The translations under genes were made by a program, and so were the position numbers. Source: Thiotrichaceae bacterium (lineage in GTDB: Bacteria; Pseudomonadota; Gammaproteobacteria; Thiotrichales; Thiotrichaceae). From it: a DNA stretch of 42,452 nt. The DNA is taken from contig JALSLX010000113.1 in assembly GCA_026988095.1 (NCBI GenBank), forward strand, positions 1 to 42,452. Reading direction: 5' to 3'. Position 1 is the first letter of the stretch; each line of letters begins with the position of its first letter. A model generated the notes under the pieces. The model saw only the letters and a list, made by a program, of their open reading frames with translations. It ran no database searches and was not told where the DNA came from. Positions 1 to 42,452 of the stretch are shown here, in pieces.

Positions 1-51
1 ACTCAAGGCCTCGATATTATTGATCATGAAGAACGTGGCTACGACCTATAA
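1..51 (+). CDS. C-terminal end of an ammonium transporter (Amt/AmtB family), partial
   Basis: The window opens inside an open frame of 16 codons that ends in TAA at 49-51. The readable tail is GLDIIDHEERGYDL. Amt/AmtB ammonium channels typically end in a motif of the form GLDxxxHGExAY, where this cytoplasmic tail contacts the regulatory PII protein GlnK. The match in spacing and residues (G-L-D, H-E-E, Y) is good, but only 16 residues are visible, so the assignment rests on this motif alone. The rest of the gene lies outside the window. A C-tract palindrome follows in the convergent gap before the MOSC gene. Confidence 0.6.
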   Translation, partial: TQGLDIIDHEERGYDL

Positions 52-116
52 ATGGCAACTTCCACCTGAATTCGGTGAAAAACAGCTGAAAAATGATAAA
101 TATAGCTAATTTTACT

Positions 117-197
117 AGCCACCCCCCCTCTTTTTCGTTGATTTGTGTTTTTGGGAGACTTAACGTACAAATCATCGAAAAAAGGGGGAGATGGGTA
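117..197. repeat. C-tract palindrome, copy 1
   Basis: Left arm starts GCCACCCCCC and carries the core TTTTTCGTTGATTTGT (131-146). The right arm has ACAAATCATCGAAAAA (167-182) followed by a G-run and ATGGG. The core arms pair with one mismatch around a spacer of about 20 bases. The outer ends are bounded by TA (ctagcc / gggtaa). The copy sits between the convergent amt and MOSC genes. It belongs to the same family as the elements at 7555, 21371, 25065, 28346 and 40556. Confidence 0.85.
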
Positions 198-226
198 ATA
201 AAATATTAGCTTTGTCAGTATTTACA

Positions 227-1042
227 CTATGAAATAATCACTTCATCGCCTACTTTCAAGCTTCCCAGCTGATCGTGCACAATATTCATTCCAAAATAGA
301 CATTATTATCCCACTTTCGATATTCACCGAGTGTTTCTAATGGCTCTTTACCTGTGCGCTCACCTGTTAGCGGGTCAACTGTAGTCAAAATACAGCGACG
401 GCATAACGTTACCCCTCGCATAGCAATATCTGCAATGCTTAAACTTTCCCATTTATCTTCCGCGAATGCATCACAGCCTGCCACTACAATATTGGGACGA
501 AAGCGCGTCATTGTTACTCTATCTTCACCCTTTGCTTCTAGCTTTTTATTTAAGTCTGCTAATGATGCTTCTGAAATTACTAACATTGGAAAAGCATCGG
601 CAAAACCTGTTCTGTCTCCTTCTTTTGCATAATCGAGTGGACATTGGCGTATTTCATCGTCTGCAATATGCACAAAATGACAATCAACCCCTAAGGCATC
701 ACTCAGCCAAGCATCACTCTCATCACCCACTCTTTGTGCTGTGACCGTATCTTTCCAAATTTTCACCTGCATCGTTTCAGTATCTGCACTAAGTTCTGGC
801 ACCTGATAATCCTCTTTGCCTTCCATGCTTAATATTAACCGACCCTCTTTGAGTGAGGTTGATATCAATGCCATTTGCGGATATCGCCTCTGCGTGAGAA
901 ACAAGCCATCAGGTGCAACCACCATCCAACGACGATCATATTTTAACCCCATGCTATCTAACTCAGATGATTGTAGAGAAATACCTGCTAATGATTTAAC
1001 AGGATAAATGGTTAATTCTGTAATCTTAATGCTTTGTGCCAT
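227..1042 (-). CDS. MOSC domain protein (YcbX/mARC-like molybdenum-cofactor protein)
   Basis: A 271-residue protein with an N-terminal MOSC beta-barrel domain (about residues 5-125; YPVKSLAG at 13-20) followed by a MOSC domain. The segment CRRCILTTVDPLTG (214-227) contains the conserved Cys (C217) that in mARC proteins ligates the molybdenum cofactor; mARC/YcbX enzymes reduce N-hydroxylated compounds. Escherichia coli YcbX has an extra C-terminal 2Fe-2S ferredoxin domain that is absent here, so an external electron donor would be needed. I chose the ATG at 1042 because GAGG lies five bases upstream and the family alignment begins at MAQSIKITEL. An upstream in-frame start at 1114 adds 24 unconvincing residues. 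The gene diverges from the SQR-like gene. Confidence 0.85.
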   Translation of the reverse strand: MAQSIKITELTIYPVKSLAGISLQSSELDSMGLKYDRRWMVVAPDGLFLTQRRYPQMALISTSLKEGRLILSMEGKEDYQVPELSADTETMQVKIWKDTVTAQRVGDESDAWLSDALGVDCHFVHIADDEIRQCPLDYAKEGDRTGFADAFPMLVISEASLADLNKKLEAKGEDRVTMTRFRPNIVVAGCDAFAEDKWESLSIADIAMRGVTLCRRCILTTVDPLTGERTGKEPLETLGEYRKWDNNVYFGMNIVHDQLGSLKVGDEVIIS

Positions 1043-1151
1043 ACTTACCTCAGACCATTGATTATTATCAGTGACGAGTGAATCTCTTGTATATAAGATA
1101 TTGCTAATATACAATTAACCCCTTCTAATACAGATAAAATAATACACCGTT

Positions 1152-2288
1152 ATGACTACAAAAATCACAATTATTGGCGCAGGTTTTGCTGCACTCACCG
1201 CGATAAAAGAAATTCGTAAACGTGATAAACACATTGGTATCACGCTAATTGCTCCTAAAGCTGAATTTATCTATCTACCAAGCTTGATTTGGATTCCATC
1301 GGGGCAGCGAAGTGGTGATGATTTGCGCATTGACCTTATCGCCTTCTTTAAAAAGAACAACGTGACATTTCACGCGGGCATGGTGACAGGCATCAAAGAT
1401 GAAGGTCGAACGGTCATAACCGATAATGGTGATATACAGAATGATGCCTTGCTGATTGCCAGCGGTGGACGCTTTATCAAAAAATTACCCGGTATCGAAA
1501 ATGCCATTACTATCTGTGAAGGCATCGAAGCCGCCGAGAAAATGCGCGATAAAATAAAAAGTATGGATGGTGGAACGATTACATTAGGCTTTGGCGGCAA
1601 CCCTAAAGAGCCATCAGCTATGCGTGGCGGCCCTATGTTTGAGCTACTCTTTGGTTTGGATACACAACTGCGTCAAGAAGGCCGCCGTGATAAATTTAAA
1701 ATTATATTTTTCAGCCCTGCTAAAAAGCCAGGAGCACGTTTAGGTGAAGGTGCGGTAAAAGGTATTCTTGGGCAAATGGATAAACGTGGAATCGAAACGC
1801 ATCTTGGTCATAAAATGAAAGGCTTCACTGCCAATAAAGTAACTACCGAAGGTGGAGAAATTGATACTGATCTCATCATCTTTATGCCTGGCATGACAGG
1901 CCCAAGCTTTGCGCTCAATACCGCAATGCCACTTAGTCCTGGCGGACTTATCCAATCAAATATGAATTGTAGCGTTGAGGGGTTTGAACACGTTTATGTG
2001 GCTGGTGATGCAGGCAGCTTCCCTGGCCCAGATTGGAAACCGAAACAAGCACACATGGCTGATTTACAAGCCGTTGCAGCAATCAACAATATGCTGGATG
2101 GCTTAGAAGGCAATGCAGCGACGCATACCTTTAAGTATGAACTGGCTTGTATTATTGATTCAAACGACAAAGGCACGTTAGCGTACCGTACTGAAAAACG
2201 TACACTGGTACTTCCACCTTGTCGACTTTTGCATCACACTAAGAAGCTCTTTGAATGGTGGTATTTACGTGGCTATAAAAATCCTTAA
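1152..2288 (+). CDS. FAD/NAD(P)-dependent oxidoreductase, sulfide:quinone oxidoreductase-like
   Basis: 378 residues of the two-dinucleotide-binding-domain flavoprotein family. The N-terminal FAD Rossmann motif IGAGFA is at 8-13, and the second FAD motif VYVAGDAGSF is at 291-300. Between them, FGGNPKEPSAMRGGPMFELL (147-166) replaces a classical NADH-binding fingerprint and is typical of sulfide:quinone oxidoreductase-like proteins that pass electrons to quinone. Cysteines are at 122, 283, 333 and 357. Canonical SQR needs two redox-active cysteines, and which of these correspond cannot be decided by eye. The C-terminus has aromatic and basic residues (LFEWWYLRGY), consistent with peripheral membrane attachment. 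A radical SAM gene follows 39 bases downstream on the same strand. Sulfide oxidation is inferred; another flavoprotein of this fold is possible. Confidence 0.75.
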   Translation: MTTKITIIGAGFAALTAIKEIRKRDKHIGITLIAPKAEFIYLPSLIWIPSGQRSGDDLRIDLIAFFKKNNVTFHAGMVTGIKDEGRTVITDNGDIQNDALLIASGGRFIKKLPGIENAITICEGIEAAEKMRDKIKSMDGGTITLGFGGNPKEPSAMRGGPMFELLFGLDTQLRQEGRRDKFKIIFFSPAKKPGARLGEGAVKGILGQMDKRGIETHLGHKMKGFTANKVTTEGGEIDTDLIIFMPGMTGPSFALNTAMPLSPGGLIQSNMNCSVEGFEHVYVAGDAGSFPGPDWKPKQAHMADLQAVAAINNMLDGLEGNAATHTFKYELACIIDSNDKGTLAYRTEKRTLVLPPCRLLHHTKKLFEWWYLRGYKNP

Positions 2289-2327
2289 CATTACCTCTAA
2301 CATCACCCCTAACATAAATAAGAGCCC

Positions 2328-3227
2328 ATGTTTTTAGAGCCCCCAGTAGACTATATTCAGCCTGTCTTTCGCCCACCTAGCGAAGGGCGGTCGCTGATAT
2401 TACAAGTCACCAATGGCTGTAGCTGGAACAACTGTACCTTTTGCGAAATGTACACCGCACCACAAAAAAAGTTTGCGCCAAAAGCAGAAGATAAAGTCAT
2501 TGAAGAAATCAAACGCTGTGGTGAGCAACTGATAAAAACACGCAGGGTATTTTTAGGTGATGGCGATGCTATGGCATTGTCTTTTCGCCGACTTAAAACT
2601 ATTTTAAAAGCCATTAAACAACATTTACCCACTGTTACGCGCGTTTCGAGCTACTGCTTGCCCAGAAACCTTAAATATAAAACGGTCGAAGAACTCAAAG
2701 AGCTTCGCGAGTTAGGATTATCACTAATATATATTGGCGCAGAATCAGGCGACAATACTGTTTTAGAAAAAATCAATAAAGGCGAAACTTTTGAAACCAC
2801 CCGCGATGCGATTCTCAAAGCTAAGGAAGCACATATCAAAACATCCGTTATGATTATCAACGGAATGGGTGGACATGAATATTCACAACAGCACGCTATA
2901 AATTCAGCAAAGCTAGTTAATGCAACTCAACCTGATTATCTCGCCACACTCGTGCTATTTTTTAGTAGCGGAAAAGAAAAGGTAGAAGCGGGCTTTGGTG
3001 GAACATTCACTCCATTAAACACGGCTGAATTATGCGAAGAAATACGAACATTTATCGAGCATACCGATTTAGATAAATCTATTTTCAGAAGTGACCATGT
3101 TTCAAATCACTTGGTTTTAAAAGGTGTTTTAGGTAAGGATAAGCAAGCAATGCTTGATGAAATTGATGATGCAATTGCACACTTTAAAAATCACCCAGAC
3201 ATTGCGCACAATCCTTCCGTTTTTTAG
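2328..3227 (+). CDS. Radical SAM protein with CX4CX2C cluster motif
   Basis: 299 residues. The motif NGCSWNNCTFCEMY places cysteines at 31, 36 and 39 (CX4CX2C), one residue longer in the first gap than the standard CX3CX2C motif that binds the 4Fe-4S cluster and S-adenosylmethionine. Downstream features fit an Elp3/MiaB-type radical SAM barrel: LGDGDAMAL (about 77-85), the SSYCLPRNL strand and YIGAESGDNTVLEKINKG (about 135-152). No additional cluster-binding domain or B12 domain is visible, and the substrate is unknown. An AAGAG ribosome site precedes the ATG. The stop codon overlaps the convergent carbonic anhydrase stop (3224-3227), and the gene probably shares a transcript with the SQR-like gene. 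Confidence 0.85.
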   Translation: MFLEPPVDYIQPVFRPPSEGRSLILQVTNGCSWNNCTFCEMYTAPQKKFAPKAEDKVIEEIKRCGEQLIKTRRVFLGDGDAMALSFRRLKTILKAIKQHLPTVTRVSSYCLPRNLKYKTVEELKELRELGLSLIYIGAESGDNTVLEKINKGETFETTRDAILKAKEAHIKTSVMIINGMGGHEYSQQHAINSAKLVNATQPDYLATLVLFFSSGKEKVEAGFGGTFTPLNTAELCEEIRTFIEHTDLDKSIFRSDHVSNHLVLKGVLGKDKQAMLDEIDDAIAHFKNHPDIAHNPSVF

Positions 3228-3862
3228 TAATCTGCAGAAGCACTATCTATTTTTGCGTATAACTCCTCAGGTGAAGAAATACACACATCCATATCTTTTA
3301 AGATGCCGTCATGAATACCATAAACCCAGCCATGTACACTAAGCTCATCACCTCTTTTCCATGCACGCTGGACAATGGTTGAGTTGCAAACATTGGTTAC
3401 TTGCTCAACCACATTCAATTCACACAATAAATCTTCTTTTTCTTGAGTATTCAAGCCTTTGAATTTATCAGCATGAAAACGGTTTACATCTTTTATGTGG
3501 CGCAACCAATTATCGATTAAGCCGTGTTCACAAGAATCTAAAGCCGCTTTTATTCCTCCACAACCATAATGCCCACACACAATAATATGTTTTACCTTAA
3601 GAACATCGACTGCATATTGAATCACAGAAAGGCAGTTTAAATCTGTATGAACAACCACATTTGCAATGTTTCGATGTACAAAAACCTCGCCTGGAGGCAA
3701 ATTAATAATTTGATTAGCTGGGACGCGGCTATCCGCACAACCAATCCAAAGGTATTCTGGAGCTTGTTGCTCAGATAGCTTTAAAAAGAAATCAGATTGC
3801 TCTTCTTTCACTTTACTTGCCCATACACGATTTCTTTCGAAGATATGCTGTAATTTATCCAT
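3224..3862 (-). CDS. can: Beta-class carbonic anhydrase
   Basis: 212 residues. Interconverts CO2 and bicarbonate in the cytoplasm. The zinc ligands are at exactly the same positions as in E. coli Can: C42 and D44 in CADSRVP, H98 and C101 in HYGCGG, with R46 pairing with D44. Length is close to the family norm of about 220. The ATG at 3862 is the only sensible start and has AGAGAA upstream. The 3' end overlaps that of the convergent radical SAM gene by four bases. A half-copy of a REP-like sequence lies upstream, between this gene and the 3' end of dnaE. Confidence 0.95.
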   Translation of the reverse strand: MDKLQHIFERNRVWASKVKEEQSDFFLKLSEQQAPEYLWIGCADSRVPANQIINLPPGEVFVHRNIANVVVHTDLNCLSVIQYAVDVLKVKHIIVCGHYGCGGIKAALDSCEHGLIDNWLRHIKDVNRFHADKFKGLNTQEKEDLLCELNVVEQVTNVCNSTIVQRAWKRGDELSVHGWVYGIHDGILKDMDVCISSPEELYAKIDSASADY

Positions 3863-3907
3863 TATCTGATTCTCTTTTATTATTTATATCACTGATTATG
3901 TGAGTGT

Positions 3908-3945
3908 GATTTATCATGCCCCCACACCCTTCGACGATGTGGCAT
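3908..3945. repeat. Partial REP-like sequence (CTTCGAC family)
   Basis: The stretch ATCATGCCCCCACACC followed by CTTCGACGATG resembles the reverse complement of the element at 39912-39935 (ACATGCTCCCCACATT followed by CTTCGACTACG) at about 21 of 27 positions. Only one half seems to be present. It lies in the gap between the dnaE 3' end and the carbonic anhydrase start. Confidence 0.45.
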
Positions 3946-3977
3946 ACATTTAATACGCCCCATTAGTTTTGGAACTG

Positions 3978-6900
3978 TTAATACAAAAGATTAACTTTAT
4001 CCTCACCCAAAACTTTTCTCAAACGCTTTATATCATCATCTGCCAACGGCGCGCTCACATCTGCTCCCAAACGTAGTTCTGCTTTTTCATTGTCTGTTTC
4101 ATATTTTACATAAACAGGACAGATATCTCTCTGCATTTGGTCTTGCTTTTGTGTATTTTGGATATGAGTAGGAAGAAGTTCATCCAACTTATCTAGCAAA
4201 CCATTTGCCGTCTGGCTCTTATCAATATTCAACTGTAAGCGCCGTAAGAACTTATTTCGAGCACCTTCCATATTGAGCAAAATATTGGCATAAAAGCGAA
4301 TATCGCTCGTACCGTAAAGTGTATTCAGCGTGCCTTCGACAACTAACATTTCTTCTTTTATTAATAGATGCTCAAACAGTTCTATATTTTTATCGTAGAT
4401 CCTAAACTCATAATAACCTGTTTTATCGTCTAGAACGATAGTAGCCATTTTCCCACGGTCAGTCGCTCTTATACTTACAGATGATATTAAACCAACCAAA
4501 GTTGTCGGTTTTTTCTGATATTTAGTTTTCCCATCATCTTCCGCCATTTGTCTCAGTGAACGTGATCTTAGTTGTTTGACCTCTTCCTCATAAGCATCTA
4601 TCGGATGTCCTGTGAGGTATAAGCCAATAGCTAACTTTTCGATTCTTAATCGTGTTTTATCATCCCATTCTTCCAGCCTAGGGGTGACTTTTTCATCTTG
4701 TGTGACGGCTACTGAACCACCGAATAAATCATTCTGCCCGATCTCTTCATCGCGGTGCTGCTGGTTAGCGATGCGGACAATTTCTGGCAAGCCTTCAAAT
4801 AGACTATTTCGATTTATCCCTAAAGTATCAAACGCACCTGCTTTAATCAGCGTTTCTAAAATACGTTTAGATATTTTACGTGATTTAACTCGCTGACACA
4901 TTTCTGCCATTGATTGGTACGGACCATTAGCATTACGCTCATCAATAATTTCAGCAATTGCGCTTTCGCCTGCTCCTTTTATTGCGCCTAGGCCGAAGAT
5001 AACATTCCCCTCGTGCTCACTGATAAACTTGTATTCTGAGCGGTTAATATCAGGTGGCACAACCTCTAAACCAAATTGCTGACAATCATCTACAAAGATT
5101 ACAACTTTGTCGGTATTATCCATATCAGCCGATAAAACCGCCGCCATAAATGCTGCAGGGTAATGCGCTTTTAACCAAATAGTTTGATACGAAACCAAGG
5201 CATAAGCGGCAGAGTGAGATTTGTTAAAACCATACTCGGCAAACAACTCCATAAGGTCAAATATTTCAGTTGCATTGGCAGGCTCTACATTATTTTTACC
5301 TGAGCCTTCCATAAAAATAGAACGCTGTTTCGCCATTTCTTCAGGCTTCTTTTTACCCATCGCACGACGCAACATATCCGCCCCACCAAGTGAGTAGCCT
5401 GCCAACACCTGTGCAATTTGCATTACCTGCTCTTGGTAAACTATTACACCATAAGTGGGTTTGAGTATTGGCTCTAAATCAGGATGAGGATAAGTAACTT
5501 TTTGGTCACCTTTTTTACGCGCAACAAAGTCATCCACCATGCCCGACTGTAATGGCCCAGGGCGATACAACGCCACCAAGGCGATAATATCTTCGAATAC
5601 ATCAGGGTGAAGTCGCTTGATTAGCTCCTTCATGCCGTGTGATTCTAGCTGGAAAACGGCGGTAGTTTTTGCCGCTTGTAATAGCTCAAATGATTTTTCA
5701 TCATCCAGTGGAATATCTTCAATGCGGATCGGCTCCTCGCCCTTTTTATCTCGCTGAACATTGATACTCTTAACCGCCCAATCAATGATGGTGAGATTAC
5801 GCAAGCCTAAGAAGTCAAATTTGACTAAGCCGACCGCTTCTACATCGTCTTTATCAAATTGGGATACAACACTGCCGCCGCCCTCTTCACAATAAAGCGG
5901 GGTAAAATCTACCAAAGTGCTGGGCGAGATGAGTACACCACCTGCGTGCTTGCCGACATTTCGGGTTAAGCCTTCAAGTTCTAACGCCAAATCCATCAAG
6001 CCTTTAACGTCTTCATCTTCATCATAAAGCAGTTTGAGGTCTGGCTCTTGATCCATCGCTTTGGTGAGCGTCATTTTCATCTCAAACGGGATCAGTTTTG
6101 CGATGCGATCTACAAAACCGTAAGGATGATTCAGGATTCGACCCACATCACGCACCACCGCTTTTGCCGCCATCGAACCGTAGGTGATGATTTGTGAAAC
6201 CTTGTCACGACCGTAAGTGCGCGCAACATAATCGATAACCAAATCACGTTTATCCATACAGAAATCAATATCGAAATCAGGCATGGAGACGCGCTCAGGG
6301 TTTAGGAATCGCTCAAACAGGAGATCATATTTTAAGGGGTCAATATCAGTAATTCTAAGCGCATAAGCGACTACCGACCCTGCACCAGAACCACGACCTG
6401 GACCGACTGGAATATCATTATCTTTTGACCATTGGATAAAGTCAGCAACGATTAAAAAATAACCGGGGAAACCCATGCCGTTGATTACATCTAATTCAAC
6501 TTGCAGGCGCTCATCATAAGGTTTGCGAATTTCTGCAAAGTCATCAGCGCTCGTATCAAATAATTCTTTGTAGCGAAGCTCCATGCCTTTGCGAGATTCT
6601 TCACTGAAAAACTCTGCTTCTGTCATCCCTTCTGGTATTGGGAATTCGGGCAGATAGTTTTTACCCAGCGTTAATTCAACCGTACAGCGCTTGGCAATTT
6701 CTAAAGTATTTTCAATGGCTTCAGGTATATCGCTAAACAGCTCGATCATTTCATCGGCTGATCTTAAATATTGTTGTTCGCTGTAATTTTTAGGGCGACG
6801 CGCATCATCCAATGTGAAGCCATCATGGATGGCCACTCGCGCTTCATGCGCTTCAAAATCTTCTGTTTTTAAAAAGCGAGGGTCATTGGTGGCTACTACG

Positions 6901-7475
6901 GGGATATTTGCTTCACCCGCTAATTTAACAGCGGCGTGCAAATATTCATCTTCGTTTTCTCTACCTGTGCGTTGCAACTCCAGATAATAGCGATTGGGGA
7001 ATACTTTTTGCCATTCTTCTAATCGAATTTTGGCCTCATCTTCATTACCTGCAAGCAGTGAATAACCTACATCACCATCGCGCCCACCAGATAAGGCTAT
7101 CACACCTTCGCTATGATCAATAATCCACTGACGAGTCACTCGTGGTATACCTAATTTCTGCCCTTCCATATAAGCAAGAGAGATTAATTTAGTCACATTG
7201 TGATAGCCCTTATTATTCTGGCAAAGCAGAATCATGTGATAGAGCAACGACTCGTCATCTTCATCTTCGAGCAAAACGTCTACGCCAAAAATGGGTTTTA
7301 AACCCTGTCCTCGCGCCGCACGGTAAAATTTAACCATACCAAATAGGTTATTTTGGTCGGTCATCGCGACAGCAGGCATACCCAGCTCTTCTACTGCTGG
7401 CATAAGCTGTTTGATGCGAATCGTGCTGTCTACGAGCGAATATTCTGTGTGTAATCGGAGGTGAACAAAGCTCAT
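3978..7475 (-). CDS. dnaE: DNA polymerase III alpha subunit
   Basis: 1165 residues, full length (E. coli 1160). Catalytic subunit of the replicative polymerase. The N-terminal PHP domain begins FVHLRLHTEYSLVDS. The polymerase active-site aspartates are in PDFDIDF (D402 and D404, matching E. coli D401 and D403) and in VKFDFLGLR (D554, matching D555). The finger region (YRPGPLQSGMVDDF, GADMLRRAMGKKKPEEM, YGFNKSHSAAYA) is intact. An HhH region and an OB-fold (TLVGLISSVSIRATDRGKMA) follow, with the tau-binding C-terminus ending KVNLLY. The ribosome site is weak. In E. coli dnaE directly follows lpxB-rnhB; here two small genes and a C-tract palindrome intervene, so dnaE may have its own promoter in 7476-7560. 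Confidence 0.98.
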   Translation of the reverse strand: MSFVHLRLHTEYSLVDSTIRIKQLMPAVEELGMPAVAMTDQNNLFGMVKFYRAARGQGLKPIFGVDVLLEDEDDESLLYHMILLCQNNKGYHNVTKLISLAYMEGQKLGIPRVTRQWIIDHSEGVIALSGGRDGDVGYSLLAGNEDEAKIRLEEWQKVFPNRYYLELQRTGRENEDEYLHAAVKLAGEANIPVVATNDPRFLKTEDFEAHEARVAIHDGFTLDDARRPKNYSEQQYLRSADEMIELFSDIPEAIENTLEIAKRCTVELTLGKNYLPEFPIPEGMTEAEFFSEESRKGMELRYKELFDTSADDFAEIRKPYDERLQVELDVINGMGFPGYFLIVADFIQWSKDNDIPVGPGRGSGAGSVVAYALRITDIDPLKYDLLFERFLNPERVSMPDFDIDFCMDKRDLVIDYVARTYGRDKVSQIITYGSMAAKAVVRDVGRILNHPYGFVDRIAKLIPFEMKMTLTKAMDQEPDLKLLYDEDEDVKGLMDLALELEGLTRNVGKHAGGVLISPSTLVDFTPLYCEEGGGSVVSQFDKDDVEAVGLVKFDFLGLRNLTIIDWAVKSINVQRDKKGEEPIRIEDIPLDDEKSFELLQAAKTTAVFQLESHGMKELIKRLHPDVFEDIIALVALYRPGPLQSGMVDDFVARKKGDQKVTYPHPDLEPILKPTYGVIVYQEQVMQIAQVLAGYSLGGADMLRRAMGKKKPEEMAKQRSIFMEGSGKNNVEPANATEIFDLMELFAEYGFNKSHSAAYALVSYQTIWLKAHYPAAFMAAVLSADMDNTDKVVIFVDDCQQFGLEVVPPDINRSEYKFISEHEGNVIFGLGAIKGAGESAIAEIIDERNANGPYQSMAEMCQRVKSRKISKRILETLIKAGAFDTLGINRNSLFEGLPEIVRIANQQHRDEEIGQNDLFGGSVAVTQDEKVTPRLEEWDDKTRLRIEKLAIGLYLTGHPIDAYEEEVKQLRSRSLRQMAEDDGKTKYQKKPTTLVGLISSVSIRATDRGKMATIVLDDKTGYYEFRIYDKNIELFEHLLIKEEMLVVEGTLNTLYGTSDIRFYANILLNMEGARNKFLRRLQLNIDKSQTANGLLDKLDELLPTHIQNTQKQDQMQRDICPVYVKYETDNEKAELRLGADVSAPLADDDIKRLRKVLGEDKVNLLY

Positions 7476-7554
7476 TTAGATGAAAAGTCTCATATAGGAT
7501 CTGAAATAGTCTCAAACAGATATAAAACTGTTTAAATAGTGGCTATTTACTATC

Positions 7555-7633
7555 CCACCCCCCCTGTTTTTCGATGATTTGTACGTGTTTTGGGTATTTT
7601 CACGTACAAATCATCGAAAAACAGGGGGGGTGG
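7555..7633. repeat. C-tract palindrome, copy 2 (perfect 33-bp arms)
   Basis: The left arm 7555-7587 and right arm 7601-7633 are exact reverse complements over 33 bases, around a 13-base loop (7588-7600). The arm begins CCACCCCCCC, continues TGTTTTTCGATGATTTGT and ends ACGTG. It ends three bases before the YkgJ stop codon and lies about 80 bases upstream of dnaE. Because the outer end is a G-run and not a T-run, it does not look like a standard intrinsic terminator. Confidence 0.95.
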
Positions 7634-7636
7634 TCA

Positions 7637-7915
7637 TTAATAATTACTTATTTTCTCACCTGTGAGCTTATTTTCAAATGAAAAACTACAGGTTTTTGCT
7701 ACAGCTTCAAGTTGTGCCGGGCTTCTAGGGAATTTACGACAATTTGGGGGTCTAAACCTGTATATAGAACAGGTATTATTACCTTTTGAATCTGTTTTTA
7801 AAAATGTACAACGCCTTGGTAGCTCACAACACGCACCACATCCGTTACAATGCCCTGTACGCCCCTTTTCCACTGGAAGAATCGATGTAAAAGTACGTCT
7901 TAATTTTGAAATCAT
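7637..7915 (-). CDS. YkgJ-family cysteine-cluster protein (putative Zn/Fe-binding)
   Basis: 92 residues with eight cysteines: C23, C26, C29, C30 (CNGCGACC), C36, C49, C59 and C76. The order CxxCxxCC, then a C after about six residues, then RPPNC, is the YkgJ/CxxCxxCC family pattern, thought to bind a zinc ion or an iron-sulfur cluster; the biochemical role is unknown. It starts four bases after the GST-like gene's stop and so is probably translationally coupled to it. The stop is immediately followed by C-tract palindrome copy 2. The family is often annotated only as hypothetical. Confidence 0.8.
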   Translation of the reverse strand: MISKLRRTFTSILPVEKGRTGHCNGCGACCELPRRCTFLKTDSKGNNTCSIYRFRPPNCRKFPRSPAQLEAVAKTCSFSFENKLTGEKISNY

Positions 7916-7919
7916 ACTA

Positions 7920-8579
7920 TTAAGAGTTTGCAGTATGAATGTAAGTTCCTATTTTCCCCATACGCATTAGCAACATATCGTCAAAACCGTCTACTTTTGA
8001 TTCCTTAATACTTTGACGGGCTAGCAATTCATCTGACCACGTTTTTAGCTTTGGAAAATTTTCTAAAACATTTAAATGACAGTGCTTCTTATAAAATGCT
8101 AATCGGGTAAATAATGGCGCGGCCGATATATCCATTAATGACAGTGCTTCACCATTAAACCAAGGTGTATTTACCATCGCTTTATCCAAGCCTTCTAGAT
8201 TTTTAATTAATGCTTTGATGGCTGCATCTGATGATTCTTTGTCTTTTGCCATCATGATATTAAACGTGTCCATATACATAGGAGAGGTAAACTCCATCCA
8301 TGCTCTATTTTGTGCTTTTTTAATAGGGTCTGCTGGGTGCAACGCGGGCGCATAAACTTCATCTAGGTATTCGCTGATTACAGCCGATTCAAACAAAACC
8401 GTGTCTTCAACTTGAAGAATGGGCACTTTACCCGTTGGCGATAAGGCTAAAAACCACTCTGGCGGATCATAAACATCAATGTATTCAATATCGTAATCTA
8501 CGCCTTTTTCTTTTAGTAAAATAACACTACGCTGGACATAAGGGCAGAGTTTAAAACTGATTAGCTTTGGTTTTGACAT
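7920..8579 (-). CDS. Glutathione S-transferase-like protein
   Basis: 219 residues. The N-terminal thioredoxin-like domain (1-80) has the motif LCPYVQRS with Cys12, as in Omega/SspA-type members that use Cys where other GSTs use Tyr or Ser. SPTGKVPILQVED (about 48-60) carries the cis-proline, and LFESAVISEYLDE (about 63-75) carries the glutathione-binding Glu-Ser pair. The C-terminal alpha-helical domain includes WFNGEALSLMDISAAPLFTR, the usual N-capping box. Lies 11 bases after rnhB in the envelope/replication operon. The substrate is unknown; a stringent-starvation-like role cannot be excluded but is not shown. Confidence 0.85.
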   Translation of the reverse strand: MSKPKLISFKLCPYVQRSVILLKEKGVDYDIEYIDVYDPPEWFLALSPTGKVPILQVEDTVLFESAVISEYLDEVYAPALHPADPIKKAQNRAWMEFTSPMYMDTFNIMMAKDKESSDAAIKALIKNLEGLDKAMVNTPWFNGEALSLMDISAAPLFTRLAFYKKHCHLNVLENFPKLKTWSDELLARQSIKESKVDGFDDMLLMRMGKIGTYIHTANS

Positions 8580-8590
8580 TTTGAATACCT

Positions 8591-9169
8591 TTATTTTCTA
8601 TTTTCAATAACTTCTCTAACAGGTTTAAAACTTACACGATGCTGAGGTGTTGCACCATACTTTATTAGTGCTTCTTTGTGAGCTTTTGTGGGATAGCCTT
8701 TATTACCCGCGAAGCCATATTCTGGATATTCTGCACCCAGCTCTAACATTTCTTTATCGCGCGCAACTTTAGCAATAATTGAAGCAGCACTGATTGAGGC
8801 AACTTTAGAATCGCCTTTTATGATGGTTTCCATCGAAATTTCCATGTGGATTTCTTTATTTCCATCAATCTTTAAATGATCTGGCTTAATTGATAAACCT
8901 TCTACTGCCCGTTTCATCGCCAATAAACTCGCTTGTAAAATATTTATCTCATCAATTTCGTGTGCTTCTGCTCTACCCAGTGACCACGACAATGCCTTTG
9001 CTCTTATTTCAATATCTAATAAGTTACGTTTTTTCTCACTCAGTTTTTTGGAGTCTGCTAAACCTTCAATCCGATTTTCAGGATCAAGAATAACAGCGGC
9101 CGCGACGACTGCTCCTACTAATGGGCCTCGCCCTACTTCATCGACACCTGCGATTAATCGTTGGCTCAT
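8591..9169 (-). CDS. rnhB: Ribonuclease HII
   Basis: 192 residues. Removes ribonucleotides from RNA/DNA hybrids and from misincorporation sites. [13 protein letters not shown] contains the catalytic D10-E11 pair near the N-terminus. LKIDGNK holds the third acidic residue, and [13 protein letters not shown] with [11 protein letters not shown] are conserved type 2 RNase H motifs. Length matches E. coli RnhB (198). The start overlaps the lpxB stop by four bases (ATGA), a sign of translational coupling, and the lpxB-rnhB order is conserved in gammaproteobacteria. Confidence 0.97.
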
Positions 9170-10314
9170 TTTTTAGACTCTATTAAATCAAAAATAACTT
9201 TCGCGGCACGCTCGCTGGCATTCTGCTTTAGTTGAATATGAATTTCATTAAATCGGTTTAACATATGATTACGCTGTTCTTCGCTTTGATTAAACTGCCC
9301 TTCTACTTCTTTCGCAATATTCTCTTTCGTAATATCTTCTTGGATTAGTTCAGGCACTAGATATTCATCTGCTAAATTATTAGGCAAGGTAAAGTACTTG
9401 GATTTAATTAATTTAAATAAACGAATAATACCTGCTGTCACAGGCGCAACACGGTATGCCGCCACCATTGGGCGACCGACCAACATACCTTCTAAAACGG
9501 CTGTACCCGATGCCATGAGTATTTGATCTGATGCAGACATAACGGTGCGTGATTGCCCTTCAATAATTATTATCGGTACTTCTGGTGCTAACGTTTGGTG
9601 CATTTCATTAAATGCTTCTTCAACTTTGGCATTTACCATTGGTGTGACAAAAATCCACTCTGGGTGATTTTGGTACAATATTTTTAATGCGAGTAAAAAG
9701 TCAGGTGCTATTCGCTTTATTTCCCCCATTCTGCTACCAGGAAGCACCGCCAAAATAGTAGGTTCAAGCTCTAAAGAAAGCGATTTTCTTGCTTCAACTT
9801 TATCGACACCCAAAGGGATTTCATCCGCTAGGGGATGCCCTACAAACTCTGCGGGGATATTATGCTTTTTATAAAAATCGACTTCAAAAGGAAATAGCGT
9901 GAGCATCAAATCCATCGCGCCTTTCATTTTTTTCACTCGCCCTTCTTTCCATGCCCATACGGATGGGCTGACATAATGAACGGTGGTGATTCCTGCTTGA
10001 TACAGTTTTTGCTCAAGTTTAAGGTTAAAATCGGGCGCATCTATGCCAATCATTATATCGGGCGGATTCTTAACCCAGCGCTGAATTAAGCTTTTACGCA
10101 TTTTTAGAAGTTCAAACAAACGAGGCAAAACTTCTACATAACCCATAATCGACAACCGATCCATAGCATATAAAGACTCGCAACCTGCTTGCTGCATTTC
10201 TTTCCCCGCAATACCTTCAAAGGTCGCATTGGGATAGTGTTTTTTCAGTGAGGTAATTAAGCGACTACCGAGAATATCCCCTGAAACTTCACCTGCTACA
10301 ATTGCTATTCGCAT
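9166..10314 (-). CDS. lpxB: Lipid-A-disaccharide synthase
   Basis: 382 residues (same size as E. coli). Condenses UDP-diacylglucosamine with lipid X to form the lipid A disaccharide at the inner-membrane face. GT-B fold: N-terminal [14 protein letters not shown], central [17 protein letters not shown] and [18 protein letters not shown], then [12 protein letters not shown] and [21 protein letters not shown] in the C-terminal nucleotide-binding half. It starts 18 bases after lpxA and overlaps rnhB by four bases, as part of the lpxD-fabZ-lpxA-lpxB block. Confidence 0.97.
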
Positions 10315-10332
10315 AATGACTTATTTCGCTGT

Positions 10333-11112
10333 TTAACGAATGATGCCACGACTGCTTTGACTTCTTTCGCAAAAGTCCGCCATCTGTTTGGTAGATTCAT
10401 CCGCTGAGGTTTGAAGTTGCGCGATCGCTTCATGAAAGGGCAAGTCTTTACGGTAGAGTGTTTTATAAGCATTTTTGATGTTTTTACGCACTTCGTCATC
10501 AAAACCATGACGCTTTAGACCTTCGTTATTAATGCCTCTTGGAATGCCTGGTGCGCCAAATGCCATCACAAAAGGAGGCAAGTCTTTCCCCAATTGTGTG
10601 CCCATGCCCGTAAAAGCATATTCGCCTACATGACAAAATTGATGCACAAGAGTAAAGCCACCTAAAATAGCATAATCATGAATAGTTACGTGCCCTGCGA
10701 GGGTCGCATTATTAGCAAAAATGGTATTATTACCAATGATGCAATCATGAGCAATGTGTACGTATGCCATAATCCAATTATCATCGCCTATGACTGTTTT
10801 GCCAATATCTTGAGACGTGCCACGATTGATCGTTACGCTTTCGCGGATCACATTGCGATCACCAATACTTAAAGTGGTTTGCTCGCCTTTTTTATATTTT
10901 TTATCTTGTGGTTCGGCGCCTACTGACGCAAATTGAAAAATACGATTTTCTTTGCCAATGGTTGTTGGGCCTTCGATGACGGTATGTGGACCAATCCATG
11001 TTCCACTATCTATTTTAACGCCAGCACCAATAATAGCGTAGGGCGAGACCTCTACATCATCGGCTAGCTCTGCTTTTGAATCGATAATAGCTGTGGGGTG
11101 TATATTGCTCAT
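10333..11112 (-). CDS. lpxA: UDP-N-acetylglucosamine acyltransferase
   Basis: 259 residues (E. coli 262). First step of lipid A synthesis, moving a 3-hydroxyacyl chain from ACP to UDP-GlcNAc. Left-handed beta-helix of hexapeptide repeats over residues 1-190 (IHPTAIID, VIEGPTTIG and similar), with the catalytic His in AHDCIIGN (H122, equivalent to E. coli H125). The C-terminal helical domain begins near GINNEGLKRHGF. It starts nine bases after fabZ, whose enzyme competes for the same hydroxyacyl-ACP pool. Confidence 0.97.
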   Translation of the reverse strand: MSNIHPTAIIDSKAELADDVEVSPYAIIGAGVKIDSGTWIGPHTVIEGPTTIGKENRIFQFASVGAEPQDKKYKKGEQTTLSIGDRNVIRESVTINRGTSQDIGKTVIGDDNWIMAYVHIAHDCIIGNNTIFANNATLAGHVTIHDYAILGGFTLVHQFCHVGEYAFTGMGTQLGKDLPPFVMAFGAPGIPRGINNEGLKRHGFDDEVRKNIKNAYKTLYRKDLPFHEAIAQLQTSADESTKQMADFCERSQSSRGIIR

Positions 11113-11121
11113 ACTTTGTGA

Positions 11122-11592
11122 TTAATTCCCTTCAACTGCCGCACATTTAATTTCAGCCGACGCTGCTAGTTTACCGTCAACTCGTGCTTCTGTTTTAAAT
11201 ATCCACAGCTTTCCTTTATGGCGTAATAACTCAGCATGAAGCTCTAGCTGATCTCCAGGTATTACCTGTTGCTTAAACTTAACCTTATCAACCCCAGTCA
11301 ATATATATAGCAAATCAGTTTGAGGTTCTTCGCCCATCGTTCTAAAACCAAGTAGGCCTGTTGCTTGTGCCATTGCTTCTATGATCAATACTCCTGGCAT
11401 AATAGGTTGCCCTGGGAAATGACCATTGAAAAAGGGTTCATTAATCGTAACATTTTTTATAGCCGTTAAAGACTTCCCTGATTCAAATTGAATAACGCGA
11501 TCAACTAATAACATCGGGTATCTATGTGCCAAGAAACGTCTTATTTCAGTTACGTCCATCAAGGTTTCATTCACTTTTCGTACTTCACTCAT
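11122..11592 (-). CDS. fabZ: 3-hydroxyacyl-ACP dehydratase FabZ
   Basis: 156 residues. Dehydrates 3-hydroxyacyl-ACP in fatty-acid elongation. Hot-dog fold with the signature [21 protein letters not shown] read across residues 56-76; the catalytic pair is H58 and E72. [13 protein letters not shown] near the N-terminus is also characteristic. The start overlaps the lpxD stop by four bases, and lpxA follows. The arrangement lpxD-fabZ-lpxA balances membrane phospholipid against lipid A synthesis. Confidence 0.98.
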
Positions 11593-12632
11593 AATTTATT
11601 ATCTTTAATATTTATTAATTCTGTTTCTAAGTGTTTAATCGTTTTTGCCATTTCATCAAGCTGACTAAAACGAATTGCATTGCGTCGCCATTTCTTATTA
11701 TCATCAGCCGCAATACCTGACGAGTAGACCCCAGCTTTGTCAATTGACTTTATCACCATACTTTTACCGGTGATAATCACATTATCCACTATATTTAAAT
11801 GTCCTGCTATTGCGACCGCACCAGCAATTTGGCAATATTTACCAATTTTGGTACTTCCAGCAATTAGTGTGCCTGCGGCGATAGCGGTATGCTCACCTAT
11901 TTTAGTGTTATGACCTATTTGGATTTGATTATCTATTTTGACACCATTTTCAATTATGGTTGAGCCTAGTGCTGCTCGATCAATAGTTGTGCTTGCACCT
12001 ATTTCAACATCCGAACCAATAACAACATTGCCTACCTGTAAAATCTTATACCAACTTTTATCTTTTTGTGGTGCAAAACCAAAGCCGTCAGCTCCAATCA
12101 CAGCACCTGAATGTATGATTGTCCCTTCGCCTATTTTTGTATCAGAATAAATTGTCACATTGGGATACAACAGGACATTACTTTCGATAAGTGTATTTTC
12201 TCCTATATAGCTACCAGCCCCAATATTCACCCCTGCTTTCAAGGTAACATTTTCATCAATCACTACATTTGCAGAAATACTCACACCTGTTTCAATATTG
12301 GCACTTTTAGCAATTGAAGCACTAGGATGAATTTTGGCCAAAGCTATATCAGTTTTTACTGAGTGGAAAATCTTCACTGTTTTTGCAAAGGTCAAATACG
12401 GATCATCATTTACTAACGCATTACCCGCATAACTTTTCGCCAGTGATGCGGATAAAATTACCGCAGATGCTTCACAAGAATCAAGTTGCTTTTTATACTT
12501 GGTATTACCAACAAAACTAACATCTCCTGAGCCTGCATTACTCAACGACGCTACTCCTTTTAATAAGCAATCCTTATCGCCTTGAATGCTAGATGCCGTT
12601 AGATTCGCCAGTTCTTCAAGCGTAAATGTCAT
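11589..12632 (-). CDS. lpxD: UDP-3-O-acylglucosamine N-acyltransferase
   Basis: 347 residues (E. coli 341). Third step of lipid A synthesis, adding the N-linked hydroxyacyl chain. An N-terminal uridine-binding domain (1-100) is followed by a long hexapeptide-repeat beta-helix (about 100-315), with [10 protein letters not shown] and the active-site region [19 protein letters not shown]. The C-terminal helix is charged ([13 protein letters not shown]), as expected for the trimer. It overlaps both neighbours (skp and fabZ) by four bases, so the group is tightly coupled. Confidence 0.97.
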
Positions 12633-13228
12633 TTTTTATCGCCCACATTATTAGCATCAGCCTCCAGTTTCTTTTTAAGGAACTCTAAGACTAAAGGAGT
12701 AATATCTACTCGAGAGCTTGCTGAAATATAATCCTGTAAAATAATATCTATTTCTTCTACTTTTCTCACTTCATCAATCGCACCAAAAACTTCTTTTTGA
12801 ACGACATCCAATGCAGCATCTCTTGAGAAGCGTAGTTCTTCTCTAAAATCTTGTAAGGAGCGACTACGGCTACGTTTACGAGATCGAAGCTCCCTTTCTT
12901 TTTGACGAACAAGGTCAACATCAGCTTGGCTATTGCTCAATTTCTTTAACTCAGCTTCTAAGCTGTTAATTTCATCTAGTTTTTGAGATAGTTTTTGCTC
13001 TTGAGGCAAAAATTTTGCTTTCAATTGACTACTCGCGACTTCTGCTTGTGGTGCATTTTCCATTAAAAAAGTAACATTCACCACGCCGACAGAAACAGCC
13101 TCTTTAGCATAAGCAATATTTACAGACAACAAACCAATAATAAGTAAGCGCGCTAAAACAAAAAAGCCAATAAACAATAAATGTTCATTGGCTTTTTTGT
13201 TGCATCTGATTTTATTTACTCTATTCAT
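12629..13228 (-). CDS. skp: OmpH/Skp-family periplasmic chaperone
   Basis: About 199 residues. Skp holds unfolded outer-membrane proteins in the periplasm and delivers them to BamA. The mature part shows the family pattern: GVVNVTFLM near its start, a charged coiled-coil arm (about residues 70-140, with [17 protein letters not shown]) and [19 protein letters not shown] near the end. The frame stays open back to a TTG at 13255, but the first ATG is at 13228. It begins MNRVNKIR and leads into a hydrophobic stretch ending in AYA, a plausible but long (about 41-residue) signal peptide. Its coding sequence contains a perfect terminator-like hairpin (13159-13199). bamA lies 56 bases upstream; lpxD overlaps the 3' end by four bases. 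Confidence 0.88.
13159..13199 (-). terminator. Terminator-like hairpin inside the skp signal-peptide region
   Basis: Read on the minus strand: CAAAAAAGCCAAT (13199-13187), a 15-base loop, then the exact complement ATTGGCTTTTTTG (13171-13159), followed by TTTTAG. The A-tract, GGC core and U-run match an intrinsic terminator. It lies about 90 bases downstream of the bamA stop, yet inside the only open frame that gives skp a signal peptide. It may attenuate transcription between bamA and skp/lpx unless ribosomes translate through it. Confidence 0.65.
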
Positions 13229-13284
13229 ATTGCTAATTGTACTAGGTGTTAGCAATAAACACTATTGAGACTCTTCAAATAAAT

Positions 13285-15579
13285 TTAGAAACTTGCCCCA
13301 ATAGAAAACTGTAAGTTTTGAATATCATCGCCATCTTTTGCATTCAATGGTTTAGCGTAACTCAATGTAAATGGACCTAGTGGAGACATCCACGTTACAG
13401 AAACTCCTGCAGAATAACGGAGTTCAGCAGAATCAAACTTATCTTCAAACACATTTCCCGCATCAACAAAAGTACTCATACGAAGACCTTTTACATCTTC
13501 AGCAAAAGGCATAGGGAAGAGTAATTCTGCTCGAGCATTCACCGCAAGATTACCACCTGCAGGGTCAGTTGTTGGGTTTCCACTAGAATCTTTAGCAATA
13601 GGCCCTAAACTATTATTATCAAACCCACGTACTGTACTTATACCGCCTGCATAAAAGCGCTCGTAGAATGGAAGGTCTGTTGTCTTGCCGTAGCCTGCAC
13701 CATAAGAAACACCACCTTTTAAAGCAAAGGTGATTTTCTCAGTCACTCCTTTATAAACAGCAGCTTTATACTTCAATTTATAGAATTCTAAATCACTACC
13801 TGGCAAGCTAACGTCTAAAGTTAAACTTTGTCGTTGACCAGATTTTGGAAAGAGAAAACGATCACGAGTATCATGCACATAACTCGCCTTTCCTAGAATA
13901 TTATTATATGTCTCACCATTAGCAGTGGTGAAGTCCGTAATGTGCTGAGGAGTCGAAGCATATGTCGTAATTTCACGATGCTCCCCTCCTAAACTAAAGC
14001 GCAATGAATTATCTTCTGTTATAGGAATTGTGTAATTAACATCTGCGCCATAAGCATTGCTAGTATAGTCAGATATATCATCTTCACTAGCATCTGTTTG
14101 ATTATAATAAACATTGAATCCACGACCTACGCCATCAACTGTATGGTAAGGGTTATTATAACTCACACGTAGACTCTTCGTTGCATCACTATTTGCAGCA
14201 TTAATCGTAAGACTTTTTCCTGTCCCCATAAAATTATTTTGTGAAAGACCTACATTAAAAAGCAAACCACTTCCAGAGTATCCTATCCCCGCATTAAAAC
14301 GGTTTGAAGATTGCTCTACCACTGTGACATTCAAATCCACTTGATCACTGCGCCCTGCTACTGGAGAAGTAGAAATCTTTACACTCTCAACAAATGGCAA
14401 ACGTTGAATACGAACTTTTGAGCGAGCAACTTTCTCCTTTGAAAGAAATGAACTTTCAAGTTGGCGCATTTCACGACGGAAAACTTCTTGTTTAGTTCTA
14501 AAATTACCACGAATATTTATACGCCTTACATAAGTACGCTGCCCTTTCTCTGCCTGAAAAACGAGATTAACCCGTTTATTCACTTTATCAACCTGAGGTA
14601 GAATCCCTATACGAGAATAGGCAAAGCCATCTTTAGCGATTCTGTTCTTTAGGTTTTTACGCGTTTCAGCTAGCAATGTCTGAGAGAAAACTTGCCCTTC
14701 CTTCAAACGAACAATATTTTTCAACTCGTTTTTATTAATACCTGTATTGCCAATAACTTTAACCTTACCAATACGATACTGATCGCCTTCTCGAATATTA
14801 AGATTCACATAAACAGATTTTTTATCTTTTGATAGTGCAACTTGACTAGATAGAACTTGAAAGTTCAAATAGCCTCTATCACGATAGAATGACGTTAGTT
14901 TATCTATATCCCCTACTAATTTTTCTTTAGAATATTTATCGCGACTACTGAAGAAAGACAATTTGCCTTTAGTGCCAGACTCCATCAATTTATTGAGCCT
15001 AGCTTCTGAATAAGCCTTATTGCCACTAATCTTGAAACGCTTGATACGCGCAACTCTACCTTCTTGAATATTGATCTTTACACTAACGCGATTGCGAGGC
15101 AGCTTCTGTATTTTTGTATCAACATTAGCAGCATAATTACCACGAGATAAATACTGTTGCTTAATCTCTCTCTGGATTTTATTTAGAGCTGACTTATCTA
15201 AAGGACGCCCCTTAGCAACACCAGCTTGTTTTAGCGCTGCAAGCAATGGTTTTGTTTCGATTATATGATTGCCCGTAACTTTAATATCACCAACAACGGC
15301 TCTCTCATGAACTTTTACCAATAAGACATCACCACGACGGCTGATTTTCACATCATCGAACAAACCAGTCTTAAATAGAGAGCGAACAATATTTGCAGTC
15401 ATTTTATCATCAAATGTTTGACCGACACGGACAGGCACATTACTTAGGACAGTACCTGCTGCAACACGTTCTAAGCCACTGACTTGAACATCTTTAAGGA
15501 CAAAACTATCAGCCCATACACCTTGGCTTAGTGCTAGTAAACAACTGGCAAGAGAAGCTTTCATTACTTGATTTTTCAT
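13285..15579 (-). CDS. bamA: Outer-membrane protein assembly factor BamA
   Basis: 764 residues (E. coli 810). Core of the BAM machine that inserts beta-barrel proteins in the outer membrane. A signal peptide ends near GVWA|DSFVL (about residue 23). Five POTRA domains follow (about 24-420; FVLKDVQVSGLERV opens the first). A 16-strand barrel runs from about 430 and includes the conserved VRGFDNNSLGP loop (VRGF) and the final strand LQFSIGASF, with the terminal Phe typical of BAM substrates. AGGGTAA precedes the start. It lies between rseP and skp as in most gammaproteobacteria. Confidence 0.97.
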   Translation of the reverse strand: MKNQVMKASLASCLLALSQGVWADSFVLKDVQVSGLERVAAGTVLSNVPVRVGQTFDDKMTANIVRSLFKTGLFDDVKISRRGDVLLVKVHERAVVGDIKVTGNHIIETKPLLAALKQAGVAKGRPLDKSALNKIQREIKQQYLSRGNYAANVDTKIQKLPRNRVSVKINIQEGRVARIKRFKISGNKAYSEARLNKLMESGTKGKLSFFSSRDKYSKEKLVGDIDKLTSFYRDRGYLNFQVLSSQVALSKDKKSVYVNLNIREGDQYRIGKVKVIGNTGINKNELKNIVRLKEGQVFSQTLLAETRKNLKNRIAKDGFAYSRIGILPQVDKVNKRVNLVFQAEKGQRTYVRRINIRGNFRTKQEVFRREMRQLESSFLSKEKVARSKVRIQRLPFVESVKISTSPVAGRSDQVDLNVTVVEQSSNRFNAGIGYSGSGLLFNVGLSQNNFMGTGKSLTINAANSDATKSLRVSYNNPYHTVDGVGRGFNVYYNQTDASEDDISDYTSNAYGADVNYTIPITEDNSLRFSLGGEHREITTYASTPQHITDFTTANGETYNNILGKASYVHDTRDRFLFPKSGQRQSLTLDVSLPGSDLEFYKLKYKAAVYKGVTEKITFALKGGVSYGAGYGKTTDLPFYERFYAGGISTVRGFDNNSLGPIAKDSSGNPTTDPAGGNLAVNARAELLFPMPFAEDVKGLRMSTFVDAGNVFEDKFDSAELRYSAGVSVTWMSPLGPFTLSYAKPLNAKDGDDIQNLQFSIGASF

Positions 15580-15633
15580 ATTATTACCCTAACTTTCTTA
15601 ATCTTTATTTTCTGGTAAAGCAATAAACCAGAA

Positions 15634-17004
15634 TCAGTTTATCAATCGACCAATATCATTATATATAGCCACAACCATCAGAACACCGACTAAACTCATC
15701 CCTATGCGCATTCCAATCGCTTCTACCTTTTCTGAAACTGGACTTCCCTTGACCAACTCGACGATGTAGTACAATAAATGCCCTCCATCCAACATAGGTA
15801 TTGGCAATAAATTAAGCACTCCAAGGCTTAAACTTACAATAGCCATTAGCGTGAGGAAGGCAGAAAAACCGACCGATGCACTCTTTCCCGCATAATTGGC
15901 TATAGTTATCGGACCAGAGATATTTTTAAGTGATGCTTCACCTGTAATCAATCTCCCCATAACTTTCAATGTCATAATAGAAAGACCATAAGTTTCTGTA
16001 AAACCAAACTTAAGTGACTCAACAAAAGATGCTTGACGAACAAAGAACAAGTCCTTTACATCTGCTTCAGAATAATCTGCCTTTAATGCAACACCTATTA
16101 AACCTCGTTTCTTACCTTCAATTTCAGTAAGTCTTGGCGTTATCTCTAATATTTTTTTACTTCCATCCCTTTCTACACCCAACTGCACAGACTCGCCTGC
16201 ATGATTGTTAATGTAATCAGCAAAGAATTTCCCAGAGGTTACTTCTTTACCATCTACACTTACGAGTTTATCTTTTACTTTTACACCTGCTTCTAATGCT
16301 GCTGTATCTGGCATCACTTGCGCAACACTAATTGAATGAGGCGGTTGCCAAAAACTCATACCTGTTTTTGTAAAATAATCTTTCTCATCAGAAAGTAATC
16401 GCGTATCTGTTAAATCTAAACGTCGACTTACGTTACTACCTGACTTTGTCTCAACATGAATGGTTAAATCAGGATTAATTAGGTACTCATTTAATAACGT
16501 CAAACGTACCTGACGCATTGATTGGATATCAATATCATTGATACCCACAATCTTATCTTTATCTTCGAAACCAGAAAGTGCGGCGGGTGTATTAGGAGAA
16601 ATATTGCCAACGTAAGGCCTAACCGAATCAACTCCCATCATTTGAATAACAGCAAACGCAGCAATAGCAAAAATAAAGTTAAACAATGGCCCAGCAAGCA
16701 CGACTAAAAATCGCTTCCATACTGGCTGTGTATTAAAAGCACGATGCTTTTCGGCGGGATCAACATCACCCTCACGTTCATCCAGCATTTTCACATAACC
16801 ACCCATTGGGATAGCTGCTAACACAAACTCTGTGCCATCTTTATCTTTGGATTTGTACGTCCACAATGGTTTACCAAAACCAATGGCGAAACGAATAATT
16901 TTAATGCCTAGCTTACGTGCCACCCAAAAGTGACCAAATTCATGGACACCCACAAGGATTGCGATAGCTACAAGGAAAGCTGCGATTGCGATAAGTATTG
17001 TCAT
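15634..17004 (-). CDS. rseP: RIP metalloprotease RseP (site-2 protease)
   Basis: 456 residues (E. coli 450). Inner-membrane zinc protease that cuts the anti-sigma factor RseA within the membrane in the envelope stress response. HEFGH (H21, E22, H25) in the first membrane helix is the metal site. Two PDZ domains occupy about 115-300. LNLLPIPMLDGGHLLYY near residue 400 supplies the third ligand (Asp), and a last membrane helix closes the protein. Four hydrophobic segments are visible. It sits between dxr and bamA, 92 bases after dxr. Confidence 0.97.
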   Translation of the reverse strand: MTILIAIAAFLVAIAILVGVHEFGHFWVARKLGIKIIRFAIGFGKPLWTYKSKDKDGTEFVLAAIPMGGYVKMLDEREGDVDPAEKHRAFNTQPVWKRFLVVLAGPLFNFIFAIAAFAVIQMMGVDSVRPYVGNISPNTPAALSGFEDKDKIVGINDIDIQSMRQVRLTLLNEYLINPDLTIHVETKSGSNVSRRLDLTDTRLLSDEKDYFTKTGMSFWQPPHSISVAQVMPDTAALEAGVKVKDKLVSVDGKEVTSGKFFADYINNHAGESVQLGVERDGSKKILEITPRLTEIEGKKRGLIGVALKADYSEADVKDLFFVRQASFVESLKFGFTETYGLSIMTLKVMGRLITGEASLKNISGPITIANYAGKSASVGFSAFLTLMAIVSLSLGVLNLLPIPMLDGGHLLYYIVELVKGSPVSEKVEAIGMRIGMSLVGVLMVVAIYNDIGRLIN

Positions 17005-17096
17005 ATTTTTTTGATAAGCTCTTTAGAAAGTTATTTCTTATTATTATTTATTGTTTGCGTGTAGATAGCAACATTGTCTATGTCACCAGTAGCTAG

Positions 17097-18296
17097 CTAC
17101 AATGCAGCCAAATAGTCATTACTAACATGACGACTGGCTAAATCTTGAGCAAGTATATCATCTATTTGATCTGGTGTCCCCGACGGGGCTTGCTCCAATG
17201 CCTTTTCTATGACAAGTGGTATACTTGTAAAGCTTATCTGCTTTTTTAAGAATGCATCAACCGCTATTTCATTTGCCGCATTTAATGCAATTGTCGCATT
17301 GCCTCCAATACGATGTGCATCATAAGCCAGCTGTAGACAACGGTATCTTTCAAAATCAGGCCTTTCAAAATCCAAGCGCGCAACATCAAAGATATTTAAT
17401 TGCTCAACACCCGAATCGACCCTATCAGGGTATGCCAAAGAGTAAGCAATCGGTGTACGCATATCAGGGTTTCCCAACTGCGCTAATACCGAACCATCAG
17501 TGTACGAAACCATTGAGTGAATCATACTTTGCGGATGAATCACCACCTGAATTTGATCTTCTGGCACATCGAATAGCCAACAAGCCTCTATCACTTCCAA
17601 TCCTTTATTCATCATAGTTGCTGAATCGACTGATATTTTTTGCCCCATCACCCAGTTTGGATGAGCCACTGCTTGCTCAGGCGTAACATCACACAACGTA
17701 TTAATATCTCGGGTACGAAATGGCCCTCCAGATGCCGTCAGCAATATTTTCGTAACGCCAGCTTTTTGTTGTTCCCCATCAACCAAAGCAGGCATGGATT
17801 GAAAAATAGCGTTATGTTCGCTATCTATCGGTAATAATTCAGCGCCTTTATCACGATTATCTCGAATAGCATCCATAAAAAGCTTGCCCGACATAACCAA
17901 AGATTCTTTGTTGGCAAGCATCACGCGCTTACCAGCCTTTGCCGCCGCCAAGTTTGGCAATAAGCCTGCAGCGCCCACTATTGCAGCCATTACATAATCA
18001 ACCTCGGGAAGTATCGAGATTTCCTCTAAAGCCTTCTTTCCTGATAGAACGGTTGTTCCATTGCCTGCATTTCTTAGGTTTCTTTCTAATTTCTCAGCAG
18101 CACTATCATTAACCATGACTGCATATTGTGGACTAAACTTCAGACATTGCTGCTCTAATTTTTCTACATTATTATTTGCTGAGAGTGCCGCCACATGGTA
18201 CTTATTTGGATGCCTAGCAATAACATCCAAGGTATTTACCCCTATCGTACCCGTTGCACCCAAAATACAAATGCCTTTGGAAGGTGCTTTACTCAT
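17097..18296 (-). CDS. dxr: 1-deoxy-D-xylulose 5-phosphate reductoisomerase
   Basis: 399 residues (E. coli 398). Makes MEP in the non-mevalonate isoprenoid pathway. Motifs: NADPH-binding ICILGATGTIGVNTLDV, ANKESLVMSG, LLPIDSEHNAIFQ, TASGGPFR and MNKGLEVIEACWLF. I place the start at ATG 18296 (MSKAPSKG), which overlaps the cdsA stop as ATGA. A further-upstream TTG at 18314 would add six residues and is less likely. The product feeds the pathway that UppS uses. Confidence 0.97.
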   Translation of the reverse strand: MSKAPSKGICILGATGTIGVNTLDVIARHPNKYHVAALSANNNVEKLEQQCLKFSPQYAVMVNDSAAEKLERNLRNAGNGTTVLSGKKALEEISILPEVDYVMAAIVGAAGLLPNLAAAKAGKRVMLANKESLVMSGKLFMDAIRDNRDKGAELLPIDSEHNAIFQSMPALVDGEQQKAGVTKILLTASGGPFRTRDINTLCDVTPEQAVAHPNWVMGQKISVDSATMMNKGLEVIEACWLFDVPEDQIQVVIHPQSMIHSMVSYTDGSVLAQLGNPDMRTPIAYSLAYPDRVDSGVEQLNIFDVARLDFERPDFERYRCLQLAYDAHRIGGNATIALNAANEIAVDAFLKKQISFTSIPLVIEKALEQAPSGTPDQIDDILAQDLASRHVSNDYLAAL

Positions 18297-19111
18297 AGTT
18301 GTACCGCACCCCAAAATATCCCTAATGTAAATATTGGCAAGGTTGCAATTAATCCATCCACACGATCTAAAATTCCACCATGACCTGGCAAAATATTACC
18401 AGAATCTTTCTGTCCTGCTTCACGTTTTATTAAACTCTCAAAAAGATCACCTGAAACCGAAATAAACGCAACAACCAAAGACAACAAGATAAAGTACAGC
18501 CAATCCGTTGCAGCCAAATCAAAAAACCAAGCTCCTAATATTGACCAAATTAGTGCACCAGCCACACCACCAAACATACCCTCTCTTGTTTTTCCTGGGC
18601 TTAATTCGGGCGCTAATTTATTCCTACCAAATGCCTTACCCATAAAATAGGCACCACTATCGGTGATAGCCACAAGAAATATGAGGTATAAAACAAGAAG
18701 AGGATAATGTTGATGTAGCGTGATTAATGCGATCCAAGCAGGAACTAACACTAAAAATCCAGCTAGCCGCAAAAGCCATGGGTAATTTTTATAAAGATAT
18801 GTGCCCTGCTCGTATATTGCCAGCAATACCAAAGCCGCCACCCACCAAAGAACACCTGCGACAATAAAGACCCAGCGCAAGTTATCGATAAAATAAGCAC
18901 TGAGCGCTACTATCAGTAAGCCGACAACAAATAAACTTTGAGTTGCACTATCTAGGGCAACTAACCGTGCCCATTCCCAACCACCCATACTGACCAAAAC
19001 GATTAAAGAGGCAATAGCAAAGTAATTACTGGGTAAAAATAAAACGCCTAAAAACACGGCAACTATAAGCACCGCACCTGTAACAACACGCTGTTTAAGC
19101 ACTGAATCCAT
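18293..19111 (-). CDS. cdsA: Phosphatidate cytidylyltransferase (CDP-diglyceride synthase)
   Basis: 272 residues (E. coli 285). Integral membrane enzyme that makes CDP-diacylglycerol for all phospholipids. Multiple hydrophobic helices span residues 10-230. The signature lies near the C-terminus: SGDLFESLIKREAGQKDSG then GHGGILDRVDGL, with conserved acidic residues that bind metal. SPGKTREGMFGG is also typical. AAGGTGAT precedes the ATG. Lies 10 bases after uppS and overlaps dxr. Confidence 0.97.
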   Translation of the reverse strand: MDSVLKQRVVTGAVLIVAVFLGVLFLPSNYFAIASLIVLVSMGGWEWARLVALDSATQSLFVVGLLIVALSAYFIDNLRWVFIVAGVLWWVAALVLLAIYEQGTYLYKNYPWLLRLAGFLVLVPAWIALITLHQHYPLLVLYLIFLVAITDSGAYFMGKAFGRNKLAPELSPGKTREGMFGGVAGALIWSILGAWFFDLAATDWLYFILLSLVVAFISVSGDLFESLIKREAGQKDSGNILPGHGGILDRVDGLIATLPIFTLGIFWGAVQL

Positions 19112-19121
19112 TCACATCACC

Positions 19122-19871
19122 TTAATTAGAGGTCATAGCCTTATCCGCTATAACCTGCTCACTTGTCTTGCCAAATCGCCTCTGCCGTGAAGAGTAATTT
19201 CTAATGGCTTTATGCAATTCATCTTTATCAAAATCTGGCCAGAGAACGTCGGTAAAATACAATTCAGCGTATGCCATTTGCCAAATCAAAAAATTACTAA
19301 TTCGTACCTCGCCACCTGTTCTAATGAATAAATCAGGATCAGGCAAGCCAGCCGTAGTTAATTGAGCAGAAATATCTTCTTCGCTAATTAAATCAGCATC
19401 CATTTCACCCGATGCCACTTTTTTTGCCAGTGCTTTAGTGGTTTCGGTTATATCCCAGCGTCCACCATAATTAGCGGCAACAATTAAACGCAAACCATTA
19501 CAGTGTGCAGTGAGTTCTTCAACTTGCTTAATTTTCTTTTGGAGTTTTTCAGAGAAAAAACTTAAATCGCCGATTATTTGTAATTGAACATTATTACGGG
19601 CCATTGATTTTGCTTCGCGATCAAGCGCCAACATAAACAACCCCATTAAGTTTTTTATTTCCTCTTCAGGTCGTTTCCAATTCTCACTACTAAATGCAAA
19701 AAGTGTTAAACATTCAATTTTTAATGCACCGCACTCTCTTACAATTTCACGAACCGCATCAACACCTTTTTTATGCCCCATGAAGCGCGGACGACGTTTA
19801 GCTCTTGCCCAACGCCCATTACCATCCATGACGATGGCTATATGGCGTGGAATATTTTCAATTTTATCCAT
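19122..19871 (-). CDS. uppS: Undecaprenyl diphosphate synthase (cis-prenyltransferase)
   Basis: 249 residues (E. coli 253). Builds the C55 lipid carrier for peptidoglycan and O-antigen. IVMDGNGRWA holds the catalytic D16, and LTLFAFSSENWKRP and RTGGEVRISNFLIWQMAYAE are the other substrate-binding blocks. Sits between frr and cdsA with short gaps (32 and 10 bases). Confidence 0.97.
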   Translation of the reverse strand: MDKIENIPRHIAIVMDGNGRWARAKRRPRFMGHKKGVDAVREIVRECGALKIECLTLFAFSSENWKRPEEEIKNLMGLFMLALDREAKSMARNNVQLQIIGDLSFFSEKLQKKIKQVEELTAHCNGLRLIVAANYGGRWDITETTKALAKKVASGEMDADLISEEDISAQLTTAGLPDPDLFIRTGGEVRISNFLIWQMAYAELYFTDVLWPDFDKDELHKAIRNYSSRQRRFGKTSEQVIADKAMTSN

Positions 19872-19903
19872 GTGGGTAGGTAAATAGGCGTTAACTTAAC
19901 GCA

Positions 19904-20461
19904 CTAAACCTTCATCAAGTCCGCTTCTTTAATAACGATAAGTTCATCAACTTGCTTTACGTGGGTATCGGTAAATTTTTGGATTTCATCTTGAGCATTG
20001 CGCTCTTCATCTTCTGAAATTTCTTTTTCTTTTTCTAATGACTTAAAATCAGAGTTTGCATCACGACGAATATTACGAATTGCAATTTTACAATTCTCGC
20101 CTTCGTGTTTAACTACTTTAACCAAATCACGACGACGCTCTTCTGTTAACTGAGGCATAGGTATACGGATAACAGTACCCGCCGAATTTGGATTTAACCC
20201 CAAATCAGAATTCATTATAGCTTTCTCTATAGCTTGTACTAGCGGTGCCTCCCAAGGTGTTACTGTAAGCGTTCGAGCATCCTCCACACCTATACTAGCA
20301 ACTTGGCTTAAGGGTGTTTGTGCTCCGTAGTAATCCACACTTATATGCTCTAACAAGCTAGGATGAGCACGACCTGTGCGTACTTTTGCTAATTCTGCCT
20401 TCAATGACTCGATACTTTTACCCATACGAGTTTGAGCATCTTTTATAATTTCATTAATCAT
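19904..20461 (-). CDS. frr: Ribosome recycling factor
   Basis: 185 residues, the standard size. Splits the post-termination ribosome together with EF-G. Conserved blocks: [49 protein letters not shown] and [15 protein letters not shown] lies in front of the ATG. pyrH is 129 bases upstream on the same strand, an order conserved across bacteria. Confidence 0.98.
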
Positions 20462-20590
20462 TTTTTATCGCCTTTGTGTTATTCCTTAGACTTCGCTGGT
20501 ATCGTCTATCTAAACGAGAGTATCAATATAATACTAATTTGTGGCTTTCAGGTGCAAAAGGTTTCACAATACTTTGCAGTTTACAAAAAA

Positions 20591-21307
20591 CTAAACAGAA
20601 ACTAGTGTTCCTGTTGTCTTATCGCCATTGATGATTTTTTCTAGCGCCCCTGCTTCAAACATATCAAATACGCACAATGGCATATCATTTTCACGACATA
20701 ATACCATTGCCGTTAGATCCATAACACCTAGTTCTTTTGAGACTGCTTCGTTAAAACTTAGACTTTCATAGCGGACAGCATCTGGGTTTTTCATTGGATC
20801 AGAATCGTAGATACCATCTACTTTTGTGGCTTTTAATAATAAGTCGGCTTGAATTTCAATAGCACGTAAACTTGCCGCTGTATCGGTCGTGAAATAAGGA
20901 TTCCCTGTACCTGCTGCAAAAATAACCACATCACCCAGCTCCAAATACTCCCTAGCTTTAAACGCAGAATACTCTTCACCCAGTTGATCTATTTTAAGCC
21001 CCGACATAACACGGCAGTTAACACCCAGCTTTTTAATGGCATCCTGCATAGCAAGTGCATTCATAACCGTCGCTAGCATTCCCATTTGATCAGCACTTAC
21101 GCGATCAATTCCACCTTGAGCAAGCCCTGCACCACGAAAGATATTTCCTCCACCGATGACCAATGCGATTTGTGTACCTGACTTTAACTGGTTAACCACT
21201 TCTGAGGCTGTTTTAGCCAGCACTTCAGAGTCAATACCAAATTTTTGTTTACCCATTAAGGCTTCGCCACTGAGTTTAAGCAAAATTCTATTATATCGTT
21301 GAGACAT
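20591..21307 (-). CDS. pyrH: Uridylate kinase (UMP kinase)
   Basis: 238 residues. Phosphorylates UMP to UDP; hexameric amino-acid-kinase fold. KLSGEALMG near the N-terminus, [23 protein letters not shown] and [15 protein letters not shown] are diagnostic. I chose the ATG at 21307 ([14 protein letters not shown]) by family length. An ATG at 21334 would add nine residues without a better ribosome site. In most relatives rpsB-tsf precede pyrH; here the upstream side holds two repeat elements and the dctM 3' end, so pyrH must be driven from the repeat-rich gap. Confidence 0.96.
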
Positions 21308-21370
21308 TTTGATAAGCACCGTAATTTTTTGCATAGACTACACAAAAACAAGCAATGGGGCTAATAGAAA

Positions 21371-21472
21371 TAGCCCACCCCCCCCTTTTTTCGATGATTT
21401 GTATCATGTGGGAGAATAAACTCACAAGAGGAGACAATACAAATCACCGAAAAAAAGGGGGGGGATGGGCTA
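21371..21472. repeat. C-tract palindrome, copy 3
   Basis: Left end TAGCCCACCCCCCCC followed by TTTTTTCGATGATTTGTAT; right end ATACAAATCACCGAAAAAAA, a G-run, then ATGGGCTA. The outermost seven bases (TAGCCCA/TGGGCTA) and the inner core pair, with one mismatch (GATG/CACC) and a one-base offset near the ends. The spacer is about 31 bases. It lies about 60 bases upstream of pyrH, inside the 409-base gap 21308-21716, which otherwise holds only the foldback element at 21499-21660. Confidence 0.9.
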
Positions 21473-21498
21473 TAAAGAAGTACCTTTTTACGCTTTTA

Positions 21499-21660
21499 CC
21501 TGAATCCGTGACTTCAATATGGATAACAGGGCGTAAGATATTGGTTTAGCACGAGATTTTAAAAAATCTTAGCTTCACCCATAGGTTAAGCGGGTATTTT
21601 TTAAACTCGTGATGAATCAATAGCTTGCGTACTGTGCCGTAGTGAAGTCACGGATTCAGG
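21499..21660. mobile_element. MITE-like foldback element, 162 bp, with 5-bp target duplication
   Basis: Terminal inverted repeats are perfect over 18 bases: CCTGAATCCGTGACTTCA (21499-21516) and TGAAGTCACGGATTCAGG (21643-21660). Direct repeats TTTTA flank both ends (21494-21498 and 21661-21665), as expected for a target-site duplication. Inside, CACGAGATTTTAAAAAAT and ATTTTTTAAACTCGTG form a second, nested inverted repeat. No coding capacity. It sits between dctM and pyrH. No second copy was seen in the window. Confidence 0.75.
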
Positions 21661-21716
21661 TTTTAGTTTAGCCTGAGCTTAATCCGCTCAAGCTAGATAC
21701 CTTTTTAGCAAGAAGG

Positions 21717-23126
21717 TTATTTATAACCATGGAAGGCATCAAACATCTCTGGAACAAACAACGATATTTGCGGCACAAATGTAATCAGCATCAGGAAAGC
21801 CAATAGGAAGAAAAACCAAGGTAAGGATGCACTAATCGCCCAGCCCATACTCTTATTGGTTATACCTGAGATAACAAATAGATTTAGCCCCACGGGTGGC
21901 GTTATCATGCCTATTTCCATATTCACGACCATGATTATGCCAAGATGAATCGGATCAATACCCAACTGCATAGCAATAGGGAATAGAATGGGTGCCATAA
22001 TGAGCAAAATAGCAGATGGCTCCATAAAGTTTCCAGCTATCAGTAGTAGTACATTAACTACCAATAAGAAGCCCCATGCAGGCAAACCCCATTCAATAAT
22101 GACTGATGCAATTTCATGCGGAATACGTTCGGTGGTTAAAACATGTGCAAATAAAATTGCGTTACCAATAACAAACAACAGCATGATAGATACTTTTGAG
22201 GCATCTAAAATAACTTTTTTTACATCTTTATCAAAAAAGCTTTTTGGTAATGCCATTGTCATGTGAATCGTGTTACGCGTGATAGCATTGCCTGTACTTT
22301 CACCTTCTTTTCTCCATGGCTGGTCCTTTAATGGACCAATATCACGATAACCAAATACGGCGATGAAAAAGGCGTATACACAAGCCACGGCTGCCGCTTC
22401 TGTCGGGCTAGCAATACCACCGTAGATTGCACCAAGAACAATAAAAATTAGCATTAACCCGCCAAGGGCAACAAAACCTGACTTTGCTATTTTCTTAAAA
22501 CCTGGGAATGGCGATGATGGCAAACCTTTAATGCGTGCGTAGATATAAATTACAATCATTAAAAATACACCCATCAATAGACCTGGTGCCATTCCCGCCA
22601 TAAACATGCGCGCTGCTGAAACTTCTGTTGCCGCCGCATAAATTAGCATTACGATTGAAGGTGGAATTAATATTCCCAAAGTACCTGCCGTGCTGATAAC
22701 ACCTGCGGCAAACTTTTCTGGATAGCCCACACGTGTCATACCAACAATAACAATCGCGCCGATAGCCGCCACTGTTGCTGGAGATGAGCCAGACACCGCC
22801 GCAAATAACATACAGGCAAGTACGCCTGCCATTGCTAAACCACCACGAATATGGCCGACAATATCAATGGCAAAATCTATAATCCGCCGTGCTACACCAC
22901 CATTGGATAGGAATGCAGATGATAATATAAAGAAGGGAATGGCTAAAAAAGTATAATGCTCTGACAATGCTTCAAAGAGTTTTAGTGCAATCGACGCTAA
23001 TGAATCATCCGCGAATAATATAATAGTGACAACGCTCGAAAAGCCTAGCGATACCGCAACGGGCACACCGATCATCATAGAGAAAAAGAGTAAAAAGAAC
23101 AGCGTGGGGATAACGTAAGATTCCAT
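21717..23126 (-). CDS. dctM: TRAP transporter large permease (DctM)
   Basis: 469 residues, about 12 hydrophobic segments. Large membrane subunit of a tripartite sodium-coupled C4-dicarboxylate transporter. SGSSPATVAAIGAI, GILIPPSIVMLIYA, ASPTEAAAVAC and ITPPVGLNLFV are family signatures. It is about 40 residues longer than usual because of a hydrophilic insertion near residues 265-305 (KDQPWRKEGESTG onward). GGAGGGT precedes the ATG, which overlaps the dctQ stop by one base (TAATG). Confidence 0.95.
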   Translation of the reverse strand: MESYVIPTLFFLLFFSMMIGVPVAVSLGFSSVVTIILFADDSLASIALKLFEALSEHYTFLAIPFFILSSAFLSNGGVARRIIDFAIDIVGHIRGGLAMAGVLACMLFAAVSGSSPATVAAIGAIVIVGMTRVGYPEKFAAGVISTAGTLGILIPPSIVMLIYAAATEVSAARMFMAGMAPGLLMGVFLMIVIYIYARIKGLPSSPFPGFKKIAKSGFVALGGLMLIFIVLGAIYGGIASPTEAAAVACVYAFFIAVFGYRDIGPLKDQPWRKEGESTGNAITRNTIHMTMALPKSFFDKDVKKVILDASKVSIMLLFVIGNAILFAHVLTTERIPHEIASVIIEWGLPAWGFLLVVNVLLLIAGNFMEPSAILLIMAPILFPIAMQLGIDPIHLGIIMVVNMEIGMITPPVGLNLFVISGITNKSMGWAISASLPWFFFLLAFLMLITFVPQISLFVPEMFDAFHGYK

Positions 23127-23680
23127 TACTTAGACCCTCCAATAGTGGCTACTTCTTTTTTAATTTGTTCCGCTAATTCGATGCTTTCTTTTGCTTCATC
23201 AATATGAGAGAAGCCTTCTGCCTCTCCTTTTAATATTTGAATCAAGAGTTGTACAAATCGAAATATTAAAAATAAAAAACCGAGGAATATAATGCTTTCA
23301 GACATCCATCGTTGAATCTCCAAGTCCTCCATTTCGATATTAATTTGTTTGAGTTTGGCGAGGTAATTCCACGCTCCAATCATAAATATCACACAGTAGC
23401 CTATGCAGATAGCAACGGATATAACACCCAAAACTCGGCGTATTTTCTTTGGGAATAGTTTTACAAAACTATCCACGCCAATATGCGCGCCAACTTTTAC
23501 ACCGTAGGATGCACCAAAAAGTACAAACCACGCCATCATATAAAGCGTTACTTCTTGTGACCAGTCGATGCCCGTGTTGAAACCAAAGCGTAAAACCACT
23601 TCGGAGAAAACCAGTAAAGTCATACAGACTAATAATAATGAGAGGAAGTTTTCCTCGAATTTATTGATGATATTGCCCAT
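23126..23680 (-). CDS. dctQ: TRAP transporter small permease (DctQ)
   Basis: 184 residues with four predicted membrane helices (about 12-33, 45-65, 85-110 and 130-152). FGFNTGIDWSQEVTLYMMAWFVLFGASYGV is broken by an acidic WSQE motif typical of DctQ. The C-terminus (from about 155) is a charged cytoplasmic tail, longer than in many relatives. AGAGG lies before the start. It is separated from dctP by 104 bases that contain a terminator, and overlaps dctM by one base. Confidence 0.93.
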   Translation of the reverse strand: MGNIINKFEENFLSLLLVCMTLLVFSEVVLRFGFNTGIDWSQEVTLYMMAWFVLFGASYGVKVGAHIGVDSFVKLFPKKIRRVLGVISVAICIGYCVIFMIGAWNYLAKLKQINIEMEDLEIQRWMSESIIFLGFLFLIFRFVQLLIQILKGEAEGFSHIDEAKESIELAEQIKKEVATIGGSK

Positions 23681-23731
23681 TTAAAAAACCTCTGCGCAGG
23701 TTGTTGTTTATTTTTTGTAAATTATCAAAAT

Positions 23732-23760
23732 AAAAAACGCACCTCAAAGGAAGTGCGTTT
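23732..23760 (-). terminator. Intrinsic terminator between dctP and dctQ
   Basis: On the minus strand AAACGCAC (23760-23753) pairs with GTGCGTTT (23742-23735) around a short loop, and the 3' side runs into GTGCGTTTTTTATTTT. This is a compact hairpin with a U-tract directly after the dctP stop and before dctQ. It should let much of the transcript end after dctP, giving more binding protein than permease. Confidence 0.75.
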
Positions 23761-23784
23761 AGGGTGACTTCTAAAAAATCACTA

Positions 23785-24771
23785 TTACTCTTTGTTAGCG
23801 GCAATTGCTGCTGCTAGTAAATCTTTACCAACGATATCTTCAAACTCTTTCCAAACTGGCTTCATTGCATCAGCCCACTGTTGACGCTCTTCTTTAGTCA
23901 GCTCAATTACGTTTGTACGCTTGCTGTCGATGATCGCTTGCTTGTCACTCATTGCTTTTTCAGCTGCAACTTTATTACCCAATGCTACTGCTTCATCCAA
24001 TGCTTTTTTAAGCTCTGTACGAATATCAGCATCTAAGCCATTCCAGAATTCAGCAGAGGTAACGACCATGTAATCTAGCAAACCATGATCAGATGATGTG
24101 ATGTAAGGCTGAACCTCGTAAAACTTTTTAGAATGGATGTTAGACCAAGTATTCTCTTGTCCATCAATCGCTTTAGTTTGTAGTAGCGTAAACACCTCTG
24201 AGTAAGGCTTTTTAAGTGGTGTTGCACCTACCGCTTTAAACTGAGCTGACAATACATCAGATGACATAATGCGGAACTTCAAACCTTTTGCATCAGCAGG
24301 AACACGTAATGGTTTAGAAGCAGAAACCTGCTTCATGCCGTTGTGCATATAACCTAAACCAATCAAACCCTTTGGCTCAACACTCTTTAATAGCGCCTGA
24401 CCAGCATCGCTTGATTGAAAACGCTCAGCTGCTGCCATGTCGTTAAACAAGAACGGTAGATCAAAAACCTGTAGTTTCTTAGTGTATTTTTTAAATTTAG
24501 AAAGTGAAGGAGATGCTAATTGAACATCACCTAATAACAATGCCTCAAGTACCTTGTTGTCACCAAACAACTGACCATTTGGATAGATTTCTACCTCTAC
24601 CTTTCCTGCTAAACGCTCATCAACCAAAGCCTTAAACTTTTTAGCCATTTGACCTTTTGGCGTATTTTCTGCCACAACGTGTGAAAACTTTAGTTTTATC
24701 GGGGCTGCTTGGAGCACCATTGTGAATGACAAAATTGCCGCTGTCGTTAAACCTATTAGTGTCTTTTTCAT
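23785..24771 (-). CDS. dctP: TRAP transporter C4-dicarboxylate-binding protein (DctP)
   Basis: 328 residues. Periplasmic binding subunit of the TRAP system. Signal peptide MKKTLIGLTTAAILSF ending near QAA (about residue 23). The conserved Arg that salt-bridges the substrate carboxylate is in LKFRIMSS (R167). NGQLFGDNKVLEALLLGDVQ and EVFTLLQTKAIDGQENTWSN are DctP-type blocks. A strong AAAGGAGAA lies before the ATG. A sigma-54 promoter (24851-24868) and an upstream palindrome fit control by the DctB/DctD pair encoded 4 kb away. Confidence 0.95.
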   Translation of the reverse strand: MKKTLIGLTTAAILSFTMVLQAAPIKLKFSHVVAENTPKGQMAKKFKALVDERLAGKVEVEIYPNGQLFGDNKVLEALLLGDVQLASPSLSKFKKYTKKLQVFDLPFLFNDMAAAERFQSSDAGQALLKSVEPKGLIGLGYMHNGMKQVSASKPLRVPADAKGLKFRIMSSDVLSAQFKAVGATPLKKPYSEVFTLLQTKAIDGQENTWSNIHSKKFYEVQPYITSSDHGLLDYMVVTSAEFWNGLDADIRTELKKALDEAVALGNKVAAEKAMSDKQAIIDSKRTNVIELTKEERQQWADAMKPVWKEFEDIVGKDLLAAAIAANKE

Positions 24772-24850
24772 AAAATATATTCTCCTTTGAGTAGAAATTC
24801 TAATTTTTAAATTAGACGGGGTAAGTTATTCATTAACTCAGCTAAGACAG

Positions 24851-24868
24851 TGCATGGAGTGTGCCAAT
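24851..24868 (-). promoter_or_regulatory. Sigma-54 (-24/-12) promoter of dctPQM
   Basis: Minus-strand sequence ATTGGCACACTCCATGCA has the required GG (24865-24864) and GC (24853-24852) separated by ten bases. It differs from the TGGCACG-N4-TTGC consensus at few positions. It lies 80-97 bases upstream of the dctP start, giving a leader of about 70 bases. DctD encoded nearby is a sigma-54 activator. Confidence 0.8.
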
Positions 24869-24996
24869 AAATTGCAAACTATTCTCACCAAAAACAAAGA
24901 TTCAACTAACTTATTAATATTAAGGAAGAATATAGGATGAAATTAATGCTTTATTGATTGATAACGTATTAAATTCAGATCAATTTAAACCAATAG

Positions 24997-25012
24997 TGGC
25001 GAAAGTTCGCCA
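24997..25012. promoter_or_regulatory. Probable DctD upstream activator site (palindrome)
   Basis: TGGCGAAAGTTCGCCA is a perfect 7-bp inverted repeat with a two-base centre. It is centred about 145 bases upstream of the sigma-54 -12 element, the usual distance for an enhancer-binding protein. A second, weaker palindromic stretch (GGGGAATTCCGC, 25031-25042) lies about three helical turns further upstream and could be a partner site. Confidence 0.55.
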
Positions 25013-25064
25013 TCTCTTCTCAGCAAACAGGGGGAATTCCGCTTTTTTAGACCTATTTTTATAC

Positions 25065-25129
25065 CCCACCCCCACTCTTTTTCGATGATTTGTACGTGCT
25101 TTTAATAAAAATCATCGAAAAAGAGTGGG
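25065..25129. repeat. C-tract palindrome, copy 4
   Basis: CCCACTCTTTTTCGATGATT (25071-25090) pairs exactly with AATCATCGAAAAAGAGTGGG (25110-25129) around a 19-base loop. The outer left side continues CCCCACC. The copy lies between the divergent dctP promoter region and the lipoprotein gene. Together with the sigma-54 promoter and the palindrome it accounts for most of the 529-base gene-free gap 24772-25300. Confidence 0.9.
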
Positions 25130-25300
25130 AAACGGCCAATGCATAAGCATGATAAGCACTCCTTAAATACGAGCGAGCCTACTCATGCTCCTTCTTATGT
25201 TCCTTCGTCTGAAATAGTTGTACTTCTTAAATTTTCTGCTACCTTAGTATTCAATGGCTTAATTAAATTATTAAAAAACAATAATGGGGTTTTTAAAACA

Positions 25301-28300
25301 ATGAACATATCTGCCAAATTAAAGTGGGCTAGCATATTCGTAATATCAATTTTTATGCTTTCAGCCTGCGGTGGAGAAAATTCGACAAAATCTCTTACCG
25401 AGCAAGATCAAGCCATTGAAAAAATAGCAACGTTTGCAAAATTTGGGGCTACTAAGCCAAAACTAAAAGATTATCAAGAGGCAGGCTTAACAGGCGTAAA
25501 TGAGGATAACTTAGAAGCGTTAAATAACATCGTTAAAGGCCTTGTTTATACGGATGTAGATACCAAAGAAGAACTACAAGCCATTTTAGATACACTCAAT
25601 ATCACACTCCCAGACACGACTAAACCCGTCATAACTCTAAATGGAAAAGCCTCAATTACGCTTAAAAAAGGTGATAGCTATACCGAAGCTGGTGCAAACG
25701 CAACGGATGACAGAGACGGCAATATAACTGTAATTATCACAGGATCAGTCAATACTGAAAAGGAAGGAAGCTACACAATTAGCTATACCGCCGAAGACAA
25801 AGCTAAAAACAAAGCAAGTGCAACAAGAACAGTTATTGTTGAAAGTACATCATGTGTTCAAGTCATAACGCATGCCTACAATCCTAAAACGAACGAAGAA
25901 AAAGATTTCCCAACTCCTTGTGATGTCCCTGAAGGTTGGGTTGTAGGTACACCGCCTCCCCCTACAACGACCATACCAAAAGATACTATCGCTCCCGTAT
26001 TAACACTATTAGGCAAAGCATCAATCACCCTAACCGAAGGTGATGTGTATGTAGATGCAGGCGCAACAGCGAATGATAATAAAGACGGTGATATTACTTT
26101 TCGCATAGCGACCGTTAACCCTGTAAATACTGCAATCCCCAAGACTTATGCAGTCACCTATAACGTAAAAGACAATGCGGGAAATGCTGCACAACAGATA
26201 ACACGAACCGTCAAGATCAACCCTTTAGTAATTATCAAAAGAACCTATGGTATTGCAGGCTCAAGCAAAATTGCAGCAGCAGTTCAAGAGTCTGAATTTG
26301 GAAACTCAACAATCATAACTCCCGTAGGAATTACCGCCAAAAATCCTGTACCTGTTGTTTTGTTTGCCCCAGGGTTCAAAAATATAGATTATACAAAATA
26401 TCAAACCTTGCTTAATTTCATCGCCAGTCATGGTTATGCCGTTATATTTGCAAATGATACCAATGGTTTTAGCGCTGATGATTTACTAAAACATATCAGG
26501 CAAATGACAAGCAACCCAGCAATCAAGCCTTTGTTAGATACATCAAGAATAGGCGTTATAGGACATTCATCAGGCGGTGGTCATGCTTTTAGAATATTAA
26601 AAGAATTAAGTGATGCCAACAATGAAGGCTGGGGCGAAAATGGTCGTTTCCTTATGGCTTTAGAGCCTTGGTTTGCATTTGATTTGACTGAGAAAGAGTT
26701 AAAAACACTTCCGAGTAACACAAATATTATTATTCAACAATATGGTAAAGGTGGCAATAATATTGAAAATAGCACTGATGCTAGAATTCCATTAACTGAG
26801 TACTACCTTTTGGATTCAATCGCAGATAAACAAAAAGACTACCAAATCTTTGTAGATGCCGACCATGGATACCCTTATGGCAGTGGTGCATACAGTGCTA
26901 TGCAGGGAATTCTTAAACCACTTGATGGCCTTATGGAACTTACTTTCCAAAAGACACCCGATGCTGGCGCGCAACAAACTGCCTTAGAAGTCGGAAATGA
27001 CGACCCCTACAAAAATGGTCACGGGATACAGGAAGTTAAGCTGATTCGTGATTATAAATACCCTTGTCATGGTGCGACAACGATTATAGATTATTGCGCA
27101 ATTTTCTCAGGGGCAATACCACCTGAATCCACTTTTGACAGCATTGCAACTAACACCGTAAAAGCAAAACCCGCACTTGGAGAATCTTTCGTCGATCAAG
27201 AATTCGGCAAGACCATAACAAGATTTACAGACAGAATAAATCAAGCCGATACGCCTCTAGTAGACAAAGACGGCAATAGAGTTAGCAGAGGAAATTCGCA
27301 ACCCTACCCTAAAACCCAAGCATGGAATAGCGATATGACCATGATAAGAATGAGATACAGGCTATACGATGCCAAAACACTCAAAGAGTTAGCAATCACT
27401 AGCGGTACAGATAGCCTCCATGATTTATATTCTATAAATGGCGCACTCAATGAAATGAAATGGTCAAGTGTAGACCCTAATGTTTTCTATGGCGTTTATA
27501 ACGGAACAGGCAACAATAATGGTAGCTTTTGGAAAGGCACTATCAATACCGCAAAAACTAGCATTAAATGGGATTTAGTAAAATCATTTGCTTCAACAAA
27601 GTTCACTTATGATCGCTTCACCCTTGGCAAGTACGAAGGTAATATTGATTACAATGATAAGTATGTCGTCTTCGCTGCACGAAAAAAAGGTCAAAAATAC
27701 CTCACAGCGCTTGTCTATGACATTCAAAACAACACTGTAAGAAAATCACTAGAATTCCCCAATGTAGCTTGGCCAGATAATGGGCAAGTATTTGATTGGA
27801 TGTCTGTCTCACCACTTGGCAAACACATCCTAATGAGTACCGGTGGTAAAATAGACCAATACGATATGGATTTGAATTTTGTACGAGCACTTGCAAGCAG
27901 TGGCGGTCATGGTGACTTGGGTGTCGATCAAGATGGTAATGAAGCTTATGTTCAATATGAATATGGAAAAGATAATGGCATCTGGATATATCGACTCAAT
28001 GACGGCTTACGAACTCGCCTACTCCCCGACAAATACAATGGGGGTCATATATCCTGTCGAAACTATAAACGCCAAGGTTGGTGCTACGCCAGCACAACAG
28101 AACCTGGCTACAAAGAAATTATCGCGATTAAGTTAGATTATTCAGGCCCTAATAACCACATTGTTAATCGCTTTGCTCAAACACATACCTCCGCAACGGC
28201 ACAATCAATGGGAAATATTAGCCCAGACGGTAAACAAATACTGTTTGAAAGTGATTGGGGAGATAGCAAACTTCACTGGGCAGATAAAGATACTTATCTT

Positions 28301-28309
28301 GTTAGATAA
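25301..28309 (+). CDS. Multidomain lipoprotein: Ig-like repeats, alpha/beta-hydrolase, beta-propeller-like C-terminus
   Basis: 1002 residues. The chosen start (25301) gives a lipoprotein signal peptide with lipobox LSAC (Cys23); an upstream ATG at 25139 would bury it. Residues 30-100 form a short helical repeat-like segment (DYQEAGLTGVNEDNLEAL). Two DUF5011/HYR-type Ig-like domains follow (about 105-183 and 228-305), joined by a Pro/Thr-rich linker. An alpha/beta-hydrolase spans about 310-565, with the nucleophile elbow GHSSGG (S423) and a likely catalytic His in DADHGYPYG (H522). The remaining 400 residues look like a beta-propeller (VSPLGKHILMSTGGKIDQYD; NISPDGKQILFESDWGD). It is probably exported and anchored in the outer membrane, acting as an esterase or polymer hydrolase; the substrate is unknown. 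It sits between the dctPQM and dctBD genes but on the opposite strand. Confidence 0.85.
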   Translation: MNISAKLKWASIFVISIFMLSACGGENSTKSLTEQDQAIEKIATFAKFGATKPKLKDYQEAGLTGVNEDNLEALNNIVKGLVYTDVDTKEELQAILDTLNITLPDTTKPVITLNGKASITLKKGDSYTEAGANATDDRDGNITVIITGSVNTEKEGSYTISYTAEDKAKNKASATRTVIVESTSCVQVITHAYNPKTNEEKDFPTPCDVPEGWVVGTPPPPTTTIPKDTIAPVLTLLGKASITLTEGDVYVDAGATANDNKDGDITFRIATVNPVNTAIPKTYAVTYNVKDNAGNAAQQITRTVKINPLVIIKRTYGIAGSSKIAAAVQESEFGNSTIITPVGITAKNPVPVVLFAPGFKNIDYTKYQTLLNFIASHGYAVIFANDTNGFSADDLLKHIRQMTSNPAIKPLLDTSRIGVIGHSSGGGHAFRILKELSDANNEGWGENGRFLMALEPWFAFDLTEKELKTLPSNTNIIIQQYGKGGNNIENSTDARIPLTEYYLLDSIADKQKDYQIFVDADHGYPYGSGAYSAMQGILKPLDGLMELTFQKTPDAGAQQTALEVGNDDPYKNGHGIQEVKLIRDYKYPCHGATTIIDYCAIFSGAIPPESTFDSIATNTVKAKPALGESFVDQEFGKTITRFTDRINQADTPLVDKDGNRVSRGNSQPYPKTQAWNSDMTMIRMRYRLYDAKTLKELAITSGTDSLHDLYSINGALNEMKWSSVDPNVFYGVYNGTGNNNGSFWKGTINTAKTSIKWDLVKSFASTKFTYDRFTLGKYEGNIDYNDKYVVFAARKKGQKYLTALVYDIQNNTVRKSLEFPNVAWPDNGQVFDWMSVSPLGKHILMSTGGKIDQYDMDLNFVRALASSGGHGDLGVDQDGNEAYVQYEYGKDNGIWIYRLNDGLRTRLLPDKYNGGHISCRNYKRQGWCYASTTEPGYKEIIAIKLDYSGPNNHIVNRFAQTHTSATAQSMGNISPDGKQILFESDWGDSKLHWADKDTYLVR

Positions 28310-28345
28310 ATTATCAATACAGCTTATTAAATAGCTATTTTTATA

Positions 28346-28622
28346 CCCACCCCCCAATGCCGTTGAATTAAGCTACAAGTCATTGTTTTTGCGGGTTCAA
28401 CACAGTCTAGTGTTAGCTCGTCATTGCGGTGAAGAGCGCAATCCACGGTCGAAACATCGCCTGATCGTAAATGGATACTGGTATTCACCAGTATGACGAG
28501 TATTATTTTTACTATCAATCAATCGCTTAGGGCTTAATTCAACAGCATTGCCCACCCCCCCTTTTTTTCGTTGATTTATACGTGGTTTTAAATACAAATC
28601 AACGAAAAAGGGGGGGGATGGG
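28346..28622. repeat. C-tract palindrome, copy 5, split by an insertion
   Basis: The intact part runs from 28551 (CCCACCCCCC, then CTTTTTTTCGTTGATTT) to 28622 (AAATCAACGAAAAAG, G-run, ATGGG). Both arms carry GTTG where other copies have GATG. The 5' end of the left arm (TATACCCACCCCC) is found instead at 28343-28354, separated by a 196-bp insertion. With the insertion removed, the element reads TATACCCA ... TGGGTATA, a longer inverted repeat. It sits in the 346-base convergent gap 28310-28655. Confidence 0.8.
28355..28550. mobile_element. 196-bp MITE-like element inserted in a C-tract palindrome
   Basis: Ends CAATGCCGTTGAATTAAGC (28355-28373) and GCTTAATTCAACAGCATTG (28532-28550) are inverted repeats of 19 bases with one mismatch. 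The 9-base direct repeat CCCACCCCC flanks it (28346-28354 and 28551-28559). A smaller inverted repeat (CTCGTCAT ... ATGACGAG) lies inside. No convincing gene; a 63-codon minus-strand frame crosses it but looks like chance. Confidence 0.7.
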
Positions 28623-28655
28623 TATACAAAATCGGCCTAATTTAGCAACAAAACG

Positions 28656-30011
28656 CTATTTCACGTATCGTTTTCGCTCTAACTGATATTTTTTCATCTT
28701 ATCTGACAAGGTTTTACGTGGTAGGCCTAACGATTCAAGCACATTTTGTAAGTTTCCTTTGTATTGCACTAAAGCCTGTTCAATTAACGTCTTTTCAAAG
28801 CATGAAACTTGCTCAGGCAACGTTAAACCATCAGAACTATTTTGCGCCTGCATCAAAGCTGATAAATCAAACTGAAAACTCTCTCCCAGCAACACATAAC
28901 GCTCTGCCATGTTTCTTAGCTCACGGATATTTCCAGGCCAATCATGCTCTAGCAAAACCTGTAGTGCTTTAGAATCTAATGCTGGCATCTCCGCCTCACA
29001 ACGCGCTGCCGCGACCAAAACAAAATGCTGAAATAACAAGGGAATATCTTCACGGCGTTCTCGTAGTGGCGGCAGCTCTAAGGTAACAACATTCAACCGA
29101 TAATATAAATCTTCCCTAAAATCTTTTCTTGCGGCGGCTTCTTTAAGATCAATTTTAGTTGCCGCCAATACGCGAATATCCAAAGGAAGCGAGTGATTTG
29201 AACCAAGCCGCTCGATACTGCGCTCTTGCAACACCCGCAATAACGGGATTTGCGTGGTCATTGCCATGCTTTCTATTTCATCTAAAAAGAGAGTGCCGCT
29301 ATTTGCATGCTCAAATTTTCCAATACGTTTATTTTTAGCATCAGTGAATGCACCCGCTTCGTGTCCAAATAGCTCGCTATTTAATAACTGCTCTTGAATT
29401 GCACCACAGTTAATTGCTACAAAATTATGGTCACGTCGCAGGCTTTGCTCATGCAATGATCTTGCTACGAGCTCTTTGCCCGTGCCTGTTTCACCCATTA
29501 TCAAGACATCTGCATCTGCATTAGCAATATGACGAATCATATTGCGCAGCTTTTTAACCGCAGGCGCATTACCAATAATACGAGGGCCAAGGCGTGTTTG
29601 ATCTGCAAGCTCTTCTTTTAGCGCTCGGTTCTCCAAGGTAAGCTGTCGCTGATCCATAGCGCGTTTAAGCTTATCTATTAATAAACGCGTTGAAAATGGT
29701 TTTTCGATAACATCATAAGCACCTTCACGTATCGCGCTAACTGCTGTTTCTACATCTGCATGACCACTGATTAATAGCACGGGAAGTTTTGCATCGGTTT
29801 TTAATGATGCTCGCATTAACTCCAAACCATCCATCTCTGGCATACGAATATCCGTTAATAACACGCCATTAAAACTTTTATTTAAAGAAGGTAAAACAGC
29901 TTTTGCAGATGAAAATGTTTTTACGTTTAAATCGGCTAGTTGCAATGATTGCTCGGTTGATTCTCTTACCGAGGCCTCATCATCAACCAATAAGATTGTA
30001 GGTTTATCCAT
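28656..30011 (-). CDS. dctD: Sigma-54-dependent response regulator (DctD-like)
   Basis: 451 residues. An N-terminal receiver domain (1-120) has the acidic pair D10-D11 and phospho-acceptor D54 in LLTDIRMPEMDG. A central AAA+ domain follows (about 145-380) with Walker A GETGTGKE and Walker B GTLFLDE. The sigma-54 contact loop reads GAFTDA (220-225), not the usual GAFTGA. A C-terminal Fis-type helix-turn-helix (NLQNVLESLGLPRKTLSDKM) binds DNA. The start at 30011 (MDKPTILLVDDE) is better than the TTG at 30038. It lies five bases after dctB. The sigma-54 promoter ahead of dctP is its likely target. Confidence 0.93.
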   Translation of the reverse strand: MDKPTILLVDDEASVRESTEQSLQLADLNVKTFSSAKAVLPSLNKSFNGVLLTDIRMPEMDGLELMRASLKTDAKLPVLLISGHADVETAVSAIREGAYDVIEKPFSTRLLIDKLKRAMDQRQLTLENRALKEELADQTRLGPRIIGNAPAVKKLRNMIRHIANADADVLIMGETGTGKELVARSLHEQSLRRDHNFVAINCGAIQEQLLNSELFGHEAGAFTDAKNKRIGKFEHANSGTLFLDEIESMAMTTQIPLLRVLQERSIERLGSNHSLPLDIRVLAATKIDLKEAAARKDFREDLYYRLNVVTLELPPLRERREDIPLLFQHFVLVAAARCEAEMPALDSKALQVLLEHDWPGNIRELRNMAERYVLLGESFQFDLSALMQAQNSSDGLTLPEQVSCFEKTLIEQALVQYKGNLQNVLESLGLPRKTLSDKMKKYQLERKRYVK

Positions 30012-30016
30012 GCGTT

Positions 30017-31828
30017 TTAATGTACCTCTGGCAAGCAAAGCATAAAGCTTGCTCCTGCTTCATTGTTATTATTTATAGCAGAGTTATTTTGGGCTATTAG
30101 CGAACCATTCATATCTTTTGCCAAATTAAAGGAAATCGAAAGACCTAAGCCTAAGCCTTTTGATGAGGGTTTAGTAGTGAAAAATGGCTCAAATATATGA
30201 GGTAACGTTGAATCATCAATGCCTATACCGTTATCTTTTACTTGTATACACAATTGAGAGCCATCGGACAATTGAGAGTCATCTGCTTTTGCCTTAATAC
30301 TAATCCATATCTCTTGCGCCTTATCTTTTGATGCATTGTTTTGCGTTGCTGAAATAGCATTGGTGAGTAGATTAACTAAAATCTGCCCAAGCCAAACCTC
30401 ATCGGCTAACACGCTTTTATTAGCCCCATGATCTTGAACACTCCAATGACAAACCACCGCACTACTCAATAATTTAGGGTTCACTATCGCCAATGCATTA
30501 TTAATCGCTTGCCCCAATAACACAGGAGTAAACTGCCCTTTGCTTTTTCGTGAGAATGATTTTAACTGTTTAGTGATTGCCGCCATGCTCTCGGTTAAGC
30601 TGGTAATTTCTTTTAGATTAGACTCAACCATATCCAATCTATCTTTTTGCAAAAACTGTTGCGCATTATCAGCATAAGCACGAATTGCCGTAAGTGGATT
30701 ATTAATCTCATGCGTAATACCTGCTGATAGCTGACCTAACGCCGCCATTTTTGCTGCTTGAATTAAATCTTCTTGCGATTGTTTGAGTGCTTTTGTACGT
30801 TTGGCCACCTTCTCTTCTAGTTGCTCTGTAATTTGTAGTTGATATTTTTTGCGCTGTTGTTGCCCTCGCCACAAGACAGCCGCCAAAGCCATCAATAATA
30901 AAATCAATAAAGAGCCAACCAACATTACCGTCGATATTGCCTGCTTCATATTAGAATGACTGGCAAAAACACGCACATCCCAATCTGCCAAAATCATATT
31001 TTTTGTTAGCATCTCATAGTTTTTATTTTCAAGACGTATTGACTGGAAGTCCTGTTGGTCTAGCTTCAGCATCGTTTTATCAAGTGCTTGGATGTGTCTT
31101 TGAGCATAACGACGGCTTGCTGAAATATGCTGATTTTTTTCACGAGATAAAGGCAAAAGAGATCGTAATTTCCAGCGATCTTGGCTTGATAAAAAGATAA
31201 CACCCTGCTTATCAGTCACCATGAATTCCATCGAGCCTACGCCCCACGTGAACTCCACATCGTCCATAGCAATCTTAACCACCACTACGCCAATCATTTT
31301 TTCATGGCTATGAATAGCGCGAGCAAAGAAGTAACCTCGTTCGCCTGACACAGCACCTATACCATAATAACGCCCTAAAATATTTTGTTTAGCTGTTTGA
31401 AAATAAGGACGAAAAGCAAAATTCTTTCCTATAAATGAATGTGGTGAAAACCAATTACTAGAAGCCACTGTTGTACCATCAAGCCGCATCAAAAATGCCG
31501 ACGATGCACCTGATGTATTGCTAACCAATTCTAAATAAGCATTTATCCGCGAAAGCTGAGCTTCGTCACTTTCATCATCCTCTGTGCTACTCGGGGCTTC
31601 TTGCAAGCTCATAAAATCAATAACAGCTTGATCATCTGCAACCAAAGCAGGCAGATATGCATGGCGCTCAAGAATAATTTCAAGCTCATTGACTAGCTGC
31701 TGAAGCTGAATTGATATATTTTGCTGTAACTTACCTTTGGCATTTTCCTTTACGAGGAAATACGTGGATGCCAAAGCCAATATCATCAATAAAAACAGTA
31801 AGAATAACGCTAATCTGTTAGATTTCAT
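30017..31828 (-). CDS. dctB: C4-dicarboxylate sensor histidine kinase (DctB-like)
   Basis: 603 residues. Membrane helix 1 (about 5-27) and helix 2 (about 295-318) flank a periplasmic double-Cache sensor domain (GKNFAFRPYFQTA; GIGAVSGERGYFFARAI), which in DctB binds succinate or malate. A coiled-coil linker leads to the dimerisation helix with the phospho-acceptor His in GITHEINNPL (H373). The ATPase domain shows DNGIGIDD and GLGLGLSISFNLAKDM. It phosphorylates DctD, encoded immediately downstream. The ribosome site is weak. Confidence 0.93.
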   Translation of the reverse strand: MKSNRLALFLLFLLMILALASTYFLVKENAKGKLQQNISIQLQQLVNELEIILERHAYLPALVADDQAVIDFMSLQEAPSSTEDDESDEAQLSRINAYLELVSNTSGASSAFLMRLDGTTVASSNWFSPHSFIGKNFAFRPYFQTAKQNILGRYYGIGAVSGERGYFFARAIHSHEKMIGVVVVKIAMDDVEFTWGVGSMEFMVTDKQGVIFLSSQDRWKLRSLLPLSREKNQHISASRRYAQRHIQALDKTMLKLDQQDFQSIRLENKNYEMLTKNMILADWDVRVFASHSNMKQAISTVMLVGSLLILLLMALAAVLWRGQQQRKKYQLQITEQLEEKVAKRTKALKQSQEDLIQAAKMAALGQLSAGITHEINNPLTAIRAYADNAQQFLQKDRLDMVESNLKEITSLTESMAAITKQLKSFSRKSKGQFTPVLLGQAINNALAIVNPKLLSSAVVCHWSVQDHGANKSVLADEVWLGQILVNLLTNAISATQNNASKDKAQEIWISIKAKADDSQLSDGSQLCIQVKDNGIGIDDSTLPHIFEPFFTTKPSSKGLGLGLSISFNLAKDMNGSLIAQNNSAINNNNEAGASFMLCLPEVH

Positions 31829-31961
31829 GACTTAAAATCTAACTATTCCGCTAAAGCACTTTTCATTATTTATACATATCATCGAGCCGAGTATGGCGAG
31901 ACCATGTTGGAACATCGTGACGACAACCCGATAGGGTGCATAAAAACAGGGGGAGTGACAT

Positions 31962-32318
31962 CTATTTATTATCTTCTGCAAGCTCTTTCTCTATTCGCTC
32001 AAGCGTATCTGCAATGCGATCAAAATCATCATTATAATTGGTATCTTTCATATAGCTTGCCATGGTGGCTTTTACATCTTTCGCGTATTCACCAACCAAC
32101 GGCACATCAACCAACTGAGTAAGTAACCAAACAATAAGTGCAAGTACGATAGAAGCGCCAATTAACGCACCTAAACCACGAAATATACCTGCTAAGAAAT
32201 TTACCCAAACAATTCGCCAAGGGCTAGAAACGTATTGAATAAAATATTCCATCGCCTCGGCTGCTAGTTGCTTTTCTCGTTTAGAGAGGGGCTTATTGAT
32301 TTTCTTTTCTTCTGTCAT
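31962..32318 (-). CDS. Small membrane protein (DUF5665-like)
   Basis: 118 residues. An N-terminal charged segment (1-35) and an amphipathic region (YVSSPWRIVWVNFLAGIFRG) precede one hydrophobic helix (GALIGASIVLALIVWLL, about 51-67). An acidic coiled-coil tail follows (DDFDRIADTLERIEKELAED). The pattern of FxxGxxRGLGxxIGxSIVLAL then W fits the DUF5665 family, known only as small inner-membrane proteins. It begins four bases after the gene for a secreted protein, so the two form an operon. Function unknown. Confidence 0.7.
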   Translation of the reverse strand: MTEEKKINKPLSKREKQLAAEAMEYFIQYVSSPWRIVWVNFLAGIFRGLGALIGASIVLALIVWLLTQLVDVPLVGEYAKDVKATMASYMKDTNYNDDFDRIADTLERIEKELAEDNK

Positions 32319-32322
32319 TGGA

Positions 32323-32790
32323 TTACTTTGCCTTTTTCAAAGATAAAGTGACCGGTGATACTTTCTTAGTTTCAAGATCAAGCTCTAAAGCCTTTGTCGA
32401 AAGCCCATGCACCGTATCTTTTGCAATAATGCGTATGGTTCTAATTGTTGCAGGTATTTTCACCCCCGAAGTGCCTCGAGTAAAAGGTTGCTCCTTAACA
32501 TGAGGATGATACAAAGTGCGTGTCGCTAATATTTTATTGTCTGGCGCTATTACCTGCCATTCATTCGCGTAATGATCCCAACCCTCATCATCGTGCTTCA
32601 AAGTGACTCGAAAACCCCATGTTTTATCGTTGGCTTGAGTTGCTTTCACATCCACGACCTCAACTTCATTCGCAATAACAAGGCTTGAACCAACTAATAA
32701 TAAACTTACAACTAAAGTTGCTTTTAAAGTAGCTTTTAAAGTAGCTTTTAAAGTAAATTTGGAAGATATAAATAAAGTTCGAATTTTCAT
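32323..32790 (-). CDS. Conserved secreted protein of unknown function
   Basis: 155 residues. A signal peptide (1-41, cleavage near VIANE) contains a repeated LKAT unit encoded by a 12-bp tandem repeat. The mature domain is all-beta in appearance: WGFRVTLKHDDEGWDHYANEWQVI is read across 58-81, with RTLYHPHVKEQPFTRG and IAKDTVHGLSTKALELDL after it. The three histidines (HYAN, HPHV, VHG) might bind metal, but this is a guess. I do not recognise a named family. It is divergent from the sensor-like gene at 32835 across only 44 bases. Confidence 0.75.
   Translation of the reverse strand: MKIRTLFISSKFTLKATLKATLKATLVVSLLLVGSSLVIANEVEVVDVKATQANDKTWGFRVTLKHDDEGWDHYANEWQVIAPDNKILATRTLYHPHVKEQPFTRGTSGVKIPATIRTIRIIAKDTVHGLSTKALELDLETKKVSPVTLSLKKAK
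32714..32756. repeat. 12-bp tandem repeat in a signal-peptide coding region
   Basis: Three units of AAAGTAGCTTTT (the first with AAAGTTGCTTTT) and a partial fourth run in tandem. On the minus strand each unit encodes Leu-Lys-Ala-Thr. Because 12 is a multiple of three, loss or gain of units would keep the frame and alter only signal-peptide length and charge. Confidence 0.9.
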
Positions 32791-32819
32791 TTTCTTATCA
32801 CTTGATTGCTAATTACTCG

Positions 32820-32828
32820 TGCTAAAAT
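32820..32828 (+). promoter_or_regulatory. Extended -10 element, possibly for leaderless mRNA
   Basis: TGCTAAAAT has the TGn extension and a near-consensus -10 hexamer (TAAAAT, 32823-32828). The next start codon is only six bases downstream, which would place transcription start at or near the ATG. A weak -35-like TTGATT lies 15 bases upstream. No ribosome-binding site is visible for the gene. Confidence 0.4.
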
Positions 32829-32834
32829 CTTACA

Positions 32835-34040
32835 ATGGATTCAACAGTCAAACAATCAGTAAAACACCAACGCGAATTACTCACCCACTTATTAGGCGGA
32901 ACATTAGCCGATTTAGCCGTTGAGTTAGCGCCTCTTATGCAAAGTTCTGATTTACTAAATCAACACCTCATTAAAGTAATTAGCGATCTACCTTATTGTA
33001 AATATATCTATGTGCTTGATACATCAGGCAAGCAAATAAGCGCCACCGTACAACACAAAGGTGCAAAGCGAGAAGATATTGGCCGAGATCGCTCATCAAG
33101 ACCGTATATGGAGAATATGTTTGTTCCTCGTAACGGCATCGACTTTGAGTTATCAAGTGCTTACATTAGCTCAAATAAAAAGCGCCCCTCCCTTACTGGC
33201 ATACAATTAATTCGTGGAGAGCATAATGAACGTCTTGGCTTTTTAGGTGTTGATTATGACTTACGGGAACTCCCCCGTGACGACAAGATGTATGAAGAGC
33301 CACGCCAGTGGCGCCAAATAAAAGGTGACCCTGCAATTCGCAGTGGCTTATTTTTACAACAACGTGTTGAAAGCCTAATGGATACCAAGCTCGAAGATGT
33401 AATGACCATCTTAGAAGAGCTTATGCTTGAGCATGGCGTATATCATTGCCAAATTCACTACTCTAGTAGTCGCGTAACCGTGTGGCATGTAGATGATCCG
33501 TACACCTATCGTATATTAACCATGGATGAATTATCAGATACCGAGATTTGTCTCGCCTACCCAAGGCGTGATTATTTTGATCGCAATATTGTCCCTAAAA
33601 AAGATATATGCAATGTATTTAAACAGTTTAGTGCGTTACGCTTCGCAGATGAAACCGTCTATCTTCGTTCAGGTTCATTAAATCTGGTCAATGGTTTTAT
33701 CGGTTTGAATTTTTCATGTGATGGTACACACTACTTAGTTTATGATGAGTTTTTAAGTCGTGGATTAGACTTTTGGTTTGGTGCTAGCTCTACAAGCGAG
33801 AACAAATTAGAAGACAGTAAAACAAACAAGGAAGTAGTAAACATGAGCCACCTCGACGAAGTTCTAGAAGAAATTGCTCAACGCGGTTGCCTTGAAGTAA
33901 ACCAGTTTATTAGCCAACTTGATGCAGGCAAGAAACCTGCACCGCTAGATAAACTGGAGCAAAATGAACGCCAGTATATTCATGACGAATTAAAATCAGT
34001 AATGTCTATTTATGAAGGTGGGGTTTGCTCTATAACTTAA
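32835..34040 (+). CDS. Orphan cytosolic PDC/Cache-like sensor protein
   Basis: 401 residues, no signal peptide or membrane segment. Residues about 20-155 resemble a PDC/Cache sensory fold: IYVLDTSGKQISATV, then GRDRSSRPYMENMF and FELSSAYISSNKKRPSLTGI, and FLGVDYDLRELP. The middle (about 180-330) is unassigned but contains GVYHCQIHYSSSRVTVWHVDD. The C-terminal 55 residues are a helical charged segment after a Ser/Lys-rich linker (MSHLDEVLEEIAQRG). No kinase, GGDEF or methyl-accepting output domain is attached, so it may act through a partner; the convergent GGDEF gene is 27 bases away. The start is not preceded by a ribosome site. Confidence 0.7.
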   Translation: MDSTVKQSVKHQRELLTHLLGGTLADLAVELAPLMQSSDLLNQHLIKVISDLPYCKYIYVLDTSGKQISATVQHKGAKREDIGRDRSSRPYMENMFVPRNGIDFELSSAYISSNKKRPSLTGIQLIRGEHNERLGFLGVDYDLRELPRDDKMYEEPRQWRQIKGDPAIRSGLFLQQRVESLMDTKLEDVMTILEELMLEHGVYHCQIHYSSSRVTVWHVDDPYTYRILTMDELSDTEICLAYPRRDYFDRNIVPKKDICNVFKQFSALRFADETVYLRSGSLNLVNGFIGLNFSCDGTHYLVYDEFLSRGLDFWFGASSTSENKLEDSKTNKEVVNMSHLDEVLEEIAQRGCLEVNQFISQLDAGKKPAPLDKLEQNERQYIHDELKSVMSIYEGGVCSIT

Positions 34041-34067
34041 TTATTGAAATGTATTGGTAAATTAGTA

Positions 34068-35282
34068 TTACAACGTATTACTGTTACTTTTTGAGTTCCC
34101 TGGAAATATCACCACTGCCTCCTCTGAGCCATCTTTTTTCTTACGCTGCTTTGCCAGCTTTTGTAGGCCTTGCTTAATTTTGTACATTTTTTTATCTGCT
34201 ATATCAATCAGCACTTCCACATTATTGCCATGCAAAGGATACGCAGCAATACCAACACTTGCGCCTACTTTAAACATATTCCCATCAATATTCATTGGCT
34301 CTGAAATAATGGCAGCAAATTTTGCAGCCATTGTATTAACATCAGAAGCGTTGTCTCTATCAATTAAAAGCCCTACAAGATACTCATCACCTCCTATTCT
34401 CGAAATGCAATCTCCTTTACGAATGGCAAGCTCTAACCGCTTTGCAACAATGATAAGAACCTCATCCCCAACCGCATGACCGTATACGTCATTAAGCTGT
34501 TTAAACCCGTTTAAATCAAAGAAAAGAATAGCAAGAATTTTATCTTTTTCTTTAGCCACTTGAAGAGACTCTTCAAGTAATTTCGTCATATAACGACGAT
34601 TAGGTAATAATGTTAAAGCATCATGATTAGCTTGGTATTCGTAGTCATTTGATTCTATTGTTTTTTCTTTTAGAGCAGCTTGGAGTGATTGTTGAAGTAA
34701 GAAGTTTTGTTTTAAATAACCATCCCTTGCCACTTGAGCCAATAAACCAATAAACACCGTGCTAATTATAAAAAACATATTAGAAAGTATAGTTGGAACT
34801 CTTCCACTTCCAACAAAATCCCTATCGAAATACTCAATGCCAAAATAGATTACAATAGATACTGAGGCTAATAGTACTGAAACAGACCGATGTAAATAGG
34901 TCCATGAAAACAATGCAATCAATACTAAAATAATTCCAACAAAATAAGTACCATATGCCTGATCTTTTGGATCAGAAATATAAATCATCGCTTCTATACC
35001 TAGAATTGCCACTATGAAAGAAAGTGACAATATATAATGGTAATACTTATCAAATAGCTTATGAAAAGTTGATGCAAAAGTTGCCATAAGAACAACGACA
35101 ACAACTAGCCTTACGGAAATTGATGCATAAACAGCTGATGGTAAAGCGAGCATATCAACAAAAGCAAAACTAGCGAATAGTAAGCTGCTCAATAGGCACA
35201 TATACCTTGTTAGCTTTATTTTTTCATTTCTCAAATAAAACTGAAAGTCTAACTCTTTATTTTTTGTTATATTATTATTCAT
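34068..35282 (-). CDS. Membrane-bound diguanylate cyclase (GGDEF domain)
   Basis: 404 residues. About six membrane helices lie within residues 25-200 (no obvious periplasmic sensor domain), followed by a short coiled linker (ALKEKTIESNDYEYQA). A GGDEF domain spans about 215-385. The active-site motif is GGDEY (297-301) rather than GGDEF; the final residue is tolerant in the family. The inhibitory site RKGD (RxxD) is five residues upstream, so product inhibition by cyclic-di-GMP is likely. No EAL domain. It lies in the same direction as the methyltransferase gene, 138 bases downstream of it. Confidence 0.9.
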   Translation of the reverse strand: MNNNITKNKELDFQFYLRNEKIKLTRYMCLLSSLLFASFAFVDMLALPSAVYASISVRLVVVVVLMATFASTFHKLFDKYYHYILSLSFIVAILGIEAMIYISDPKDQAYGTYFVGIILVLIALFSWTYLHRSVSVLLASVSIVIYFGIEYFDRDFVGSGRVPTILSNMFFIISTVFIGLLAQVARDGYLKQNFLLQQSLQAALKEKTIESNDYEYQANHDALTLLPNRRYMTKLLEESLQVAKEKDKILAILFFDLNGFKQLNDVYGHAVGDEVLIIVAKRLELAIRKGDCISRIGGDEYLVGLLIDRDNASDVNTMAAKFAAIISEPMNIDGNMFKVGASVGIAAYPLHGNNVEVLIDIADKKMYKIKQGLQKLAKQRKKKDGSEEAVVIFPGNSKSNSNTL

Positions 35283-35420
35283 ACTACATTTTTATATTTA
35301 TTATAATAAGGCATCATTAATTAGATATCGGAAACTGTAGATGAATCGCCTAAAAATGTAAAATAATACCCGACAAGTGGAGTTAGTATTTCAAACCAGT
35401 CGAATATATTAATAAAAAGA

Positions 35421-36302
35421 CTACTTTTGTAGATGCAAAAATAAATTAACACCTGTTTCTTCAGAATATACTTCTATTTTTTCCGCGGATATTCCAGCCT
35501 TCACTGCCAGCTCGGTTAGTTTATCTTTACTTCTATGATGTAGATACCATTGCCCAAATATTTCCATAACCCCTCTGCTCGGATTATCATCAGAAAAATT
35601 ACCTATAACCATAGTACCTCCATCTGCTAGTAAATTATAAATTCGGTTTAATAATCTAACAAATAATTTATCAGAGAAATAATCAAAGAGTCCTGCCGAC
35701 CAAATAAACTCATATTTATAATCTGGTTTATAACGAAATGCATTTTTATTTACAAATGTTATTGAATCAATATAGTTATCACAAACAGCAGATGCATAAT
35801 CAATAGCCTTTGAATCCATATCCAAGCAATCAAAATGAATTCTCGATTTTGGTTTTTGCTTAAAAAATTCATAAAGATCACTACATGGGCCACTCCCCAA
35901 ATTTAAAACCAAAGGAGAGTCTTTCTCTTCCTCTAAACTTGAAAGTAACTTTATCAAATACTCTTTTCTATTTCTAACCGCTTTTGCAGCATCAAGATTA
36001 TGGTAAAAATCATCCCACAAATGATAATCATCACACTTCGGTGATGTCCATTGTTGGTAAATTCGATCAATTAACTCATAATCTCCCGCATACCCATTAG
36101 GTTTCACGTATGAAAAACCAATCATTGAATCTACATTCAACAATGGTTTCATCATGCCATATAGTTCGGCCTCTTCAGATAATGTCAGTTCTTGTTCTCT
36201 CAAGTTTTGACAAGCACTAGTTAAGTTCTCATAGTCTGAGGCGTTAGGTCCCCCTCTAAGCACCAATGCTTTTGCTTCATCTATATAATTTTTAAAGTCC
36301 AT
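35421..36302 (-). CDS. Class I SAM-dependent methyltransferase, PhcB-like
   Basis: 293 residues. The SAM-binding motif I LVLNLGSGP is at 131-139, the acidic motif II DCLDMD at 158-163, and ADGGTMVIGNFSDDNPSRG forms a post-motif loop. The N-terminal 125 residues are helical and include NGYAGDYEL (69-77). This pattern recalls the methyltransferase family that contains PhcB, which makes 3-hydroxypalmitic acid methyl ester signals in Ralstonia; the link is inferred from memory of the motif. AGGCG lies before the ATG. A diguanylate cyclase gene follows on the same strand. Confidence 0.75.
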   Translation of the reverse strand: MDFKNYIDEAKALVLRGGPNASDYENLTSACQNLREQELTLSEEAELYGMMKPLLNVDSMIGFSYVKPNGYAGDYELIDRIYQQWTSPKCDDYHLWDDFYHNLDAAKAVRNRKEYLIKLLSSLEEEKDSPLVLNLGSGPCSDLYEFFKQKPKSRIHFDCLDMDSKAIDYASAVCDNYIDSITFVNKNAFRYKPDYKYEFIWSAGLFDYFSDKLFVRLLNRIYNLLADGGTMVIGNFSDDNPSRGVMEIFGQWYLHHRSKDKLTELAVKAGISAEKIEVYSEETGVNLFLHLQK

Positions 36303-36549
36303 TTCACTACGCCTGTAAAATCTAAATGTACTTATACAGTAGCCAAGTTCATTTAGTTTTTAATATACGCTGAGACAGGAGGTATCTTTATAACGATAAT
36401 ATTTAAATATAATTTATTAATATGTCGCGATAGATTAAATAACAGCTACCATAATGATACGAAGCTGGGAATAATCACAAAAACCAAAAGCTACTAATCG
36501 TTTATTTTTATGATATTGATAAACTAATAGCTATGACTGACAGAAGGGA

Positions 36550-37995
36550 CTAGCTCAGTTTTTTCTTCAACAATTCATTCACCTGCGCAGGATTAGCCTT
36601 ACCCTGCGAAGCCTTCATTACTTGCCCAACAAAGAAGCCAAATACCTTTTCTTTTCCGCTTCGGTATTGTTCTACTTGCCCTTCGTTGTTTGCCATGATT
36701 TCATCAATCAACGCTTCAATCGCGCCCGAATCGGTAATTTGTTTTAAGCCTTTGCTTTCGATGACTTTATCTGCCGCGCTTTCATCTTTAGAACCTTCGC
36801 CTGCCCATAATGCTTGGAATACTTCTTTGGCGATTTTTCCTGAAATTGTTTTATCCGCGATACGCTTAATTAAGCCTGTTAACATTTCTGCATTTACGGG
36901 AGAATCTGTGATTTCCAAACTATCATTATTCAAGTGGCTTGATAATTCTCCTGTCACCCAGTTTGCCGTTAGTTTTGGCTCACCACAGGCTTTTGCTACG
37001 CTTTCAAAGTAATCTGCTGTTTCACGACTTGCGGTTAATACGCCTGCATCGTAGTCGCTTAAATCGTATTCATTCATAAAGCGCTCGAACTTTGCCGCGG
37101 GTAACTCTGGCAAGATTGCTTTTACCGCCGTTAGAAACTCATCGGTAATTTCGATAGGTAATAAATCTGGACACGGGAAATAGCGGTAATCATTCGCCTC
37201 TTCTTTTGAGCGCATTGAACGTGTTTCGTTTTTATCGGGGTCATACAAACGTGTTTCTTGCACGACTGCGCCACCATCTTCGATAATGTCTATCTGACGC
37301 TCGATCTCTATATTGATTGCGCGCTCAACAAATTTGAATGAGTTGATATTTTTAAGCTCTGCTCGCGTACCTAGCTCTTTTTGCCCTTTTGGGCGTACTG
37401 ATACGTTTGCATCACAACGGAATGAACCTTCTGCCAAGTTGCCATCATTAATACCTAGATATTGCACTAGCTCATGAATCTTCTTCATATAGGCAACCGC
37501 TTCTTTTGCCGAACTCATATCCGGTTCTGATACGATTTCTAGCAGTGGTGTGCCTGAGCGGTTTAAGTCAATCCCTGTCATGCCTGCAAAATCTTCGTGC
37601 AGTGATTTACCTGCATCTTGCTCTAAATGCGCGCGGGTTACGCCTATGCGTTTTGTCTCACCATTTTCTAGGGTGATGTCCATGTGCCCAAGTTCTACAA
37701 TCGGCTTATCAAATTGACTGATTTGATAGCCTTGTGGCAAGTCAGGGTAAAAATAGTTTTTACGCGCAAACACATTGCCTCTACCGATGGGCGCACCAAT
37801 CGCTAAACCAAACATCGCCGCCATTCGCACAGCCTCCGTGTTTAGCACAGGCAAAACACCGGGCATTGCCAAGTCTACGATATTGGCTTGCGTGTTTGGT
37901 TCTTGACCATATTCGGTTGATGAACCTGAGAATAATTTAGAGTTTGTTGAAAGCTGGGCGTGTATTTCCAAGCCGATGACTGTTTCCCATTCCAT
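36550..37995 (-). CDS. gatB: Asp/Glu-tRNA amidotransferase subunit B
   Basis: 481 residues. Subunit of GatCAB, which converts Glu-tRNA(Gln) and/or Asp-tRNA(Asn) to the amide form. [13 protein letters not shown] opens the protein, and [17 protein letters not shown] (with metal-binding residues) and [12 protein letters not shown] are conserved kinase-like blocks. The C-terminal YqeY-like tRNA-binding tail ends in [22 protein letters not shown] sits within the 3' end of gatA. The gene-free stretch 36303-36549 downstream shows only weak inverted repeats. Confidence 0.98.
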
Positions 37996-37997
37996 GA

Positions 37998-39467
37998 TTA
38001 TTCTCCTCCCGTGTATGCACTAGGCGCTTGTTTATGCCAATCGGTCACTTGTTGATATTGATGTGCTACGTTTAATAACTTAGCTTCTTCAAAATAGTTA
38101 CCGATAATTTGTAAGCCAACAGGCATTTTATTGTTTTTAGAAAAACCCGCAGGGACAGACATCCCTGTTAGGCCGGCTAAGTTTAGTGACAAGGTATAAA
38201 TATCAGCTAAATACATACTAATCGGATCATCCGTTTTTTCGCCTAGCTTAAAAGCAGTCTCAGGCGCTACTGGCCCCATAATGACATCGACTTTTTCAAA
38301 GGCTTTTTTAAAGTCATCGCTGATTAAACGACGGATTTTTTGTGCTTTTAAATAATAGGCATCGTAATAACCTGCCGATAAGGCATAAGTGCCCGTCATA
38401 ATACGACGCTTAACTTCTGTACCAAAACCTTCACCGCGTGAACGCATATACATATCGGTTAAATCTACAGGGGCTTCACAGCGGTAGCCATAACGTACAC
38501 CATCAAAACGTGAGAGATTGGATGATGCTTCGGCAGGCGCGATTACATAATAAGAAGGAATTGCCAAGTGTGTATTGGGCAAGCTGATTTCTACAATTTC
38601 AGCGCCTAGTTTTTTGTATTCTTCAATCGCATCATTTACAACCTCAGCTACGCTTGAGTCCAAGCCTTCGCCGAAGAACTCTTTTGGCAAGCCAATTTTC
38701 AAGCCTTTGATAGAATCGTTAAGCGAGGCTGACATATTGGGCACATCACGTTCAACCGAGGTTGAATCTTTCGGGTCAAAGCCAGACATTGTTTCAAGCA
38801 CCATGGCACAATCAGATGCCGACGTGCCAAAAATACCGCCTTGATCCAAACTCGAAGCATAAGCAATCATGCCAAAACGAGACACGCGTCCGTAAGTTGG
38901 CTTAATACCTGTAATACCTGTTAACGAGGCAGGTTGGCGAATTGACCCGCCGGTATCCGTACCCGTTGCAACAGGGGCTAAACGTGCCGCAACTGCAACC
39001 GCGCTTCCACCTGATGAGCCACCTGGTACACGCTCTAAATCCCATGGGTTTTTTACCGCGCCGTAATATGAGTTTTCATTGGATGAACCCATTGCAAACT
39101 CATCCATATTCGTTTTACCGAGCATGGGCATACCTGCCGCATTAAGTTTTTCAACCACGGTTGCATTATAAGGTGCAATAAAGTTACCCAGCATTTTTGA
39201 TGCACAAGAGGTACGCACACCATCGGTACAAAACAAGTCTTTATGCGCCATTGGGATGCCTGTTAATGCACCTGCTGTACCAGCGGCGATTTGTTCATCT
39301 GCCGCCTTTGCGCCCGCTAAGGCTTGCTCTTCTGTCACGGTAATAAATGAGTTTAGCTCACCGTCATATTTTGCAATTCTATCGAGGTAAAACTGGGTTA
39401 ATTCAACACTTGAAAAATCACCCGCTTTTAAACTAGTACTTAACTCTGTTAGAGACTTTGTAATCAT
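37998..39467 (-). CDS. gatA: Asp/Glu-tRNA amidotransferase subunit A
   Basis: 489 residues. Amidase-signature glutaminase that supplies ammonia to GatB. The Ser-cisSer-Lys triad is visible: K76 in MAHKDLF, S151 in GGSSGGSA and S175 in [11 protein letters not shown], in line with K79/S154/S178 of Staphylococcus GatA. GGGGGAT precedes the start. It lies between gatC (13-base gap) and gatB (two-base gap). Confidence 0.98.
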
Positions 39468-39480
39468 TATTATATCCCCC

Positions 39481-39768
39481 TTAATCCAAAACTTTAGGAA
39501 CGAGGAATAAACCCGCTTCCGTCAACGGCGCATTGCTCATTAACTTTTCACGCTGATTCTCTTCCGTCACCACATCATCACGCAAGCGTTGCATTGCATC
39601 TTGCGGGTGCGCCATTGGCTCTATTTGATCAACATTTGCAGCATTCATCTGCTCAACTAATCCAAAAATATTGGATAGATCTTGAGAGTATTGTTCGATG
39701 TTTTCTTCTTGAATTGATAGCCGTGCTAGAAAGGCGATACTTTTGACTTCATCTGGTGATAACGACAT
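39481..39768 (-). CDS. gatC: Asp/Glu-tRNA amidotransferase subunit C
   Basis: 95 residues. Small chaperone-like subunit that wraps GatA and GatB together. Typical features: [24 protein letters not shown] (read as a helix over 8-31), then [20 protein letters not shown] and the C-terminal [10 protein letters not shown]. First gene of the gatCAB operon; its promoter should lie in 39769-39860, next to a REP-like repeat. Confidence 0.96.
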
Positions 39769-39865
39769 GGTGTTTTATCCGTTGTTTAAGCTAATTTTGT
39801 AAGGCAGGGAATTTAACATATTGAAGGGTGAGTTCAAAGATATAACAAGCTATCACATCTCCGTA

Positions 39866-39935
39866 TCCTTCGACTATGTTACGGAAACTACTTAGAAGTA
39901 GCACCTGAGCGTAGTCGAAGAATGTGGGGAGCATG
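39866..39935. repeat. REP-like imperfect palindrome (CTTCGAC family)
   Basis: CTTCGACTA (39868-39876) pairs with TAGTCGAAG (39912-39920). A smaller inner hairpin, CTACTTAGAAGTAG (39888-39901), sits between them. The outer right side continues AATGTGGGGAGCATG, of which a related half is found at 3912-3938. Sequences of the CTTCGAC...CTCAG type are common dispersed palindromes in bacteria. It lies between sixA and gatC. Confidence 0.6.
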
Positions 39936-39956
39936 TAATTACTTTTGAAAAAATTA

Positions 39957-40475
39957 CTATAACTCTTTTGGGCGTAATATCTTCTCTAAGTTAGCCTCAC
40001 ACATTGCCATATTCTTCCAGCTTGATTGGGTTGTGATTTTTACAACATTGCCTGTTGTAAATAGTTTTCCATTTTTTTGGCTATAAGCTTTAGCATCCGC
40101 ACAAAAATGCGCCAGTAAATCCTCCATTGCAGGATTATGCCCAATCAACATCACGCTGGTGACTGATTCTGGTAACACGCTTAATAACTGAATGAGCGTC
40201 ACGGTGTAAGCGGCATAAATATCTTGTTTCCACACAATCTGATCAAAAGGAAAGCTTAATTTATCACAAAGTATCTGACAGGTTTGCTTAGTTCTAATAG
40301 CTGGTGACGCAATAATTTTCTCTGGAGACCATTTTAATCGCTCTAGCTCCTCTGCTATACGAGTTGTATCTACAATCCCTCGATTACTTAAAGGTCTAGC
40401 AAAGTCTGTTGCCACCCCACTGTCCCATGAGGATTTTGCATGTCTTGCTAGATAAATGGTCTTCTCTTTATTCAT
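39957..40475 (-). CDS. sixA: SixA-like histidine phosphatase
   Basis: 172 residues. Histidine-phosphatase fold with the catalytic RHG-type motif YLARHAKSSWD (R11, H12) and the second catalytic His in LIGHNPAMEDLL. IIASPAIRTKQTCQIL is the conserved middle block. E. coli SixA (161 residues) removes phosphate from histidine on phosphotransfer proteins. A specific target is not shown by the context. It is divergent from argS, with C-tract palindrome copy 6 between them. Confidence 0.88.
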   Translation of the reverse strand: MNKEKTIYLARHAKSSWDSGVATDFARPLSNRGIVDTTRIAEELERLKWSPEKIIASPAIRTKQTCQILCDKLSFPFDQIVWKQDIYAAYTVTLIQLLSVLPESVTSVMLIGHNPAMEDLLAHFCADAKAYSQKNGKLFTTGNVVKITTQSSWKNMAMCEANLEKILRPKEL

Positions 40476-40555
40476 AAGCGCAATTAAAACATAGATACCA
40501 AGATGCTTTGATCTCTTCCTCTATCATATTTCGCTAGTTTTGATCATTATTTACA

Positions 40556-40724
40556 TACCACCCCCCCTCTTTTTCGCTGATTTGTACGTGAATTAGCTAT
40601 CGAAGGTGTAACGATATACTTTTAGTGAGCTTATCGTTTTGTTGTTTAAAACGCATAACTCAATTATTAGAGCTTGCCGTTTAATCTCTAGGCGCACAAA
40701 AAACCAAAAAATAGGGGGGGTGGC
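40556..40724. repeat. C-tract palindrome, copy 6 (long spacer, degenerate right arm)
   Basis: The left arm is intact: CCACCCCCCC, then TCTTTTTCGCTGATTTGT and ACGTG (40558-40590). The right arm (about 40691-40723) keeps only the G-run with TGG and an A-rich stretch (GCGCACAAAAAACC), so pairing is poor. The spacer is about 100 bases rather than 10-30. It lies in the 278-base divergent gap between sixA and argS, about 30 bases from the argS start. Confidence 0.75.
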
Positions 40725-40753
40725 CTATTATTAAATGCGCTAGAATCCCCTTC

Positions 40754-42452
40754 ATGAATATACGCACACTACTCAATACTAAAATATCAATAGCTTTAAC
40801 AAACGCAGGTGCTGAAAATGCACCCGCAGTAGTCAAAGCATCTGCCCGACCTGAATTTGGTGACTATCAAGCCAATGGCATTATGGGAGCGGCTAAAAAG
40901 CTAAAAATGAATCCGCGTGAGCTGGCGACCAAGGTGTTAGAACACCTTGATTTATCAGACATGGCCGACAAAGTTGAGATTGCTGGCCCTGGCTTTTTAA
41001 ATATTCACCTAAAAAGTGAATGGTTAGCGGATAAAGCTGAGATTGCATTAGCTTCAGAACTGCTAGGCATGGAGAAAACAGCTAACCCACAAAATGTAGT
41101 GATTGATTATTCTGCCCCAAATCTTGCTAAAGAAATGCACGTAGGGCATTTACGTTCAACCATTATTGGCGATGCGATTGCACGTATTTTGGATTACACG
41201 GGTCACAATGTTATCCGCCAGAATCACGTAGGAGATTGGGGTACACAATTTGGTATGTTGCTCACTTACATGGGCGAACTACAAGAAAAGGATGAAGAGC
41301 TTTCAATGCAGCTTTCTGACCTTGAAAAATTCTACCAAGCAGCAAAAATTCGTTTTGATAAAGATGAAGACTTTGCCCAGACAGCACGTGAAAATGTGGT
41401 GAAATTGCAAGCGGGTGATGAAAACTTCTTAAAACTATGGAAACAGTTTATTGATACTTCACTCAACCATTGTGATGAAATTTACAAAACACTCAACGTG
41501 CTACTAACGCGCGATGATGTTATACCAGAAAGCGCCTACAATGATGATTTACCACAGGTAATTATCGACCTAGATAAGCAAGGTTTACTCACAAAAGACC
41601 AAGGCGCGCAATGCGTGTTTATGGATGAGTTTAAGGGCAAGGATGATTCAATCATCCCAATGATTGTGCAAAAATCTGATGGTGGATATTTATACGCCAC
41701 CACCGACCTTGCCGCTTTGCGTTATCGCCACAATAAACTAAACATGAACCGTGGTTTATACCTTGTTGATGCGCGTCAAAGCCTACACCTAAAACAAGTA
41801 TTCACCGCTGGTAAAAAAGCAGGCTTCGTACCTGAAGAAACGCAACTAGAACACATGGCATTTGGCACCATGATGGGTAAAGACGGCACACCGTTTAAAA
41901 CCCGCGATGGTGGCACGGTAAAGCTGATTGATTTACTCGATGAAGCCCAACAACGCGCATTTGATTTAGTCACACTAAAGAATCCTGACTTGGATGAAGC
42001 CAGCCGTAAAAGCATCGCTAAAACAGTTGGTATCGGCGCGGTTAAATATGCTGATTTGAGCAAAAACCGTACATCAGATTACATTTTCAACTGGGACACG
42101 ATGCTCAGTTTTGAAGGTAATACTGCACCCTATTTGCAATATGCATATGCCCGTATCCAAAGCATTTTTAGAAAAGCGGGTGAAATAAACAGCGATACAA
42201 AAATAGTCTTAGTTGAGCCAGCAGAACGCCAACTTGCCAGCAAACTCTTACAATTATCAGAAGCAATTGAGATAGTCGCTAAAGAAGGCACACCAAATCT
42301 ACTGTGTAATTACCTGTTTGAATTGGCAGGCAACTTTATGACATTTTATGAAGCCTGCCCAATTATGAAGGCAGAAGAAGACGTTAAGCAAAGCCGATTA
42401 CGATTAGCGCAACTGACGGCTGACACATTGAAAACGGGATTGGATTTATTGG
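40754..42452 (+). CDS. argS: Arginyl-tRNA synthetase, truncated by the window edge
   Basis: 566 codons are visible with no stop; E. coli ArgS has 577 residues, so only a short C-terminal piece is missing. The N-terminal Add-1 domain (1-105) starts MNIRTLLNTKIS and includes PEFGDYQANG. The class I catalytic core has the HIGH-type motif HVGHLRS (about 131-137) and the KMSKS-equivalent region MMGKDGTPFKTRDGG (about 374-388). The anticodon-binding helical domain follows, with ApYLQYAYAR. Its promoter must lie in or next to palindrome copy 6. Confidence 0.97.
   Translation, partial: MNIRTLLNTKISIALTNAGAENAPAVVKASARPEFGDYQANGIMGAAKKLKMNPRELATKVLEHLDLSDMADKVEIAGPGFLNIHLKSEWLADKAEIALASELLGMEKTANPQNVVIDYSAPNLAKEMHVGHLRSTIIGDAIARILDYTGHNVIRQNHVGDWGTQFGMLLTYMGELQEKDEELSMQLSDLEKFYQAAKIRFDKDEDFAQTARENVVKLQAGDENFLKLWKQFIDTSLNHCDEIYKTLNVLLTRDDVIPESAYNDDLPQVIIDLDKQGLLTKDQGAQCVFMDEFKGKDDSIIPMIVQKSDGGYLYATTDLAALRYRHNKLNMNRGLYLVDARQSLHLKQVFTAGKKAGFVPEETQLEHMAFGTMMGKDGTPFKTRDGGTVKLIDLLDEAQQRAFDLVTLKNPDLDEASRKSIAKTVGIGAVKYADLSKNRTSDYIFNWDTMLSFEGNTAPYLQYAYARIQSIFRKAGEINSDTKIVLVEPAERQLASKLLQLSEAIEIVAKEGTPNLLCNYLFELAGNFMTFYEACPIMKAEEDVKQSRLRLAQLTADTLKTGLDLL

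Follow-up and report, generated by a model that had tools for sequence, protein, structure and literature searches.

What are the long palindromes that lie between the genes of this DNA? The window analysed here, the whole stretch of 42,452 nucleotides from a Thiotrichaceae bacterium, had been described in an earlier note as holding six copies of a C-tract palindrome, perhaps a mobile element that inserts at TA. We followed these copies through the window, through the rest of its genome (G000, 2.26 Mb) and through related genomes. The most likely interpretation that emerges is that the repeated unit is a DNA uptake signal, or a site subject to the same kind of drive.

Palindromes in the window

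Six palindromes are present as counted earlier, but the copy placed at 28346 is not a separate one: it is the left end of an element at 28551-28621 that was split by a MITE. A common core, TTTTTCGATGATTTGTACGTG, is matched six times in the window with up to three mismatches, where 0.01 matches are expected, and 160 times in the genome, where the reversed control gives none. The palindromes are therefore real rather than a product of chance, and the earlier suggestion of a large family dispersed between genes is borne out.

Site 1 (119-194) is an inward pair with arms at 119-147 (+) and 166-194 (-) and a loop of 18 bp. Site 2 (7555-7633), in the gap upstream of dnaE, is a perfect inward pair. 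Its 29-bp arms (7555-7583 and 7605-7633) enclose a loop of 21 bp and pairing continues to 7587/7601, so that 7555-7587 and 7601-7633 form the perfect 33-bp arms described before. Site 3 (21374-21468), an inward pair with a loop of 34 bp, lies upstream of an amino-acid-kinase gene (247 aa; pyrH by gene order). At site 4 (25065-25134) the inward arms are 25065-25094 (+) and ~25107-25134 (-), the right one degenerate. The neighbouring gene (25139-28309) encodes a protein of 1056 aa that contains Ig-like surface domains and gives a weak match of PET-hydrolase-like type (PF12740, E 3e-7). Site 5 (28551-28621) is an inward pair with a loop of 12 bp, whose severed left end, TATACCCACCCCC, lies at 28342-28354 (+). 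At site 6 (40558-40723) the inward arms are separated by a loop of 108 bp, in which part of another dispersed repeat is found. The window has no match in Rfam.

The MITE that interrupts site 5 is 196 bp long (28355-28550), is flanked on either side by the 9-bp duplication CCCACCCCC and ends in CAATGCCGTTGAATTAAGC and GCTTAATTCAACAGCATTG. We take these ends to resemble those of IS4 and call it IS4-like. Further copies occur on contigs C65, C89 and C124, one adjoins an arm at C54:12508, and in another genome of the genus (G010, L072) a similar end abuts a C-tract. The element may favour C-tract sites. Two other repeats lie near the palindromes. One, of ~170 bp (21494-21668 in the window; copies 85-98% identical), numbers tens of copies in G000, G001 and G010, with lower numbers in G005 and G006; for several of them (C113, C76, C81, C57 and C152) a C-tract site lies within ~100 bp. 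The other is the genus-wide repeat (~126 bp, several small hairpins) of which 40602-40684 is a part; it is found inside long loops, and in G001 (C77, C78) it forms tandem arrays with a period of ~107 bp.

Arm anatomy and pairing

The palindrome itself is not the unit. The unit is a polar arm of ~29 bp, CCACCCCCCCTSTTTTTCGATGATTTGTA, with a second type, CGCTGTTTTGTA. A C-run in the arm is followed by two T-tracts ~10 bp apart, at one and two helical turns from the core. About 200 arms, paired or alone, occur in G000, an approximate total taken from the matches listed. Their anatomy was read in 300 kb of stretches chosen because they bear copies. These contain 62 inward pairs, 11 inside-out pairs and 51 apparently single arms, and a looser search found partners for several of the latter, leaving ~45 solo.

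Arms within 300 bp of each other are always inverted and never point in the same direction. Inward loops measure 2, 11-13, 20-23, 33-34 bp or longer, with almost none between (the best-fitting period is 10.5, with R 0.83 and a null maximum of 0.48), and the gaps of inside-out pairs are 25-28, 35-39 and 46 bp, plus one of 71 bp with an imperfect arm. Loops differ from copy to copy in length and in sequence. Their mean identities, 0.46 and 0.37 (shuffled 0.33 and 0.30), leave them scarcely alike, and the arms are far better conserved. One loop is common to three copies, which indicates that a whole pair can be copied. The inward pairs lie in convergent (17), tandem (32) and divergent (5) gaps, the divergent ones being avoided, and solo arms have no orientation relative to genes.

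Phased A/T flanks

When the G000 copies are aligned, the A/T content upstream of the arm oscillates every ~10.3 bp and is phase-locked to the arm. The phasing power is 0.31 for pairs and 0.62 for single arms, against null maxima of 0.05 and 0.11, and the period, measured from -6 to -112, is 10.28 bp (95% CI 10.24-10.32). For the flank of site 2 (7455-7554), the ~10.3-bp phasing is the family average from the aligned copies and not a property read from this copy alone. In G000 and G007 the phased runs extend 100 bp or more from the arm on its upstream side; in G000 they are detectable to -110 and beyond. The locking is specific to arms, at 386 times noise compared with at most ~4 times for T-runs, C-runs and core fragments elsewhere in these stretches. 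A genome-wide A/T periodicity was rejected as the cause, the autocorrelation of the stretches containing only the 3-bp coding period. In G007 (24 sites) the pattern is as strong, still 25 times noise between -125 and -60, and in G003 and G004 it is weak (~11 times noise). The phased DNA around the arm is probably curved.

A genus-restricted motif

The form of the site at the level of the genus is ACCCCCC-N2-S-TTTT-N6-TTT. Searched as ACCCCCCNNSTTTTNNNNNNTTT, it has 61-510 copies in seven of the 12 genus genomes (G004 510, G007 423, G008 284, G011 227, G009 161, G000 107, G003 61), that is hundreds across the genus and not a handful. Counts are low in the other five (G010 12, G002 8, G001 7, G005 4, G006 0), and 47 genomes of other genera have 0-2 copies each. 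Several of the genomes are incomplete. LpxA has its nearest solved structures among those from Gammaproteobacteria. The reversed control gives 0 in every genome searched. Some of the copies in G001 and G005 probably reflect bin contamination or a close strain, since contigs there (L032, L033, L073, L082) are 98-100% identical to G000. A search of all genome contigs for the exact core returned one match, on a 4-kb contig (L040) of a Cyclobacteriaceae MAG. This contig, from a study of a hydrothermal deposit, carries a perfect G000-type pair and is possibly misbinned. The viral contigs and plasmids searched contain no match to the site, and a literature search with the core string gave one irrelevant match.

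In G003, G004 and G007 (~110-400 kb each) the 10-mers with the highest over-representation are the motif or pieces of it; CCCCCCTACT, for example, is seen 91 times in G003 against 0.08 expected. Perfect copies exceed single-mismatch copies in these genomes (79:31, 27:9 and 17:4, respectively) and in G000 (97:33, in stretches chosen around matches). Site density is 0.2-0.3 per kb. Most G003 sites are intergenic (102 of 120 in 400 kb, 84% of that DNA being coding).

Orientation with respect to replication was assessed in G003, the other genomes being fragmented. Where the skew is about -0.06 or lower, G003 sites are oriented with GC skew at 46:6. In the stretches read (L356-L375) the C-rich strand of the site coincides, with few exceptions, with the C-rich strand of the chromosome, presumably the lagging one. 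Base composition may account for some of this bias, as a run of 6-8 C could by itself give roughly 3:1.

Dialects at common positions

Position-sharing was looked at in four loci, namely mnmH, hyuA and two gaps. Arms occur in frame inside mnmH (tRNA 2-selenouridine synthase), a hyuA-like 5-oxoprolinase gene and a xylulokinase-like gene. In mnmH, the G000 arm amounts to ~10 extra residues (~30 bp) relative to G001, G003 and G006. This codon position is occupied by AAAGKACACCCCCC(C)ACTTTT in G004, G007, G009 and G011 and by a similar C-run in G008, and it is the strongest case of a common site. G007 likewise has its own version of the site at the hyuA linker used in G000. The MnmH and HyuA linkers of relatives (L315, L310, L308, L293) contain in-frame insertions next to the C-tract that are long and variable, and one of these includes tandem repeats. 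Judging from these insertions, elements acting at the level of DNA seem to shape protein linkers.

The remaining two loci are intergenic. The dnaE upstream gap, which holds site 2, has sites of other spelling in four of the six readable genus genomes (G003, G007, G008 and G010) and none in G001 and G006. The gap of site 3, before the kinase gene, has sites in G002, G003, G004, G008, G010, G011 and probably G007. Both gap results are only moderately unexpected, because gaps are site-rich in general.

A proposed uptake signal and its alternatives

We propose, at a probability of roughly 0.45, that the arm belongs with USS and DUS as a DNA uptake signal-like site, in a lineage without a known one. 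The analogy is based on features reported for USS and DUS (PMC1626085, PMC3630211, PMC1852404, PMC1939737): perfect copies are in excess, dialects follow clades, sites occupy permissive positions, inverted pairs lie at the ends of genes and are scarce in divergent gaps, and AT-rich segments come after the core with a spacing of helical turns. Under this model, the C-run core and the T-tracts one and two turns on, within phased A/T DNA, would form a recognition site to which a receptor of the type IV pilus/competence machinery would bind. DNA of the same species would then be taken up preferentially, and, as the imported DNA recombines, molecular drive would multiply matching sites in intergenic gaps and in protein linkers that tolerate them. 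A shift in receptor specificity would cause sites to be rewritten in place, giving dialects, and inverted pairs may be retained as hairpins at gene ends. ComEC is above the cut-off in 11 of the 12 genus genomes. Its presence also in G006, which lacks the motif, counts against uptake, as does the arrival of the mnmH site with extra bases, since USS arise by substitution. The loop common to three copies, the low density of sites, the long phased flank and the orientation in G003 also fit an uptake signal poorly.

As of 2006, uptake sequences were known only in Pasteurellaceae and Neisseriaceae (PMC1626085), and we found no later report from another lineage in the literature searched. More tentatively, the sites may represent a third independent origin of uptake sequences, in a gammaproteobacterial-type genus, with a C-run core, at least 100 bp of phased A/T and dialects rewritten in place between congeners, even inside coding genes. 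If so, comparison with a third lineage would make it possible to test whether biased uptake by itself spreads such repeats, and the series of dialects at common positions within one genus would make rewriting visible in progress.

The main alternative, which we consider less likely than uptake, is a chromosomal site for a DNA-wrapping or DNA-bending protein (gyrase, a nucleoid protein or another factor), with the core docking the protein, the phased A/T DNA wrapping and pairs binding a symmetric complex. The tight locking of the A/T pattern to the arm, its reach in G000 and its strength in G007 all fit such a site, as do the quantised loops and inside-out gaps. Gyrase-site motifs span 130 bp and have wings that are periodic, and gyrase is bound by BIME-2 repeats as well (PMC6379681). 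However, the motif of E. coli gyrase has a period of 10.75 bp, outside the confidence interval of the arm, the pattern is weak in the site-rich G003 and G004, and rapid change of the core among congeners is unexpected for a conserved housekeeping enzyme. An E. coli-type gyrase site was rejected on the mismatch of period and the asymmetry of the arm pattern. Were the arm to bind a wrapping protein instead, its definition by sequence, its phasing and its fast-evolving core would make it unusual too.

A non-autonomous mobile element, either a MITE or REPIN-like, with the arms as terminal repeats, is improbable and largely refuted. Copies are many, three share a loop, and the inverted arms are ~30 bp long. 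The TA bounds described in the earlier note, which had suggested an IS630- or Correia-type MITE, reduce to a weak tendency: 16 of 58 pairs have a common dinucleotide at offset 1 (8.4 expected), and the flanks contain no longer signal and no clear target duplication. Against mobility stand the solitary in-frame arms in conserved genes, the sites that relatives carry at matching positions in another spelling and the conservation of arms around loops that are scarcely alike. No mobilising gene was found enclosed by arms, and the two loci that were read from one solo arm to the next contain ordinary genes. A RAYT gene was sought in G000 (92% complete), where the RAYT-type Y1 transposase is represented by two truncated fragments only.

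It is very improbable that the sites are transcription terminators of a favoured sequence. They do lie near gene ends and are depleted in divergent gaps, and the 11 inside-out pairs fold into a G-C hairpin with T residues after it. The inward pairs, which are the majority, lack a T tail (there is none at 7555), and solo arms lack both a hairpin and an orientation to genes, in agreement with the earlier view that the palindromes are not simply terminators; G003 sites often fold poorly. For the G003 motif, a G/C block between two T-tracts with poor folding in many copies, a terminator role was rejected. A polar chromosome signal like Chi or KOPS, with the G-rich strand on the leading strand, would suit the polarity with GC skew in G003 and is the least probable reading, being highly doubtful given that G000 sites are mostly inverted pairs in which polarity cancels, that phased A/T tracts are foreign to Chi and KOPS, and that sites are mostly intergenic.

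Comparison with known systems

Like the Correia/NEMIS and RUP MITEs, the sites are short, palindromic and numerous with AT-rich flanks; unlike them, they lack a clear target duplication, include solo arms and occupy the same positions with species-specific sequence. They share with BIME-2/REP and strong gyrase sites a dispersed, intergenic, palindromic arrangement and long phased A/T as in the gyrase motif (PMC6379681), but differ in their period (10.3 rather than 10.75), asymmetry, fast-changing core and the lack of an intact RAYT in G000.

The DUS of Neisseriaceae have clade dialects, permissive positions and inverted pairs (PMC3630211). The arm sites resemble them in having species dialects, in being the most over-represented repeat, and in their permissive positions and inverted pairs at gene ends; DUS have a different core and no flanking AT segments. 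Hairpin pairs of both USS and DUS are found preferentially in tail-to-tail gaps, and few of them lie head-to-head (PMC1852404). USS and DUS reach ~1 per kb, a density above that of the arm sites, and have no orientation bias, in contrast to the strong, replication-linked orientation with GC skew in G003. Relative to the USS of Pasteurellaceae, the arm has an unrelated core of C-runs and a phased A/T flank that, in two species, is much longer. In the USS the core is accompanied by two AT-rich segments at a spacing of about one helical turn, and in H. influenzae its perfect copies are in excess of those with a single mismatch (PMC1626085). The arm is alike in both respects, and also in its inverted pairs and clade-specific types (PMC1626085, PMC1852404).
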